Source of the DNA: an uncultured Pelagibacteraceae bacterium
Lineage (GTDB): Bacteria; Pseudomonadota; Alphaproteobacteria; Pelagibacterales; Pelagibacteraceae
Assembly: GCA_902576785.1 (NCBI GenBank)
Contig: CACGWC010000005.1
Coordinates: forward strand, 27,743-91,742
Length of the DNA stretch: 64,000 nucleotides
Reading direction: 5' to 3'
Below the pieces are notes generated by a model. That model was not told where the DNA came from, searched no databases, and worked only from the letters and a program-made list of their open reading frames with translations. Shown in pieces: positions 1 through 64,000 of the stretch. The translations under genes and the position numbers were made by a program. The stretch's first letter is position 1, and each line of letters begins with the position of its first letter.

Positions 1-1
1 A

Positions 2-2134
2 AAAGCAATAGCAGATAATCCTGAGTTAGCATATGAATATACTACTAAAGGGAATCTAGTTGCAGTAATTAGTAATGGATCAGCAATATTAGGACTAGGA
101 AATTTAGGTGCGATAGCATCAAAACCAGTGATGGAAGGAAAAGCTGTTCTATTTAAAAGATTTGCAGATATTGATTCTATAGATTTAGAAATAGATACGG
201 AGGATACAAAAGAAATAATTAATTCCATAAAGCATATAGCAAAAAGTTTTGGTGGTATAAATCTGGAAGACATTGCGGCTCCAAACTGTTTTATAATTGA
301 GGAAGAATTAAAAAAAATTCTTGATATTCCTGTGTTTCACGATGATCAACATGGGACAGCAATCATAACAACAGCTGCATTAATTAATGCAGTTGATATA
401 GCAAAAAAAAACTTAAAAAAAATTAAAATAGTAATTAATGGTGCAGGTGCTGCAGCTATGGCATGTGCAAAATTATTTAGGAGCACAGGTATTCCAAAAA
501 ATAATATTAAAATGTTGGATACAAAAGGTGTAATAAATAAAAATAGAAAAAAAATTAGTTCATGGAAAAAAGAATTTGCAGTAGAAACAAAGGATAAAAG
601 TTTAGATGACGCGATGAAAAATGCAGATGTATTTTTAGGTTTATCTGCAGCAGGTGTTGTAAAAAAAAGTATGGTTAAAAAAATGGCTAAAAATCCAATT
701 ATATTTGCGTGCGCAAATCCAGATCCTGAAATTAAACCAGAAGATATAGAAGAAGTGAGGAATGATGCGATTATAGCAACAGGTAGATCTGATTATCCAA
801 ACCAAGTAAATAATTTAATTGGTTTTCCATATATATTTAGGGGAGCATTAGATGTTAGAGCAAAAACTATTAATGAAGAAATGAAGGTAGCAGCAGCTAA
901 TGCTATTGCTTCACTTGCAAGAGAATTTGTACCTGACGAGGTCGCAGCTGCTATGGGTGGTGAGAGACCTAATTATGGAAGAGAATATATTATTCCATCT
1001 ACTTTTGACCCTCGGTTAATAAGCGTAATACCAGTAGCAGTAGCAAGAGCTGCTATAAAATCTGGTGTTGCTAGAAAAAAAATAGAAAATTTTGATCAAT
1101 ATTCAGAACAGCTAAAACAAAGGCTTGATCCATCTGTAACGATTATGCAGGGAATAAATAACCAAATTAAAAAAACAAATAAAAAAGTTGTATTTGCAGA
1201 TGGTGAAGATGAAAATACTTTGAAGGCGGCTATAGCATTTAAAAATAGTGGACTGGGTACACCTATTTTAGTTGCTAAAGAAAAAGTTGTTAAAGAAAAA
1301 CTTAGAGAGATTGGTTACGGAGATAACTTTGATATTGAGATTGTAAACTCTACTTTCAGTGACAAACGAAAAAAATATGTGAATTACCTATTTAAAAAAC
1401 TTCAAAGAACAGAGGGAATGCTTGAAAGAGATTGTGATAAAATGGTTAGAAATGACAGAGTTATATGGGGTTCTTGCATGGTTGCATGTGGTGATGCTGA
1501 TGCAATGGTAACTGGAAATTCAAGAAGATATGGACAATCTCTTGATAAAGTAAAAAAGGTCATAGATGTTAGGCCGGGAGAAATTATGTTTGGATTGAAC
1601 ATGATTGTAAATAAGGGCAAAACAGTTTTTATTGCGGATACAAGTGTTCACGAATATCCAACATCTGAACAGCTCTCTGAAATAGCTATTTCTGCATCTA
1701 GAGTAGCAAAATTATTTGGTTTTGAGCCAAAAGTTGCTTTTCTTTCACACTCAACCTTTGGTCAACCAATTACAGCTAGAACAAAGCATATAAGAGATGC
1801 AGTAGAAATTTTAAAAAATAAAAAGGTTAATTTTAAGTTTGATGGAGATATGCAGCCTGATGTGGCCTTAAGTGATGAATATAAAGACCTTTATCCATTC
1901 TCCGAAATTGTTGGTAATGCAAATATATTGATTATGCCTGGACAACATAGTGCTGCTATAACTTATAAAACAATGAAAACTTTAGGTGGCGCTAAAGTTA
2001 TCGGACCGCTATTAATCGGTTTAGGTCAAGCCATTGAAATTGCTCCGTTGAGATCATCAACATCTGACATATTAAATTTAGCATCTGTTGCAGCATATTC
2101 AGCAGGAGTAATTAATTACAAGAAACCAAATTAG
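2..2134 (+). CDS. maeB: NADP-dependent malic enzyme with C-terminal phosphate acetyltransferase-like domain (5' end truncated by window edge)
   Basis: Open frame continues upstream of the listed ATG (KAIADNPELAYEYTTKGNLVAVISNGSAILGLGNLGAIASKPVMEG...). Malic enzyme motifs (FHDDQHGTA, NGAGAAA) are followed by a PTA-like domain. Confidence 0.93.
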   Translation, partial: KAIADNPELAYEYTTKGNLVAVISNGSAILGLGNLGAIASKPVMEGKAVLFKRFADIDSIDLEIDTEDTKEIINSIKHIAKSFGGINLEDIAAPNCFIIEEELKKILDIPVFHDDQHGTAIITTAALINAVDIAKKNLKKIKIVINGAGAAAMACAKLFRSTGIPKNNIKMLDTKGVINKNRKKISSWKKEFAVETKDKSLDDAMKNADVFLGLSAAGVVKKSMVKKMAKNPIIFACANPDPEIKPEDIEEVRNDAIIATGRSDYPNQVNNLIGFPYIFRGALDVRAKTINEEMKVAAANAIASLAREFVPDEVAAAMGGERPNYGREYIIPSTFDPRLISVIPVAVARAAIKSGVARKKIENFDQYSEQLKQRLDPSVTIMQGINNQIKKTNKKVVFADGEDENTLKAAIAFKNSGLGTPILVAKEKVVKEKLREIGYGDNFDIEIVNSTFSDKRKKYVNYLFKKLQRTEGMLERDCDKMVRNDRVIWGSCMVACGDADAMVTGNSRRYGQSLDKVKKVIDVRPGEIMFGLNMIVNKGKTVFIADTSVHEYPTSEQLSEIAISASRVAKLFGFEPKVAFLSHSTFGQPITARTKHIRDAVEILKNKKVNFKFDGDMQPDVALSDEYKDLYPFSEIVGNANILIMPGQHSAAITYKTMKTLGGAKVIGPLLIGLGQAIEIAPLRSSTSDILNLASVAAYSAGVINYKKPN

Positions 2135-2724
2135 TTTTTTACAACTCTCAAATCTTCAACTAAAAAAATGCTTGTAACTACATCTTCTACATCAAGAACT
2201 TTTTTAGCCTCGTTAATAACTTCAGCTCTTTCTTCTTCATTTTGCGAAATTCCGTAAACATAAATTATTTTCTTATATGTATCGATATCATAATTAGCAG
2301 ACTTAATTTTTTTATTGGTTATTAAAGCGGTTCTTAATTGAGAAGTTATTAGTACATCTTTTGCGGTTTGTTTAAAATTAAACTCTTCCTTAATTTTTAA
2401 ATCATTTTTTACTGATCTGGCACCTTTTATTTCCCAGCCTAGTTTTGTAATTTTTAATTTTTCTTCAATAGTATTTACTTTACCAGTTATAAATATTCGG
2501 CCATCTAAAACTTTGGACTTTACATTTAGTAAATAATTTTTGTCCATTAATATAAGTTTTGCTCTTAAGTTTTTTTGCATTAAAGAATCGTCTATTTGAG
2601 TTCCTATTGTTCTTGGATCCATTGCAATGGAAACCCCTGTTCCTAAAACTCCAGTTGAAGAATATCCAACACATCCTGAGATTAAAATAAAAGTTATAAT
2701 TAAAATTAAATTTCTAAATTTCAT
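2131..2724 (-). CDS. BON-domain periplasmic lipoprotein (OsmY/DolP-like)
   Basis: N-terminal signal with lipobox (LISGC) and two BON-like repeats (ITGKVNTIEEK..., VYGISQNEEE...). Confidence 0.8.
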   Translation of the reverse strand: MKFRNLILIITFILISGCVGYSSTGVLGTGVSIAMDPRTIGTQIDDSLMQKNLRAKLILMDKNYLLNVKSKVLDGRIFITGKVNTIEEKLKITKLGWEIKGARSVKNDLKIKEEFNFKQTAKDVLITSQLRTALITNKKIKSANYDIDTYKKIIYVYGISQNEEERAEVINEAKKVLDVEDVVTSIFLVEDLRVVKN

Positions 2725-3571
2725 TTTTTTTCTTTAAACAATAATCATAAACAATTTTTTTTGATATATTATTTTCCTTACTAATTTTTGATGTAATATC
2801 TTTAATTGACATTTTTTTTAAAAGTTTGATAATTTTTTTTTTAACTGATTCTTCTATTACTTGTAACCTATTTTCTAAATTTAAATTTTCTGATATAACT
2901 ACAGTAATCTCACCTTTTTCTGATATATTAATATTATTGAGGTTTTTAATCTTATCTCTAATATATTCTTCGTGTAACTTTGTCATTTCTCTGGTAATTA
3001 AAATATCTCTATCACCAAAATATTTTTGAATTTGTGCTGTAATTTTTTTTATTTTTTTGGGTGAAATAAAAAAGACAATTGAGTAATTTAAATTAGAAAT
3101 CTTATGAAAAAGTTGATCAATTTGTGACTTTTTATCTGGCAAGAAACCACAAAAAAAGAAATTGTTTGAAAAGCCGCTTATAGAAACAGCTGCAGCAACA
3201 GCGGAAGATCCTGGAACAGGAAATATATCAATTTTATTTTTAATACATTCATTTATCAAGATTCCACCAGGATCTGAAATTGTTGGAGTACCTGCATCTG
3301 AAATGATAGAAACTATTTTATTTTCTTTTAGAAAATTTAATACATATTTGATGTTTTTCTTTTCATTAAATTTATGATTAGATAATAATTTTGTATTTAT
3401 ATTGAACTTAGATAATAGTTTACTTGAAACTCTTGTGTCTTCTGACAAAATCAAGTCTGATTTATTAAGTATATATATAGCCCTGAAAGTAATATCACCT
3501 AAATTTCCTATCGGAGTAGAAACACAATATAGCCCAGGTTTTAAACTATCATTTATTTCAAAATTATACAT
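2714..3571 (-). CDS. rsmI: 16S rRNA (cytidine1402-2'-O)-methyltransferase
   Basis: GLYCVSTPIGNLGDITFRA, SEDTRVSSKLL and SDAGTPTISDPG motifs. Confidence 0.95.
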   Translation of the reverse strand: MYNFEINDSLKPGLYCVSTPIGNLGDITFRAIYILNKSDLILSEDTRVSSKLLSKFNINTKLLSNHKFNEKKNIKYVLNFLKENKIVSIISDAGTPTISDPGGILINECIKNKIDIFPVPGSSAVAAAVSISGFSNNFFFCGFLPDKKSQIDQLFHKISNLNYSIVFFISPKKIKKITAQIQKYFGDRDILITREMTKLHEEYIRDKIKNLNNINISEKGEITVVISENLNLENRLQVIEESVKKKIIKLLKKMSIKDITSKISKENNISKKIVYDYCLKKKNEI

Positions 3572-3574
3572 TTA

Positions 3575-4732
3575 ATGACGATGAAGAAATTATATATCAT
3601 AATTTTAAAAGTTTTTCTTATAATCGTTTTCTCACATCTTAAAGCAATTTCAGAGGAGAAAATTAAAATAGGTTTAATTGTACCTTTGTCAGGCGAATAT
3701 TCATATATTGGTAATTCAATTCTTAAATCTACAAGAATGGCATTAGATAAAATTAATGATGACAGAATAACAGTTGTACCAAAAGATACTAAAGCAAACC
3801 CAATAGATGCATTAAAAGTATCAAATGAGCTTTACAATAATGGAATAAAAATAATTATTGGACCAGTATTCAATGAGAGTAATAAATATTTAGACGAATT
3901 AAATGAAGTCACATTCTTATCTTTTACAAACAAAATTAGAAATAATCCAAAAAATGTAATTTCCGCAGGAGTAAATGCAATATCACAAATAAATACAATT
4001 AAAAAATATTTAAGTGAAAATAATTTAAAAAATACGATATTTTTGGTTCCCGAGACAGAGTATAAAAGAGAAATAGAAGAAGCTATTAAAAAATCAAACT
4101 TATTGTTAAAAGAAGAATTTGTCTACAGCAAAGACCCAACATTGCTAACAAAACAAATAGAAGATTTAACAAGGTATCAACAAAGAAAACAAAATTTAAA
4201 AAACGAAATTAAAAGGATAGAAAATTCAAATTCTTTCAATAAAAAAAAAAAAATTGATGAATTAAAGAAAAAAGATACTTTGGGTTTTATTAATTTTGAT
4301 TCAGTAATAATTGCTGATTTTAGCGAAAGTCTAAAAAGTGTTGCCACATCTTTATTATATACAGATGTGTCATCCAAAAGAGTAAAATACATTACATTGA
4401 ATCAATGGTTTGATGAAAGTCTTTTAAAGGAAACTTCATTACATCCAATATATTTCCCATCAATAAACAAAGATAATTTTGAAATATTTCAAAAAGAATA
4501 CATACAAAATTTCAAAGATATACCAAATCAAATATCATTTTTAAGCTATGATCTAATAGGGTTGGTATATTACTTGTTAATAAATAATGATTTTAAAACC
4601 AATGAAAATTTGTTTATTAAGAAAAATAAATTTAAAGGTAAAATAGGTATTTTTGAAATAAATAAGAAAACAATTACCCATCAATTAAACTTTTATGAAA
4701 TACAAGACAAATATTTTAAAGAAATTTTTTAA
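3575..4732 (+). CDS. Periplasmic ligand-binding / penicillin-binding protein activator (LppC/LpoA-like) family
   Basis: Signal peptide then KIGLIVPLSGEYSYIGNSI (type I periplasmic binding fold); adjacent to rsmI, as LppC-family genes often are. Confidence 0.75.
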   Translation: MTMKKLYIIILKVFLIIVFSHLKAISEEKIKIGLIVPLSGEYSYIGNSILKSTRMALDKINDDRITVVPKDTKANPIDALKVSNELYNNGIKIIIGPVFNESNKYLDELNEVTFLSFTNKIRNNPKNVISAGVNAISQINTIKKYLSENNLKNTIFLVPETEYKREIEEAIKKSNLLLKEEFVYSKDPTLLTKQIEDLTRYQQRKQNLKNEIKRIENSNSFNKKKKIDELKKKDTLGFINFDSVIIADFSESLKSVATSLLYTDVSSKRVKYITLNQWFDESLLKETSLHPIYFPSINKDNFEIFQKEYIQNFKDIPNQISFLSYDLIGLVYYLLINNDFKTNENLFIKKNKFKGKIGIFEINKKTITHQLNFYEIQDKYFKEIF

Positions 4733-5318
4733 TTTGTCTGAAAGCTCGTGCTCGGTGATCATTTTTAAATTTTAACTTTTGACTCATTTGACCAAATGTT
4801 AATCTTTTATTTTCAGGAATAAAAATTGGATCATAACCGAAACCTTTATTTCCAATTTTCTTTTTTGAAATTTTACCATTAATAATTCCTAATGATTGAA
4901 TTGGTTTTTTTTTTAGTCCATAAATAGTTAATGCACAAATAAATCTTGCTTTAATTTTTTTTAACTTCCAGTTTTTATCGACCTTCGATAACTTTTGATA
5001 TACTTTGGATATTGCCAAACTAAAATCACCCTTTTCTCCACCCCATCTTGCCGAATAAATACCTGGCTGATTATTTAGTATGTCAATTTCAAGTCCTGAG
5101 TCATCTGCGATACAAATTTTTTTTGTTTTTTTTGAAAAATACTTCGCTTTTATTAAAGAATTTTTTAGAAACGTATTTCCATTTTCTTTCGGGCTTTTAA
5201 GGCCATAGTCTTTTGGAGAGGTAATAGTGTAGTATTTTGGCAGTAAATCTTTAATTTCTTTTATTTTTCCGTCATTATTTGACCCTACTACGATTTCTTT
5301 AATTTTTTTTTTTAACAT
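4716..5318 (-). CDS. rdgB: XTP/dITP diphosphatase (RdgB/HAM1)
   Basis: VVGSNNDGKIKEIKDLL, ADDSGLEIDILNNQPGIYSARW and GYDPIFIPE motifs. Confidence 0.95.
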   Translation of the reverse strand: MLKKKIKEIVVGSNNDGKIKEIKDLLPKYYTITSPKDYGLKSPKENGNTFLKNSLIKAKYFSKKTKKICIADDSGLEIDILNNQPGIYSARWGGEKGDFSLAISKVYQKLSKVDKNWKLKKIKARFICALTIYGLKKKPIQSLGIINGKISKKKIGNKGFGYDPIFIPENKRLTFGQMSQKLKFKNDHRARAFRQIKKFL

Positions 5319-5354
5319 CTAGAATTTCATGAATTTCATACCATATAGAATGTA

Positions 5355-5993
5355 ATGGAAAAAGAAGAAACACAAAATAAGAAAAATCAAAATTTAAAAG
5401 ACGAAAACTTAGAGCCAAGCACAGATAAGCAGGTCCCAGAAGAGACTGAAAAAATAGAGGAAGTAGAGCAGCTTTCGCCTGAAGATGAAATTAAGAACCT
5501 TAAAGATAAAGTTGCAAGAACATTTGCAGAAATGGAAAATCAAAGGAGAAGATTTGAAAAAGAGAAAGATGAAGCTTTTGAATATGGTGGATTTTCTTTT
5601 GCAAGAGAAACACTTAATCTTCTAGATAATTTAGAGAGATCAAAACAAACACTGGAAAGTGACGAAACTATAAAAGATAAAGACACACTAAAAAAATTAA
5701 TAGAGCACATTGATATTATTAATAAAGATATGATTTCAATTTTCAAAAAAAATAATATTGAACCGATTAAAGCAATTAACGAAAAATTGGATCCAAATTT
5801 ACATCAGGCTATGATGGAAATCGAAGATGATACCAAAGATCAAGGCACAATAGTTCAAGAAATTCAAAAAGGTTTTATGATGAAGGATAGGTTACTAAGA
5901 CCTTCGTTAGTAGCTGTATCTAAAAAAAAAGTTGAAGATAAACAGAATAACCAAAAAAACCAAGAAAATGAGGAAAAAGAGGTAAAAAATTAA
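5355..5993 (+). CDS. grpE: Nucleotide exchange factor GrpE
   Basis: Acidic coiled-coil N-terminus and GrpE C-terminal motif (DPNLHQAMMEIED...GFMMKDRLLRPSLVAVSK); upstream of dnaK. Confidence 0.95.
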   Translation: MEKEETQNKKNQNLKDENLEPSTDKQVPEETEKIEEVEQLSPEDEIKNLKDKVARTFAEMENQRRRFEKEKDEAFEYGGFSFARETLNLLDNLERSKQTLESDETIKDKDTLKKLIEHIDIINKDMISIFKKNNIEPIKAINEKLDPNLHQAMMEIEDDTKDQGTIVQEIQKGFMMKDRLLRPSLVAVSKKKVEDKQNNQKNQENEEKEVKN

Positions 5994-6054
5994 TTATTTA
6001 TTATGGTTGTAGTTGTAAAATTAACACTTATATGAGCATCAAACAGGATTAATT

Positions 6055-7977
6055 ATGAGCAAAGTTATAGGAATTGATTTGGGAACAACAAATTCTTGTG
6101 TTGCTGTTATGGAAGGAACGCAAGCAAAAGTCTTGGAGAATGCTGAAGGAGCAAGAACGACACCTTCGGTTGTTGCATTTACTGATGAAGGAGAAAAATT
6201 AATAGGACAGCCTGCGAAAAGACAAGCTGTTACAAATCCTGAAAATACAATATTTGCAGTTAAAAGATTAATTGGAAGAAATTTTGATGACCCAACAGTT
6301 AAAAAAGATGTAGAGACTGCACCTTTTAAAATAGTTAATTCTGATAAAGGTGATGCATGGATTGAAGCAAAAGGCCAAAAATATTCACCATCACAAATTT
6401 CAGCTTTTACACTTCAAAAAATGAAAGAAACAGCAGAAAAATATTTAGGCTCAGAAGTAAAACAAGCAGTTATTACTGTTCCAGCATATTTTAATGACGC
6501 TCAGAGACAAGCTACTAAAGATGCAGGTAAAATTGCTGGCCTAGAGGTTTTAAGAATTATAAATGAACCAACAGCAGCATCTCTAGCTTATGGTTTAGAT
6601 AAAAAAGCTAACAAAAAAATAGCAGTTTACGATCTAGGCGGTGGAACATTTGATGTTTCAATTCTAGAATTGGGTGACGGAGTATTCGAGGTAAAATCAA
6701 CAAATGGTGATACATTTTTAGGTGGAGAGGATTTTGATAATGCTATTGTGGATTATTTGCTCTCAGAATTTAAAAAAGAAAACGGTATTGATTTAAAATC
6801 AGATAAACTAGCTTTACAGAGATTAAAGGAAGCTGCAGAAAAAGCAAAAATAGAATTATCATCTGCAACACAAACTGAAATAAATCTTCCATTTATTACT
6901 GCTGATAAAACTGGACCAAAACATATTAATCTGAAAATGACTAGGGCTAAATTAGAGGCATTAGTCGAAGATCTGATTTCAAGAACAATCCCACCATGTA
7001 AAACTGCTTTAAAAGATGCGGGCCTATCTGCAAGCGAAGTAGATGAAATAGTATTAGTTGGTGGCATGACTAGAATGCCAAAAGTTATAGAAGAAGTAAA
7101 AAATTTCTTTGGGAAAGATCCTAATAAATCTGTAAATCCTGATGAAGTTGTCGCCATGGGTGCTGCAATTCAAGCTGGCGTGTTACAAGGTGATGTAAAA
7201 GATGTGTTGCTTTTAGATGTAACTCCTTTATCTCTAGGGATAGAAACATTGGGTGGTGTATCAACAAAATTAATTGATAAAAATACAACTATTCCAACCA
7301 AAAAGAGCCAAGTATTTTCAACCGCTGAGGACAATCAACCTGCTGTATCGATTAGAGTGCTTCAGGGTGAAAGAGAAATGGCATCAGATAACAAAGTTTT
7401 AGGAAATTTTGAATTAGTTGGCATAGCTCCAGCACCAAGAGGTGTTCCACAAATTGAGGTAACATTTGATATTGACGCAAATGGTATTGTAAATGTATCA
7501 GCGAAAGACAAAGGAACTGGTAAAGAACAAAAAATTCAAATTCAAGCATCTGGAGGATTAAGTGATGAAGAAATAAACCAAATGGTAAAAGATGCAGAGT
7601 CTAATAAAGAAGAAGATAAAAAGAAAAGAGAAGCTGTTGATTCAAGAAATCAAGCAGATACACTAATACACTCAACCGAAAAGAATTTAAAAGAGCACGG
7701 AAGTAAAGTTTCTGATGCAGATAAAAAGGCTATTGAAGACGCTTCAGCTAACTTAAGGAATGCTCTCAAAGGTACTGATGTTGAAGAAATTAAGAAAAAA
7801 ACACAAGATTTAGTTCAAGCATCTATGAAATTAGGTGAAGCAATCTACAAATCACAACAAGGTGCAAAACCTGAAGATGCTCCAAAAGACGCAAAGAAAG
7901 AAGATACGAAAGACGATAACGTTGTTGATGCAGATTTTGAAGAAGTAAAAGACGAAAATAAAGAAAAAAGCGCCTAA
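6055..7977 (+). CDS. dnaK: Molecular chaperone DnaK (Hsp70)
   Basis: [53 protein letters not shown]. Confidence 0.99.
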
Positions 7978-8005
7978 TTAAACAACTGTTTGTCTATAAC
8001 ATGTT

Positions 8006-9130
8006 ATGGCAAAAAGAGATTATTACGAAGTTTTAGGTGTAAATAAAAATGCCTCCGCAGACCAGATAAAAACAGCTTACAGAAAACTCGCGGTTAAATA
8101 TCATCCAGATAAAAATAAAGGTGATAAAGCAGCTGAAGAAAAATTTAAAGAAGCATCTGAAGCATATCACGTACTTTCCAATTCCGAGAGAAAACAAAAT
8201 TATGATAACTTTGGTCATGCAGCTTTTGAAAATGGAGGTGCAGGAAGAGGTGGATTTGGAAACTTTGATTTTTCAAATCATTTTTCTGATATTTTTGAAG
8301 ACTTTTTTGGAGAAGGTTTTGGTGGTGGTCGAAGATCAAGAAGGTCAAATAATAGAGGCTCAGACTTAAGATACGATTTATCAATATCTTTGGAGGAAGC
8401 TTTTTCTGGTAAAAAGCAAGATATAAAATTCTCTACATCCGAAAAATGTGATACTTGCAGTGGATCAGGTTCAAAACCTGGACATCAAGCAGGAACATGC
8501 TCGATGTGTGGTGGTCATGGACAGGTAAGATCTAGCCAAGGTTTTTTTACAGTCCAGCAAACATGTCCTCAATGCACTGGTGCAGGAGAAGTAATTACAC
8601 ATCCTTGCACGCACTGTAATGGACAAGGAAAAAAACAAGCTTCAAAAAGATTATCAGTTACAATTCCGAAAGGCGTAGATGATGGAACTAGGATAAGACT
8701 ATCAGGGAAAGGTGAGGCTGGTTCAAGAGGAAGTAGTAGTGGTGATTTATACTTGTTCATAAATGTTCACTCTCATGATTTATTTAAAAGATCTGACGAA
8801 AATCTTTTTTTTGAATGTCCAGTCTCTATTGCAGATGCTGCCTTAGGAACCTCAATTGAAATTCCAACAATTGACGGTGGTAAAGCTAAAATTAAAATTC
8901 CCGCAGGGACACAAAGTGGAAAACAATTTAGATTAAGGGGAAAAGGAATGCCTTATATGAGAGGTAATGAATTTGGAGACCTTTATGTTCAAGTTAAAAC
9001 AGAAGTCCCAATATCTTTAAATAAAGAACAGAAAGAACTACTTGAAAAATTTAGAGAAATTGAAAACGAAAAATCTAATCCAAGCATAAAAAAATTCTTT
9101 CAAAAAGCTAAAAGTTTCTGGAAAAACTAA
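8006..9130 (+). CDS. dnaJ: Chaperone DnaJ (Hsp40)
   Basis: J-domain with HPD, four CxxCxGxG-type zinc motifs, follows dnaK. Confidence 0.98.
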
Positions 9131-9157
9131 TCAATAGTGCTAATCTAAATTATTACA

Positions 9158-9934
9158 ATGGGTATAATTAATTTAGCCATAACAGGATGTCTAGGAAGAA
9201 TGGGTCAACAGCTCATTAAATCATCTATAAAAGACAAATCTACCAAATTAGTTGCTCTTACAGAAAATAGTTCTATTAATACAAAAATTTGTGGAATTAA
9301 ACCTGAATTAAATACAGAAAAAGCTCTAAGCAAAGCAGATGTAATAATTGATTTCACAATACCAAAATGTACGTTTGAAGTTTTAAAGATAGCTACAAAA
9401 TTAAAAAAAAAAGTAGTCATTGGTACAACAGGTTTTACAAAAAAAGAGGAAGAATTAATAAAGAAGTTTTCTAAAAAAATTCCGATTTTAAAAGCAGGAA
9501 ACATGAGCCTTGGGATTAATTTGCTAATGTATCTAACTGAGATCACATCAGCATCACTTGGTGATAATTATTTAAGTAAAGTTTTTGAAATTCATCACAA
9601 ACACAAAAAAGATTATCCATCTGGAACAGCTTTAATGCTTGGAAAAGGAATAGCTTCAGGAAAAAATAAAGATTTTTATAAAATGATGGGAAAAAAATTC
9701 TTAAATAAAAAAAAATTTCCTTACGGAAATAAAATTAATTTCAACTCAATTAGAAAAGGCGAGATTATAGGTGAACACGAAGTTACTTTTTCAAGTGGGA
9801 AAGAAATTATAACATTAAAGCATGATGCTTTTGATAGAGCTTTATATTCAGAAGGAGCGATAACTGCTGCTAAATGGCTGATAAATAGAAAACCAGGTCT
9901 TTATTCAATGAGAAATCTTCTGAATTTTAAATAA
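9158..9934 (+). CDS. dapB: 4-hydroxy-tetrahydrodipicolinate reductase
   Basis: ITGCLGRMGQQLIK, IGTTGFTKKEEE, HHKHKKDYPSGTAL motifs. Confidence 0.95.
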   Translation: MGIINLAITGCLGRMGQQLIKSSIKDKSTKLVALTENSSINTKICGIKPELNTEKALSKADVIIDFTIPKCTFEVLKIATKLKKKVVIGTTGFTKKEEELIKKFSKKIPILKAGNMSLGINLLMYLTEITSASLGDNYLSKVFEIHHKHKKDYPSGTALMLGKGIASGKNKDFYKMMGKKFLNKKKFPYGNKINFNSIRKGEIIGEHEVTFSSGKEIITLKHDAFDRALYSEGAITAAKWLINRKPGLYSMRNLLNFK

Positions 9935-10587
9935 TGAATGAAGCACAGAGAGCCAAAATTGTATTAAAAATACTCAATAAAACTTACCCAACAACACCTA
10001 TACCATTAAAACATAGAAATATATTTACACTTTTGATATCCGTACTACTTTCAGCTCAATGTACAGATGTAAATGTTAATAATGTTACTAAAAATATTTA
10101 TCCAAAATATAATAAACCAGAGCATTTTGTTAAACTTGGAAGAAAGAAAATTGAAAAATTGATAAAAAGTATAGGTATTTTTAGAATTAAAGCTAAAAGC
10201 GTTTATAATCTCTCAAAAACTTTAGTTGAGAAATACAATAGCAAAGTTCCAAGAACTTTTGAAGAGTTGGAACAATTACCTGGAGTAGGACATAAAACAG
10301 CCAGTGTAGTCATGTCTCAAGGTTTTGGCTTTCCTGCATTTCCTATCGATACACATATTCACAGACTCGCACAAAGGTGGGGTTTAACAAATGGAAAAAG
10401 TGTTGTGCAAACAGAGGAGGATTTAAAGCGATTATTCCCAAAAAAATATTGGAATAAACTACATCTTCAGATAATTTATTATGGAAGAGAGTATTGTAAA
10501 GCAAGGGATTGTTACGGTATGTCTTGTAAAATTTGTACCAGTTGTTATCCTAATAGAAAGACACCAGTAAAAACAAAAAAAGCTTAA
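9934..10587 (+). CDS. nth: Endonuclease III
   Basis: HhH motif LPGVGHKTASVVMSQGFG; C-terminal 4Fe-4S cysteines (CKARDCYGMSCKICTSC). Confidence 0.96.
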   Translation: MNEAQRAKIVLKILNKTYPTTPIPLKHRNIFTLLISVLLSAQCTDVNVNNVTKNIYPKYNKPEHFVKLGRKKIEKLIKSIGIFRIKAKSVYNLSKTLVEKYNSKVPRTFEELEQLPGVGHKTASVVMSQGFGFPAFPIDTHIHRLAQRWGLTNGKSVVQTEEDLKRLFPKKYWNKLHLQIIYYGREYCKARDCYGMSCKICTSCYPNRKTPVKTKKA

Positions 10588-11280
10588 ATGAATTTAATAA
10601 ATCTTTTTCCTCTCACAGTTATTAAAGATAAAATAGAGATTGCTGAAAAAGATAGAAATATCATGATTGAAGAAATTAAAGATATGAAAAAAAATTCAAA
10701 GAATGAAAATTACCAAACTGAAACTAATGCATGGACAGGGGATACACAAGGATTTGAGTTTATTCATAAAAATGAAAAGTTTAAATTGCTATTTAATGAA
10801 ATTATAAAAAGAGTTTGGGGATATTTAAATTGTATTGAAATAGACAACAAATTAGTTGATTTGTATATCCAAAGGTCCTGGGCTACAATCTCAGAGGGTA
10901 ACGAAAGAATAAAAAAACACAGACATTTTCAATCTCATATTTCTTTTGCATATTATTTAAAAAAGAGTAAGCAAGATTCAAATCTTGTAGTTTTTGATGA
11001 AAGTTACAAAAATGAGGTTATGCCAGGTATCTTTAGATCAGATACAGCTTTACAAAAAGGTATAGTAAGAAAAATGAATCATTTTAATGTTACTCAAGCA
11101 ATAATCAATGTTGAGGAAAATGACATTGTTATTTTTCCGTCTAAAACTATACATTCCACACAACCTGCTAAGAGCAATGATGAGAGAATATCTATATCAG
11201 CAGATATCGTATGTGTGGCCAAAGATTCGAATTTACTAGAGATGGGAATGCCACCATTAAAAGAATGGTCAAAAATGTAA
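10588..11280 (+). CDS. Putative 2OG-Fe(II) oxygenase (TIGR02466-like)
   Basis: Pattern NLFPLTVIKDK...NAWTGDTQG...HxHxxSHISFAYYL...FPSKTIHSTQPAKSNDERISISADI. Confidence 0.7.
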   Translation: MNLINLFPLTVIKDKIEIAEKDRNIMIEEIKDMKKNSKNENYQTETNAWTGDTQGFEFIHKNEKFKLLFNEIIKRVWGYLNCIEIDNKLVDLYIQRSWATISEGNERIKKHRHFQSHISFAYYLKKSKQDSNLVVFDESYKNEVMPGIFRSDTALQKGIVRKMNHFNVTQAIINVEENDIVIFPSKTIHSTQPAKSNDERISISADIVCVAKDSNLLEMGMPPLKEWSKM

Positions 11281-11282
11281 AT

Positions 11283-12212
11283 ATGAAGATATTAGGAATT
11301 GGGAATGCAATTGTTGATGTTATATGTAAAGTTGATGAAAACTTCATTTTAAATAAAAAATTAACTAAAGGCACAATGAAACTTATTTTTGAGGAAAATG
11401 AGTTCAAATCATTACTTTCCAGCTTAAAAATTGAAAAAACAATCTCAGGAGGCTCAGTTGCAAATTCAATTGTAGGATTATCTCAATTAGGTAATGAAGT
11501 TGGTTTTGTTGGCAAAATAAGCAATGATGAATTAGGCAATAAATACGAAGAAGGATTAAAATCAGAAAAAGTAGATTATTTTTACTCAAAGAAAAATGAG
11601 GAGTTGCCAACTGGAACATGTTTAATTTTAGTTACTCCTGATTCTGAGAGAACTATGTGTACTTTCTTGGGTATAGCGGGAAAAATTAATGAAGATGATG
11701 TAGATGCTAAAGTAATAAAAAATTCTGAAATGATATTTTTAGAGGGTTACTTATGGGATGAGGGAGAACCAAAAAAAGCATTTGAAAAAGCAATTAGTTA
11801 CGCAAATAAAGTGGCAATGTCATTGTCAGATCAATTTTGTGTGGATAGACATAAATCACACTTCTTAGATTTAGTAAAAAATAAATTAGATTTAACATTT
11901 GCAAATGAACAAGAAATTATATCGTTAATAGATGCTAAGAATTTCAACGAAGTAATTGATTTTGCAAAAACTATAAAAAAACACTTGGTAATTACTCGTG
12001 GAGAGAAAGGTGCAATATCTATTTGTAACGATGAGATAGTTGAAAATGGTGTAGAAACTAAACTTGACATAAAAGATCTTACGGGTGCTGGCGATTTATT
12101 TGCCGCTGGTTTTTTACATGGTTATATAAACAATTTTAGTACACTAGAATGTCTCGACAAAGGAAAATATATGTCATCTAAAATTATACAGCAAATAGGG
12201 GCTAGACTTTAG
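11283..12212 (+). CDS. PfkB-family carbohydrate/adenosine kinase
   Basis: MKILGIGNAIVDVICKVDE start at 11283 (the tracked ORF start at 11211 extends into the upstream gene); SGGSVANSIVGLSQLG and DLTGAGDLFAAGFL motifs. Confidence 0.88.
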   Translation: MKILGIGNAIVDVICKVDENFILNKKLTKGTMKLIFEENEFKSLLSSLKIEKTISGGSVANSIVGLSQLGNEVGFVGKISNDELGNKYEEGLKSEKVDYFYSKKNEELPTGTCLILVTPDSERTMCTFLGIAGKINEDDVDAKVIKNSEMIFLEGYLWDEGEPKKAFEKAISYANKVAMSLSDQFCVDRHKSHFLDLVKNKLDLTFANEQEIISLIDAKNFNEVIDFAKTIKKHLVITRGEKGAISICNDEIVENGVETKLDIKDLTGAGDLFAAGFLHGYINNFSTLECLDKGKYMSSKIIQQIGARL

Positions 12213-12330
12213 TTTTTTTTCTATTGTAACTCCCTTTGCCTTTTTTAGGTTTTACAATTCTAAGCGTATATTTTTTATTTAAAAGTCTTTTTGCTATTGG
12301 ATTTCTTTTAGTTTGTAACTTTGTAACCAT
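12202..12330 (-). CDS. Short basic ORF resembling alternative ribosome-rescue factor A (ArfA), 42 aa
   Basis: Manual translation: MVTKLQTKRNPIAKRLLNKKYTLRIVKPKKGKGSYNRKKTKV*. KKGKGSYxRK matches the ArfA core. Not in the supplied ORF track (too short). Confidence 0.65.
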   Translation of the reverse strand: MVTKLQTKRNPIAKRLLNKKYTLRIVKPKKGKGSYNRKKTKV

Positions 12331-12871
12331 TCTTTGAGCTTATTATAAAAAATTTGTCATTAAATTTACTTTCTACTTTTTTTCTTAACCTATATACGTG
12401 TGTTTCTACGGTATGCGTCTCAAGTTTTGATTTATGATCCCAAACTTCATATTGCAAATTGTCTATTGTAACCGCTTTTTTAGAGTTACTTAAATGAGTA
12501 ATTATCTTTGTTTCTTTTTCTGTCAAAGATAACGATTTATTTTTGTAACTCATGGTTCTAGAGTTTAAATTAATATTATATTTGCCTACATAGATATTAT
12601 TTTGTTCATTAAATTTATTTTTTAAAAATTGGATATTTACAATTTCAATTAATTTATTAATTCGAATTGGATAATTTTTAATAATTGTTTGATATTCTTT
12701 AAAAAATTTTTCTTCGCTGGAAATTACCACAATATTTTTTTTACTTAAACTTTGATTTATTTCTTCTTTATTTTCATAATCTACTTTGAAATTTAAATTA
12801 CTTTTAATCTCATTTAATATGCTGAATAAAATAGGAAATTTATGTATTATGAGAATATTCGAATTTGTCAT
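12308..12871 (-). CDS. OmpR/PhoB-type winged-helix regulator with atypical receiver-like N-terminus
   Basis: C-terminal wHTH (LSLTEKETKIITHLSNSKKAVTIDNLQYEVWDHKSKLETHTVETHVYRLRKKV); N-terminal receiver-like region without an evident phospho-acceptor Asp. Confidence 0.75.
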   Translation of the reverse strand: MTNSNILIIHKFPILFSILNEIKSNLNFKVDYENKEEINQSLSKKNIVVISSEEKFFKEYQTIIKNYPIRINKLIEIVNIQFLKNKFNEQNNIYVGKYNINLNSRTMSYKNKSLSLTEKETKIITHLSNSKKAVTIDNLQYEVWDHKSKLETHTVETHVYRLRKKVESKFNDKFFIISSKNGYKVTN

Positions 12872-13377
12872 TTTTATACATTATGCCAATTATAGTTAAA
12901 AATAAAGATACTCTAATATTTGATGATTTTGTCTTTAAGTGTTGCGTAGGTTTGGGTGGTTTCACAAAAGATAAAATTGAGGGAGATAAAAAAACACCAA
13001 AAGGTGAATTTAAATTAGGTAACTTATATTTTAGAAATGATAGAAATAATAGACCAGAAACGAGTTTAAAGACAATCGTTTTAAAAAAAAATATGGGATG
13101 GTGTGATGATGTAAATTCAAAAAAATATTACAATAAATTAATAAACATCAAATCTAAAGTAAGACATGAAAAACTGTTTAGACGTGATTTTAAATATGAT
13201 TACTTAATACATATAAAATATAACTGTAAAAAAAATAAATTAGGTAAAGGAAGTGCTATATTTATTCATTTAACAAAGAATTACAATCCTACAGCTGGTT
13301 GTATTGCTTTATCAAAAAAAGATTTTTTAATTTTAACTAAGATAATAAAAAGAAATACAACTATAAAAATTCTTTAA
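12865..13377 (+). CDS. L,D-transpeptidase catalytic (YkuD-like) domain protein
   Basis: GEGDKKTPKGEFKLG-like segment and C-terminal IFIHLTKNYNPTAGCIALSKKDF (HxxxxxxxxGCIxL). Confidence 0.8.
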   Translation: MSFLYIMPIIVKNKDTLIFDDFVFKCCVGLGGFTKDKIEGDKKTPKGEFKLGNLYFRNDRNNRPETSLKTIVLKKNMGWCDDVNSKKYYNKLINIKSKVRHEKLFRRDFKYDYLIHIKYNCKKNKLGKGSAIFIHLTKNYNPTAGCIALSKKDFLILTKIIKRNTTIKIL

Positions 13378-14036
13378 GTTCTTTGTCCAAAAATACTAGA
13401 TCCAACTCTTATATAAGTTGAGTTATTTTCAATTGCATTTAAATAATCAGATGACATTCCCATACTAAGTTCTTTCAAGTCAAGTTCCTTATTTAAACGA
13501 CTCATTTCTTCAAAATAATATTTACTATCTTTATCAATGGGTGGGATACACATTAATCCTAAAATATTTAAATCAAGAGACTTACAATAATTGTAAAAAT
13601 CTAAAATCTCATTCTTGGGAATGCCTGATTTTTGATCTTCATCACCTATGTTTACCTGAATGAAAAATTTTGTATTTAAATTTTGTTCTTTAAGTTGGTA
13701 TGAAATTTTATCTGCAAGTTTTTTACTATCCAAAGAATGTATATAATCAAATAGTTTTAGTGCCAATTTTACTTTATTGCTTTGAAGTCTTCCAATTAAG
13801 TGCAATTTAATGTTTTTATTTTTTTCTTTAACTGACGTCCATTTTTCTTGAGCTTCTTGTACTTTATTTTCACCGTAATGATCATGGCCATAATCAATCA
13901 AAGGTTTAATATGTTCAATTTTAAAAGTTTTAGAAACTGCTATTATTTTTGGTATTTTTCCTAAGTTGGCGTCTGTTGATAAATTTGCCTTAACATTCTC
14001 ACTTATTTTGAGTAAATTTTTTACAGTATCATGCAT
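13374..14036 (-). CDS. YggS-family pyridoxal phosphate homeostasis protein
   Basis: IIAVSKTFKIEHIKPLIDYGHDHYGENKVQEAQEKW, LHLIGRLQSNK, LSMGMSSDYLNAIENNSTYIRVGSSIFG. Confidence 0.95.
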   Translation of the reverse strand: MHDTVKNLLKISENVKANLSTDANLGKIPKIIAVSKTFKIEHIKPLIDYGHDHYGENKVQEAQEKWTSVKEKNKNIKLHLIGRLQSNKVKLALKLFDYIHSLDSKKLADKISYQLKEQNLNTKFFIQVNIGDEDQKSGIPKNEILDFYNYCKSLDLNILGLMCIPPIDKDSKYYFEEMSRLNKELDLKELSMGMSSDYLNAIENNSTYIRVGSSIFGQRT

Positions 14037-14558
14037 AATAATATTCCAACAAAATTTTATTTTATAAATACTTTTAAAAAAAATAATATTGATAATTTAG
14101 ACAATAATACAGGCATAATTTACAGAAATTATAAAAATAAGCTTAAAGTAAATGAAATAATAAAAATTAAAAACTATTGTGCCGCTAGAAAAAAAAAATT
14201 TTTTTTATCAAATAATTTTAAAATCGCTATAAAACTTAATTTAGATGGGGCTTACTTGCCATCTTTTAATCATGAGTATAAATATTTAAATTATAAGCTT
14301 AAATCTTCTTTTTTAATATTAGGTTCAGCGCACAACATAAAAGAAATAAGAATAAAAGAAAAACAAAAGGTAAATTTAATTTTCATATCCTCAATCTTTA
14401 AGAAAAATAAAAATTACCTTGGTATCTATAAATTTATTAATCTTAAAAATTTAACAAAAAAGAAAGTCGTGGTTTTGGGAGGTGTATCGAAGTTAAACAA
14501 AAAAAAAATTCGCATGCTAAATTGTTTTGGATTAGCTGGTATTTCTTATTTTGAATAA
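14031..14558 (+). CDS. Thiamine-phosphate synthase/TenI-like (reduced) protein
   Basis: Degenerate TIM-barrel signals: LNLDGAYLPSF, LILGSAHNIKEI, LISSIFKKN, VVVLGGVSKLNKKKI. Confidence 0.6.
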   Translation: MHNNIPTKFYFINTFKKNNIDNLDNNTGIIYRNYKNKLKVNEIIKIKNYCAARKKKFFLSNNFKIAIKLNLDGAYLPSFNHEYKYLNYKLKSSFLILGSAHNIKEIRIKEKQKVNLIFISSIFKKNKNYLGIYKFINLKNLTKKKVVVLGGVSKLNKKKIRMLNCFGLAGISYFE

Positions 14559-14559
14559 A

Positions 14560-14590
14560 AAAAAAGGCCCCTAAAAGGGGCCCTTTTCTT
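14560..14590. terminator. Bidirectional Rho-independent terminator between convergent genes
   Basis: A-tract, GGCCCCT-AAA-AGGGGCC, then CTTTT; between the converging ThiE-like (+) and porin (-) genes. Confidence 0.85.
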
Positions 14591-14605
14591 AATTATCTAA
14601 ACTAA

Positions 14606-15589
14606 TTAGAATGCAAATGTTAGACCTACTTCGTAAGCATTTCTGTCATTTGTGTTCGTATTAGCAATGTTATCAACACTGTTATAAGCACCACCGATTG
14701 TTAGTGATCCCATTGTGTATGATGCACTGATACCAGTAGACTCTTGGTCCTCACCTGAGTTGTACTCAATTGTGTGGTTACCAAAACCAACTGTTAGGTC
14801 ATCACTTACTTGGTAAGTTATACCCATGCTAGTTGACTCTGTATCACTTGCTGTTCCACCATCAACATCTTTTTCAGATGTTTGTACACCAACTGTAATT
14901 GGACCCATTGCATACTTAGCATACATTGTGTGCTCATCGCTTTTAGAGTTAGTTACTGCTTCTACATCACCTTGTGCGTAACCAACTGTTAAACCATCAA
15001 CACCTGTATATTCTAAACCGATATCGCTGTATGAAACGTCTGTTACTGCATCTGATGCATTGATATAAGCAACTGTTAAGCTTACACCTGAATCATGACT
15101 GTATTTGTAAGTAAACATGTTGTTACCGCTGTGACCATTAATGATTCCAGCGTCAGCACCTGATACTACATCCCATGCTTCTTCGTAAGCATTTGGCATA
15201 ACGTCGTCTTTAGCACTCATAGCACCGTCACCACCGTGACCAGCAAATGTTAAGCTACCTGCATCACCAAAATCAAAAGAAATTGAGTGACTGTCTACAA
15301 CGTTCATTGAAGTAGTTGAAGAGTACTCAGTTCCTGAGTTAGTTTTAGCTGAAGCAGCGTCACCATCTAATTCAATTGATAGTGTTACACCGATATCATT
15401 TACATCTCCTGAAGCAGAGAATGTAACTGAATCAGACATTGTCCAACCGTTACCAGTGTTAGCTTTATCGTCACCACCACTGTAGTACATTGCAGCTCCA
15501 CCAGATGCGCTTAGAGTAGCAGCTGATACTGAACCTGCAACAAGGGAACCAGCTAATGCTGTTAACCCTATTTTTGTGTATTTGTTCAT
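14606..15589 (-). CDS. Outer-membrane porin
   Basis: Signal peptide MNKYTKIGLTALAGSLVAGSVSAA, acidic beta-rich repeats and terminal aromatic (AYEVGLTFAF). Confidence 0.85.
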   Translation of the reverse strand: MNKYTKIGLTALAGSLVAGSVSAATLSASGGAAMYYSGGDDKANTGNGWTMSDSVTFSASGDVNDIGVTLSIELDGDAASAKTNSGTEYSSTTSMNVVDSHSISFDFGDAGSLTFAGHGGDGAMSAKDDVMPNAYEEAWDVVSGADAGIINGHSGNNMFTYKYSHDSGVSLTVAYINASDAVTDVSYSDIGLEYTGVDGLTVGYAQGDVEAVTNSKSDEHTMYAKYAMGPITVGVQTSEKDVDGGTASDTESTSMGITYQVSDDLTVGFGNHTIEYNSGEDQESTGISASYTMGSLTIGGAYNSVDNIANTNTNDRNAYEVGLTFAF

Positions 15590-15806
15590 ATTAAATACTC
15601 CTTTGTATTTTTAATATTAATATTAAACACGAACTATTTACCAAAAAAGCTTGCAAAAACTGTAATTTTTGAATTATTATTTAAAAATATTAGAAATGTG
15701 TTGCATAATTGCATCTATAAAAAAGTCTAATAAAATCAAGCTTTATTTGATTTTTTATGCATTATTTAGAAAATTGAGGTAAATAAAAAACTTATTATCA
15801 ATATTT

Positions 15807-16367
15807 ATGAAACAAAGAAAAATAAACTGCCAAATTTTACTGATTATTTCTTCATTATTTTTGTTTTACTCATGCAATGGCAAATTACCTGGCGCTGATG
15901 CAAGAAAAGTGTCCTACGATCCTAAAGAGAGAGTTGCGAAAAACATTGAAGAAGGTAGAGGGTTCAGATTATCGAATTTTGGTAAAAGCAATAGTGGCAC
16001 ATTCGATTTTGCAAGTTCAAATGAACTTTGGAGAGCAACTCTAGATACGTTAGATTTTATGCCTTTAGCATTAGCGAATTATAGTGGTGGAATTATAGTA
16101 ACTGATTGGTACAGCGATGGAAGTTCAAATAACGAGTCTATCAAAATCTCGATTAGATTTTTATCAAATGAAATAAGATCTGATGCTTTGTCAATCAAAG
16201 TATTCTATAAAAACTGTAATATGAAAGATGACTGTAAAGTTTCTGATAAATCAGGAGAACTTTCAAATGAATTATCAAAAAAAATATTAACTCAAGCAGC
16301 AGTATACGAGAAAGAAAATGTTGGAAAAAAAGTTCCATATATAAGAAGCGATCCTGAGAAAAAATAA
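15807..16367 (+). CDS. DUF3576-like lipoprotein
   Basis: Lipobox (LFYSC) and conserved region SSNELWRATLDTLDFMPLALANYSGGIIVTDWYSD; immediately upstream of leuS. Confidence 0.8.
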   Translation: MKQRKINCQILLIISSLFLFYSCNGKLPGADARKVSYDPKERVAKNIEEGRGFRLSNFGKSNSGTFDFASSNELWRATLDTLDFMPLALANYSGGIIVTDWYSDGSSNNESIKISIRFLSNEIRSDALSIKVFYKNCNMKDDCKVSDKSGELSNELSKKILTQAAVYEKENVGKKVPYIRSDPEKK

Positions 16368-16384
16368 TCAATTAAGATAAAAAA

Positions 16385-18934
16385 GTGTCTAGATATAATT
16401 TTAAACTAACAGAGAAGAAGTGGCAAAACTATTGGGAAAATAATAATATTTTTAATTCCAAAATCGACTCTAAAAAAAGGAAATATTACTGTTTAGAAAT
16501 GTTTCCTTATCCATCTGGAAAAATACACATGGGACATGTAAGAAATTATACTATTGGTGATGTGCTTTCAAGATACAAAATTTTAAAAGGATTTAATGTT
16601 TTACATCCGATGGGATGGGATGCATTTGGTATGCCTGCAGAAAATGCAGCAAGAGAAAATAATCTAGATCCCAAAGATTGGACCAATTCAAATATATCCA
16701 CGATGAAAAGCCAATTAAAAAAACTTGGTCTTTCAATTGATTGGGACAGAGAAATTTCAACATGTTCAGAAGAATATTATAAACACCAACAAACCTTTTT
16801 TCTTGAATTACTTGAAAAAAACTTAGTTTATAGAAAAGAAAATTATGTAAATTGGGATCCTGTTGATCAAACAGTTTTAGCAAATGAACAAGTCATTGAT
16901 GGAAAAGGATGGAGATCAGGCGCAATAGTAGAGAGAAAAAAATTAAATCAATGGTTTTTTAAAATTTCAAAATTTTCTCAAGAACTTCTCGATGGATTAG
17001 AAGAATTAGATAAATGGCCAAATAAAGTGAAAACCATGCAAAAGAATTGGATCGGAAAATCTTTTGGCTGCGAAATAGAATTTGAAGTTGAAGGAGATTT
17101 GCCTGTCAAAAAAATTAAATGTTTTACTACTAGACCTGATACACTTTTTGGGTTTTCTTTTTTAGCAATATCCGTTGATCATGAAATATCTAATTTTTTT
17201 GAAAATGATAACGAATTTTTAAAATTTAAAGAAGCTTGTTCTAAAACTGGTACAACAGAGGAAGCTATAGCTGTAGGAGAAAAAATTGGCTTTAAAACTG
17301 GTTTAATGGCAATAAATCCTTTAAATAAGAATGAAAAAGTACCTGTTTATTTTGCAAACTTCGTATTAATGGACTACGGATTTGGTGCGGTATTTGGTTG
17401 TCCAGCACACGATCAAAGAGATTTTGAATTTGCAACAAAATACAACTTGCAAATTAAAACTGTAGTTAGACCACATGACAAAGACGATAATTTTAAAGTA
17501 GATGGTGAAGCCTATGCTGGTCCAGGAATTTTAATAAATTCAAATTTTTTGGATGGACTAGATGCTCCTGTAAATTCAGTTTTAGAAACCATAAAAATTT
17601 TAGAGGAAAAGAAAATAGGGAAAAAGAAGATAAATTATCGTCTAAAAGACTGGGGTGTATCTAGACAAAGATATTGGGGATGCCCAATTCCTGTTGCTTA
17701 TGACGAAAAAGGAAAGGTTTATCCAATACCTAAATCAATGCTTCCTGTAAAGTTACCTGAAAATATTAATTTGAATGTAAAAGGAAATCCATTAGACGAG
17801 CAAAATGATTGGAAAGAAATAATTGTAAACGGAAAAAAGTTACAAAGAGAGACAGATACATTAGATACTTTTGTTTGTTCTTCTTGGTACTATGTTAGAT
17901 TTTGTTCACCAAATGAAATAGATTATGGTTTCAAAAAGAATGAAATAGATTATTGGATGCCAGTCGATCAATATATCGGCGGAGTAGAACATGCTATTTT
18001 ACATTTATTATACTCACGATTTTTTATGAGAGCCTTGAGTTACGAAAACAAAAATTTTGATATAAAGGAGCCTTTTAAAAGTTTATTTACACAAGGGATG
18101 GTTTGTCATGAAACTTATAAAGACCAAAATAATAATTGGTTAACACCTGATGAAGTTGTAAAAATTGAAAATAAATATGTTAAAAAAAATAATCCAAATG
18201 AAACTGTAATAGTTGGGCCATCTGAGTCTATGTCTAAATCAAAAAAAAATGTAATTGATCCAGAATATATAATCGAAAATTATGGAGCAGATGCAGTTAG
18301 ACTATTTATTTTATCAGATAGTCCACCTGAGAAGGATGTTCAATGGTCAGAACAAGGAATGATATCATCATATAAGTTTATTCAAAAACTTTGGACATTA
18401 CATTTAAATATTAAAGATAAAATTTTATCTGGTAAAAGCGATGATAAAAGGGAAGATAAAGATTTAAAGAAATTTACTAATCAAATTGTTTCAAAAATAA
18501 CAAATAACTTAGAAAAATTTAACTATAATGTGATTATCGCTAATATGTATGAAAGCTATAATTTTTTAATAAATTACATTAAAGAAAACAAAAAAACTTT
18601 TGATCTAAAGGAGAACTATTTAAAAATTTTAATATGTTTTTCTCCTGTAATACCACATTTTGTAAATGAGTGCCTGAGTGATATAGATGAAACAATAAAT
18701 GTTAGTTGGCCAGATTATGACCCTACACTTTTAGAAAATGAGGATATAAATTTTGTTGTACAACTAAATGGCAAAAAAAGAGCTTTATTGAAGGTAAAAA
18801 AGGATATTGAAAAAAAACATTTGTTAGAAGTTTTAATGAAAGACAATAATATTGAAAAATATCTTAAAGGAAAAAAAATAGAGAAAGTTATTTTTATTAA
18901 AAATAAATTAATTAATATCTTACTAAATGCTTAA
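16385..18934 (+). CDS. leuS: Leucyl-tRNA synthetase (GTG start)
   Basis: [43 protein letters not shown]. Confidence 0.98.
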
Positions 18935-19385
18935 AAAAATAATTTTAATATTATTATTAATTGTTAATAACAATTGTTCATACAAGCCCGTACTGGCGAC
19001 AAAAAACTATGATTTCCAAATTGTAGATATAAATTTCCAAGGTGAAGAATATATAAATAAAGAAATAGAAAAAAAACTTCTTCAAAACAGCAATGGAGAT
19101 AAAGAATATAAACTTAATCTTTTTTCTAGGAAAGAAATTAAAGCAATTTCTTCAAATACTAAGGGAGATCCAACAAAATACAGTTTAAAAGTTATGATGG
19201 AATATGAGATAATATATGATGGGTCAATTATTTTAAGAAATGAAATAGAAAGACAAGCTATATATAATAATGTTGATGATAAATTTAAATTATCTCAAAA
19301 GGAAGAAAACATTTTAGAAAATATTTCCAGTGAGCTCAGCAACGAAATACTAATGTCAATTGTAAATTTAAATAATGATAATTAA
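18927..19385 (+). CDS. lptE: LPS-assembly lipoprotein LptE-like
   Basis: Small lipoprotein (NNNCSYKPV) between leuS and holA, the conserved LptE position. Confidence 0.65.
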
Positions 19386-20352
19386 ATTATTTGAAATTTC
19401 AAAGTTGAACCTGTCAAATTATAACTTATTTCTTTTTTATGGTAAAAACGAAGGTTTACAATCAGATATTTTAAAAGAAAATTTTTTAAATAAATTTAAC
19501 GGACAAGTTTCGCGTTATGAAGAAAATGAATTTATTAGTTATTTTGATAGCATTTTAATTGAAATACAAACTAAGTCTTTGTTTGAAAATGAGAAGATTA
19601 TAATTATTTCAAGAGCAACAAATAAGATAGCAGATTATGTTGAGAAAATTTTAGAAATAGATTTAAGTAATGTAAAAATTATATTTAAAAGTGGAATCTT
19701 AGATAAAAAATCTAAACTAAGAGGGCTTTTTGAGAAAAAAAAGAATCTATTAGTTCTTCCTTTTTATGAAGATAATTTCAGAGATTTATCTACATTCGTT
19801 GAAACATTCTTAAAAAAAGAAAACATTAAACTATCAAGAGAGTCTATTAACCTTATAGTTAACAGAGCAAGGGGTGATAGGAAAAATGCTAGAATTGAAT
19901 TAGAAAAAATTTTAAGTTATTCAGCATCTAATAAAAATATTGATCTAGAAACTATACAAAAACTAACAAACCTTGCTGAAAATTATGGGGTAAACGAATT
20001 AGCTGATTCTTATTTAGCTAAAAATACGAAATCCGTATCTAAAATACTTAATGAAAATAATTTTTCTGAAGAAGATTGTACATTAATTCTTAGAACAATA
20101 TTGATCAAAATCAAAAGATTGAGGTTACTTATAGAAAAATACATCCAAATAAAAAATATTGATGAAGTTATAAATTCAGCAAAGCCACCGATCTTTTGGA
20201 AGGATAAAGAAAATGTAAAAATTCAAATAAATAAATGGAATTTATTGGACTTAAAGAACAAGATTTACGCGATTAATGAGATTGAAATGCGCTTAAAAGC
20301 AAATAATAAAAATTCTTTAAATCTCTTATCCGATTTCATAGTTAATTACTAA
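19375..20352 (+). CDS. holA: DNA polymerase III subunit delta
   Basis: NLFLFYGKNEGLQSDILKE, LSRESINLIVNRARGDRKNARIELEKI; position after leuS-lptE. Confidence 0.88.
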   Translation: MIIKLFEISKLNLSNYNLFLFYGKNEGLQSDILKENFLNKFNGQVSRYEENEFISYFDSILIEIQTKSLFENEKIIIISRATNKIADYVEKILEIDLSNVKIIFKSGILDKKSKLRGLFEKKKNLLVLPFYEDNFRDLSTFVETFLKKENIKLSRESINLIVNRARGDRKNARIELEKILSYSASNKNIDLETIQKLTNLAENYGVNELADSYLAKNTKSVSKILNENNFSEEDCTLILRTILIKIKRLRLLIEKYIQIKNIDEVINSAKPPIFWKDKENVKIQINKWNLLDLKNKIYAINEIEMRLKANNKNSLNLLSDFIVNY

Positions 20353-21200
20353 TAATTGCTTTTTATAATACTAATTAATCTGTCTAATTGATCATATCCT
20401 TTATACTCGAAAGTCAACGTACCGGTATTATTTTTTTTTGGATTTAGTAGAACTCTCATACCGATTTTATCAGTTAATTCATTTTCAGTGTTTATTATAT
20501 TAGCATTTTTTGATTTATGAGCTTTCTTAGAGCTTCTTTTAAGGAGTCTAACAAGGCCTTCGGTTTGCCTTACAGATAATTTTTTTTTTATAATTTTTTC
20601 TGCTAACAATAATGCATTTTCTAAACCGATTAATATTTTTGCATGTCCTTGAGTGATTTTTTCATGCCTTATAAATTCTACTATTTTTTCAGGTAATGTT
20701 AACAAACGTAGTGAGTTTGAAACATGTGAACGGCTTTTTCCTATAAATTTTGAAACTTGATCTTGGTCATATCCAAAATTTTCAATCAAATTCTTATAGC
20801 TTTCGGCTTCCTCTATTGAATTCAGATCTTTCCTTTGAACGTTTTCTATTATAGCTAACTCTAAAGATTTTAAGTTATCAGCATCAATAATAACAACAGG
20901 TACTTCATGAAAACCTGCAGACTGAGCAGCTTGCAATCTTCTCTCTCCTGCAATTAATTCAAATATATTATCTTGATCATTTGATTTTCTCACTATTAAT
21001 GGCTGAATTATCCCTCTTTGCCTTATCGAGTTCGTTAATTCTTCCAAAGATTCTTTTTCAAATAATTTTCTAGGCTGATTTTTATTGGGCACAATTGAGC
21101 TTATAGAAATTTTATTATTTGTGGTCTTAACATCACTATCACCTATCAACGATGATAATCCTCTACCTAAACCTTTTTTACTTTTAAAAGGATTTATCAT
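20349..21200 (-). CDS. parB: Chromosome partitioning protein ParB
   Basis: GLGRGLSSLIGD, NQPRKLFEKESLEELTNSIRQRGIIQPLIVR, AGERRLQAAQSAG. Confidence 0.97.
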   Translation of the reverse strand: MINPFKSKKGLGRGLSSLIGDSDVKTTNNKISISSIVPNKNQPRKLFEKESLEELTNSIRQRGIIQPLIVRKSNDQDNIFELIAGERRLQAAQSAGFHEVPVVIIDADNLKSLELAIIENVQRKDLNSIEEAESYKNLIENFGYDQDQVSKFIGKSRSHVSNSLRLLTLPEKIVEFIRHEKITQGHAKILIGLENALLLAEKIIKKKLSVRQTEGLVRLLKRSSKKAHKSKNANIINTENELTDKIGMRVLLNPKKNNTGTLTFEYKGYDQLDRLISIIKSNY

Positions 21201-22009
21201 GCTGCACTCTCCACTTGCTTGTCTTGTTCTAAAAATTCTTCAGTAAATTTAAAATAAGCTTTGCTACCTGGACAAATCTTGTCATATAAAAGCACAGGAA
21301 TTCCGTGCGAAGGAGCTTCTGAAAGTCTAACATTTCTAGGAACTACATTGGAATAAACTTTTTCTTTAAAATAATTTCTCGCCTCTATCTCAACTTGGCC
21401 TGAGAGTTTATTTCTTTTATCAAACATGGTCAGAAGGATACCTCTTATTTCTAAAGATGGATTTAAGTTAGATTTTATTCTTTCAATTGTTTTCATTAGC
21501 TGTGTGAGTCCCTCCAATGCAAAAAATTCGGTTTGAAGAGGCACAATCAGGGCATCTGATGCGACCAAAGCCATAATTGTTAGTAAGCTAAGTGACGGAG
21601 GACAGTCGATAAGTATATAATCATATGATGCTCCAGAATTATTTAAAATTGCGGCTAATTCGTCTTTTAATTTAAATGCCCTGCGGCTATCTCCAGCTGT
21701 TTCTATTTCAAGGCCAGACAAATCGACATTTGAAGTAATTAAATTTAAATCAGGAAAGTTTGTTTGTTGTATTACCTCCGAAATTTTTTTATTTCCATTA
21801 AGAACACTATAAATTGTATTCTCTGAGCTTACTGTGTTGGACAATCCAAGCCCTGTTGTTGCATTCCCTTGTGGATCTAAATCTATTACTAAGATTTTTT
21901 TTCCCTTCATTGACAAACCGGCAGCTAAATTTATTACTGTTGTAGTTTTTCCTACTCCACCTTTTTGGTTTATGACTGAAATAGTTTTTTTATCCATTTT
22001 TTTTATCAA
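21197..22009 (-). CDS. parA: Chromosome partitioning ATPase ParA
   Basis: NQKGGVGKTTTVINLAAGL deviant Walker A; YILIDCPPSLSLLT. Confidence 0.97.
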   Translation of the reverse strand: MIKKMDKKTISVINQKGGVGKTTTVINLAAGLSMKGKKILVIDLDPQGNATTGLGLSNTVSSENTIYSVLNGNKKISEVIQQTNFPDLNLITSNVDLSGLEIETAGDSRRAFKLKDELAAILNNSGASYDYILIDCPPSLSLLTIMALVASDALIVPLQTEFFALEGLTQLMKTIERIKSNLNPSLEIRGILLTMFDKRNKLSGQVEIEARNYFKEKVYSNVVPRNVRLSEAPSHGIPVLLYDKICPGSKAYFKFTEEFLEQDKQVESAA

Positions 22010-22089
22010 TTTAATTATTTTAGTAGTACTCTTTTTTCACTATAAAAATTTTTTATCTTTCTTATATATGCCTCATTAATAAAACTTTC

Positions 22090-22734
22090 CTATTCAGTTT
22101 TTTTTTTTAAATTAGAAATTTTTATGATCAATGATTCATTATTGGTTACACTTTCTTTTTCTTCATAATCAAATTTCCATAATTTTTTTGCATCATCTAT
22201 GATTTTTCTTCCACTTTTACCTAAAAATAAAATAATATATTTAAATTCTTTAAAATTATTTTGTGCGATCTGAAAAATTGTCGGTAAAGGTTTAAATGCT
22301 CTAGAAATAATTACATCAGTTCGTAAATTTTTTTCACTAAAAATATTTTTTTGGTGAATTTCAGAATTCAAATTAAATTTTTTTGTCATTTCTTTTAAAA
22401 AATTACTTTTGTGGTAGCTTTTTTCGTAAAAAATTACCTTAAATACTGGATTTTTTGTTTTCATTAAAATACCTAAAACTATACCAGGTAGCCCTGCGCC
22501 CGAACCAAGATCGGTGCAAATATTTATATCACTTTTATCAATAAAATCAATAGTTTGTGCACTATCATTTATATGCCTGTTATTTATGTTTTTTTCTGTA
22601 CTTTTGCTTATGAGGTTTATACTTTTATTTTTTGTTATTATTGAATCAGAGTAAATCTCAAGCTCCTCTAATGTTTCACGTGAAACATCCGGTATGATAA
22701 ATCTTTTAATTTTTATATTATTCGAATCAATCAA
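22090..22734 (-). CDS. rsmG: 16S rRNA (guanine527-N7)-methyltransferase
   Basis: [28 protein letters not shown]; next to mnmG. Confidence 0.95.
22672..22687. promoter_or_regulatory. parS centromere-like site (TGTTTCACGTGAAACA)
   Basis: Perfect 16-bp palindrome identical to the canonical chromosomal parS consensus, inside rsmG codons for VSRET and about 0.7 kb from parA. Confidence 0.93.
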
Positions 22735-24602
22735 GCTATATGCTTAATAGACTTTCTTTTAAGATGAGACAACAAAATATATACTGCTGCAGGTGTAATT
22801 CCATCTATTCTTAATGCCTGACCCATGGTTTTTGGCCTAATTTTCTTAAATTTCGATTTTACCTCATTAGATAAGCCCGAAAAATTGTCATAATTGAGAT
22901 TATTGGGAATTAAAAAATTTTCATCTCTTTTAAATGCTACTATATCAGCCTTTTGCTTCTTTAAATACCCCTTATAATGAGAGTTAATTTCCAACTGCTC
23001 GTCTATTTCTTTTGAAATGTAAACAATTTCTGGCCAGATTTCTCTTATTTTTTCCATATTTACTGATTTTTGACCTAAAATCTCATTTGCAGATCTGCTT
23101 ACTCCATCCTTAGCAATTTTAATGCCAAAATTAACTGCCTTCGACGGTGTTATGGTTAATTTATCCATTTTAGTCTGCATCTTTGACAATGCATTATATT
23201 TATCTTTAAATATTTTACTTCTTTCATTTAGAACAATACCTTTATCAATACCTCTTTGGGTTAATCTTATATCAGCATTATCTGATCTCAATGACAATCG
23301 ATATTCGGCTCTAGATGTGAACATCCTATATGGTTCTGCAACACCTTTTGTGACCAGATCATCAATCATAACTCCTATATATGCTTCAGACCTATCTAGA
23401 ATGAATGGCTCTTGTTTTTTACATGCAAGTGCAGCATTTGCGCCAGCGATTAATCCTTGAGCAGCCGCTTCTTCATATCCAGTGGTACCATTGATTTGAC
23501 CTGCTAAGTAAAGATTTTTAATTTTCTTTGTCTCTAGGGTTAAAAATAGCTCTCTTGGATCAACATAATCATACTCTATAGCATACCCTGGTCTGATAAT
23601 CTTAACATTCTCTAAACCATTGATTTTACTGCATATTTCTTGCTGTACATCAAAGGGTAAGGACGTTGAAATACCATTTGGATAGATTGTATGGTCGTTT
23701 AAACCTTCAGGCTCTAAAAAAATTTGATGTCTTTGTTTATCAGCAAATTTTTTGATCTTATCCTCTATTGATGGACAGTATCTAGGTCCGACACCTTTAA
23801 TACTTCCTGAGTACATAGCACTTCGTTTTATATTTTTAGAAATAATTTTATGAACAGTTTCATTTGTATATGTCATCCGACAAGAAATTTGTTTATTATA
23901 ATTTTTTTTTGTCAAAAAAGAAAAGAAGTAAGGATCATCATCTGCATGCTGAACCTCTAAGTTTTCAAAATTAATTGTACGCGAGTCAAGTCTGGGTGGT
24001 GTTCCAGTTTTTAATCTTCCTATTTTAAAATTATATTTTTCTAATTGTTCACTTAAACCTGTAGATGGTTTCTCATCAAACCTTCCAGCTGGAGTTTTTT
24101 TTTCACCAATATGTATCAAACCATTTAAAAATGTTCCTGTCGTTAAAATTATCTTGGATGATTTAACTTGCTTACCCGATTGTGTTATAAATCCAATTAT
24201 ATCATTTTTTTTGAAAATAAACCTAATTACAGGATCAGAAAAAATGCTTAAATTACAGTAGTTTACAAGTTTTTCTTGCATATATTTCTTGTAAAGATAT
24301 CTGTCACTTTGTGTTCTGGGTCCCCTTACAGCAGGACCTCTACTTCTATTTAATAATCTAAATTGAATACCTGATTTATCTGCCACTTGTCCCATAACAC
24401 CATCAAGTGCATCTATCTCTCTAACCAAATGCCCCTTGCCCAATCCTCCAATCGCTGGGTTACATGACATTTCTCCTATAGTATCAAATCTATGTGTAAA
24501 TAGGGCAGTGTTAACACCCAATCTCGCAGATGCTGTAGCTGCCTCGCAACCAGCGTGACCGCCACCTATAACTACCACATCAAATGTTAATTCATTTTTC
24601 AT
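22731..24602 (-). CDS. mnmG: tRNA uridine-5-carboxymethylaminomethyl(34) synthesis enzyme MnmG (GidA)
   Basis: [56 protein letters not shown]. Confidence 0.98.
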
Positions 24603-24678
24603 AGTTGTAATCTATTATCGATCTTAAATTTTACAAGAAAACAGTAAAAAAAGTCAAAAAACTAACTATTATCAACGC

Positions 24679-26010
24679 TTATTTACCTATACAAAAATCG
24701 TTAAATATTGACCCAAGGATTTCTTCCACATCTACTTTGCCTACAATAAGCCCCAGGTATCTTGTAGCAAGCCTTAAATCTTCAGCTGCTTTATCTATAT
24801 CATTTAAAGATTTATTTGCCTCAAAATTTACCAAACTCTCTAAACACAACTCAAGATTTACTCTGTGTCTTTGTCTTGTAATAAAAATATCTTCACTAGA
24901 AATAAATCTATTTTTCAAGTTTTTTTTAATCAAATTTATTAATTTATCTAAATTTTTTTCTTCCTTGATTGATATAAAAACTGGATTATATTTTTTCGTT
25001 TCTTCACTTAGTTTATCAACTCCTAGTTCCATTTTATTTACGACTAAGATCGATGTTTTCGGGTCAAAATTTTTAAAAAAGTTAGAAAAATCAATGCTTT
25101 TTGGCTCTATTACTATTAAGTTTAAATCAGAGTTTTCTGCCTTCTTTAAAGCTAACTTAATTCCTTTTTTTTCAATTTCATCTTTTGAATTTCTAATTCC
25201 GGCTGTATCAGAAATTATTACAGGATACCCATCTATATTTAAGTGTGCTTCTATAACATCTCTAGTAGTTCCCGCAACCTCTGAAACTATTGCAACATCT
25301 CTTTTGGATAGATAGTTTAGTAATGAAGATTTACCAGCATTAGTAGGACCTATAATTGCAATTTTAAAACCTTCTCTAATTCTTTCTCCTACTTTCTCAT
25401 CGTTTAATATTTTTTCTATATCCGCTTTTATGTTTCTGGACTCTAGATGAATATTTTTTAAAATGTCTTCAGGTAAATCATCTTCTGGGAAATCTATTTT
25501 AGCCTCGATATTAGATAAAATTTTTAAAATTCTGTCTCTTAAAGAATTAAATTTGTCAGAACTTTTACCAGACATAATTTTAATAGCCTGTTGCCTTTGT
25601 ATTTCTGTTTCAGATGAAATTAAGTCAGATATACTCTCTGCTTTAAGTAAATTTATTTTACCATTTTGAAAAGCTATCTTAGTAAATTCACCGGGATCGG
25701 CCAAGCGGCAACCCTTTATCTCTGAAATTGTTGTATGCATTGCTTTAACAACAGCTTTACTACCATGAACATGGAATTCTGCCATATCTTCACCAGTGTA
25801 GCTATTTGGAGCAGGAAACCATAGCAAAATTCCCTCATCAATAAGCTCATTATTGCTGATTTTATTGAATTTTCTTCTAGTGGCCTCTCTAGGATTAGGT
25901 AAATCTCTTTGGGTGAGCTCCTTTATTACTTTTTGTGTCTCTCTACCAGAAACTCTGATAACAGAGATACCAGCTATTCCAGGTCCAGAAGATAGAGCAT
26001 ATATTGTCAT
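24679..26010 (-). CDS. mnmE: tRNA modification GTPase MnmE (TrmE)
   Basis: IYALSSGPGIAGISVIRVSG, GPTNAGKSSLLNYL, C-terminal FCIGK. Confidence 0.98.
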   Translation of the reverse strand: MTIYALSSGPGIAGISVIRVSGRETQKVIKELTQRDLPNPREATRRKFNKISNNELIDEGILLWFPAPNSYTGEDMAEFHVHGSKAVVKAMHTTISEIKGCRLADPGEFTKIAFQNGKINLLKAESISDLISSETEIQRQQAIKIMSGKSSDKFNSLRDRILKILSNIEAKIDFPEDDLPEDILKNIHLESRNIKADIEKILNDEKVGERIREGFKIAIIGPTNAGKSSLLNYLSKRDVAIVSEVAGTTRDVIEAHLNIDGYPVIISDTAGIRNSKDEIEKKGIKLALKKAENSDLNLIVIEPKSIDFSNFFKNFDPKTSILVVNKMELGVDKLSEETKKYNPVFISIKEEKNLDKLINLIKKNLKNRFISSEDIFITRQRHRVNLELCLESLVNFEANKSLNDIDKAAEDLRLATRYLGLIVGKVDVEEILGSIFNDFCIGK

Positions 26011-26158
26011 TAAAACAATTATAGCTAGTATTGAATTTAAATATATAAATTTTTCTATGATAATTTAAATTTTATCTAATATTAAATTAAGAAATTTATG
26101 TCTTTGATTAATATTTTCTGTAATTTACTTTTTAGATCATAAGTTTCTACTTGTTGCA

Positions 26159-28090
26159 ATGGAAAATAAATTTAACGTATTGGAAGAAGCAAAAAAATTA
26201 CACAAAATAGGTAAGATAGACCAAGCAATAAAGGAATATTTAAAAATAATTAATGACTTTAAAAATGAAGCACAAGTTTATTTTTTAATTGGAACTGCTT
26301 TTTTACAAATTAAAGATTATAAAAAATGTGTTTTTTACTTATCGAAAGCTATTACATTAAAAAAAGACAAAGAAAGCTACTATAACAATATCGGTATTGC
26401 TTTAAGTCAACTGAATAATAATGAGAGTGCAATAATAAATTATAAAAAAGCGCTAAAACTAAATCCAAATTTTCTCGATGCAAATATTAATATTGGAATT
26501 GCTTATAGAAAATTACTTAATTTTAATGAGGCCATAAAATATTTTAATTATTCTCTTAAATTGTCTCCTAATAATTATAAAATTTATAATAATATTGGTA
26601 ATCTACTAAGAGATGTGGGTAAATCTGATGAGGCAATTAAATCTTACGATAAATCCATAAATTTAAATAAAGATAATGCTGAAGCCTATAATAATAAAGC
26701 TGAAATATTTCTATCAAAGAAAAAATTCGTTGAGGCTATAGGAGAATTTGATAATGCATTAAATGCAGACCCTAAATTTCCATATTTATTTGGTAAATAT
26801 TTGCATTCAAAAATGCATATTTGTGATTGGGATAATTTTAGCTCTAACTTAAAAATATTAAAACATTCTATTGAAAATAATGAGAAAATTATAGAGCCCT
26901 TTCCTTTGCTATCATTAATTGATGATATGTCTCTACAAAAAAGAAATTCTATACTTTACAGCAATGTGGCTTTTCAAAAAGATAGGGATTATAATAGTGA
27001 AAATTTAAAGAAGCTTAAAAAAATTAAAATTGGTTATTTCGGAGCAGAATTTTATAATCATCCAGTTTTACAATTAACTAAAGATATATTTAAGAACCAT
27101 GATCAGTCTAAGTTTGAAATTTATGGTTTTTTTCATGGACCTGTTAAAGATAAATTGCACTTTGAAATCCAAAAATATTTTACTAAATTTTATGATGTAA
27201 CAAAAAAATCAGATGGAGAAATTGTAAGTCTTGCCCATAAAATTGGTTTAAATATAGCTGTAAATTTGACAGGATACACTTCGGACGCAAGGAATGAAAT
27301 ATATTTAAAGAAAGTTGCACCAGTACAAATAAGTTATCTTGGATATTCAGGAACAATGGGAACCACATTTATAGATTATATAATCGGCGACAACTTTCTT
27401 ATCCCAAATAATTTTGAGAAATTTTACACAGAGAAAATATTAAGATTGCCAAACAGTTTTTTTCCAAATCCTACAAATATTAAAATTTCTAAAAAAAAAT
27501 TTAATAAAAAAAATGTGGGAATTCCCGATAAGTGTTTTGTCTTTGGTAGTTTTAATAATAGTTATAAAATTACACCAATAGTTTTTGAGGCATGGATGAA
27601 TATATTAAAAAAAACTAATAATAGTGTTTTATGGTTGCTAAATAATAATGAAATTGCATCAAAAAACTTAAAAAAGGAATGTAGAAAGTTTGATGTAGAT
27701 ACTGAAAGAATTATTTTTGCGGACAAACTTATTTACGATGAACATTTAAAAAGGTTTGAAATAATGGATCTTTTTTTAGATACCTTTCCTTACAATGGTC
27801 ATACAACGGTAATCGAGGCAATAAGAAGAAAAGTTCCAACTCTTACATTAATTGGTGAATCTTTTGCTTCAAGGGTTGCTGGAAGTATATTAAATTCAAT
27901 TGGTTTAGATCAATTAATAACAAAAAACCTAGATGATTATGTAAAAACTGCGATTGAATTGCATAATGATAATAGAAGGTTTATAGAAATTAACAAAAAA
28001 TTGGAAAAAGAAAAAGTTTTAAAGTTATTTGATTCTAAAAAATATACTGCAAACTTAGAAAAAATTTACGAAAGTTTTTTTAAAAATTAG
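26159..28090 (+). CDS. TPR-repeat O-GlcNAc transferase-like glycosyltransferase (GT41/SPINDLY family)
   Basis: Multiple N-terminal TPRs, then the GT41 signature (IGYFGAEFYNHPVLQLTK, VAPVQISYLGYSGTMGTTFIDYIIGD, DLFLDTFPYNGHTTVIEAIRRKVPTLTLIGESFASRVAGSIL). Confidence 0.92.
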   Translation: MENKFNVLEEAKKLHKIGKIDQAIKEYLKIINDFKNEAQVYFLIGTAFLQIKDYKKCVFYLSKAITLKKDKESYYNNIGIALSQLNNNESAIINYKKALKLNPNFLDANINIGIAYRKLLNFNEAIKYFNYSLKLSPNNYKIYNNIGNLLRDVGKSDEAIKSYDKSINLNKDNAEAYNNKAEIFLSKKKFVEAIGEFDNALNADPKFPYLFGKYLHSKMHICDWDNFSSNLKILKHSIENNEKIIEPFPLLSLIDDMSLQKRNSILYSNVAFQKDRDYNSENLKKLKKIKIGYFGAEFYNHPVLQLTKDIFKNHDQSKFEIYGFFHGPVKDKLHFEIQKYFTKFYDVTKKSDGEIVSLAHKIGLNIAVNLTGYTSDARNEIYLKKVAPVQISYLGYSGTMGTTFIDYIIGDNFLIPNNFEKFYTEKILRLPNSFFPNPTNIKISKKKFNKKNVGIPDKCFVFGSFNNSYKITPIVFEAWMNILKKTNNSVLWLLNNNEIASKNLKKECRKFDVDTERIIFADKLIYDEHLKRFEIMDLFLDTFPYNGHTTVIEAIRRKVPTLTLIGESFASRVAGSILNSIGLDQLITKNLDDYVKTAIELHNDNRRFIEINKKLEKEKVLKLFDSKKYTANLEKIYESFFKN

Positions 28091-28091
28091 A

Positions 28092-29363
28092 CTAAGATGG
28101 CTTATTCATTGAATTAAAAAAATCAGAATTATTCTTGGTATCTTTAAGTTTTGAATTTATAAACTCTATTGCATCCATAGAACCCATAGGAGCTATAATT
28201 CTTCTTAAAACATTCATTTTCTGTAAATCATTTTTTTCAAAAATTAATTCCTCTCTTCTAGTACCAGACTTGGTTATATCTATTGCAGGAAAAATTCTTT
28301 TTTCTGAAATTTTTCTATCAAGAATTGTTTCACTGTTACCGGTACCTTTGAATTCTTCAAATATAACTTCATCCATTCTACTACCAGTGTCAATCAAAGC
28401 GGTAGCAATTATTGTCAGTGATCCACCTTCTTCTATATTTCTCGCGGCTCCAAAAAATCTTTTTGGTCTTTGTAACGCATTGGCATCGACACCACCTGTT
28501 AAAACTTTTCCTGAACTAGGAACGACTGCATTATAAGCTCTTCCAAGTCTAGTAATTGAGTCTAATAAAATAACTACATCTTTTTTGTGCTCTGTTAATC
28601 TTTTTGCTTTTTCTATAACCATTTCAGCTACAGCAACGTGTCTTTGTGCTGGTTCATCAAATGTAGAACTTATAACTTCACCTTTTACAGTTCTTTGCAT
28701 ATCTGTAACCTCTTCAGGTCTTTCATCAATTAATAAAACCATGAGATAACATTCTGGGTGATTAGCAGTGATCGAATTAGCAATACTTTGTAATATCATT
28801 GTTTTTCCAGCTTTTGGAGGTGATATTATTAGTGACCTTTGTCCTTTTCCAATTGGGCTTACTAAATCGATTAACCTTGGGGTTAAATCTATCTTTTTTT
28901 CAACTTTGGTGGTTTCGACCTCCATAACTAATTGTTTATTTGGATAAAGAGGAGTTAAATTATCAAACGCAATTTTATGTTTAAATTTATCAGTTTCTTC
29001 AAAATTAATTTTACTCACTTGGAGTAAAGCAAAATATCTTTCACCTTCTTTTGGAGCTCTTATTGGACCTTCTACTGTATCCCCTGTTCTCAAGCCAAAT
29101 CTTCTTATTTGATTGGGGCTAACATATATATCGTCAGCTCCAGGTAGATAATTTGACTCCATCGCACGAAGGAAACCAAACCCATCTTGCAATAACTGTA
29201 AAACCCCACCACCTGTAATCTCTTCACCTTTCTCTGCCAGCTTCTTCAAAATTGCAAAATATATTTCTTGCCTTCTTAAAGTGCTTGCATTCTCTATGCC
29301 TAAGTTTTCAGCTTCGGTAATTAGCTTTTCAGAGCTTTTTTCTTTTAATTCTTGTATGTTCAT
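28092..29363 (-). CDS. rho: Transcription termination factor Rho
   Basis: [48 protein letters not shown]. Confidence 0.98.
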
Positions 29364-29422
29364 AAATTTGGGGAGTTAATTAAGATAACTTTAATATAGT
29401 TTGTGTTTAAGATATTTCAACC

Positions 29423-29857
29423 CTATAAAGGTTTAAAAACTACTGCAAAAACTATTAAAATAAGCAATATAGTAGGTATTTCGTTAATTAGTCTATAAAA
29501 TTTATGTGAATGTTGGTTTTGATCTAATTTGAACTGTTTTAAGACTTTGCCCAAATAGAAATGATAAAAAGTAAGTAAAATTACAAATACTAATTTTAAT
29601 ATCATCCATGTTTGGCTTAATTGCTGAAATCCTATGTAATGTATTAAAATTAAACCGAAAATCCATGATAAAGTCATGGCTGGTGTCATTATATAAAAAA
29701 ACAATTTTTTTTCCATAACTTTAAAAATTTCTATAGTTTTAGCTTCGTTACTATTTTCTGCGTGGTAAACAAATATTCTAGGAAGATATAACAGACCGGC
29801 CATCCAGGAAATAACTGAAATCAAATGTAGAGATTTGAAAAGAAAATAATAGTTCAT
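29423..29857 (-). CDS. hemJ: Protoporphyrinogen oxidase HemJ
   Basis: Multi-TM LHLISVISWMAGLLYLPRIFVYHAE...NEIPTILLILIVFAVVFKP; next to hemH-hemE. Confidence 0.9.
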   Translation of the reverse strand: MNYYFLFKSLHLISVISWMAGLLYLPRIFVYHAENSNEAKTIEIFKVMEKKLFFYIMTPAMTLSWIFGLILIHYIGFQQLSQTWMILKLVFVILLTFYHFYLGKVLKQFKLDQNQHSHKFYRLINEIPTILLILIVFAVVFKPL

Positions 29858-29860
29858 AAA

Positions 29861-30853
29861 TTAAATGTTTCTTTTAATTAAATGATTTATTAAATTTATG
29901 TGATCTTCACTATCATTGAGACAAGGTATCATATCAAAATTCTCCCCACCAGATTCCATAAAGCTTTCTCTTCCTTGAATTAATATTTCTTCTAAAGTTT
30001 CAACACAATCCGATGCAAACCCAGGGCATATAGCTAAAACATTTTTTTTTCCTTCTTTTGGTAAATTTTCTAAAGTTTTATCAGTATATGGCTGAAGCCA
30101 TTCTTGTGGCCCAAATCTAGATTGAAAAGTTGTTTTAATTTCAATTGATTTAAATTTTTCAGATATTAACCTTGTAGTTTTATGACAATAACAATGATAT
30201 GGATCGCCTTTGTCAAAGTATTTCTTTGGTATTCCATGATAAGATGCTAAAATTAGATCAGGCTTCCAATTTAATTCACTTATTTTAGAATTAATAGAAT
30301 TTACAAGTGCATCGATATACAAAGGATCTGACTCATAATGTGGTATTATTTTTAAAGAAGGCTGCCATCTCATAGACATCAAAGTTCTATAAACCTCGTC
30401 ACACACCGTTGCAGTGGTTGCTGCTGCATATTGCGGGTATAGAGGTAAAATTACGAGATTTTCGCAACCATCATCATGTAACTTTCTGATTTTACTTTTT
30501 ATACTCGGGTTCCCATATCTCATTGCAAAATCTATAATTAAATTTTCATTTGATATTAGATTTCCTACCTTCTCTGCTTGTTTCTGAGTATAATATAAAA
30601 GAGGCGACATATTTTCTTTTTTCATCCATATTTCTTTGTAAGCCTTCGCAGTTTTAGACGGTCTTAAGTTAAGTATGAAAACATTCAATATTAATTGCCA
30701 CAAAATCGGATTTACCTCTATAACTCTTCTGTCTGATAGAAATTCTTTTAAATATCTTCTAATATCAAACCAGCTTGTTGAGTCTGGTGTACCAAGATTA
30801 ATAATTAAAGCACCTGTTTTTCCATATTTAACCTCAGGATGATCTACATTCAT
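29861..30853 (-). CDS. hemH: Ferrochelatase
   Basis: ALIINLGTPDS, ILASYHGIPKKYFDKGDPY, CPGFASDCVETLEEI. Confidence 0.97.
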   Translation of the reverse strand: MNVDHPEVKYGKTGALIINLGTPDSTSWFDIRRYLKEFLSDRRVIEVNPILWQLILNVFILNLRPSKTAKAYKEIWMKKENMSPLLYYTQKQAEKVGNLISNENLIIDFAMRYGNPSIKSKIRKLHDDGCENLVILPLYPQYAAATTATVCDEVYRTLMSMRWQPSLKIIPHYESDPLYIDALVNSINSKISELNWKPDLILASYHGIPKKYFDKGDPYHCYCHKTTRLISEKFKSIEIKTTFQSRFGPQEWLQPYTDKTLENLPKEGKKNVLAICPGFASDCVETLEEILIQGRESFMESGGENFDMIPCLNDSEDHINLINHLIKRNI

Positions 30854-31851
30854 TTATAATTCCTAACAATTTTTACTAATTCTTCTACCATCTCAATTTT
30901 AGTTTCTGGAAGAATACCATGTCCAAGATTAAATACATAAGGGTGATCTTTAAAAACCTCTAAATATTTATTCACTTTCTTTTTTAAGTGCGCTTTATTT
31001 GTTAATAGTACCTCGGGGTGCAATCCGCCTTGAATAGGTAAATCTACATTTTTAAGTAAATTTTTTGGATCTACATCATAGTCTATATTAATCATGCTTG
31101 GCTTAACGATTTTACAAAATTGATTGTAGTCAGTTATACCTCTTGGAAAACAAATAACAGGTACTCCTAAACTCTTGGTATAATTAACTAAAGATAAAGT
31201 TGGACTATATAGATATTTGTCAAAATCGAATTCAATCAGTCCAGACCAGCTATCAAATATTTGAATTATAGTAGCTCCAGCATTTACTTGGTTTTTAATA
31301 TGGATCTTAATAAATTTATCTAGAATTGTTAATAAATTATTAATTAAGCTTTTATCTGAAAAAAAATTACTTACTAAACCATTTTTTGGGGAGACTTTAT
31401 TTATCATATATACAAGTAATGTCCATGGTGCTCCCACAAAACCAATTATGTCTTTTTTATTTAAATCTTCACTTTTTTTTAAATCAGCTAGAAGATCATA
31501 TATCGGAGATAAATTTTTTATAAATTCTTCTTCATCAATTTTTTGCAACTTGTCTATTTCCAAGTCTCCAAGATTTGGCCCAAAGTTTTTTTTAAACTCA
31601 ACTTTTTGTCCAAGACCATAAGGTATCATTAAAATATCTGAAAATATGATCGCTGCATCAAACGCAAACCTTTTGATTGGTTGGAGAGTTATTTCCTTCG
31701 ATAATTTAGAATTCAGGCAAAGATTTATAAAATTTGGGTTATTTTTTCTTATTTCTCTGAATTCAGGCAAATATCTACCTGCTTGTCTCATTAACCAAAT
31801 GGGAATGAGATCTGTTTTATTATTTATTAAACATTCTTTAATCGGTGTCAT
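30850..31851 (-). CDS. hemE: Uroporphyrinogen decarboxylase
   Basis: PIWLMRQAGRYLPEFRE, GFVGAPWTLLVYM, FNLGHGILPET. Confidence 0.97.
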   Translation of the reverse strand: MTPIKECLINNKTDLIPIWLMRQAGRYLPEFREIRKNNPNFINLCLNSKLSKEITLQPIKRFAFDAAIIFSDILMIPYGLGQKVEFKKNFGPNLGDLEIDKLQKIDEEEFIKNLSPIYDLLADLKKSEDLNKKDIIGFVGAPWTLLVYMINKVSPKNGLVSNFFSDKSLINNLLTILDKFIKIHIKNQVNAGATIIQIFDSWSGLIEFDFDKYLYSPTLSLVNYTKSLGVPVICFPRGITDYNQFCKIVKPSMINIDYDVDPKNLLKNVDLPIQGGLHPEVLLTNKAHLKKKVNKYLEVFKDHPYVFNLGHGILPETKIEMVEELVKIVRNYK

Positions 31852-31852
31852 T

Positions 31853-32132
31853 TATAATAAGATAATTATATTAAGATTTATTATTAGTATGATTTGTTAA
31901 TAACGTAAATTACTCAATTTCAACACTTTATTCACTTTTTATTCACTATTATAAAAAAAAAATCCTTTAAAATAAGGATTATTTAATTACTTATATATTT
32001 ATGGAAATTGTTGATTACTTATTCACATTTATAAAAATGTTAATTAAACAATAAGAAGTAACCTAAAATAAGATGTAGTTGTTAAATCAAAAGTTTTTCT
32101 TATTCTATAATTAATTTATAAACAATTTATAC
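31853..32132. other. Candidate chromosomal replication origin (oriC)
   Basis: The largest AT-rich intergenic gap in this part of the window; TTATTCACA (32019-32027), TTATTCACT (31928-31936) and TTATTCACT (31939-31947), all on the + strand; flanked by hemE; gene blocks diverge from it. Confidence 0.8.
31961..31980. repeat. Inverted repeat AATCCTT-N6-AAGGATT in candidate oriC
   Basis: AATCCTTTAAAATAAGGATT, preceded by an A-tract. Confidence 0.8.
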
Positions 32133-32954
32133 ATGAAAAATACACATCAAGTTTATCTAATATCGGATTCAACAGGAGAGACGCTTGATAGAATATTCAT
32201 GGCTTTAAAAGCACAATTTAATAACTTTGAATATGATTTAAGCAAATTTTCGTTTACAAGAACCGAAAACCAAATTTCTACAATATTAAATAATGCCAAA
32301 AAGAAAGAAAGTCCAATTATTTTATATACTGTTGTTAATAGTAAATTGGCAAAGTTTCTTGCGGAAGAAGCTAATAAAAAAAACATTCCGTGTTTTGGTG
32401 TTTTGGGCGATTTAATACTCAACTTCTCAAAAATTTTGAATGAAAAAGCAACACATCAACCTAGCGCTCAACATGTTTTAGACGAAGATTATTACAAAAG
32501 GATTGAAGCAATACAATTTACCATGAATCATGACGATGGTAATAATACCGAAAATATTTTAGAATCCGATATTATTTTAGTTGGTGTTAGCAGAACAAGT
32601 AAGACGCCGACTTCCATATATCTTGCAAACAAGGGATTAAAAACTTCAAATATTCCACTCGTCAATGATATGAGTATTCCAAATGATATTATGAAATCAA
32701 AGACTTTATGTGTCATTGGCTTAATCACAGAAGCTGAAAGGCTATACGACATAAGAAGAAATAGATTAAATTCACTGAAAGAAAATGAAGCATCAGACTA
32801 TACAAATTTAGAAAAAATTAGATTTGAAGTAGAACAATCTAAGAAGATATTTAAAAAAAATAAATGGCCGACTATAGATGTAACTAGAAAATCAGTTGAA
32901 GAAACTGCAGCATCAATAATTAAAATATTTGAAATACAAAATAAAAATGCTTGA
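32133..32954 (+). CDS. Pyruvate phosphate dikinase / PEP synthase regulatory kinase-pyrophosphorylase (DUF299)
   Basis: VYLISDSTGETLDRI, VGVSRTSKTPTSIYLANKG. Confidence 0.95.
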   Translation: MKNTHQVYLISDSTGETLDRIFMALKAQFNNFEYDLSKFSFTRTENQISTILNNAKKKESPIILYTVVNSKLAKFLAEEANKKNIPCFGVLGDLILNFSKILNEKATHQPSAQHVLDEDYYKRIEAIQFTMNHDDGNNTENILESDIILVGVSRTSKTPTSIYLANKGLKTSNIPLVNDMSIPNDIMKSKTLCVIGLITEAERLYDIRRNRLNSLKENEASDYTNLEKIRFEVEQSKKIFKKNKWPTIDVTRKSVEETAASIIKIFEIQNKNA

Positions 32955-33531
32955 AATTATTTTAGCTTCAAAAAGTAAAGTTAGAGAAGAGATTTTAAAA
33001 AAAAATGGAATTCAATGTTTGGTGTCTCCATCAAATATTGATGAGGATCCTGTAAAAGAAAGTTTATTAAATGAAGGTGCATCTCCAGAAATAATTTCAA
33101 AAAATTTGGCAGAACTAAAAGCAAATAAAGTTAGCCAAAAAAATTATGATTTTTTAGTCCTTGGCGCAGATAGTGTAATAGATTTAAACGGAGAATTAAT
33201 TTCAAAACCTGAAAATAGGATAGAAGCCTTCAATATTTTGAAAAAATTAAATGGAAAAAAACATTCATTGATAAGTTCAGTTTGTATATCTAAAAATGGA
33301 TCAATGACTTGGAATTATACAGATAAAGCGTACCTCACAATGAAAAATTTTTCAGACAATCAATTAAAAGAATATTTAGAAAAGATAACAGACGAAGCCC
33401 TGTATGCATATAATGTTTATCAAATAGAAGGAGAGGGTAGAAATTTATTCACATCGATTGATGGAGATGAAAATACTATTATGGGATTACCTATAATTGA
33501 TATTAAAAAGTATCTAGGTAATTATAAATGA
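32947..33531 (+). CDS. maf: Maf-family nucleotide pyrophosphatase
   Basis: MLEIILASKSKVREEIL start at 32947 (tracked start at 32929 overlaps the upstream gene); VLGADSVIDLNGELISKP, YNVYQIEGEGRNLFTSIDGDENTIMGLP. Confidence 0.95.
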   Translation: MLEIILASKSKVREEILKKNGIQCLVSPSNIDEDPVKESLLNEGASPEIISKNLAELKANKVSQKNYDFLVLGADSVIDLNGELISKPENRIEAFNILKKLNGKKHSLISSVCISKNGSMTWNYTDKAYLTMKNFSDNQLKEYLEKITDEALYAYNVYQIEGEGRNLFTSIDGDENTIMGLPIIDIKKYLGNYK

Positions 33532-34322
33532 AAAAATTTTTAGTTATTGGAAACCCAATAGATCATTCACTATCTCCAAAACTGCATAATTTTTGGATAA
33601 AAAAATACAATCTAGATGCAATTTATGGAAAATTGGAGACCCACAAAAGCGACCTACCTGAATTATGTGAAAACTTAAAAAAAGGTCAATTAAATGGTCT
33701 TAATGTAACTGTACCTTTTAAAAAGGAAATAATTCCCTACATCAATGTTTTAAGTGGACATGCTTTAAGAACTAAATCCGTAAATACCATTTCTGTTGAA
33801 AATGGAAATTTAATTGGTCACAACACTGATATCGACGGTTTTGAACTTAGCATAAAAAAATTAAATTATGATGTAACTAACAAGTCTATAATTATTCTAG
33901 GTGCTGGTGGTGTAGTTCCATCAATAATATATGCGTTAAAAAGAATGAACGCTTCAAAAATATTTGTAAGCAACAGAACTAAAGACAGGGCTGATGAGTT
34001 AAAAGATTTATTTAATGACATAATGATTTTGGATTGGGGCGATTTAGTAGATTTTGATATGATAATTAACGCAACCAGTATAGGCCTAAAAAAAGAAGAT
34101 GACTTTGAGCATGATTTTAGTCAATTCGGAAATAATAAATTTTTTTATGACGTAATTTATGATCCACATGAGACGAAATTTTTTAATATCGGAAATCAAA
34201 AAGGTAATAATTTTGAAAATGGATTAAATATGTTTCTTTATCAGGCTCAAAAAGCTTTTAATATTTGGCAAAATATTGAACCTGATGTTGACGAAGAAAC
34301 TATAAATTTATTAAAAACTTGA
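33528..34322 (+). CDS. aroE: Shikimate dehydrogenase
   Basis: VIGNPIDHSLSPKLHNFW, LNVTVPFKKEI, GAGGVVPSIIYAL, NATSIGL. Confidence 0.97.
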   Translation: MKKFLVIGNPIDHSLSPKLHNFWIKKYNLDAIYGKLETHKSDLPELCENLKKGQLNGLNVTVPFKKEIIPYINVLSGHALRTKSVNTISVENGNLIGHNTDIDGFELSIKKLNYDVTNKSIIILGAGGVVPSIIYALKRMNASKIFVSNRTKDRADELKDLFNDIMILDWGDLVDFDMIINATSIGLKKEDDFEHDFSQFGNNKFFYDVIYDPHETKFFNIGNQKGNNFENGLNMFLYQAQKAFNIWQNIEPDVDEETINLLKT

Positions 34323-34325
34323 ATT

Positions 34326-35066
34326 ATGAGATTAAAAAATAAAGTTGCGATAATAACAGGAGCAGCATCTGGATTTGGAAAAGGTATAGCAAAAAAGTTT
34401 ACCGACGAGGGTGCTAATTTAATAATGGTAGACCTAAATTCAAAATTAATAAAAAAGGTTTCAAAAAATTTGTCTCAAGATTATTTTATTGCTGATGTTT
34501 CTAAAGCGTCAAATTTTAAATCATTATTTAACTATGTTTATAAAAAATATAATAAAATAGATATAATAGTAAATAATGCAGGAGTAACTCATAAGCCTAA
34601 ATTTATGGAAACCGTTACTGAGAAAGAGTTTGAAAAAGTTTTTAACGTAAATGCCAAGTCAGTTTATTATTGTGGAAAATTTTTTGTTCCAAAAATGAAA
34701 AAACTTAAAAAAGGTGTCATTTTAAATGTTGCATCTACTGCGGGTTTATCCCCTAGACCAAAGCTAAATTGGTATAATGCAAGCAAAGGGTGGATGATAA
34801 CTGCAACAAAGGCTATGGCAATTGAACTTGCTCCATATAATGTAAGAGTAAATGCAATAGCACCAGTTGCTGGACTAACACCATTGCTAAAATCTTTTAT
34901 GGGGGGTGATACCCCAAAAAAAAAGCAAGCTTTTTTATCTACTATTCCAATAGGAAGGTTTTCTACACCTCAAGATATGGGAAACGCAGCATGTTTTTTA
35001 TGTTCAGACGAGGCAAGCATGATAACTGGGACAATTTTAGAGGTGGATGGAGGAAGGTGCATATAA
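34326..35066 (+). CDS. SDR-family oxidoreductase (3-oxoacyl-ACP reductase-like)
   Basis: TGAASGFGKGIAKKF, IIVNNAGVTHK, YNASKGWM, GTILEVDGGRCI. Confidence 0.93.
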   Translation: MRLKNKVAIITGAASGFGKGIAKKFTDEGANLIMVDLNSKLIKKVSKNLSQDYFIADVSKASNFKSLFNYVYKKYNKIDIIVNNAGVTHKPKFMETVTEKEFEKVFNVNAKSVYYCGKFFVPKMKKLKKGVILNVASTAGLSPRPKLNWYNASKGWMITATKAMAIELAPYNVRVNAIAPVAGLTPLLKSFMGGDTPKKKQAFLSTIPIGRFSTPQDMGNAACFLCSDEASMITGTILEVDGGRCI

Positions 35067-35072
35067 ATAACC

Positions 35073-35660
35073 ATGATTAGAGTAGGTATGATAGGTGGGA
35101 TAGGTTCTGGCAAATCATTTATTGCTAAACTATTCAAATATCCAGTCTTTAACGCTGACCAAGAGGTAAACAATGTTTATAGAGAAAATAAGAACTGTTT
35201 CAACCAACTCAAAAGAAGATTACCAAAATTTATTAAATCATTCCCAATTAAAAAGTCTGAACTAATTGAAGCTATTTCCTCAGATCGTAAAAATATTAAA
35301 ATAATATCTTCGATTGTTCATCCTATAGTTAGAAAAAAAATGGGTAAATTTTTGAGTCAAAATAGAAATTCTCAAATTGTTGTATTAGATATTCCTCTTT
35401 TAATTGAAAACAAACTTAATAAAAAAGGAGATATTTTAGTATTTGTAAGATCAAAAAAATCAAAAATTTTAAAAAGATTAAAAAAAAGAAAAAATTATAA
35501 TTTGAAAATTATAGAGGTATTAAAACAAAACCAATCTAAGTTGTTGAAAAAAAGGAAATTGGCAAAATATATAATCGATAATAATTATTCAGCCGATATA
35601 ATGAAGAAAAAAATAAAAATATTAAAAGAAAAAATCTTTTATGAAAGAAGTAATTCTTGA
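35073..35660 (+). CDS. coaE: Dephospho-CoA kinase
   Basis: MIRVGMIGGIGSGKSFIAKLF, PVFNADQEV, VVLDIPLLIEN. Confidence 0.93.
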   Translation: MIRVGMIGGIGSGKSFIAKLFKYPVFNADQEVNNVYRENKNCFNQLKRRLPKFIKSFPIKKSELIEAISSDRKNIKIISSIVHPIVRKKMGKFLSQNRNSQIVVLDIPLLIENKLNKKGDILVFVRSKKSKILKRLKKRKNYNLKIIEVLKQNQSKLLKKRKLAKYIIDNNYSADIMKKKIKILKEKIFYERSNS

Positions 35661-36306
35661 TACCGAAACCACTGGTCTATCAGTCAAAGATGGCCACAGA
35701 GTTGTTGAAATTGGTTGTATAGAGTTAGATAACTTAATTCCTACAAAAAAAATATTCCATTGTTATTTAAATCCTGAGAGAAAAGTTTCTGAGTCTGCCT
35801 TGAAAGTTCATGGATATACTGATGAATTTTTGTCTGATAAAAAAAAATTTATAGATATAGCTGATGAATTTTTAGAATTTATTCATAATAAAAAAATTAT
35901 AATTCATAATGCAGAATTTGATATTGGTCATCTTAATAACGAGCTTTCTTTAATTAACAGAAACACAATATCAAAAGATAACGTTGTAGACACACTTGAG
36001 ATTGCTAGAAATAAGTTCCCTGGTTCAGGCATTAGTTTGGATGCACTTTGTAAAAGATTTAGAGTGGATAATACAAGAAGAGAAAAGCATAATGCTATAT
36101 TAGATTGTGAACTTCTAGCAAAAGTATATATAAATCTCCTAGAGCAAAAAGAACCGATTTTTCAATTTAATAATGAAATAGAAAAGCAAGATGTTAATTT
36201 AAATAAAATCAAAGGATATTCCAAAAAAATTATAAATATTTCAAAAGAGGAATTAGAAAAACATGCAAAGTTTTTAAAGTCTGAGCTAAAAAAAAATTAT
36301 TATTAA
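35641..36306 (+). CDS. dnaQ: DNA polymerase III subunit epsilon
   Basis: EVILDTETTGLSVKDGHRVVEIGCIEL, HNAEFDIGHLNNEL, KHNAILDCELLAKVY exonuclease motifs. Confidence 0.97.
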   Translation: MKEVILDTETTGLSVKDGHRVVEIGCIELDNLIPTKKIFHCYLNPERKVSESALKVHGYTDEFLSDKKKFIDIADEFLEFIHNKKIIIHNAEFDIGHLNNELSLINRNTISKDNVVDTLEIARNKFPGSGISLDALCKRFRVDNTRREKHNAILDCELLAKVYINLLEQKEPIFQFNNEIEKQDVNLNKIKGYSKKIINISKEELEKHAKFLKSELKKNYY

Positions 36307-36734
36307 TTTAACCTTTGTTGATACAACTGCTCAAAATTAATTTTTTTTTCTAATTTGAGATCTGGAAAACCTGAATCTCTTATTATTCCTAAAAAAATTC
36401 TTTCTAGCTCAGGATAAATCTCATTCTGTACATCACACAAAATAACTTTTTCTAGTTCTTCTTTTTTTAAAGACTTATCATTTATCTTAATTACAGATGA
36501 AAATAAAATTTCAAAAAAAGATTTTTTTTTATTTTCACTTGGATCTTTATAAGTAAGCTTTGTAATTATTTCTATCATTTCATTTTTAAGTGGATTAGTT
36601 GTGATATTTATTCCCAAAGAATATTTAGTTATATATTCTCTGCTAACTATGAAAGTATCAGGGTTAGGTATTTCAACGGAAAGGTCTTTTACATATTTTA
36701 AAACAATTTCATATTTTTTTGTTGTCATCATCAC
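36303..36734 (-). CDS. secB: Protein-export chaperone SecB
   Basis: YVKDLSVEIPNPDTF and SecB C-terminal region (...LYQQRLN); position next to dnaQ. Confidence 0.85.
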   Translation of the reverse strand: MMMTTKKYEIVLKYVKDLSVEIPNPDTFIVSREYITKYSLGINITTNPLKNEMIEIITKLTYKDPSENKKKSFFEILFSSVIKINDKSLKKEELEKVILCDVQNEIYPELERIFLGIIRDSGFPDLKLEKKINFEQLYQQRLN

Positions 36735-37131
36735 TTAAATCCTCATAGTCACCATCAATATAATTTTTATTTTCATTATATCTTTTCCTCTTTTTTACAA
36801 ATCTGTTTAATATTAAATTTCGAGTAAATGGAATAATAAGTAATATTCCAATAAAATCTGTTGCAAATCCTGGTAAGATTAATAGCACCGCTGCAAAAGC
36901 AAGAGTTGCACCTGATATTATTTCATAAATAGGTAGTTCATTTTTAAATAGCTGACCCATTCCTGATCTCAGAGTGTTAAATCCCTCATATCTAGCATAA
37001 GCAACTCCTGCCACTGCAGTAATTAATATTAGTAAAACGGTGTTAAATGCTCCTATTTGAGAACCAATTTTGATGAATAAGTAAATTTCAATAAGAGGAA
37101 TGCCGATAATCAAAAATAATACTGTGTTCAT
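36709..37131 (-). CDS. fxsA: FxsA-family membrane protein
   Basis: PLIEIYLFIKIGSQIGAFNTVLLILITAVAGVAYARYEGF, LPGFATDFIGILLIIPFTR. Confidence 0.9.
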   Translation of the reverse strand: MNTVLFLIIGIPLIEIYLFIKIGSQIGAFNTVLLILITAVAGVAYARYEGFNTLRSGMGQLFKNELPIYEIISGATLAFAAVLLILPGFATDFIGILLIIPFTRNLILNRFVKKRKRYNENKNYIDGDYEDLSDDDNKKI

Positions 37132-37188
37132 TTGTCTATAATTTAATTAGCAGGTTGAAATTATCAACATAGTAAATATTATACTCAT

Positions 37189-37776
37189 ATGAGTTATAGC
37201 TTTGAATACATCGATATTATATTACTTGCAATGATTGCAGGCTTTATTTTTCTAAGATTAAGAGGAATTTTAGGTAAAAAAACTGGATTTGAGGAAGATA
37301 TAGACTCAAGTTTTGCTCATGAAGCCCCACCATCTAAACCTACTGTAGATTTAAACGCAAACACCTTCGATGAAAACGCTAAAAAAGAGTTTGTTAAAGG
37401 TGCTAAGATCGCTTACGAAACAATAATCACTAATTTTGCCAGTGGAAAGTTAAGAGACATAAAATCATTACTTGATAAAAATGTTTATTTACAATTTGAG
37501 CAAGCAATTAAAGATAGAGATGAAAAAAAGTTTTCCTCAGAAACAACATTTATTGGAATTAACTCAGCTGAAGTTAAAGAACATCAACAAAATAAAAATA
37601 TGTTAGAAGTTACAGTAGAATTCGTAAGTGAAATTATTTCATGTGTTAAAGATAAAGATAACAAAGTTGTTTCAGGCGATCCTGAAAAAATTAAAAAAGT
37701 TTTAGATACTTGGAAGTTTTCTAAAGATAGTCGATCTTCAAATCCTAATTGGCTTCTAATTGATACTCAAGCTTGA
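37189..37776 (+). CDS. Tim44-domain protein (TimA-like)
   Basis: N-terminal TM then FVKGAKIAYETIITNFASGKLRDIKSLLDKNVYLQFEQAI and the Tim44-like C-terminus. Confidence 0.9.
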   Translation: MSYSFEYIDIILLAMIAGFIFLRLRGILGKKTGFEEDIDSSFAHEAPPSKPTVDLNANTFDENAKKEFVKGAKIAYETIITNFASGKLRDIKSLLDKNVYLQFEQAIKDRDEKKFSSETTFIGINSAEVKEHQQNKNMLEVTVEFVSEIISCVKDKDNKVVSGDPEKIKKVLDTWKFSKDSRSSNPNWLLIDTQA

Positions 37777-38186
37777 CAAATAAGCTATCAGACAAAGATA
37801 AAAAAGACTGGCAAGATTTTTTAGATAGTTCTGAAAAACTCCAAAGCAAAGATGTAGATCAATTAAAAAATCAAATAATTTCAGAAAGATCAATTGATCT
37901 TCACGGATATACCCTAGAAGAAGCTAACAAACAAATTTCTGAATTTATTGAGACGTGCTACATAAATAAAGTAAAGAAAGTAAATGTTATTACTGGCAAG
38001 GGTATGAGGTCAAAAAATTTGGAAGATCCTTATCAATCTAAAGATTTAAGTATATTAAAATATTCAGTACCTGAATATATCAAAAATAATTCCGAATTAA
38101 TGAATAAAATAATAAAAATTGACTTTGAGTCAGTTAATAGCCCTTCAAAAGGAAATTTTGATATATTTTTGAAAACTATAAAATAA
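37773..38186 (+). CDS. Smr-domain protein (TTG start overlapping upstream stop)
   Basis: [33 protein letters not shown]. Confidence 0.88.
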
Positions 38187-39543
38187 ACTTAGAAAGATCA
38201 GTATCTTTTACCAATTCGCCAATATTATCTTTTATATATTTACCGTCTACAGTAATTTTTTCTCCAGCCCTATCTGTTGCTGTAAAACTAATTTCATCTA
38301 AAACTCTTTCTATAATCGTATGCAACCTTCTTGCACCTATGTTTTCAACAGAGGAATTGACCTCACTAGCTATATTAGCAATAGTATTAATTCCATCTTC
38401 TGTAAATTCTAAATCCACATTTTCTGTTTTCAAAAGTGCTTTGTATTGTTTTATTAAGCTATTATCTGGTTCTTTTAATATTCTAATAAAATCTTCACTA
38501 TTTAGTGCGTCTAGCTCAACTCTTATTGGTAGTCTACCTTGCAACTCAGGTAAAAGATCCGAAGGTTTTGCTAATTGAAAAGCTCCTGAAGCAATAAATA
38601 AAATATGATCGGTTTTAATTGTTCCATATTTTGTACTTACTGTTGTTCCTTCTATTAATGGTAATAAATCTCTTTGAACACCCTCTCTTGAAACATCTCC
38701 ACCAACTCTATCTGTTCTTGCAGAAATTTTATCAATTTCATCTAAAAATACGATACCATTATTTTCTGTTGAATTTTTTGCTGATTTTATAATTTTGTCT
38801 TGTTCGATAAGTTTATCTGACTCTTCATTTACTAAAATTTCGTGAGATTCTTTGACTGACATTTTTTTTTTCTTAGGCTTTTGACCCATGGATTTCCCAA
38901 GCATGTCAGAAATATTTATCATTCCGACATTTGCCCCTGGCATTCCAGGTATCTCAAATGATGGCATCTGATTAGATTCATTAACAGCTATTTCAATTTC
39001 ATTATCATCTAAATCTCCATCTCTTAGTCTTTTTCTAAAACTTTCTCTTGTTGCAACACTTGCTTTATTACCTACCAGTGCATCTAAAACTCTGTCTTCG
39101 GCTAATTTTTGTGCTTGAGCATGTACTTCTTTTCTTTTTTTTACTTTCTCCATAGCAATTGCAATTTCTAATAGGTCTCTTACAATTTGCTCTACGTCAC
39201 GTCCAACATATCCTACTTCAGTGAACCTCGTTGCCTCAACTTTTACAAACGGCGCTTCTGCTAATTTTGAAAGTCTTCTAGAAATCTCAGTTTTTCCAAC
39301 ACCTGTTGGTCCAATCATTAAAATATTTTTTGGTAGAACTTCGTCTTTCATATCATCTTCTAAGGCCTGACGTCTCCATCTATTTCTAAGAGCGATGGCA
39401 ACAGCTCTTTTAGCTTTATTTTGCCCAACAACAAATCTGTCTAATTCTGAAACAATTTCTCTTGGTGATAATGAATTTGCAATTGTAGTCTTCTCTTTTG
39501 CAACTTTGCCTTTTGGAAATGACGTAACATTTGATTTTTCCAT
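38176..39543 (-). CDS. hslU: ATP-dependent protease ATPase subunit HslU
   Basis: [58 protein letters not shown]. Confidence 0.98.
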
Positions 39544-40058
39544 TATATTTTCTCCACACTCAAATTATCGTTAGTAAAGACACAAATATCTGACGCAACT
39601 TTAATAGATTTTTTAGCAATTTCTTCTGCTGACATATCAGTATCCATTAATACCTTTGCGGCTGCTAAAGCATAATTTCCACCTGAACCAATCCCAATAA
39701 CATCTCCCTCAGGTTCAAGAACATCACCTGTTCCAGAAATTATAAAACTTTTTTTTTTATCACCAATTGCCATTAAGGCCTCTAATCTTCTTAAATATTT
39801 ATCTGTACGCCAATCTTTTGCTAATTCTACAGCAGCTCTTGTTAGGTTTCCTGCATGCTTTTCAAGCTTTGACTCAAGTCTCTCAAACAAAGTAAGTGCA
39901 TCTGCTGTTGATCCTGCAAAACCTGCGATCACATTTCTTTTCTCAATTTTACGAACTTTGTTTGCAGTTTTCTTAATTACAGTATTACCCATGCTAACTT
40001 GACCGTCACTAGCCACAACTACGTCATTATTTTTTCTTACAAGAACAATTGTTGTCAT
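39543..40058 (-). CDS. hslV: ATP-dependent protease subunit HslV
   Basis: [53 protein letters not shown]. Confidence 0.98.
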
Positions 40059-40148
40059 GTACTATAGATGGATATGAATTTAAATAGTTCAAGCCCAGGT
40101 TTAGTATTATTGATATAATCAAAAATACCTATATACCTAATTTAAATT

Positions 40149-40739
40149 ATGAAAAGAAAAGCAAAAATAGCTAGAAAAACAAAAGAAACCAATATCAGTG
40201 TTGACCTTAATATTGATGGCAAAGGTAAGTACAAAGTTGACACAGGAATAGGATTCTTGGATCACATGCTCGAGCAGTTATCTAAACACTCATCCATGGA
40301 TTTAACTGTCAAAGCTAAAGGTGACACACACATTGACCTTCACCACACAACTGAAGACACTGGAATTGCTATTGGAGAATGCTTAAAGAAAGCATCAAAA
40401 AAATTTATAGGTATTAAAAGATATGCTCATATTTTGTTACCAATGGATGAAACATTAACAAGAGTTGCAATAGATGTTTCAAATAGACCTTATTTGATTT
40501 GGAATGTGAAATTAAAAGTTGAAAAACTTGGAGAGATGGACACAGAATTATTCAAAGAATGGTTCCAAGCATTCTCGCAAGCTGCAGGAATTACATTGCA
40601 CGTTGAAAATATTTATGGTGACAATAGTCACCACATCATAGAGTCTTGCTATAAAGGTCTGGCAAGGACTTTAAGAGCTGCATTGGAATTAGATCCAAGG
40701 AATAAAAGTACAATTCCTTCTACTAAAGGCTCTTTATAA
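40149..40739 (+). CDS. hisB: Imidazoleglycerol-phosphate dehydratase
   Basis: [32 protein letters not shown]. Confidence 0.97.
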
Positions 40740-40744
40740 GATTA

Positions 40745-41371
40745 ATGGACGTCACTATTGTTGACTATAAGTCGGGTAATATTAGCTCTGTAATTAACTC
40801 CTTTGATGAAGTTGCTAAAGGTAAAGCAAATATCGAAGTAACCTCAGATTTAAATAAAATTAAATCTAGTGATAAGGTAGTTTTGCCAGGGCAGGGTTCA
40901 TTTAAGAGCTGCATTGACGGTTTAAATAGCATAAATGGTTTGATTGATACCTTAAGTGAATTCGCTTTAAATAATAAAAAACCTCTTTTAGGAATTTGTG
41001 TTGGTCTTCAAATGTTTGCAGATGTTGGATACGAGGAGGTTGAGACTAAAGGGCTAGGTTGGATTTCTGGTAAAGTATCTAAAATTGATAATCAAAATGG
41101 AAAATATAAATTACCCCATATTGGCTGGAACCAAATAAATATTGTTAAAGATAGTAAAATTTTTAAAGATATTGAGAGCAATTCTCATATGTATTTTGTT
41201 CACAGTTATGAATTTATTCCAAATGATAATTCGGTCACAGCTGCAACAACAGATTATGCATCAAATATAGTTTGTGCAGTAGAAAAAGAAAATATATTTG
41301 GAACTCAATTTCACCCAGAAAAAAGTGATAAGTTAGGACTTAAAATAATTAATAATTTTATAAATTTGTAA
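40745..41371 (+). CDS. hisH: Imidazole glycerol phosphate synthase subunit HisH
   Basis: IVDYKSGNISSV, LPGQGSF, LGICVGLQMFA, FGTQFHPEKS. Confidence 0.96.
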   Translation: MDVTIVDYKSGNISSVINSFDEVAKGKANIEVTSDLNKIKSSDKVVLPGQGSFKSCIDGLNSINGLIDTLSEFALNNKKPLLGICVGLQMFADVGYEEVETKGLGWISGKVSKIDNQNGKYKLPHIGWNQINIVKDSKIFKDIESNSHMYFVHSYEFIPNDNSVTAATTDYASNIVCAVEKENIFGTQFHPEKSDKLGLKIINNFINL

Positions 41372-41372
41372 A

Positions 41373-41504
41373 ATGAAAAATTACTTATTAATAATATTCT
41401 TTCTGTTATTTGCATGCCAGAACCCAAATAATTTTAAAAAAAATAAGAAAGATAATTTAGACAATATGAATATGTCTAGTGAATCTAAGGTAAAATTAAA
41501 ATGA
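41373..41504 (+). CDS. Small lipoprotein (43 aa), overlaps hisA start
   Basis: Manual translation [43 protein letters not shown]; hydrophobic signal plus Cys15 lipobox; not in ORF track. Confidence 0.65.
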   Translation: MKNYLLIIFFLLFACQNPNNFKKNKKDNLDNMNMSSESKVKLK

Positions 41505-42220
41505 AAATTTTTCCTGCAATAGATATCAAAGATAAAAAGTGTGTTAGATTAATCAAAGGAGATTTTGAAAATAAAACCGAATATGAAATTTCTCCAGTTG
41601 AGCAAGCTGGAAAATATAAAGACAATGGATTTAAAAATTTACATATAGTCGATTTGGATGGTGCATTAACTGGGGAGCCGATTAATATTGATATTATTGA
41701 AGATATTATTGGTAAATTTGACCTTAAGATTGAAATAGGAGGAGGTGTCAGAAATTTTGAAACCATTCAAAAATACATTGATGCTGGTGTTGAAAAAGTA
41801 ATCTTAGGAAGTGCTGCCATTAAAAATAGAAGATTTTTAGAAGAAGCTTGTAATAAATTTCCAAACCAAATTGCATTAGGATTGGATGCAAAGGATGGGC
41901 ATCTTGCAATTTCTGGCTGGACAGAAGAGTCGGATAAACTAACAACAGAATATTTAAAAAAAGTAAATAATTATGCAGTAAGTAGAATTATTTATACAGA
42001 TATTAATAGAGATGGAACAAAGCAAAGCCCAAATTTTGAAGAAACACAAAAAGTCGCAAATATTTCAAATTGTCCAGTAGTTATATCAGGCGGAGTCTCA
42101 TCGATTAATGATATTAAAAAAGCTAAAAATTTAAATAATATCGAAGGTGTTATAGTTGGGAAAGCTATATACGATGGTGATATAAAGTTAGATGAACTCG
42201 CAAAAGAAATAGATGCTTAA
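41501..42220 (+). CDS. hisA: Phosphoribosylformimino-5-aminoimidazole carboxamide ribotide isomerase
   Basis: [41 protein letters not shown]. Confidence 0.96.
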
Positions 42221-42965
42221 AAATAGAATTATTCCTTGTTTAGATGTTAAAAATGGTCGTGTTGTAAAAGGTATTAATTTTGTAGATCTAAAAGATGCAG
42301 GAGATCCTGTTGAGCAAGCAAAAATTTATAGTGAGGGTGGCGCAGATGAGATTTGTTTTTTAGATATTACTGCTTCTAATGAAAATAGAGATACTATTTA
42401 TGAGGTAGTAGAAAAAACTTCTAAGAAATGTTTTGTACCTTTAACAGTAGGCGGAGGTGTTAGAAGTATTGATGATATTAACAAATTACTAAATTGTGGA
42501 GCAGATAAAGTTTCAATAAATACAGCTGCTGTTCAAAATTCAAAAGTTGTTGAAGATAGTTCAAGAAAATTTGGATCACAGTGCATTGTTGTTGCAATTG
42601 ATGCAAAGAGAAAAGACGATGGATGGGAAATTTTCACTCATGGTGGAAGAAATCCAACCGGCATAAATGCCTTAAAATTTGCATCTAAAATGGAGAAATG
42701 TGGTGCTGGTGAGCTTTTAGTTACTTCAATGGATAAAGATGGAACACAATCTGGATATGATATTGAATTAATGCAAAAGATATCTTCTATGGTTAATATT
42801 CCAGTTATTGCCTCAGGTGGAGTTGGAACACTAGATCATTTAGTAGATGGAATAAGATCAGGTGCTAGTGCCGTTTTAGCTGCATCTATATTCCATTATG
42901 GTACTTATTCAATAAATGAAGCAAAGCAATATTTGGCTTCAAAAGATATACCTGTTAGGATTTAG
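42213..42965 (+). CDS. hisF: Imidazole glycerol phosphate synthase subunit HisF
   Basis: [46 protein letters not shown]. Confidence 0.98.
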
Positions 42966-42966
42966 A

Positions 42967-43239
42967 ATGTTAAAGATATTAGAAGATCTAGTTAACCTTG
43001 CAAGAGAGCGAAAAAGTAACCCTGTTGAAGGTTCATATACTAATAAGCTTTTGAAAGATAAATCTTTAGCAAAAGAAAAGGTATTAGAAGAAATTAATGA
43101 ATTAATAGAAGCCGTAGAGCAAGACTCAAATAAAATTCATGAAGCTGCAGATGTTTTCTATCACCTAATCATGTATCTTGAAAAAAGTGGTATAAAAATT
43201 GAAGAAGTAATGGAAGAACTGAATAGTCGAAAGAAATAA
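42967..43239 (+). CDS. hisE: Phosphoribosyl-ATP pyrophosphatase
   Basis: MLKILEDLVNLARERKSNPVEGSYTNKLL; start at 42967 (tracked start at 42916 overlaps hisF); HEAADVFYHLI. Confidence 0.93.
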   Translation: MLKILEDLVNLARERKSNPVEGSYTNKLLKDKSLAKEKVLEEINELIEAVEQDSNKIHEAADVFYHLIMYLEKSGIKIEEVMEELNSRKK

Positions 43240-43241
43240 TA

Positions 43242-43385
43242 ATGATTCAAAGTTATATAAATTGGGAAAAAAGACAAATTCAGTGGTGGAAGAAAAAACT
43301 CAGACTTTCCGAGCATGGACTTGCTTGGATATCTTTTATCAAGGGAATTTTGGTTGGATTATTAATTTATCATTTCTTTTTTTAG
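43242..43385 (+). CDS. Small membrane-anchored protein (47 aa)
   Basis: Manual translation MIQSYINWEKRQIQWWKKKLRLSEHGLAWISFIKGILVGLLIYHFFF*; starts 2 nt after hisE; C-terminal TM. Confidence 0.55.
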   Translation: MIQSYINWEKRQIQWWKKKLRLSEHGLAWISFIKGILVGLLIYHFFF

Positions 43386-43412
43386 CAAAATAACAAATTT
43401 CATCAGAGCGCC

Positions 43413-43426
43413 GGGCTCATAAGCCC
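43413..43426. terminator. GC-rich hairpin between convergent his operon and TRAP operon
   Basis: GGGCT-CATA-AGCCC within GC-rich CAGAGCGCCGGGCTCATAAGCCCAAG; only weak T-tracts on either side. Confidence 0.4.
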
Positions 43427-43444
43427 AAGTTTAGCTTTTCTCAC

Positions 43445-44710
43445 TTATAATTTCCCAGGTAACCAGGTTGAGAATATTGGAAATAGAATCATTATTATTC
43501 CATAAATTATTCCAACGATTGTAAACAAAGGAACTTCTTTGAAAGCTTTTGCTGGATTTTCTTTGATCACACCTGCAGCTGTATAAATACCAACACATAC
43601 GGGGGGTGTTATCATTCCTATTCCCGCAAATGCAACAAACACTACATAAAGATGAAGCAAACTTTGGTTGAATGACAATGTGATTGCTGCAAAAATTGGA
43701 ACAGTTAAATAAAATACAGGAACGATTTCTATAAACGTTCCAAGAATTAAACAAATTGCTCCAAGCATTATCCAAAATAGATTTACGCTTACACCTTTAT
43801 CTGTAAAGAATGTTATAATTTTTTGTGGAGCTTGTGTGTAAGTTAAAACAACACTTAAGAATGTTGCAGTTGCTATAATTGCAAAAATTACAGCTGTTAT
43901 GATTGCAGTTTCCTTTAAACAGCTCATTAAAGATGAAAAAGTCAGTTCTCTATAAATTAAAAATCCAATTAGCACTGCATAAACTCCTGCAACAGCAGCA
44001 GATTCAGATGGGGTTAGTATCCCTGCATAAATTCCACCTAAAATTATCACTGGAGTGATCAAAGCAGGAAGTGCAGCGATGAAAGAACTTACTCTTTCCT
44101 TAAAAGAAGCTTTTTCATCTGTTCTAATATGCCTGCATTTAAACAAAACTAGAAGGACCATCAACACTAAGAGAACTAAGCCTGGAATAACACCTGCAGC
44201 AAAAGTTTTTGAGACTGGAACATTAGTTAGAGCACTAAATAATATTGCTGCATTGGAAGGAGGTATCAATGCCTCTAATAAAGCCGCAGAAGCTGCTAGG
44301 ACAACAACGAATGGAGTTGGATAACCTTGTTCAATCATCTTTGGCATCATAATTGTTCCAACTGCAGTAATTGCGGCTAAGATAGATCCACAAAAAGCTG
44401 CGAAGAAACCCATCGCAATAACCATTGCAACACCTAATCCACCTGGCCAGTGGCCAACTAGCGTTGTTGTAAACTTAACTAATCTTGATGCAGCACCCCC
44501 TTTTAGCATAGCCATTCCAGTAAATATGAATAATGGAACAGCGATTAGGACATGTTTAGTTAATGCACCAAATGAAACCTGGATAAGTACTGACCAAGGT
44601 AAATTTAATCCAGCAATTGCAGCTAAAGAACTTCCTAAACCAAATACTAGAAAAATTGGAACTGAGATAACTAATGTTATAAGAGAAATAATAAAAGCTA
44701 ATCCAAACAT
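43445..44710 (-). CDS. dctM: TRAP transporter large permease (DctM)
   Basis: VPLFIFTGMAMLKGGAASRLV, LIPPSNAAILFSALTNVPVSKTFAAGVIPG, MITPPVCVGIYTAAGV. Confidence 0.93.
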   Translation of the reverse strand: MFGLAFIISLITLVISVPIFLVFGLGSSLAAIAGLNLPWSVLIQVSFGALTKHVLIAVPLFIFTGMAMLKGGAASRLVKFTTTLVGHWPGGLGVAMVIAMGFFAAFCGSILAAITAVGTIMMPKMIEQGYPTPFVVVLAASAALLEALIPPSNAAILFSALTNVPVSKTFAAGVIPGLVLLVLMVLLVLFKCRHIRTDEKASFKERVSSFIAALPALITPVIILGGIYAGILTPSESAAVAGVYAVLIGFLIYRELTFSSLMSCLKETAIITAVIFAIIATATFLSVVLTYTQAPQKIITFFTDKGVSVNLFWIMLGAICLILGTFIEIVPVFYLTVPIFAAITLSFNQSLLHLYVVFVAFAGIGMITPPVCVGIYTAAGVIKENPAKAFKEVPLFTIVGIIYGIIMILFPIFSTWLPGKL

Positions 44711-45205
44711 TTATTCTTTCCCTATAAGTTTTTTAAAATTGTCTAAAATTAGCTCTAATGATGTTAATGCTAAAATTAAAAAACCAACTGGAAATGCTAA
44801 AAACATCCACCAGATAGGAATGTTAATTTCTAATTCCATCATTTGTCCTAAATTGTAATACATTGTTGTTGCATCAACTCCTGCTTTAAAAAAGACACAC
44901 GCAGAAATTAGAGCTATTAAATTTACAATTGCTCCAATAATATTTTTTGATTTTTCAGATAAATAATGACTTAAAAAATCTACTTTAATATGTTGTCCTT
45001 GCTTTAATAAAGGACCAAGTAATGGAAATACTAACCAACTAACCATTACGGGTGGTAATTCAATAAACCATGCAAATCCTGTGCCTGTAATAAATCTTGT
45101 TGTGGCGCTTAGTGCTAAAGCTGACACCATTAAAAAGACTATGAACATTGCGAGCGAAATTGCAGCTTTTGCTAGCAAATTATTAATAGCTCGCAATGCC
45201 CTCAT
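44711..45205 (-). CDS. dctQ: TRAP transporter small permease (DctQ)
   Basis: Four TM segments, VSWLVFPLLGPLLKQGQHIKVDFLSHYLSEK; between dctM and dctP genes. Confidence 0.88.
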   Translation of the reverse strand: MRALRAINNLLAKAAISLAMFIVFLMVSALALSATTRFITGTGFAWFIELPPVMVSWLVFPLLGPLLKQGQHIKVDFLSHYLSEKSKNIIGAIVNLIALISACVFFKAGVDATTMYYNLGQMMELEINIPIWWMFLAFPVGFLILALTSLELILDNFKKLIGKE

Positions 45206-45233
45206 AATCTTTATAGAAAAAGTTTAACTTCTT

Positions 45234-46250
45234 CTAATTACTCTTAGCATATGCTTGTGCTGCCTCTAACGCATCAGCATCAATCATTTTAGCCATTGCT
45301 GGCATTACTTCATCTTTCATAAGCTTATCAAATTTAGCTTTTTCAGCGCCTGAAAGTGTAGTAACAACTCCGCCTCTTTCTTGGAATTTTTTAAGAGTGC
45401 TTTCTCCAGTATCCATAATTAAGTCAGTTGATCGTTTTCCAACTTCTTTACCAACATCCATTATGATTTTTTGTAAGTCTGGAGACAGACTATTAAACCA
45501 AGTTGAGTTAGCCATAATATATGCATCGGCATAATATTGATAAGGTTTTTGAGCGTATTTTAAAAACTCCCACCAACTATATGCTTCAATACTTCCTGGA
45601 GGACTATTTATTGTGTCAATCATTCCAGTTTGTAATGAAGTATAAACTTCACCAGTTGGTAAAGAAACTCTATTTGCTCCTAGAGCATCCCACATAGGCT
45701 CTTCACTTTTTAAAAGTCTTCTAGCCTTTAGACCTTTCATAGCATCAATACCTGTTAATTCTTTAGCACTTGAAAAAGTCATTACAGGTCCAACTGGGTT
45801 ATACATTACTAATGTTGAATTAGTTTTTTTTGTTAACTCACCCCAAATTTCTTTTCCTTTAGGTGAATTTTGAAAAAAACCTCTTTGCTGTTCCCATGAA
45901 TTAAATAATCCAGGAAATGAAGCAACGTTAAAGTTTTTATTAATTGGTGGAAAACTTACTACACCAACAATTCCTCCAAGTTCAACCGCACCAGAAGTAA
46001 CTGCTCCCATTACTTCTCTAATTCCAAACAATTGTTTAGATGGATAAACTTCTATTTTTAATTTTCCTTTTGCTCTTTTATTAACTTCATCAGCAAATAT
46101 TTGTGCATGTTTTGCACTATGGTGCTTTGGACTCCAGTGAACTGATAAACGTCCAACTATTTCCGAAAAAGCAGCTGTTGAAGTAAGAACAAATGAAAAA
46201 ACAAATGTTAAGCTAATAATAGCTTTACAAATTGATTTAAATTTATTCAT
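45234..46250 (-). CDS. dctP: TRAP transporter substrate-binding protein (DctP)
   Basis: Signal peptide; HHSAKHAQIFADEVNKRAKGKLKIEVYPSKQLFG, GLKARRLLKSEEPMWDALGANRVSLPTGEVYTSLQTGMIDTINSPPGS. Confidence 0.92.
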   Translation of the reverse strand: MNKFKSICKAIISLTFVFSFVLTSTAAFSEIVGRLSVHWSPKHHSAKHAQIFADEVNKRAKGKLKIEVYPSKQLFGIREVMGAVTSGAVELGGIVGVVSFPPINKNFNVASFPGLFNSWEQQRGFFQNSPKGKEIWGELTKKTNSTLVMYNPVGPVMTFSSAKELTGIDAMKGLKARRLLKSEEPMWDALGANRVSLPTGEVYTSLQTGMIDTINSPPGSIEAYSWWEFLKYAQKPYQYYADAYIMANSTWFNSLSPDLQKIIMDVGKEVGKRSTDLIMDTGESTLKKFQERGGVVTTLSGAEKAKFDKLMKDEVMPAMAKMIDADALEAAQAYAKSN

Positions 46251-46344
46251 TTTTCCTCTCTTTTTTTTTAAAAATTGATCTTATTAGTTGCATGTATTTT
46301 AACAATGTAAAATTTTAAATATTTTAATAGAATACATTCTTAAA

Positions 46345-46896
46345 ATGATGCGTAATGGTTTCACATTAATAGAACTATTAGTTGTAGTAGCAATAATCGG
46401 TATCTTAGCTGCCGTTGGTGTAGTTGCTTACAGCGGCTATACAAAAGGTGCTAAATTAAAGACAGCTCAACAAAATTTGAGAACTATTTCTAAATGGTTA
46501 GCAGCAGAGTCAACAAAAGTTTGTTCAGCTTATCAAGGCAATTATAATAATGGCATGTATTTAAATAATGATAGTAGTAATTATAGATATTTTATAAAAT
46601 GCTCGGATGATGGCACAGCCTTAGCATATGCGGCAAGCCATTTCTTTTATAATAATGGGGATTTTAAAAATCCTTACAATGGGAATAATGCAATAGCATC
46701 AAAAGCAACAACAAGCTCATTTAATATTACTAGAGGAGGTGCCAAGACCCTTTCCAACACTTATGTTCAGAAAGGTGAAATAATGTTTTTCAATTTAGGA
46801 GGAGAAAATAAAACTGCAATATTATCAAATATAGGTGATAATGATGGTAACGATAAAAATGAATGGGTCTTTATTGACTCTCCAGTAAACTATTAA
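46345..46896 (+). CDS. Type IV pilin / pseudopilin-like prepilin
   Basis: Short leader MMRNG^FTLIELLVVVAIIGILAAVGVVAYSGYTKGAKLK is a canonical class III prepilin peptidase site. Confidence 0.9.
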   Translation: MMRNGFTLIELLVVVAIIGILAAVGVVAYSGYTKGAKLKTAQQNLRTISKWLAAESTKVCSAYQGNYNNGMYLNNDSSNYRYFIKCSDDGTALAYAASHFFYNNGDFKNPYNGNNAIASKATTSSFNITRGGAKTLSNTYVQKGEIMFFNLGGENKTAILSNIGDNDGNDKNEWVFIDSPVNY

Positions 46897-46918
46897 GTAT
46901 TATTTAAATTATTAATAA

Positions 46919-47221
46919 ATGTTAAAGTTGTCTTTAATTATTGCCGCAATAATCTTTAGTATACTCACTTGGGCTACAGCTAATGTATGCAGTTATAATT
47001 ACGTTATCAAAAAAAAAAGTAATATTATTGAAGAATTGAGCAAAGAGATTGATATTTCATTAGGAAATACGAGAGTGTATTATTTTAGAGAATTGAATTG
47101 CAAAAAAGCTGATTTAAGTTTTGATATGATTAGAATGATGGAAAATATTGAGGTTATATCTGTAATGTTTTATCAATACTTTACAACGGATATAACAGGA
47201 AAACCTTTGGGAGATAAATAA
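46919..47221 (+). CDS. Hypothetical protein with N-terminal TM/signal segment
   Basis: ORF directly downstream of the pilin; MLKLSLIIAAIIFSILTWATA leader. Confidence 0.6.
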   Translation: MLKLSLIIAAIIFSILTWATANVCSYNYVIKKKSNIIEELSKEIDISLGNTRVYYFRELNCKKADLSFDMIRMMENIEVISVMFYQYFTTDITGKPLGDK

Positions 47222-47227
47222 CAATCT

Positions 47228-47593
47228 ATGAAATATGATGAGAATAATATATTTGCGAAAATCTTAAGAAGTGAAATTCCTTGTAATAAAATTTATGAGG
47301 ATGATTTTGTTTTATCCTTTTATGACATAAACCCTCAGAAAAAAATACATGCATTAGTAATTCCAAAAGGAAAATATATTGACTTAGACGATTTCAGTTC
47401 AAATGCATCCAATGAAGAAATAATCGGCTTAATGAAAGGTGTTACTACTGTTGCAAAAAAATTAGGTATCTCATCCATAGATGGCAAAGGTTATAGAGCT
47501 CTTGCTAATATAAGTGATTATGGTGGCCAAGAAGTACCACATCTACATTTCCATTTATTTGGAGGTGAAAAAGTTGGAAAAATGGTTTCATGA
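47228..47593 (+). CDS. HIT-family (HINT-like) protein
   Basis: NIFAKILRSEIPCNKIYEDDFVLSFYDINPQKKIHALVIPK, GGQEVPHLHFHLFGG (HxHxH). Confidence 0.95.
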   Translation: MKYDENNIFAKILRSEIPCNKIYEDDFVLSFYDINPQKKIHALVIPKGKYIDLDDFSSNASNEEIIGLMKGVTTVAKKLGISSIDGKGYRALANISDYGGQEVPHLHFHLFGGEKVGKMVS

Positions 47594-48102
47594 TAACTAA
47601 AGTAGACAGAAAATACTTAGAAATTAATTCAATTGATGAAATTAATTTATCTAAAAAGCCAAAAAGTAATTGTAAAGTGGAAAAAAAAAATCCACCAGAT
47701 TTTCAAATCAATAAATTTTTTTATAAACAGATAGGTAAAAGTTACCGTTGGATCGATAGATTAGTTTGGAATGACACTAAATGGATGGATTATACTAACA
47801 ATTCAAATTTAGAGACTTACATCCTTACAGAAAATGAGGATTTAATAGGCTTTTTCGAACTTTTATTTCATCCAGAGAAAAGTAAATGTGAAGTAGCTTA
47901 TTTTGGTATTCTTGATCAATTTATAGGAAAAAAATATGGTGGTTATCTTTTATCTGAGGCTTTGAGGTTAGGATTTAGAAAAAATACTAAAAAAGTTTGG
48001 TTGCATACTTGTTCTTTAGATCACAAACATGCATTAAAAAATTATTTAGGAAGAGGTATGAAAATTTTTAAATCTGAAAGTATTAATTTAGATATCAGTT
48101 GA
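47590..48102 (+). CDS. GNAT-family N-acetyltransferase
   Basis: DLIGFFELLFHPEKSKCEVAYFGILDQFIGKKYGGYLLSEALRLGF, LDHKHALKNYLGRGMKIF. Confidence 0.85.
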   Translation: MITKVDRKYLEINSIDEINLSKKPKSNCKVEKKNPPDFQINKFFYKQIGKSYRWIDRLVWNDTKWMDYTNNSNLETYILTENEDLIGFFELLFHPEKSKCEVAYFGILDQFIGKKYGGYLLSEALRLGFRKNTKKVWLHTCSLDHKHALKNYLGRGMKIFKSESINLDIS

Positions 48103-48649
48103 TATAATTTTGAATTCTAAATATTTTTTCATCGATCATTATATTTGTTTCTACATTAGACAACTTAGTTTCAACTTTGTTGAGATAAATGTCAGTTGTA
48201 GTCCATCCTTTAATATCATAACTAATTTTATCAAAAAAAATATTTAATAAATTATTGTTATATGCAATTTTAAAAGAGAAAGTTTCCTCATTCTCTTCAA
48301 TTGTTTCAACCTGATCTAGTTTATCTAGTAGAAATTTTTTATCTAAAATTAAACCAAGAGGAGTGTCTTTAAGTTGGTATCTTAAATAATTTTTAATTTT
48401 TTTACTATTTATCACGAGTGATCTTCCGTTAGATACTAAAATTTTATTATAAATATCGTCATACTTACACAAAATTTTTTTTGAGTATGAAATTATACAC
48501 TTTCCTTGCTCAGTTTTTTTTCCAATTTTTTGAACAAATTTAAAAGATATATTATCTGTCTCTTCTAATTTGTTTTTTATTAGTTGCTTTGATGATGCTA
48601 AAATATTTAATGGGTAAAAGAATATTAAAATAAAAATTATATATTTCAC
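48095..48649 (-). CDS. lolA: Outer-membrane lipoprotein carrier LolA-like
   Basis: Signal peptide, ISFKFVQKIGKKTEQGKCIISYSKKILCKY; adjacent to ftsK. Confidence 0.8.
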   Translation of the reverse strand: MKYIIFILIFFYPLNILASSKQLIKNKLEETDNISFKFVQKIGKKTEQGKCIISYSKKILCKYDDIYNKILVSNGRSLVINSKKIKNYLRYQLKDTPLGLILDKKFLLDKLDQVETIEENEETFSFKIAYNNNLLNIFFDKISYDIKGWTTTDIYLNKVETKLSNVETNIMIDEKIFRIQNYIN

Positions 48650-50727
48650 TATTTTAAAACTTCTCTTTTTCCAACATGATTAGCTTTACTAACCTCACCA
48701 TTTGCTTCCATTTGATCAATAATTCTTGCGGCTCTGTTGTATCCAATTTGCAATTTTCTTTGCAAAAAAGAGGTAGATGCTTTTCTTTCTGATTTAATTA
48801 TTTCTAATGCTTCATTGTATAATTCATCAGTATCAGAATTATCTTTATTTTTTTCACCAATTTCCTTCTCGTCAGCAAAATTCAAAATCTCATCAACATA
48901 ATCTGGCTCTGCTTGATTTCTAAGGAAGTTATTTACTTTATCTATTTCTACCTCAGATACATAAGGTGCATGTATCCTTGTGATCCTGTTTGCTGAAGAC
49001 ATGTATAACATATCTCCTTTACCAAGAAGTTGCTCAGCTCCTTGTTCACCTAAAATTGTCCTACTGTCAATTTTGGAGGTTACTTGAAATGAAATACGAG
49101 TAGGAAAATTAGCTTTTATAGTTCCAGTTATAACATCTACACTTGGTCTTTGTGTAGCCATTATTATATGAATACCGGCTGCTCTAGCCATTTGTGATAA
49201 TTTTTGAATATAGTTTTCTATCTCTTTGCCAGCTACTAACATAAGATCTGACATTTCATCAACAATCACAACGATATAAGGCATCTTAACTTTGTGCTTT
49301 TCATTGTAACCGTCAATATTCCTTACCCCCACTTTTGTCATTAGCCTGTATCTGCTTTCCATTTCTTTAACTACCCAACCCAAAACAGATGCTGCTTTTT
49401 TTGCTTCAGTAATGACCGGACATAATAAATGTGGAATCCCTTCATAAGTTGAAAGTTCTAACATTTTTGGATCAATCAAAATGAACTTACATACATCAGG
49501 GGTATGTTTGTAAATTAGTGATAAGATAATTGTGTTAATACATACTGATTTTCCCGAGCCAGTAGTTCCAGCTATTAATAAATGTGGCATCGAACTTAAA
49601 TCACTAGTTATCGGTTCTCCAGATATACTCTTACCAAGAGCAATTGGTAATTTTATGTCTTTTTTTTTAAAATTCTTATCTGAAATTATTTCTCTTAAAA
49701 AAACATTTTCTCTTGAGACTTTAGGTAATTCAATACCGACTGTATTACTTCCAGAAATTGTAGCTATCCTTGCAGATTCTGAACTTGTGTTTCTAGCAAT
49801 GTCTTCTGCTAAATTAATAATTTTAGAAACCTTAACCCCAGCTGCAGGCTCAAATTCGTTAAGGGAGACTACAGGACCATGACTTATTTTTTTTATTTTT
49901 CCTTCAACACCAAAATCAAGAAGTATCTTTTCTAGTCCTTCTGCATCTATTTTAAAATTCTCTTTTTTATTAGAGGGCTTTTCTGGTTTTTTTAAAAAAT
50001 CAATTAATGGTAATTTAATTATTGTATCTCTTAAAGCTGATTTGTTATTTGCAAATAAATCTTCTTGAACAGGTTGCTCTTTAATTTTTTCAATGTTGTT
50101 GTTTTCTTTAAATATAGTATTTTTATTAATCACATCGCTTTCTTTTGATTTAAACATTTTTTTTATAAATTTAAAAGAATTTAAAATATGGACTAATTTG
50201 AAATTACTACTTAATAAGAAAAATAAAAATATTAAAGATAATAATAAATAATAACTCACTACTTTATTAATATTTAAAAGATCTGCAATTATGGTTTCAG
50301 ACATTAAATCACCAACAAATCCATTATTCCCATTTATTATTAACCAATAAGTTTCTTTATGAAAAATACTGAAGAAAAAAGTAGCAGCAATCGTATAAAG
50401 AATTATAAAAAAAATATTTTCAATTATGATTATAAATTTTTTATTAATAGTTATTGTTAAACCTGTGAATAGTAGAGAAAATGGAATTAATAATGATATG
50501 ATACCAAATGATTGAAAAAATATGTCTGCTATCATACTTCCTTTAAGCCCAAGAAAATTATTAATTTTGTAGTTTTCTGGAAATATAAAATTTGGATCTT
50601 CTGGAGAATAGCTGATAAGAGATATAAAAAGTAATATTGATATAATTATTAAAAAAATACCAAATAGTTCTGCTAGTCTTTTTATAATAAAATCCCCTAT
50701 TTTATTGATATAATTTTTAATTATCAT
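48649..50727 (-). CDS. ftsK: DNA translocase FtsK
   Basis: N-terminal TMs, LIAGTTGSGKSVCINTIILSL, MATQRPSVDVITGTIKANFPTRISFQV, C-terminal gamma wHTH. Confidence 0.97.
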   Translation of the reverse strand: MIIKNYINKIGDFIIKRLAELFGIFLIIISILLFISLISYSPEDPNFIFPENYKINNFLGLKGSMIADIFFQSFGIISLLIPFSLLFTGLTITINKKFIIIIENIFFIILYTIAATFFFSIFHKETYWLIINGNNGFVGDLMSETIIADLLNINKVVSYYLLLSLIFLFFLLSSNFKLVHILNSFKFIKKMFKSKESDVINKNTIFKENNNIEKIKEQPVQEDLFANNKSALRDTIIKLPLIDFLKKPEKPSNKKENFKIDAEGLEKILLDFGVEGKIKKISHGPVVSLNEFEPAAGVKVSKIINLAEDIARNTSSESARIATISGSNTVGIELPKVSRENVFLREIISDKNFKKKDIKLPIALGKSISGEPITSDLSSMPHLLIAGTTGSGKSVCINTIILSLIYKHTPDVCKFILIDPKMLELSTYEGIPHLLCPVITEAKKAASVLGWVVKEMESRYRLMTKVGVRNIDGYNEKHKVKMPYIVVIVDEMSDLMLVAGKEIENYIQKLSQMARAAGIHIIMATQRPSVDVITGTIKANFPTRISFQVTSKIDSRTILGEQGAEQLLGKGDMLYMSSANRITRIHAPYVSEVEIDKVNNFLRNQAEPDYVDEILNFADEKEIGEKNKDNSDTDELYNEALEIIKSERKASTSFLQRKLQIGYNRAARIIDQMEANGEVSKANHVGKREVLK

Positions 50728-50788
50728 GAATCAAAACTGCTTTTGTCACTTTGTATCATTTAATTTTTATTGTTAAAATTATTTTGTT

Positions 50789-51871
50789 ATGAAAATTTGT
50801 CTAATAGGCCAAAATTTAACAAATTTAATTCTTGCCAATGTTTTTGAGGAAAAAAAACTCAAAGTAGACATATTTTTAAATAAAACAATCCGAAACATAA
50901 AAACTAATAGAACAATAGCTGTATCAAGTGAAAATTTTAGATTTTTAAAATTTTTTACAAAATCGAACATTATACCTTGGAAAAGTAAAGAAATTAAAAT
51001 TTTTACAGAATTTTCTAAATCCAAAGAGATAATTAATTTTCATGAAAAAAATAAAGAAGTTTTTAATTTAATACCTTATTCAAAGTTAAATGAATTTTTT
51101 TTGAAGAAAACAAGAAAATCGAAATTTATAAAATTGCTCCATACAGATACTTCTAGCCCAGCAATGTTTAAAAAAATTAAAGATTATGATTTAGTAATAA
51201 ACAGTGAAAATAAAAACATTATTTCAAAGAAATTTTTTACGAATAAAATAAGAAAAAATTATGGAAGTAAAGCATATACTTTCCTAATAAATCACAGACG
51301 CAAAAATAATGATATAGCCATTCAAGTTTTTACAAAATTTGGGCCTTTGGCATTTCTTCCGTTATCTAATACTAAAACTTCTATAGTTTTTTCTCACAAA
51401 GGACATAAAATAGATGAAAAGAAAATGCTTGAAATATTTTATAAATATAATTCATTTTATTCATTAACAAAGATAAGTGAAATTGAAAGATTTAATCTAA
51501 GTTTTGAAACGCTTAGAAATTATACTCATAACAATATCCTTGCTTTTGGTGATTTAATACATCGTATTCATCCTCTTGCTGGACAAGGATTTAATATGAC
51601 AATTAGAGATATTAAAATAATTTCAAAAATAGTTAATAATAAAATTTCTTTAGGACTTCCAATTGATGTATCTGTTGCAGAAGATTTTCAGGAATCAACT
51701 AGACATTTAAATTACCTTTATGGGAAAGCAATCGACGGAATATACGAATTTTTTAAATTTGATATCAAAATTAATAATTCAATGTCAAAACCAATATTTA
51801 GAATTTTAAACAAAAATTCTTTTTTTAAAAAGTATTCTAATATTTTATCTGATAAAGGATTAAATTTGTAA
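50789..51871 (+). CDS. UbiH/UbiF-like FAD-dependent monooxygenase
   Basis: ILAFGDLIHRIHPLAGQGFNMTIRDI (GD...HP.AGQG.N) motif. Confidence 0.85.
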   Translation: MKICLIGQNLTNLILANVFEEKKLKVDIFLNKTIRNIKTNRTIAVSSENFRFLKFFTKSNIIPWKSKEIKIFTEFSKSKEIINFHEKNKEVFNLIPYSKLNEFFLKKTRKSKFIKLLHTDTSSPAMFKKIKDYDLVINSENKNIISKKFFTNKIRKNYGSKAYTFLINHRRKNNDIAIQVFTKFGPLAFLPLSNTKTSIVFSHKGHKIDEKKMLEIFYKYNSFYSLTKISEIERFNLSFETLRNYTHNNILAFGDLIHRIHPLAGQGFNMTIRDIKIISKIVNNKISLGLPIDVSVAEDFQESTRHLNYLYGKAIDGIYEFFKFDIKINNSMSKPIFRILNKNSFFKKYSNILSDKGLNL

Positions 51872-51872
51872 A

Positions 51873-52514
51873 TTATTGAAGAGTAGTATTTTCAAAATCG
51901 TCTTTAATATAATTATTTAAAATTTGTTCCATTTTTTCTTTTCTTATATTTACATCAAGACTTTCTAACAATATTTGTTTTTCTTCTAACGAAAAAGGTG
52001 AAGCCATTGATAGATCATTAAGAGTTTGGCTCATGTCTTTCTTTTCTAAATCTTTTAGGTTCACAATATATCCTTGTTTTTTGAAAAATTTTCTCATGTT
52101 TTCCATAATTAAGCCTATGTCAGAAAAGTTAACTTCATTGCTTTTTTTAGATATATCACCCAAAAAGTCATTGTATTGAACTTCACATTCTCGGTATAGC
52201 TTGCTTGAATTTAACTCTGACTTTATTCTAAATCTACAAACTCCATTTAAAATAATAAGAATTCTTCCATCTTCTGTTTCATTAAAGCTTGTAATTTTTC
52301 CAATACACCCAATTTGATATAAATCTGGTTTTTTAAGAGTTCCTGATTTTTTTGGTTGTATCATTCCGATGATTCTATTATTTTTCATGCTCTCATTAAC
52401 CATCTGTAGATATCTTGGTTCGAAAATATTTAATGGAACAGTTGTACCGGGAAACATTATGAAATTAGACAAAGGAAAAATTGGTATTGTTTTTGGTAAT
52501 TCTTGTATATTCAT
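51873..52514 (-). CDS. LON N-terminal (substrate-binding) domain protein
   Basis: IPIFPLSNFIMFPGTTVPLNIFEPRYLQMV, IGCIGKITSFNETEDGRILIILNGVCRFRI. Confidence 0.9.
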   Translation of the reverse strand: MNIQELPKTIPIFPLSNFIMFPGTTVPLNIFEPRYLQMVNESMKNNRIIGMIQPKKSGTLKKPDLYQIGCIGKITSFNETEDGRILIILNGVCRFRIKSELNSSKLYRECEVQYNDFLGDISKKSNEVNFSDIGLIMENMRKFFKKQGYIVNLKDLEKKDMSQTLNDLSMASPFSLEEKQILLESLDVNIRKEKMEQILNNYIKDDFENTTLQ

Positions 52515-52554
52515 TTTAATTAATTTTAATTAACATAATTCTATATAAAAAAAA

Positions 52555-52800
52555 ATGGATCTCGCAACTGGACAAAATCTCATTAAACAGAAAAAATTTC
52601 CATTAGCACTGGAATTATTAAAGAATTTGTTAATATTAAAACCAAATAATTATGATATTTATTTTTACCTAGGTAGAGCTTACTCGGAATTACAAGATTA
52701 CCAAAATGGTATAAAATTTTATAATAAATATTTGGAGATAAACAAAAATTCAATTAATTGTTTACTGAATTTAGTTATTTTTTTTAATACCGTCACTTAA
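52555..52800 (+). CDS. Short TPR-repeat protein
   Basis: ALELLKNLLILKPNNYDIYFYLGRAYSELQDYQNGIKFYNKYLEINKNS. Confidence 0.65.
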   Translation: MDLATGQNLIKQKKFPLALELLKNLLILKPNNYDIYFYLGRAYSELQDYQNGIKFYNKYLEINKNSINCLLNLVIFFNTVT

Positions 52801-52911
52801 TATATAGTGTACCACTTTGTTTAAAATTATATAAATATTTGTTATAATAAAAAATATTTTCTCCCTTGCTTAATTTTAGAAAAGCTAATACTTTCAATAC
52901 TTATAGAACAA

Positions 52912-52986
52912 GCGGGCATAGCTCAGTGGTAGAGCGTCTCGTTGCCAACGAGAAGGTCGTGGGTTCAAGTCCCATTGCCCGCTCCA
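52912..52986 (+). tRNA. tRNA-Gly (GCC), CCA encoded
   Basis: GCGGGCA...TGCCCGC acceptor, GCTC/GAGC D-stem, CTCGT-TGCC-AACGAG anticodon arm, GGTTCAAGTCC T-arm, TCCA 3' end. Confidence 0.97.
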
Positions 52987-53002
52987 TTATAGGAATTGTA
53001 TT

Positions 53003-53341
53003 ATGAGTGATTTAGCAAGTAAAAAATGTATACCATGTGAAGGAAATATCCCACCTTTCAATACAGAAGAAATTCATAAGTACTTGAAACAAGTTGATGG
53101 ATGGGAAGTTATCGAAGATAAAATTGATGGATTTCATTTAATAAAAAATTTCAAATTTGACGACTTTTTACAAAGTCAGGAATTTGTTAATAAAGTTGGA
53201 GAGATTGCTGAAGCTGAAGGACATCATCCCGATTTATGGTTTGGATGGGGTTACGCAAGAATTAAAATATTTACACATGCAATTAAAGGTCTTGCTGAGA
53301 GTGATTTTATTCTAGCTGCTAAAATAGATAAGATAAATTGA
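53003..53341 (+). CDS. phhB: 4a-hydroxytetrahydrobiopterin dehydratase (PhhB/DCoH)
   Basis: LKQVDGWEVIED, KNFKFDDFLQSQEFVNKVGEIAEAEGHHPDLWFGWGYARIKIFTH. Confidence 0.95.
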   Translation: MSDLASKKCIPCEGNIPPFNTEEIHKYLKQVDGWEVIEDKIDGFHLIKNFKFDDFLQSQEFVNKVGEIAEAEGHHPDLWFGWGYARIKIFTHAIKGLAESDFILAAKIDKIN

Positions 53342-54901
53342 TTAGTGATTAAAGTGTCTTGTTTTAGAAAATACTAAAATAGTATTTGTTTGGTTAGCAA
53401 ATTTAATAATTTCTTTATCATTTTTTGAACCCGAAGGTTGTATGACTGCTGAAATACCTGCTTGTACCAATTTTTCTATACCATCCACAAAGGGGAAAAA
53501 CGCATCAGAGGCTGCTAAGATTTCATCACTATCGCTTATTTTCTGAAACTTTTTCATTTTATCAATTGCTATTTTGCAACTATCTAACCTACTTGGTTGA
53601 CCAGAGCCTATGCCTATTGTCTTGTAATCTTTTGTAATGACTATCGCATTCGATTTTACACTTCTGCATATATTAAATGCAAAAATAAGTTTGTTTAAAG
53701 TTTTATTCGTAGGTTTTAATTTTGATACAATTTTAAAATCTTTATTAGAAAAATATTGAGTATCTGGATCTTGAACTAAAATAGAATTAAATTTATTTAT
53801 AAAATTAAATTTAAAATTTTTTTCAACTTTACTAGAGTCAATTAACCTTAGGTTTTTTTTCTTTTTTAATAGTTTGAATGATTTTTTATCAAATCCATTT
53901 GCAACTATTACCTCAAAAAATATTTTATTAATCTCTTTAGCTAAACTAATATTTAATTTAAAGTTACATGATACAATACCACCATAGGCACTAATTGGGT
54001 CACTTTCTAAAGCCTCTCTAAAAGATTTGATTTTGTTTGGATTAATTGAAACCCCACAAGGATTAGCATGCTTAATTATTACTACACCATTATTTTTAGG
54101 CAAATTTTTAGATATGTTTAGAGCTGAATAAAGATCGTTATAATTATTGTAACTGAGTTGTTTTCCACTGATTTGAATAATTTCCTGTTTGTTATTTTGT
54201 GAATATATTGCCGCTTTTTGATGAGGGTTTTCTCCATATCTTGTCTTCTCAACTAATTTCCCAGAAAATATATTCTTGATTGGAAAAAGATTTTCTGACT
54301 TTTCATTGAAATAATTAAAAATTTTCGATTCATAATAAGCAGTTTCCATAAATGCTTCTCCAGCTAATTTTTCTCTAAAATCTATATTCGTCGATCCTCT
54401 ATTTTTATTTAATTCAGTAGCTAAATCTTCATACTGTTTTGAGTTACTTAGAACTACCACATCATTATAATTTTTTGCAGCCGATCTAACTATTGTTGGT
54501 CCTCCAATATCTATATTTTCGATTATATTTTTGTGACCAGAATTACTTAATAAAACCTTTTCAAATGGATAAAAATTTATAACTACTAAATCTATATTTT
54601 CATAATTATTAATTTTCATTTCTTTTTGATGCTTTTGGTTCTGCCTAATATTTAAAATTCCAGAATGAATTTTTGGATGTAAGGTTTTTACTCTTCCATC
54701 TAATAGCTCTTTTGAATTTGTAAATTTTGATATCTCTAAGCATTTAAAACCCAAGGTTTTAATTTTTTTGTATGTTCCACCTGAGCTTATTATTTTAATA
54801 TTATACTTTTTTAATAAACTTAATAATGGTTTTAAATTAGATTTATCTGACAAAGAAATTAAAGCAGTCTTTATTTTTACTTTATTTTTTCGAATACCCA
54901 T
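53342..54901 (-). CDS. purH: Bifunctional AICAR formyltransferase/IMP cyclohydrolase
   Basis: KTALISLSDKSNLKPLL, GGTYKKIKTLG, RYGENPHQKAAIY, KHANPCGVSI. Confidence 0.97.
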   Translation of the reverse strand: MGIRKNKVKIKTALISLSDKSNLKPLLSLLKKYNIKIISSGGTYKKIKTLGFKCLEISKFTNSKELLDGRVKTLHPKIHSGILNIRQNQKHQKEMKINNYENIDLVVINFYPFEKVLLSNSGHKNIIENIDIGGPTIVRSAAKNYNDVVVLSNSKQYEDLATELNKNRGSTNIDFREKLAGEAFMETAYYESKIFNYFNEKSENLFPIKNIFSGKLVEKTRYGENPHQKAAIYSQNNKQEIIQISGKQLSYNNYNDLYSALNISKNLPKNNGVVIIKHANPCGVSINPNKIKSFREALESDPISAYGGIVSCNFKLNISLAKEINKIFFEVIVANGFDKKSFKLLKKKKNLRLIDSSKVEKNFKFNFINKFNSILVQDPDTQYFSNKDFKIVSKLKPTNKTLNKLIFAFNICRSVKSNAIVITKDYKTIGIGSGQPSRLDSCKIAIDKMKKFQKISDSDEILAASDAFFPFVDGIEKLVQAGISAVIQPSGSKNDKEIIKFANQTNTILVFSKTRHFNH

Positions 54902-56502
54902 TTAATGTCCAAACTTATATCCTTTGTTTTGCCTGATAAACATATATTTCGGTTTTCACTAGATAAATTTTTATTACCGAAATATATACCTGATTCAATA
55001 TTAATATTCTCACAGTTACTTGAAAATTTCCATCCAGAATTTTCAATTTCAATTAGTATAGTTTTGTTATCTAAAGTTTTTGTTAATTTAACACCTGGCT
55101 CCATATGGAACCTGATATCATATTTTTTTGATTCCAACTTATTTTTTGAAATTATTTTATCTGTCCCTATCAATTTATCTTTTTCTACAAAATATTCTAA
55201 AGATCTTTCATGCAAAATTCCCAATTTTTTTAAATAACCATTATGGGATGCTTTGATTAACCAATAGTTTTTTTCATTAACAATATTTTTGTCACTAATT
55301 TTCAAACCATTTTCTAGTGTCTTATAGCTTCTGCTATTTCTAAATGAACAACTTGAATGATTATCTATAATAAGGGTTGAATGGGCAGCTGTAGATTTTG
55401 AAATTAGATTTAGTTTGCTTTTATAATCCTGAAAATACCCAGAGTTGGAAATTAGTTTTTTATCTTTGTAAAAAAATTCAAATGAAAGCGCTCCACTTTG
55501 ATAATTATGTGAAAATCTTTTTTGGGGAGAATTTCCAATATCCATAGCAAGAATGCAATTTTTATTCTTCAAAATAGCATATCCTCCAACTTCATTATTC
55601 GAATTTTCAAATTTATATTTGTATAGTGATAGATATTTGTTAAATTCTTTTAAGTCACTTTGGTGATTTCCATTAAAAAGTAAACTTTGTTCAGGTTTTG
55701 AGAAAATCACATAAGATTTTCCGAGATAGAAAATTATTTCATCAAGGTACTCAGGAATATTACTAAAAGATTCCTTTAATAATTCTCTAACAAGAACAAA
55801 ATATTTTAAATAAAAATTTAATTGTCTAATACTCCTTGTTTTTGGAAAATATTCATCATCAAAAGAGTTAATAATAATTTTTCTTAATAATTCTAAGCCA
55901 TAATTTAAAAATTTTTCATTTTCATATGACAGTCCTGTGATAATTATTGCAGTACAGCCCAATAATTTGTCATCAACAGATTGTGATTTACTTATTTCAT
56001 TTATTAAATGATTAATTTGCTTGTTTATAGAAAAATTAAATCGTTTTTTATATTTAGTGCCAGCTTGATCGTATGTTAATTTAGAATTAGCAATCCACGA
56101 TATTATTCTCTTAGATAAAATATCAATCTGCCATGTTATTGAATTGTAATTTTGATTTTTTTCAATCCATTTTTCGATAATTGATTGTGTAATATTTGAA
56201 GAAGATTTTAGATCAATACTGAATAGCCAATAAAAATTATTTAGTTTATGAAGGTTATTCTCAGTTAATAATTTATTTTCCCAAATATTATCTTTATCTA
56301 ATTCTTCTATTTTAATTTTTTTTTTATCGTATTTAATTAAACAACTCAGAATACTTAGACTTGGTCTATAGGTAATATTACTTATTTCAATCTTAGAAAT
56401 TTTATTATTATAAAGATTTGATTTTAAATATAATTTTCTTATTTGATCTTTAGTGGAGTAAAAAAATTCATTTATTGAAATTAAAGAATTTTTTAAATGC
56501 AT
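54877..56502 (-). CDS. Heparinase II/III-family protein
   Basis: RISWIANSKLTYDQ...SFEFFYKDKKLISNSGYFQDYKSKLNLISKSTAAHSTLIIDNHSS; adjacent to purH as in other alphaproteobacteria. Confidence 0.88.
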   Translation of the reverse strand: MHLKNSLISINEFFYSTKDQIRKLYLKSNLYNNKISKIEISNITYRPSLSILSCLIKYDKKKIKIEELDKDNIWENKLLTENNLHKLNNFYWLFSIDLKSSSNITQSIIEKWIEKNQNYNSITWQIDILSKRIISWIANSKLTYDQAGTKYKKRFNFSINKQINHLINEISKSQSVDDKLLGCTAIIITGLSYENEKFLNYGLELLRKIIINSFDDEYFPKTRSIRQLNFYLKYFVLVRELLKESFSNIPEYLDEIIFYLGKSYVIFSKPEQSLLFNGNHQSDLKEFNKYLSLYKYKFENSNNEVGGYAILKNKNCILAMDIGNSPQKRFSHNYQSGALSFEFFYKDKKLISNSGYFQDYKSKLNLISKSTAAHSTLIIDNHSSCSFRNSRSYKTLENGLKISDKNIVNEKNYWLIKASHNGYLKKLGILHERSLEYFVEKDKLIGTDKIISKNKLESKKYDIRFHMEPGVKLTKTLDNKTILIEIENSGWKFSSNCENINIESGIYFGNKNLSSENRNICLSGKTKDISLDIKWVFEKIK

Positions 56503-56503
56503 C

Positions 56504-57163
56504 TTACATTGTTTTTAAAGTTTCTATATTTTTTTTAATATCACCGTCGTTTTCTTTAAAAATAGTTGTTCCAGACACTAATATATTTGCTCCCGCTGAT
56601 ATAACTTCTTTTGAATTAGAAAAATTTATTCCACCATCAACCTCAATATCAAATTTTAAATTATTATCTTTTTTTATTTGATAAAGTCTTTTAATTTTTT
56701 CAATGACTTCTGGTATAAATTTTTGACCGCCAAAACCTGGATATACGCTCATTATTAAAACTAAATCAATTTTATTTAGAATTTTTTCTATGACGTCTAT
56801 TTCTGTGTTTGGATTTAAAGATATACCTACTTTTTTCTTTAATTGTTTTATCAGATGAATTGACTCAATTAAATTATCAGTGGCCTCAGGGTGAATTGTT
56901 ATTATATCAGATCCAGCGTTAGCAAAACTTTTAATATATTTATGAACTGGTGCGATCATTAAATGTACATCAAAAGGTAATTTTGTATAGCTTCTAAGTG
57001 TTTTTATCACTGGGGGCCCAATAGTTATATTGGGAACAAAATGTCCGTCCATTACATCAACATGAATTAAATCCGCTCCACCATCTTCTAATCTTTTAAT
57101 CTCCATACCTAATTGACTGAAATCTGCCGAAAGTATTGAAGGTGAAATTTGTATATTTTTCAT
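56504..57163 (-). CDS. rpe: Ribulose-phosphate 3-epimerase
   Basis: ISPSILSADFSQLGMEIKRLEDGGADLIHVDVMDGHFVPNITIGP. Confidence 0.97.
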   Translation of the reverse strand: MKNIQISPSILSADFSQLGMEIKRLEDGGADLIHVDVMDGHFVPNITIGPPVIKTLRSYTKLPFDVHLMIAPVHKYIKSFANAGSDIITIHPEATDNLIESIHLIKQLKKKVGISLNPNTEIDVIEKILNKIDLVLIMSVYPGFGGQKFIPEVIEKIKRLYQIKKDNNLKFDIEVDGGINFSNSKEVISAGANILVSGTTIFKENDGDIKKNIETLKTM

Positions 57164-57210
57164 TAATAAATAAAAACTAGTACTATCAATTTTTGAATAT
57201 ATTTGAATTA

Positions 57211-57546
57211 TTATTTGCCAAATACTTTATAAATTTCTGCAGCTATTTCACTTTCTAATGGAAACGATAACATTCCCATAACAGAATAACCCATTAAATA
57301 AGGCATAAGATAAAATCTAAACATATAAAAAAACCATGCAACATAAAGTGGTACTAGTGGTCCTATAATGAAGCTAGGGGTTATGAATTTAAAAATTTTG
57401 ATTATTGGATTTGTATATTTTACAAAGACTTTCATAAAAAAAAATTCTGAATCTTCCTTTTGAAAAATATTCATTGCTGATCTTCCGATCAATGTCCACA
57501 TGATGATACCTAGAATATAATCTATTACTAAAATATATATTGGCAT
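57211..57546 (-). CDS. YggT-like small membrane protein
   Basis: Multi-TM; WTLIGRSAMNIFQKEDSEFFFMKVFVKYTNPIIKIFKFITPSFI. Confidence 0.6.
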   Translation of the reverse strand: MPIYILVIDYILGIIMWTLIGRSAMNIFQKEDSEFFFMKVFVKYTNPIIKIFKFITPSFIIGPLVPLYVAWFFYMFRFYLMPYLMGYSVMGMLSFPLESEIAAEIYKVFGK

Positions 57547-57550
57547 TATT

Positions 57551-57582
57551 TTTTGAAAAAATGGGGGCGAATATCGCCCCCA
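57551..57582 (-). terminator. Rho-independent terminator for the symporter operon
   Basis: TGGGGGCGA-ATA-TCGCCCCCA stem-loop (57562-57582), followed on the minus strand by TTTTTT; just downstream of the 57595 stop. Confidence 0.9.
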
Positions 57583-57594
57583 ATAAAGTTTAAT

Positions 57595-59433
57595 TTAGTG
57601 TTGCTTACCAAGTATTGTCTTACCTGATGGAACACGAACTTCGTCTACCATTTGCTGTGTAGCTTTATCTGGTTCTTCAGTCATTAAACTTACTACAACC
57701 ATTACAACTAAACAGACCGACGCTCCGATTATACCAAAACGTAAATGGTCGATACCTAACCAAGGTGCATTACCCATAAACTTAGGATACACATAAATTA
57801 GGTAAGCTGTTCCTGATGCAAGACCTGCTATCATACCTGCTATTGCTCCTTGTCTTGTTGCTCTCTTCCACCAAACACCAAGTATTAATGGGAAGAACAA
57901 TCCTGACATTGCAAAGTCAAATGCCCAAGCAACTGCACCAAGGATACTAGTGATCCTCATCGATGCAATGTATGCTCCAGCGGCACCAATAACTATTAGA
58001 AGTGCTCTAGCAACTAACAATCTTTTTCTTACATCCGCTTTTGGATCAATGATTTTGTAATAGATATCATGTGATAAAGCGTTTGCGATAGCAAGAATTA
58101 GACCATCAGCAGTTGACATCGCAGCAGCCATTCCTCCTGCAGCAACTAGTCCAGAGATTACGTATGGTAATCCAGCAACCTCAGGAGTTGCTAGTACAAC
58201 TACGTCACCTCTCATAAACCATTCATTTAACTGAAGAATACCATCTCCGTTAAAGTCTGCTATGAAGGCTTGTTTTACATTAATCCAAGCATTTACCCAC
58301 TCAATTTGCATAATTTCAGCAATTGGTTTTCCAATAATACCTGTTGGTAAGTTTGGATCTATTAGTGAGATTTTGGATAATGTTGCAAGCATTGGCGCTG
58401 AAGTATAAAGCAATGCAATAAAGAATAGTGACCATGCCACTGATTTTCTTGCAGCTTTAACACTTGGAGTAGTGAAGTATCTCATTAAAATGTGTGGTAA
58501 AGAAGCTGTTCCCACCATCATACATAGTGCTAATGAAATAAACTTCCATGCAGCCATTCCACCTTCTGGCACACCTGCGTGTGATACAGCGATAGATTTT
58601 AGACCACCTGGTACACCTGCAGCTTTGACGTCTGCAGCAGCATTTTTGACTAATCCAAATTGAGCTTCAAGATCACCTAATCTAGCCACTTCCTCACCTA
58701 ACATAAAGTGTGGAAAGAAACCAAATCCAGATTTGTTACTAATCCAGAATACTGGAATTAGATAAGCAATAATCAATACTATGTATTGAGCAACCTGTGT
58801 CCAAGTTACCGCTCTCATTCCACCTAGCATTGAACAAAGTAAGATACTTACTAGTCCAACCCAAACTCCTAATTCAAATGGAATACTTAGTGCTCTTGAT
58901 GCAATTGTTCCTGTTGCGTTAATTTGAGCTGTTACATACGTGAAAGACGCCAATGTTAAAACAACTACGGCACAGAACCTTGCAAAGTTTCCGCCATATC
59001 TTGTTCCAATGAAATCTGGCACAGTATAACATCCAAATTTTCTCAAGTATGGTGCTAAAAGTGATGATACCAAAACGTATCCCCCAGTCCATCCGACTAA
59101 GAAAGCCATATAAGTATAACCACCAAAATAAATACCACCAGCCATTGCAACGAATGATGCACCTGACATCCAGTCAGCTGCAGTTGCCATTCCGTTAAAT
59201 ACTGTTGGCACCTGTCTTCCAGCAACATAATAAGCATCGACCTGAACAGTTCTAGATAGATACCCAATCAAGGCATATATACAAACTGTAAAGGCGACAA
59301 ACAAAATACCAATTGTTTTAGCAGTCATACCTGCTTGCTCCGCTATTGCCATCAATATGATGAATACAATGAAGCCCCCAGTATATGTTCCGTAAATTTT
59401 TGGTAGGTTGTCAATAAAATTGCCTTTAAACAT
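57595..59433 (-). CDS. Sodium:solute symporter family protein (ActP/VC_2705-like)
   Basis: 12+ TM; VQVDAYYVAGRQVPTVFNGMATAADWMSGASFVAMAGGIYFGGYTYMAFLVGWTGGYVL. Confidence 0.93.
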   Translation of the reverse strand: MFKGNFIDNLPKIYGTYTGGFIVFIILMAIAEQAGMTAKTIGILFVAFTVCIYALIGYLSRTVQVDAYYVAGRQVPTVFNGMATAADWMSGASFVAMAGGIYFGGYTYMAFLVGWTGGYVLVSSLLAPYLRKFGCYTVPDFIGTRYGGNFARFCAVVVLTLASFTYVTAQINATGTIASRALSIPFELGVWVGLVSILLCSMLGGMRAVTWTQVAQYIVLIIAYLIPVFWISNKSGFGFFPHFMLGEEVARLGDLEAQFGLVKNAAADVKAAGVPGGLKSIAVSHAGVPEGGMAAWKFISLALCMMVGTASLPHILMRYFTTPSVKAARKSVAWSLFFIALLYTSAPMLATLSKISLIDPNLPTGIIGKPIAEIMQIEWVNAWINVKQAFIADFNGDGILQLNEWFMRGDVVVLATPEVAGLPYVISGLVAAGGMAAAMSTADGLILAIANALSHDIYYKIIDPKADVRKRLLVARALLIVIGAAGAYIASMRITSILGAVAWAFDFAMSGLFFPLILGVWWKRATRQGAIAGMIAGLASGTAYLIYVYPKFMGNAPWLGIDHLRFGIIGASVCLVVMVVVSLMTEEPDKATQQMVDEVRVPSGKTILGKQH

Positions 59434-59690
59434 TAATCATCCTCCTTTTCGGTAAAACCAAACTCTTCATCGATTTTTTCCTGTCGATTTGCAAACCAAA
59501 AAATAAGGACCACAAATGCAATGATGGAACCTTGCGCACACATGTAATACGCTAATGGATATCCCATAAAACTTGAAGTGTTTAGGTCAGAACCAAACAT
59601 GAAGATCAGATAACCGAAAACAAACCAAATAATTAATGTAATTATCATTAATCCTTTGGTTTTTTCCCAGTGCTTTTCTTTGTTTGACAT
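59433..59690 (-). CDS. DUF4212 small subunit of sodium/substrate symporter
   Basis: Two TMs, W-x-K-T-K-x-L-M motif, GYPLAYYMCAQGSIIAFVVLIFWFANRQEKIDEEFGF; overlaps the symporter gene. Confidence 0.92.
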   Translation of the reverse strand: MSNKEKHWEKTKGLMIITLIIWFVFGYLIFMFGSDLNTSSFMGYPLAYYMCAQGSIIAFVVLIFWFANRQEKIDEEFGFTEKEDD

Positions 59691-59801
59691 TATTTTAATC
59701 CTCCCTATAGGTTAAAGATATAATTCATACTCATTTAAAGTGATATTTAAAGGGTAAAAAATGGCATATATTTATAGTAAAAGTTGTAATATCGGTTCTA
59801 A

Positions 59802-60431
59802 ATGGGCATCAAATACAAATTAAAGCTCAAAGATTTGAAATTTGAGTATTTAAAGGAATATTTCATTCCATTTTTAAAATATTTTAAAAAAACAAAAAAA
59901 ATTGAAAACTATTCTGATTTAAAAGAATTCATTCAAAAGAAATCTGCATGGGTAAGCCAAGTTACTCTATATGGATATCTTAAAACAAGAATGGGAGCAA
60001 AATATGTATTGATGTTTGAAGATGAGATATTTCTAGGTTCAATTAATAAAGCTAAATGGAATATTTACTCAACTGCTTTACAAGATTTAACTTTTTATAC
60101 TATCTCTTTTTTAAAAAATATCAGAAATCAACATGATACTGAAAAAGCAAATGAAATCTATTTTCAAATATTAGATAATGAGCTTCAAAAAAATGAAATG
60201 CCAAATGAAATTTATGAAAATGCGAAAAAAAAATTTCTTGATAGATATGAAAAAATTAATTGGAATGAATACCATGAGTCATTACCCTTTAATACTAGTG
60301 CTTTATCTTTATATGAATGGTCACCAATAGCTGAAGAGTTAAAATCTTTAGACAAAAAAATAGTTTTGAATTCTATGATCCTGAAATGGGATAATGTTAA
60401 AAAGGAATTTATAGAATTAATAAATATTTAA
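59802..60431 (+). CDS. Conserved hypothetical protein
   Basis: 209-aa ORF with well-formed composition ([37 protein letters not shown]); convergent with acs. Confidence 0.7.
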
Positions 60432-62449
60432 GTATTTTTTCTATTTTCAACTAAACTTTTTACAACACTTGGATCTGCCAAGGTAGTTGTATCACCTAAT
60501 TGATCATGTTCATTTGCAGCAATTTTTCTAAGTATTCTTCTCATAATCTTACCTGATCTAGTTTTTGGAAGACCAGGAGAAAATTGAATTAGATCTGGAG
60601 TAGCTATTGGACCAATTTGTTTTCTAACCCAAAGTTTTAAATCTCTCTCTAAATCTAAAGTTGATTTTTCTCCTACATTTAGAGTTACGTAACAATATAA
60701 GCCATTACCTTTAATATCATGTGGATATCCAACTACGGCAGCTTCTGCTACTTTCGGATGAGCAACAAACGCACTTTCTATTTCGGCGGTTCCAAGATTA
60801 TGCCCTGAAACAATAATTACATCATCAACTCTTCCTGTAATCCAGTAATATCCATCTTTATCTCTTCTGCATCCATCTCCTGTAAAATATTTTCCGTCAA
60901 ATTGAGAAAAATAAGTATCAATAAATCTTTGATGATCACCGTAAACTGTCCGCATCTGACCGGGCCAAGATTGTGCAATACATAACCGACCTTCAGCTTC
61001 TCCTTTCAAAACTTTTCCTTCTTTATTTACTATTACTGGTTTAATACCATAAAATGGTTTTGTTGCTGAACCTGGTTTTAAATTTATAGCACCTGTTTGT
61101 GGACTAATTAATATCCCACCCGTTTCAGTTTGCCACCAAGTATCAACAATTGGACATTTTGAATCTCCGATAGTTTTATAATACCATTCCCATGCTTCGG
61201 GATTGATTGGTTCACCTACGGTTCCTAATAATTTTAGTGATTTTCTAGATGTTTTTTTAACAGGCTTGTCACCTTCTCTCATTAAAGCTCTTATTGCTGT
61301 TGGGGCAGTATAAAAAATATTCACTTTATACTTGTCAACAATTTGCCACCATCTTGAACTATCAGGATAAGTTGGAATTCCTTCAAACATTATTGTTGTT
61401 GCACCATTTGATAATGGTCCATAAATAATATAGCTATGACCAGTTACCCAACCTATGTCAGCTGTACACCAATAAATATCTTTAGGTTTATAATTGAATA
61501 TATATTGATGGGTCATTGAAGCATAAACCATGTAACCACCCGTCGTGTGCATTACACCTTTTGGTTTACCAGTTGATCCTGAAGTATACAAAATAAATAA
61601 GGGATCCTCTGCATTCATTTCCTCAGGTTCACATTTATTCGAAACTTTTTTTGTCAACTCGTGATACCAAACGTCTCTTCGTTCATCCCAATTAATTCTA
61701 TTACCTGTTCTTTTGACAACAACACATTTTTTTACATTTGGACAATTTACTAAAGCCTCGTCAGCAATTGATTTTAGAGGTATAATTTTTCCACCTCTTA
61801 CTCCTTCATCAGCTGTAATTAAATAATCAGACTCACAATCATTTATTCTTCCAGAAATACTATCAGGGGAAAAGCCTCCAAAAATTATTGAATGCACCGC
61901 TCCTATTCTTGCACAAGCTAACATAGTATATGCAAGTTCTGGTATCATGGTAAGGTAAATTGTAACTCGGTCTCCTTTTTTAACTCCCAATTCTTTAAGT
62001 CCATTTGCAGCTTTTGAAACCTCTTTGTGCAATTCCTTATAAGAAATTTTCTTTTGAACCTTTGGATCGTCACCAACCCATATAATTGCAGTTTTGTCTT
62101 TATTTTTTTTTAAGTGTCTATCAATACAATTTGCTGATGCATTAAGAGTACCATCATAAAACCATTTTATTTTAACATCTGATTTACTATATTTGACATC
62201 TTTAATTTTTGTATATGGTTTTATCCAATTAATTCTTTTTCCTTCTTTTTTCCAAAAGCCGTCATTATCTTTTACTGAAGCTTTATATTTTTTTTCGTAC
62301 TGAGATTTATTTACTAGAGCTTTGCTAATCCAGTCTTTCTTTGTTCTATATATTAGCTCTTTTTCTTGCTTTGGCACAATAGACTTTACTTTAGATTTCT
62401 TTTTAGTGATTACTTTTTTCTTTTTTTTTTTAGTTTTTTTTTTTGGCAT
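60428..62449 (-). CDS. acs: Acetyl-CoA synthetase with Lys-rich N-terminal extension
   Basis: [56 protein letters not shown]. Confidence 0.97.
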
Positions 62450-62463
62450 GGGTTATAAATTAT

Positions 62464-62877
62464 TCAGATACTACCCATCTTCAAAATAATTTTCCAGCAT
62501 TTAGTGTCAATTGGCATGACAGATAGTCTGCTTTGTTTTATTAGTGCAATATCTTTTAAATCTTTATTTTTTTTAATATTTTCAAGAGAAACTGGTGTTT
62601 TTAGTTTGCTTTTAAACTTAACTTTTACTGCTACAAATCGCTTCTCTTTATCTGTTGGGTCGATAAATGCTGTTTTAATTACTTCAACAATTCCAACAAT
62701 TTCTTTACCAATATTTGAATGGTAAAAAAAACAAAGATCGTCCTTTTTCATTCTTTTTAAATTATTTGCTGCTTGATAATTTCTGACACCATCCCAATCT
62801 GCACCTTTAGTTCCAGCTTCAATTTGTTGATCGATAGACCAAACATTTGGTTCAGATTTTAATAACCAATAATTCAT
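62464..62877 (-). CDS. EVE-domain protein
   Basis: MNYWLLKSEPNVWSIDQQIEAGTKGADWDGVRNYQAANNLKRMKKDDLCFFYHSN. Confidence 0.95.
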   Translation of the reverse strand: MNYWLLKSEPNVWSIDQQIEAGTKGADWDGVRNYQAANNLKRMKKDDLCFFYHSNIGKEIVGIVEVIKTAFIDPTDKEKRFVAVKVKFKSKLKTPVSLENIKKNKDLKDIALIKQSRLSVMPIDTKCWKIILKMGSI

Positions 62878-62892
62878 ATTTTCAAATTAAAA

Positions 62893-63798
62893 TCAAACAT
62901 ACACGTTTTCTGTAAAGCTACTTACAATATGTATTCTACCTTTTTCTACTTTTAATATTTTTTTATTTTTAGCATCTATTATAAATTCTTTTGAAACTTT
63001 ACTATTGTTCCTCTTAATTGTGTTTTCAATTTTAAATTTTTCTTTCCCAGTTATCTTAAAAAAATTATCATTTGCTCTATGAGTCATGTGTCCAGGGTGA
63101 TCTATAATTGGTTGTGAAAAAATCCACCAATACACCCTACAATAGCTCTTATCTAGCCATTTAAATTTTAAATTTTTTCTTACATTCGGTGAATAATTGA
63201 AAGTATAGTCTAATAATTGATCATCGGCTGCTTTGGGGTATTTAATTATATTTTCTAACCATTCATTTAAAAGATTCATAGACGATCTACTTTCTGAAAA
63301 ATATGCTACACCTCCACTAGAAAAGAGCTGCCTTTCTTTATTTGGATCATTTAAAAGTTTTACGTTTATACTATTTATATAATAAGTCCTCTCAATCTCA
63401 CCTCTTTCAGTATTTATTTTAAATTTTACTGGCAGGTATCCATCATTCTCTGAATCCTCTAGCCAGTTATATATAGCAAAATCAATATTTTTTTCTTTTA
63501 GTGAATAAAATAATTTTGGCTCTTTAACTATAACTAAATCACAATCTAAAAAAATAATTGGTATTTTAAATTGTTTTAGCATGTTTATTATTAACTTAGG
63601 CATACAATAGTTAATATCATTAGATCCTTTATTGCTTTTAGAATAATGAATTGTTGGAATTTCAAATATTTTATAATTCAGATTAAAATTATTAAGTGAA
63701 TTTATTAATCTGTCAGCCTTATCTTTGTAATTTTGGGTAAAAAAACTTACTATAAGAAAGTCTTCTCCTTCTAAGTTATTTTCTTTATAAAGTTTCAA
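62893..63798 (-). CDS. Putative nucleotide-diphospho-sugar (GT-A-like) glycosyltransferase, TTG start
   Basis: DFLIVSFFTQNYKDKADRLINSL, PIIFLDCDLVIVKEPKLFYSLKEKNIDFAIYNW (DxD-like). Confidence 0.6.
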   Translation of the reverse strand: MKLYKENNLEGEDFLIVSFFTQNYKDKADRLINSLNNFNLNYKIFEIPTIHYSKSNKGSNDINYCMPKLIINMLKQFKIPIIFLDCDLVIVKEPKLFYSLKEKNIDFAIYNWLEDSENDGYLPVKFKINTERGEIERTYYINSINVKLLNDPNKERQLFSSGGVAYFSESRSSMNLLNEWLENIIKYPKAADDQLLDYTFNYSPNVRKNLKFKWLDKSYCRVYWWIFSQPIIDHPGHMTHRANDNFFKITGKEKFKIENTIKRNNSKVSKEFIIDAKNKKILKVEKGRIHIVSSFTENVYV

Positions 63799-64000
63799 TA
63801 TAGTTCTACCCCAGCACCTTTTAAAAATTTTGCGTTTTTGTCTAAAGCTAATCTTGGATTTGCAATTAAATCTAAACTATCAAAATTTTTTTCCTTGTAT
63901 TTTTCTAGCCCTACCATTGCAATCATTGCTGCATTATCTCCACACAAACTTAGATCTGGAAATATTGGATTAAAATTATTCTCTTCGCTGACTTTTGATA
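63795..64000 (-). CDS. tsaD: tRNA N6-adenosine threonylcarbamoyltransferase, C-terminal part (truncated by window edge)
   Basis: Manual translation ...FPDLSLCGDNAAMIAMVGLEKYKEKNFDSLDLIANPRLALDKNAKFLKGAGVELY*. Confidence 0.88.
   Translation of the reverse strand, partial: SKVSEENNFNPIFPDLSLCGDNAAMIAMVGLEKYKEKNFDSLDLIANPRLALDKNAKFLKGAGVELY

Follow-up and report, generated by a model that had tools for sequence, protein, structure and literature searches.

The 281-bp gap between hemE and the COG1806 gene is very probably oriC, the single chromosomal origin of this SAR11 genome, as judged from its sequence. Copying of the chromosome would thus very probably start at a location that agrees with the known origin of related bacteria. 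The gap lies in a stretch of 64,000 nucleotides (hereafter the window) taken from a draft genome of 1.196 Mb in 26 contigs. Its placement as oriC, proposed in a first-pass annotation of the same DNA, is supported by synteny with Caulobacter, by conservation at about 120 loci from several genera, by a genome-unique module of DnaA-trios, spacer and DnaA box, by the proximity of parS and, coarsely, by GC skew. Alphaproteobacterial origins of the Cori type, located between hemE and COG1806, are already known, and the SAR11 gap would add a well-supported member to them; a search of the available literature found no paper that names a SAR11 oriC.

The Caulobacter origin, which has been mapped experimentally, is flanked by hemE and COG1806, and the predicted origin of Rickettsia is bounded likewise, as described in PMC1914354. 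The adjacency of hemE to oriC that had been called established in both organisms is thus experimental in Caulobacter and a prediction in Rickettsia. In the window the intergenic region is flanked by the same two genes and, as in Cori-type origins, is AT-rich (84.3% AT vs. 70.9% for the window; 15.7% vs. 29.1% GC), so the AT-rich gap of about 280 bp between hemE and the PPDK-regulator gene was correctly described. The two boundary genes diverge from it as claimed. The minus strand does not carry the whole block between parB and hemE: a plus-strand ORF of 643 amino acids (26159-28090) with TPR-like repeats interrupts it.

For comparison, relatives were taken from the GTDB collection, where the nearest are Pelagibacteraceae, i.e. 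SAR11, and this gave 124 non-redundant loci. The gap could be measured in 121 loci and was 254-288 bp long (median 281), and this length is kept although more distant loci show only about 45-65% hemE identity. The location, sequence, polarity and conservation of the elements in and around the gap were read directly and are collected in Table 1.

Table 1. Features of the putative origin region, in window coordinates; percentages are loci with at most one mismatch, given as near/far loci
Feature	Position	Strand	Sequence or description	Conservation
hemE, boundary gene	30850..31851	-	uroporphyrinogen decarboxylase; first-pass name, consistent with synteny	
Putative oriC	31852..32132	.	hemE/COG1806 intergenic region, 281 bp, 15.7% GC	
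Candidate DNA-unwinding element	31852..31890	.	AT-rich, adjoins hemE, includes the trio array; presumed role	
DnaA-trio array	31879..31890	+	TAT-TAT-TAG-TAT (3'-5' from the box; consensus 3'-GAT-5')	three or more NAN trios in register in 100/109 genus loci
Spacer, trios to box	31891..31894	.	4 nt; GATT here	GTCC, GCTC or GTCA in some other genera
L box	31895..31903	-	TTATTAACA; anchor of the unwinding module	88%/94% (genus loci)
Conserved element directly after L box	31904..31912	.	CGTAAATTA	96/124 loci
M1 box	31928..31936	+	TTATTCACT; in first-pass annotation	31%/22%
M2 box	31939..31947	+	TTATTCACT; in first-pass annotation	14%/72%
Inverted repeat	31961..31980	.	AATCCTT (31961-31967)-N6-AAGGATT (31974-31980); lineage-specific, outside the conserved core	exact in 1/124 loci
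C1 box	32009..32017	-	TAATCAACA; most relatives have TTATTAACA; forms an inverted pair with C2	90%/56%
C2 box	32019..32027	+	TTATTCACA, perfect; in first-pass annotation	81%/25%
R box	32116..32124	+	TTATAAACA; 8 bp separate it from the COG1806 start codon	72%/91%
COG1806/DUF299 gene, boundary gene	32133..32954	+	PPDK regulator; first-pass name, consistent with synteny	
parS	22672..22687	.	TGTTTCACGTGAAACA, perfect; inside gidB, 9.2 kb from the gap	

DnaA-like boxes occur above chance in the gap, with a mean of 3.98 per 280 bp over the 124 loci vs. 0.72 in dinucleotide shuffles, and at least three were present in 119 of them. Over the same loci the real box motif outscored all of 150 letter-permuted decoys. 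Single near-boxes carry no weight, since the AT-rich window as a whole holds 89 sites within one mismatch of TTATNCACA where 106 are expected; what stands out is the clustering, as the five boxes with one mismatch or better in the gap form the densest 280-bp cluster of the window. The strict TTATNCACA was found in only 55% of loci, and most boxes therefore carry one mismatch.

Box positions are fixed across the loci, and about six can be told apart: L on the minus strand, M1 and M2 on the plus strand, the inverted pair C1 (minus) and C2 (plus), and R (plus). The L box lies about 42 bp past the hemE start and is a perfect TTATNCACA in 59% of the far loci, and other genera have a box-like site at the same COG1806-side edge as R. 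The three boxes listed in the first-pass annotation, the perfect C2 and the two TTATTCACT sites 11 bp apart, are real; when conservation was followed across SAR11 loci, as had been suggested there, the enrichment and the fixed positions held up and M1 and M2 turned out to be weakly conserved. The best conserved parts, the trio array, L, C1 and R, had been missed. Nor do all boxes point the same way, as had been stated, because the best conserved one is on the minus strand and C1 is inverted relative to C2. With about six positional boxes in both orientations and a DnaA-trio array, the architecture is comparable in layout to ordinary origins rather than minimal. SAR11 DnaA is present and carries the RDHTTV/I signature, which is typical of the DnaA helix-turn-helix.

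Next to hemE the gap contains a module made up of four trios, a 4-nt spacer and the L box; the 43 bp from hemE up to the L box (31852-31894) include only 4 G/C. In the loci of the genus the first T of the trios is conserved in 94-99% and the middle A in 89-96%, while T or G predominates as third base; a spacer of 4 together with at least three in-register NAN trios was seen in 100 of 109. Across all genera, out-of-register spacers (2, 3, 5, 6, 8 and 9) yielded almost no trios and the in-register spacers 1, 7 and 10 did, and in genera g3-g6 the array was short (0-2 trios) under the same automatic anchor. The exact string of trios, spacer and box was present in 24 of 101 genomes, each time as one copy. 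In 23 of these 24 it lies beside hemE; in the remaining genome a contig end truncates hemE, and a different contig carries the string. A reversed control pattern gave one match in total in the 101 genomes.

The published basal unwinding system (BUS) consists of a DnaA box, a spacer and trios with a middle A (consensus 3'-GAT-5'), along which a filament grows 3' to 5', and the orientation of the box is fixed (PMC8287927, PMC6669920 and PMC8235120). Order and polarity of the module in the window are the same, where the direction of box relative to trios was judged from the text descriptions in these papers and from E. coli R1. A BUS is recognised by a DnaA box with at most two mismatches, a spacer of at most 16 nt and at least three NAN trios in register (PMC8287927). 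The window has a box with one mismatch to TTATNCACA (two to TTATCCACA), a spacer of 4 and four trios, and is by these letters a candidate BUS.

A gap between divergent genes could merely be a promoter or regulatory region for hemE and COG1806, in which the boxes are chance products of AT-rich DNA or serve DnaA as a transcription factor. Besides the gene arrangement, this is suggested by a TTGAC/TTGAG-like hexamer beside the L block in 79 of 124 loci, and the Cori of Caulobacter also contains hemE promoters. We consider it very improbable, as promoter-like sites were not above shuffles (4 vs. 6.1), and promoters are not characterised by a trio register, a genome-unique module or an invariant length. 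This was further supported by lineages in which one boundary gene is gone. In the sister genus g2 (G201 and G207; loci L273-L275) hemE is 31-33% identical and hundreds of kb away, and the box-bearing, origin-like gap stays between COG1806 and a rho-like gene. In a second family of the order, f2 (L261-L272), COG1806 was not found in the nine genomes tested, and the box-bearing gap persists between hemE and the next gene, which is maf-like; several of these genomes have runs of three or four TAG preceding DnaA boxes at the same hemE edge. A gap serving hemE or COG1806 alone should not survive both cases; the boxes remain without hemE in g2 and without COG1806 in f2. Promoters may nevertheless coexist with oriC in the gap.

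Independent markers point to the same region. The perfect parS inside gidB is the only perfect copy in the draft genome, and most relatives likewise have just one. The distance from parS to the gap is 7-20 kb in 12 of 12 genomes; the motif is perfect in 11 of them and has one mismatch in the other, a complete relative genome of 1,308,759 bp (G211). GC skew was followed in sampled stretches of four complete genomes, where the gap falls in the top 1-3% of positions (block-permutation P of 0.0025, 0/400, 0/400 and 0.10). The cumulative minimum is found 28-32 kb to either side of the gap, and the local minimum takes the form of a basin, about 65 kb across, that holds the gap and has dips of similar depth on both sides, so skew alone cannot select the gap. 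The skew check proposed in the first-pass annotation thus places the origin within tens of kb of the gap and no finer. No dif site was found for a test of symmetry, a dif-like 22-mer with 3 mismatches having given a single match in 11 genomes.

This coarse resolution raises the question whether oriC is a different intergenic site no more than about 30 kb off, such as one near the local minima of the skew (-31 kb or +28 kb). The mean cumulative skew at -31 kb is indeed a little below that at the gap, single genomes have their minima between -29 and -32 kb or between +28 and +29 kb, and there are some other clusters of 4-6 near-boxes within 100 kb, the gap not being the densest cluster within that distance at every locus. 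The minima, however, lie on different sides in different genomes, local skew follows gene orientation, and the trio-spacer-box module is found exclusively by hemE, which makes a neighbouring site just as improbable as a mere promoter region.

Least probable of all is that replication starts some 61 kb from the gap at dnaA, where many bacteria have their origin, with the hemE/COG1806 arrangement as a relic of synteny: at least one SAR11 study begins its alignments at dnaA (PMC12421898) and in G082 dnaA falls within the accepted skew range, but in G012 it is outside that range, it sits where the basin of the mean skew is rising, the distance from parS to the gap is 7-10 kb in g1 genomes, and in four genomes dnaA overlaps dnaN by 7-8 bp and lacks an upstream box cluster, for which absence we rejected it as the origin site. 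In three complete or near-complete genomes (G012, G082 and G155) dnaA lies on the same side of hemE as parB, at a distance of 61-63 kb.

Taken together, our results favour the hemE/COG1806 gap as oriC. Unwinding from the L box and the trios is the best-supported mechanism and a likely one, and from the arrangement of the elements we infer DnaA occupancy, melting and initiation at the gap as follows. DnaA would bind the L box and form an oligomer with the aid of the remaining boxes (M1, M2, the C1/C2 inverted pair and, at the opposite edge, R). The oligomer would extend from the L box over the 4-nt spacer onto the trio strand, which would be stretched, and would melt the AT-rich stretch of about 40 bp beside hemE, allowing the helicase to be loaded and two forks to leave. 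The new origins would then be segregated by parABS, 9 kb off.

It is possible, though rather unlikely, that CGTAAATTA, fused to the anchoring DnaA box, is a lineage-specific conserved element binding an extra factor that replaces CtrA/IHF control. The inverted repeat described in the first-pass annotation is present in the window and private to its lineage, and was rejected as an origin element on the basis of its exact match in one locus of 124. No terminator or structured RNA was found in the gap. CtrA sites (TTAA-N7-TTAA) are absent from the gap of the window and present in half of the loci, hence not a fixed feature; strict IHF consensus sites are likewise absent from it and occur in 8% of loci, equal to shuffles. 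There is no GANTC in the gap of the window. Over the 124 gaps GANTC is depleted (0.08 vs. 0.42 per gap in shuffles), contrary to expectation for CcrM-controlled origins. According to PMC1914354, CtrA sites are relatively scarce in other alphaproteobacterial origins and both CtrA and IHF sites vary there, and because of this variability their absence does not disqualify the gap from the location class. CtrA sites are here treated as a mark of Caulobacter-type control, not of the hemE/COG1806 location.

SAR11 are among the most abundant bacteria of the sea, and read coverage relative to the origin is used more and more to estimate their growth. An oriC at hemE/COG1806, and not at dnaA, would fix the zero point from which these estimates start. 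With the module described to the base (L box, 4-nt spacer and four trios), in vitro tests of initiation in a streamlined genome would also become possible.

Compared with the Cori of Caulobacter crescentus, the gap has both boundary genes, the AT-richness and the DnaA sites in common; in both organisms parA/parB and the gid genes are on the hemE side. Cori is longer (404 bp vs. 281 bp), and the gap of the window is without CtrA, strict IHF and GANTC sites. The G-box TGATCCACA, a feature of the Caulobacter origin, is also absent from it. The predicted oriC of Rickettsia prowazekii resembles the gap in its boundary genes, in being very AT-rich and in belonging to a small genome, and differs in length (384 bp); it is known from prediction only. 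With the BUS of Bacillus subtilis (DnaA-box 6/7 and DnaA-trios) the window differs in that its genus has a single anchoring box, a spacer that is not GC-rich and a third trio base that is mostly T, whereas the box, the spacer of about 4 nt, the in-register trinucleotides with a middle A, the polarity and the AT-rich stretch beyond are shared by both.
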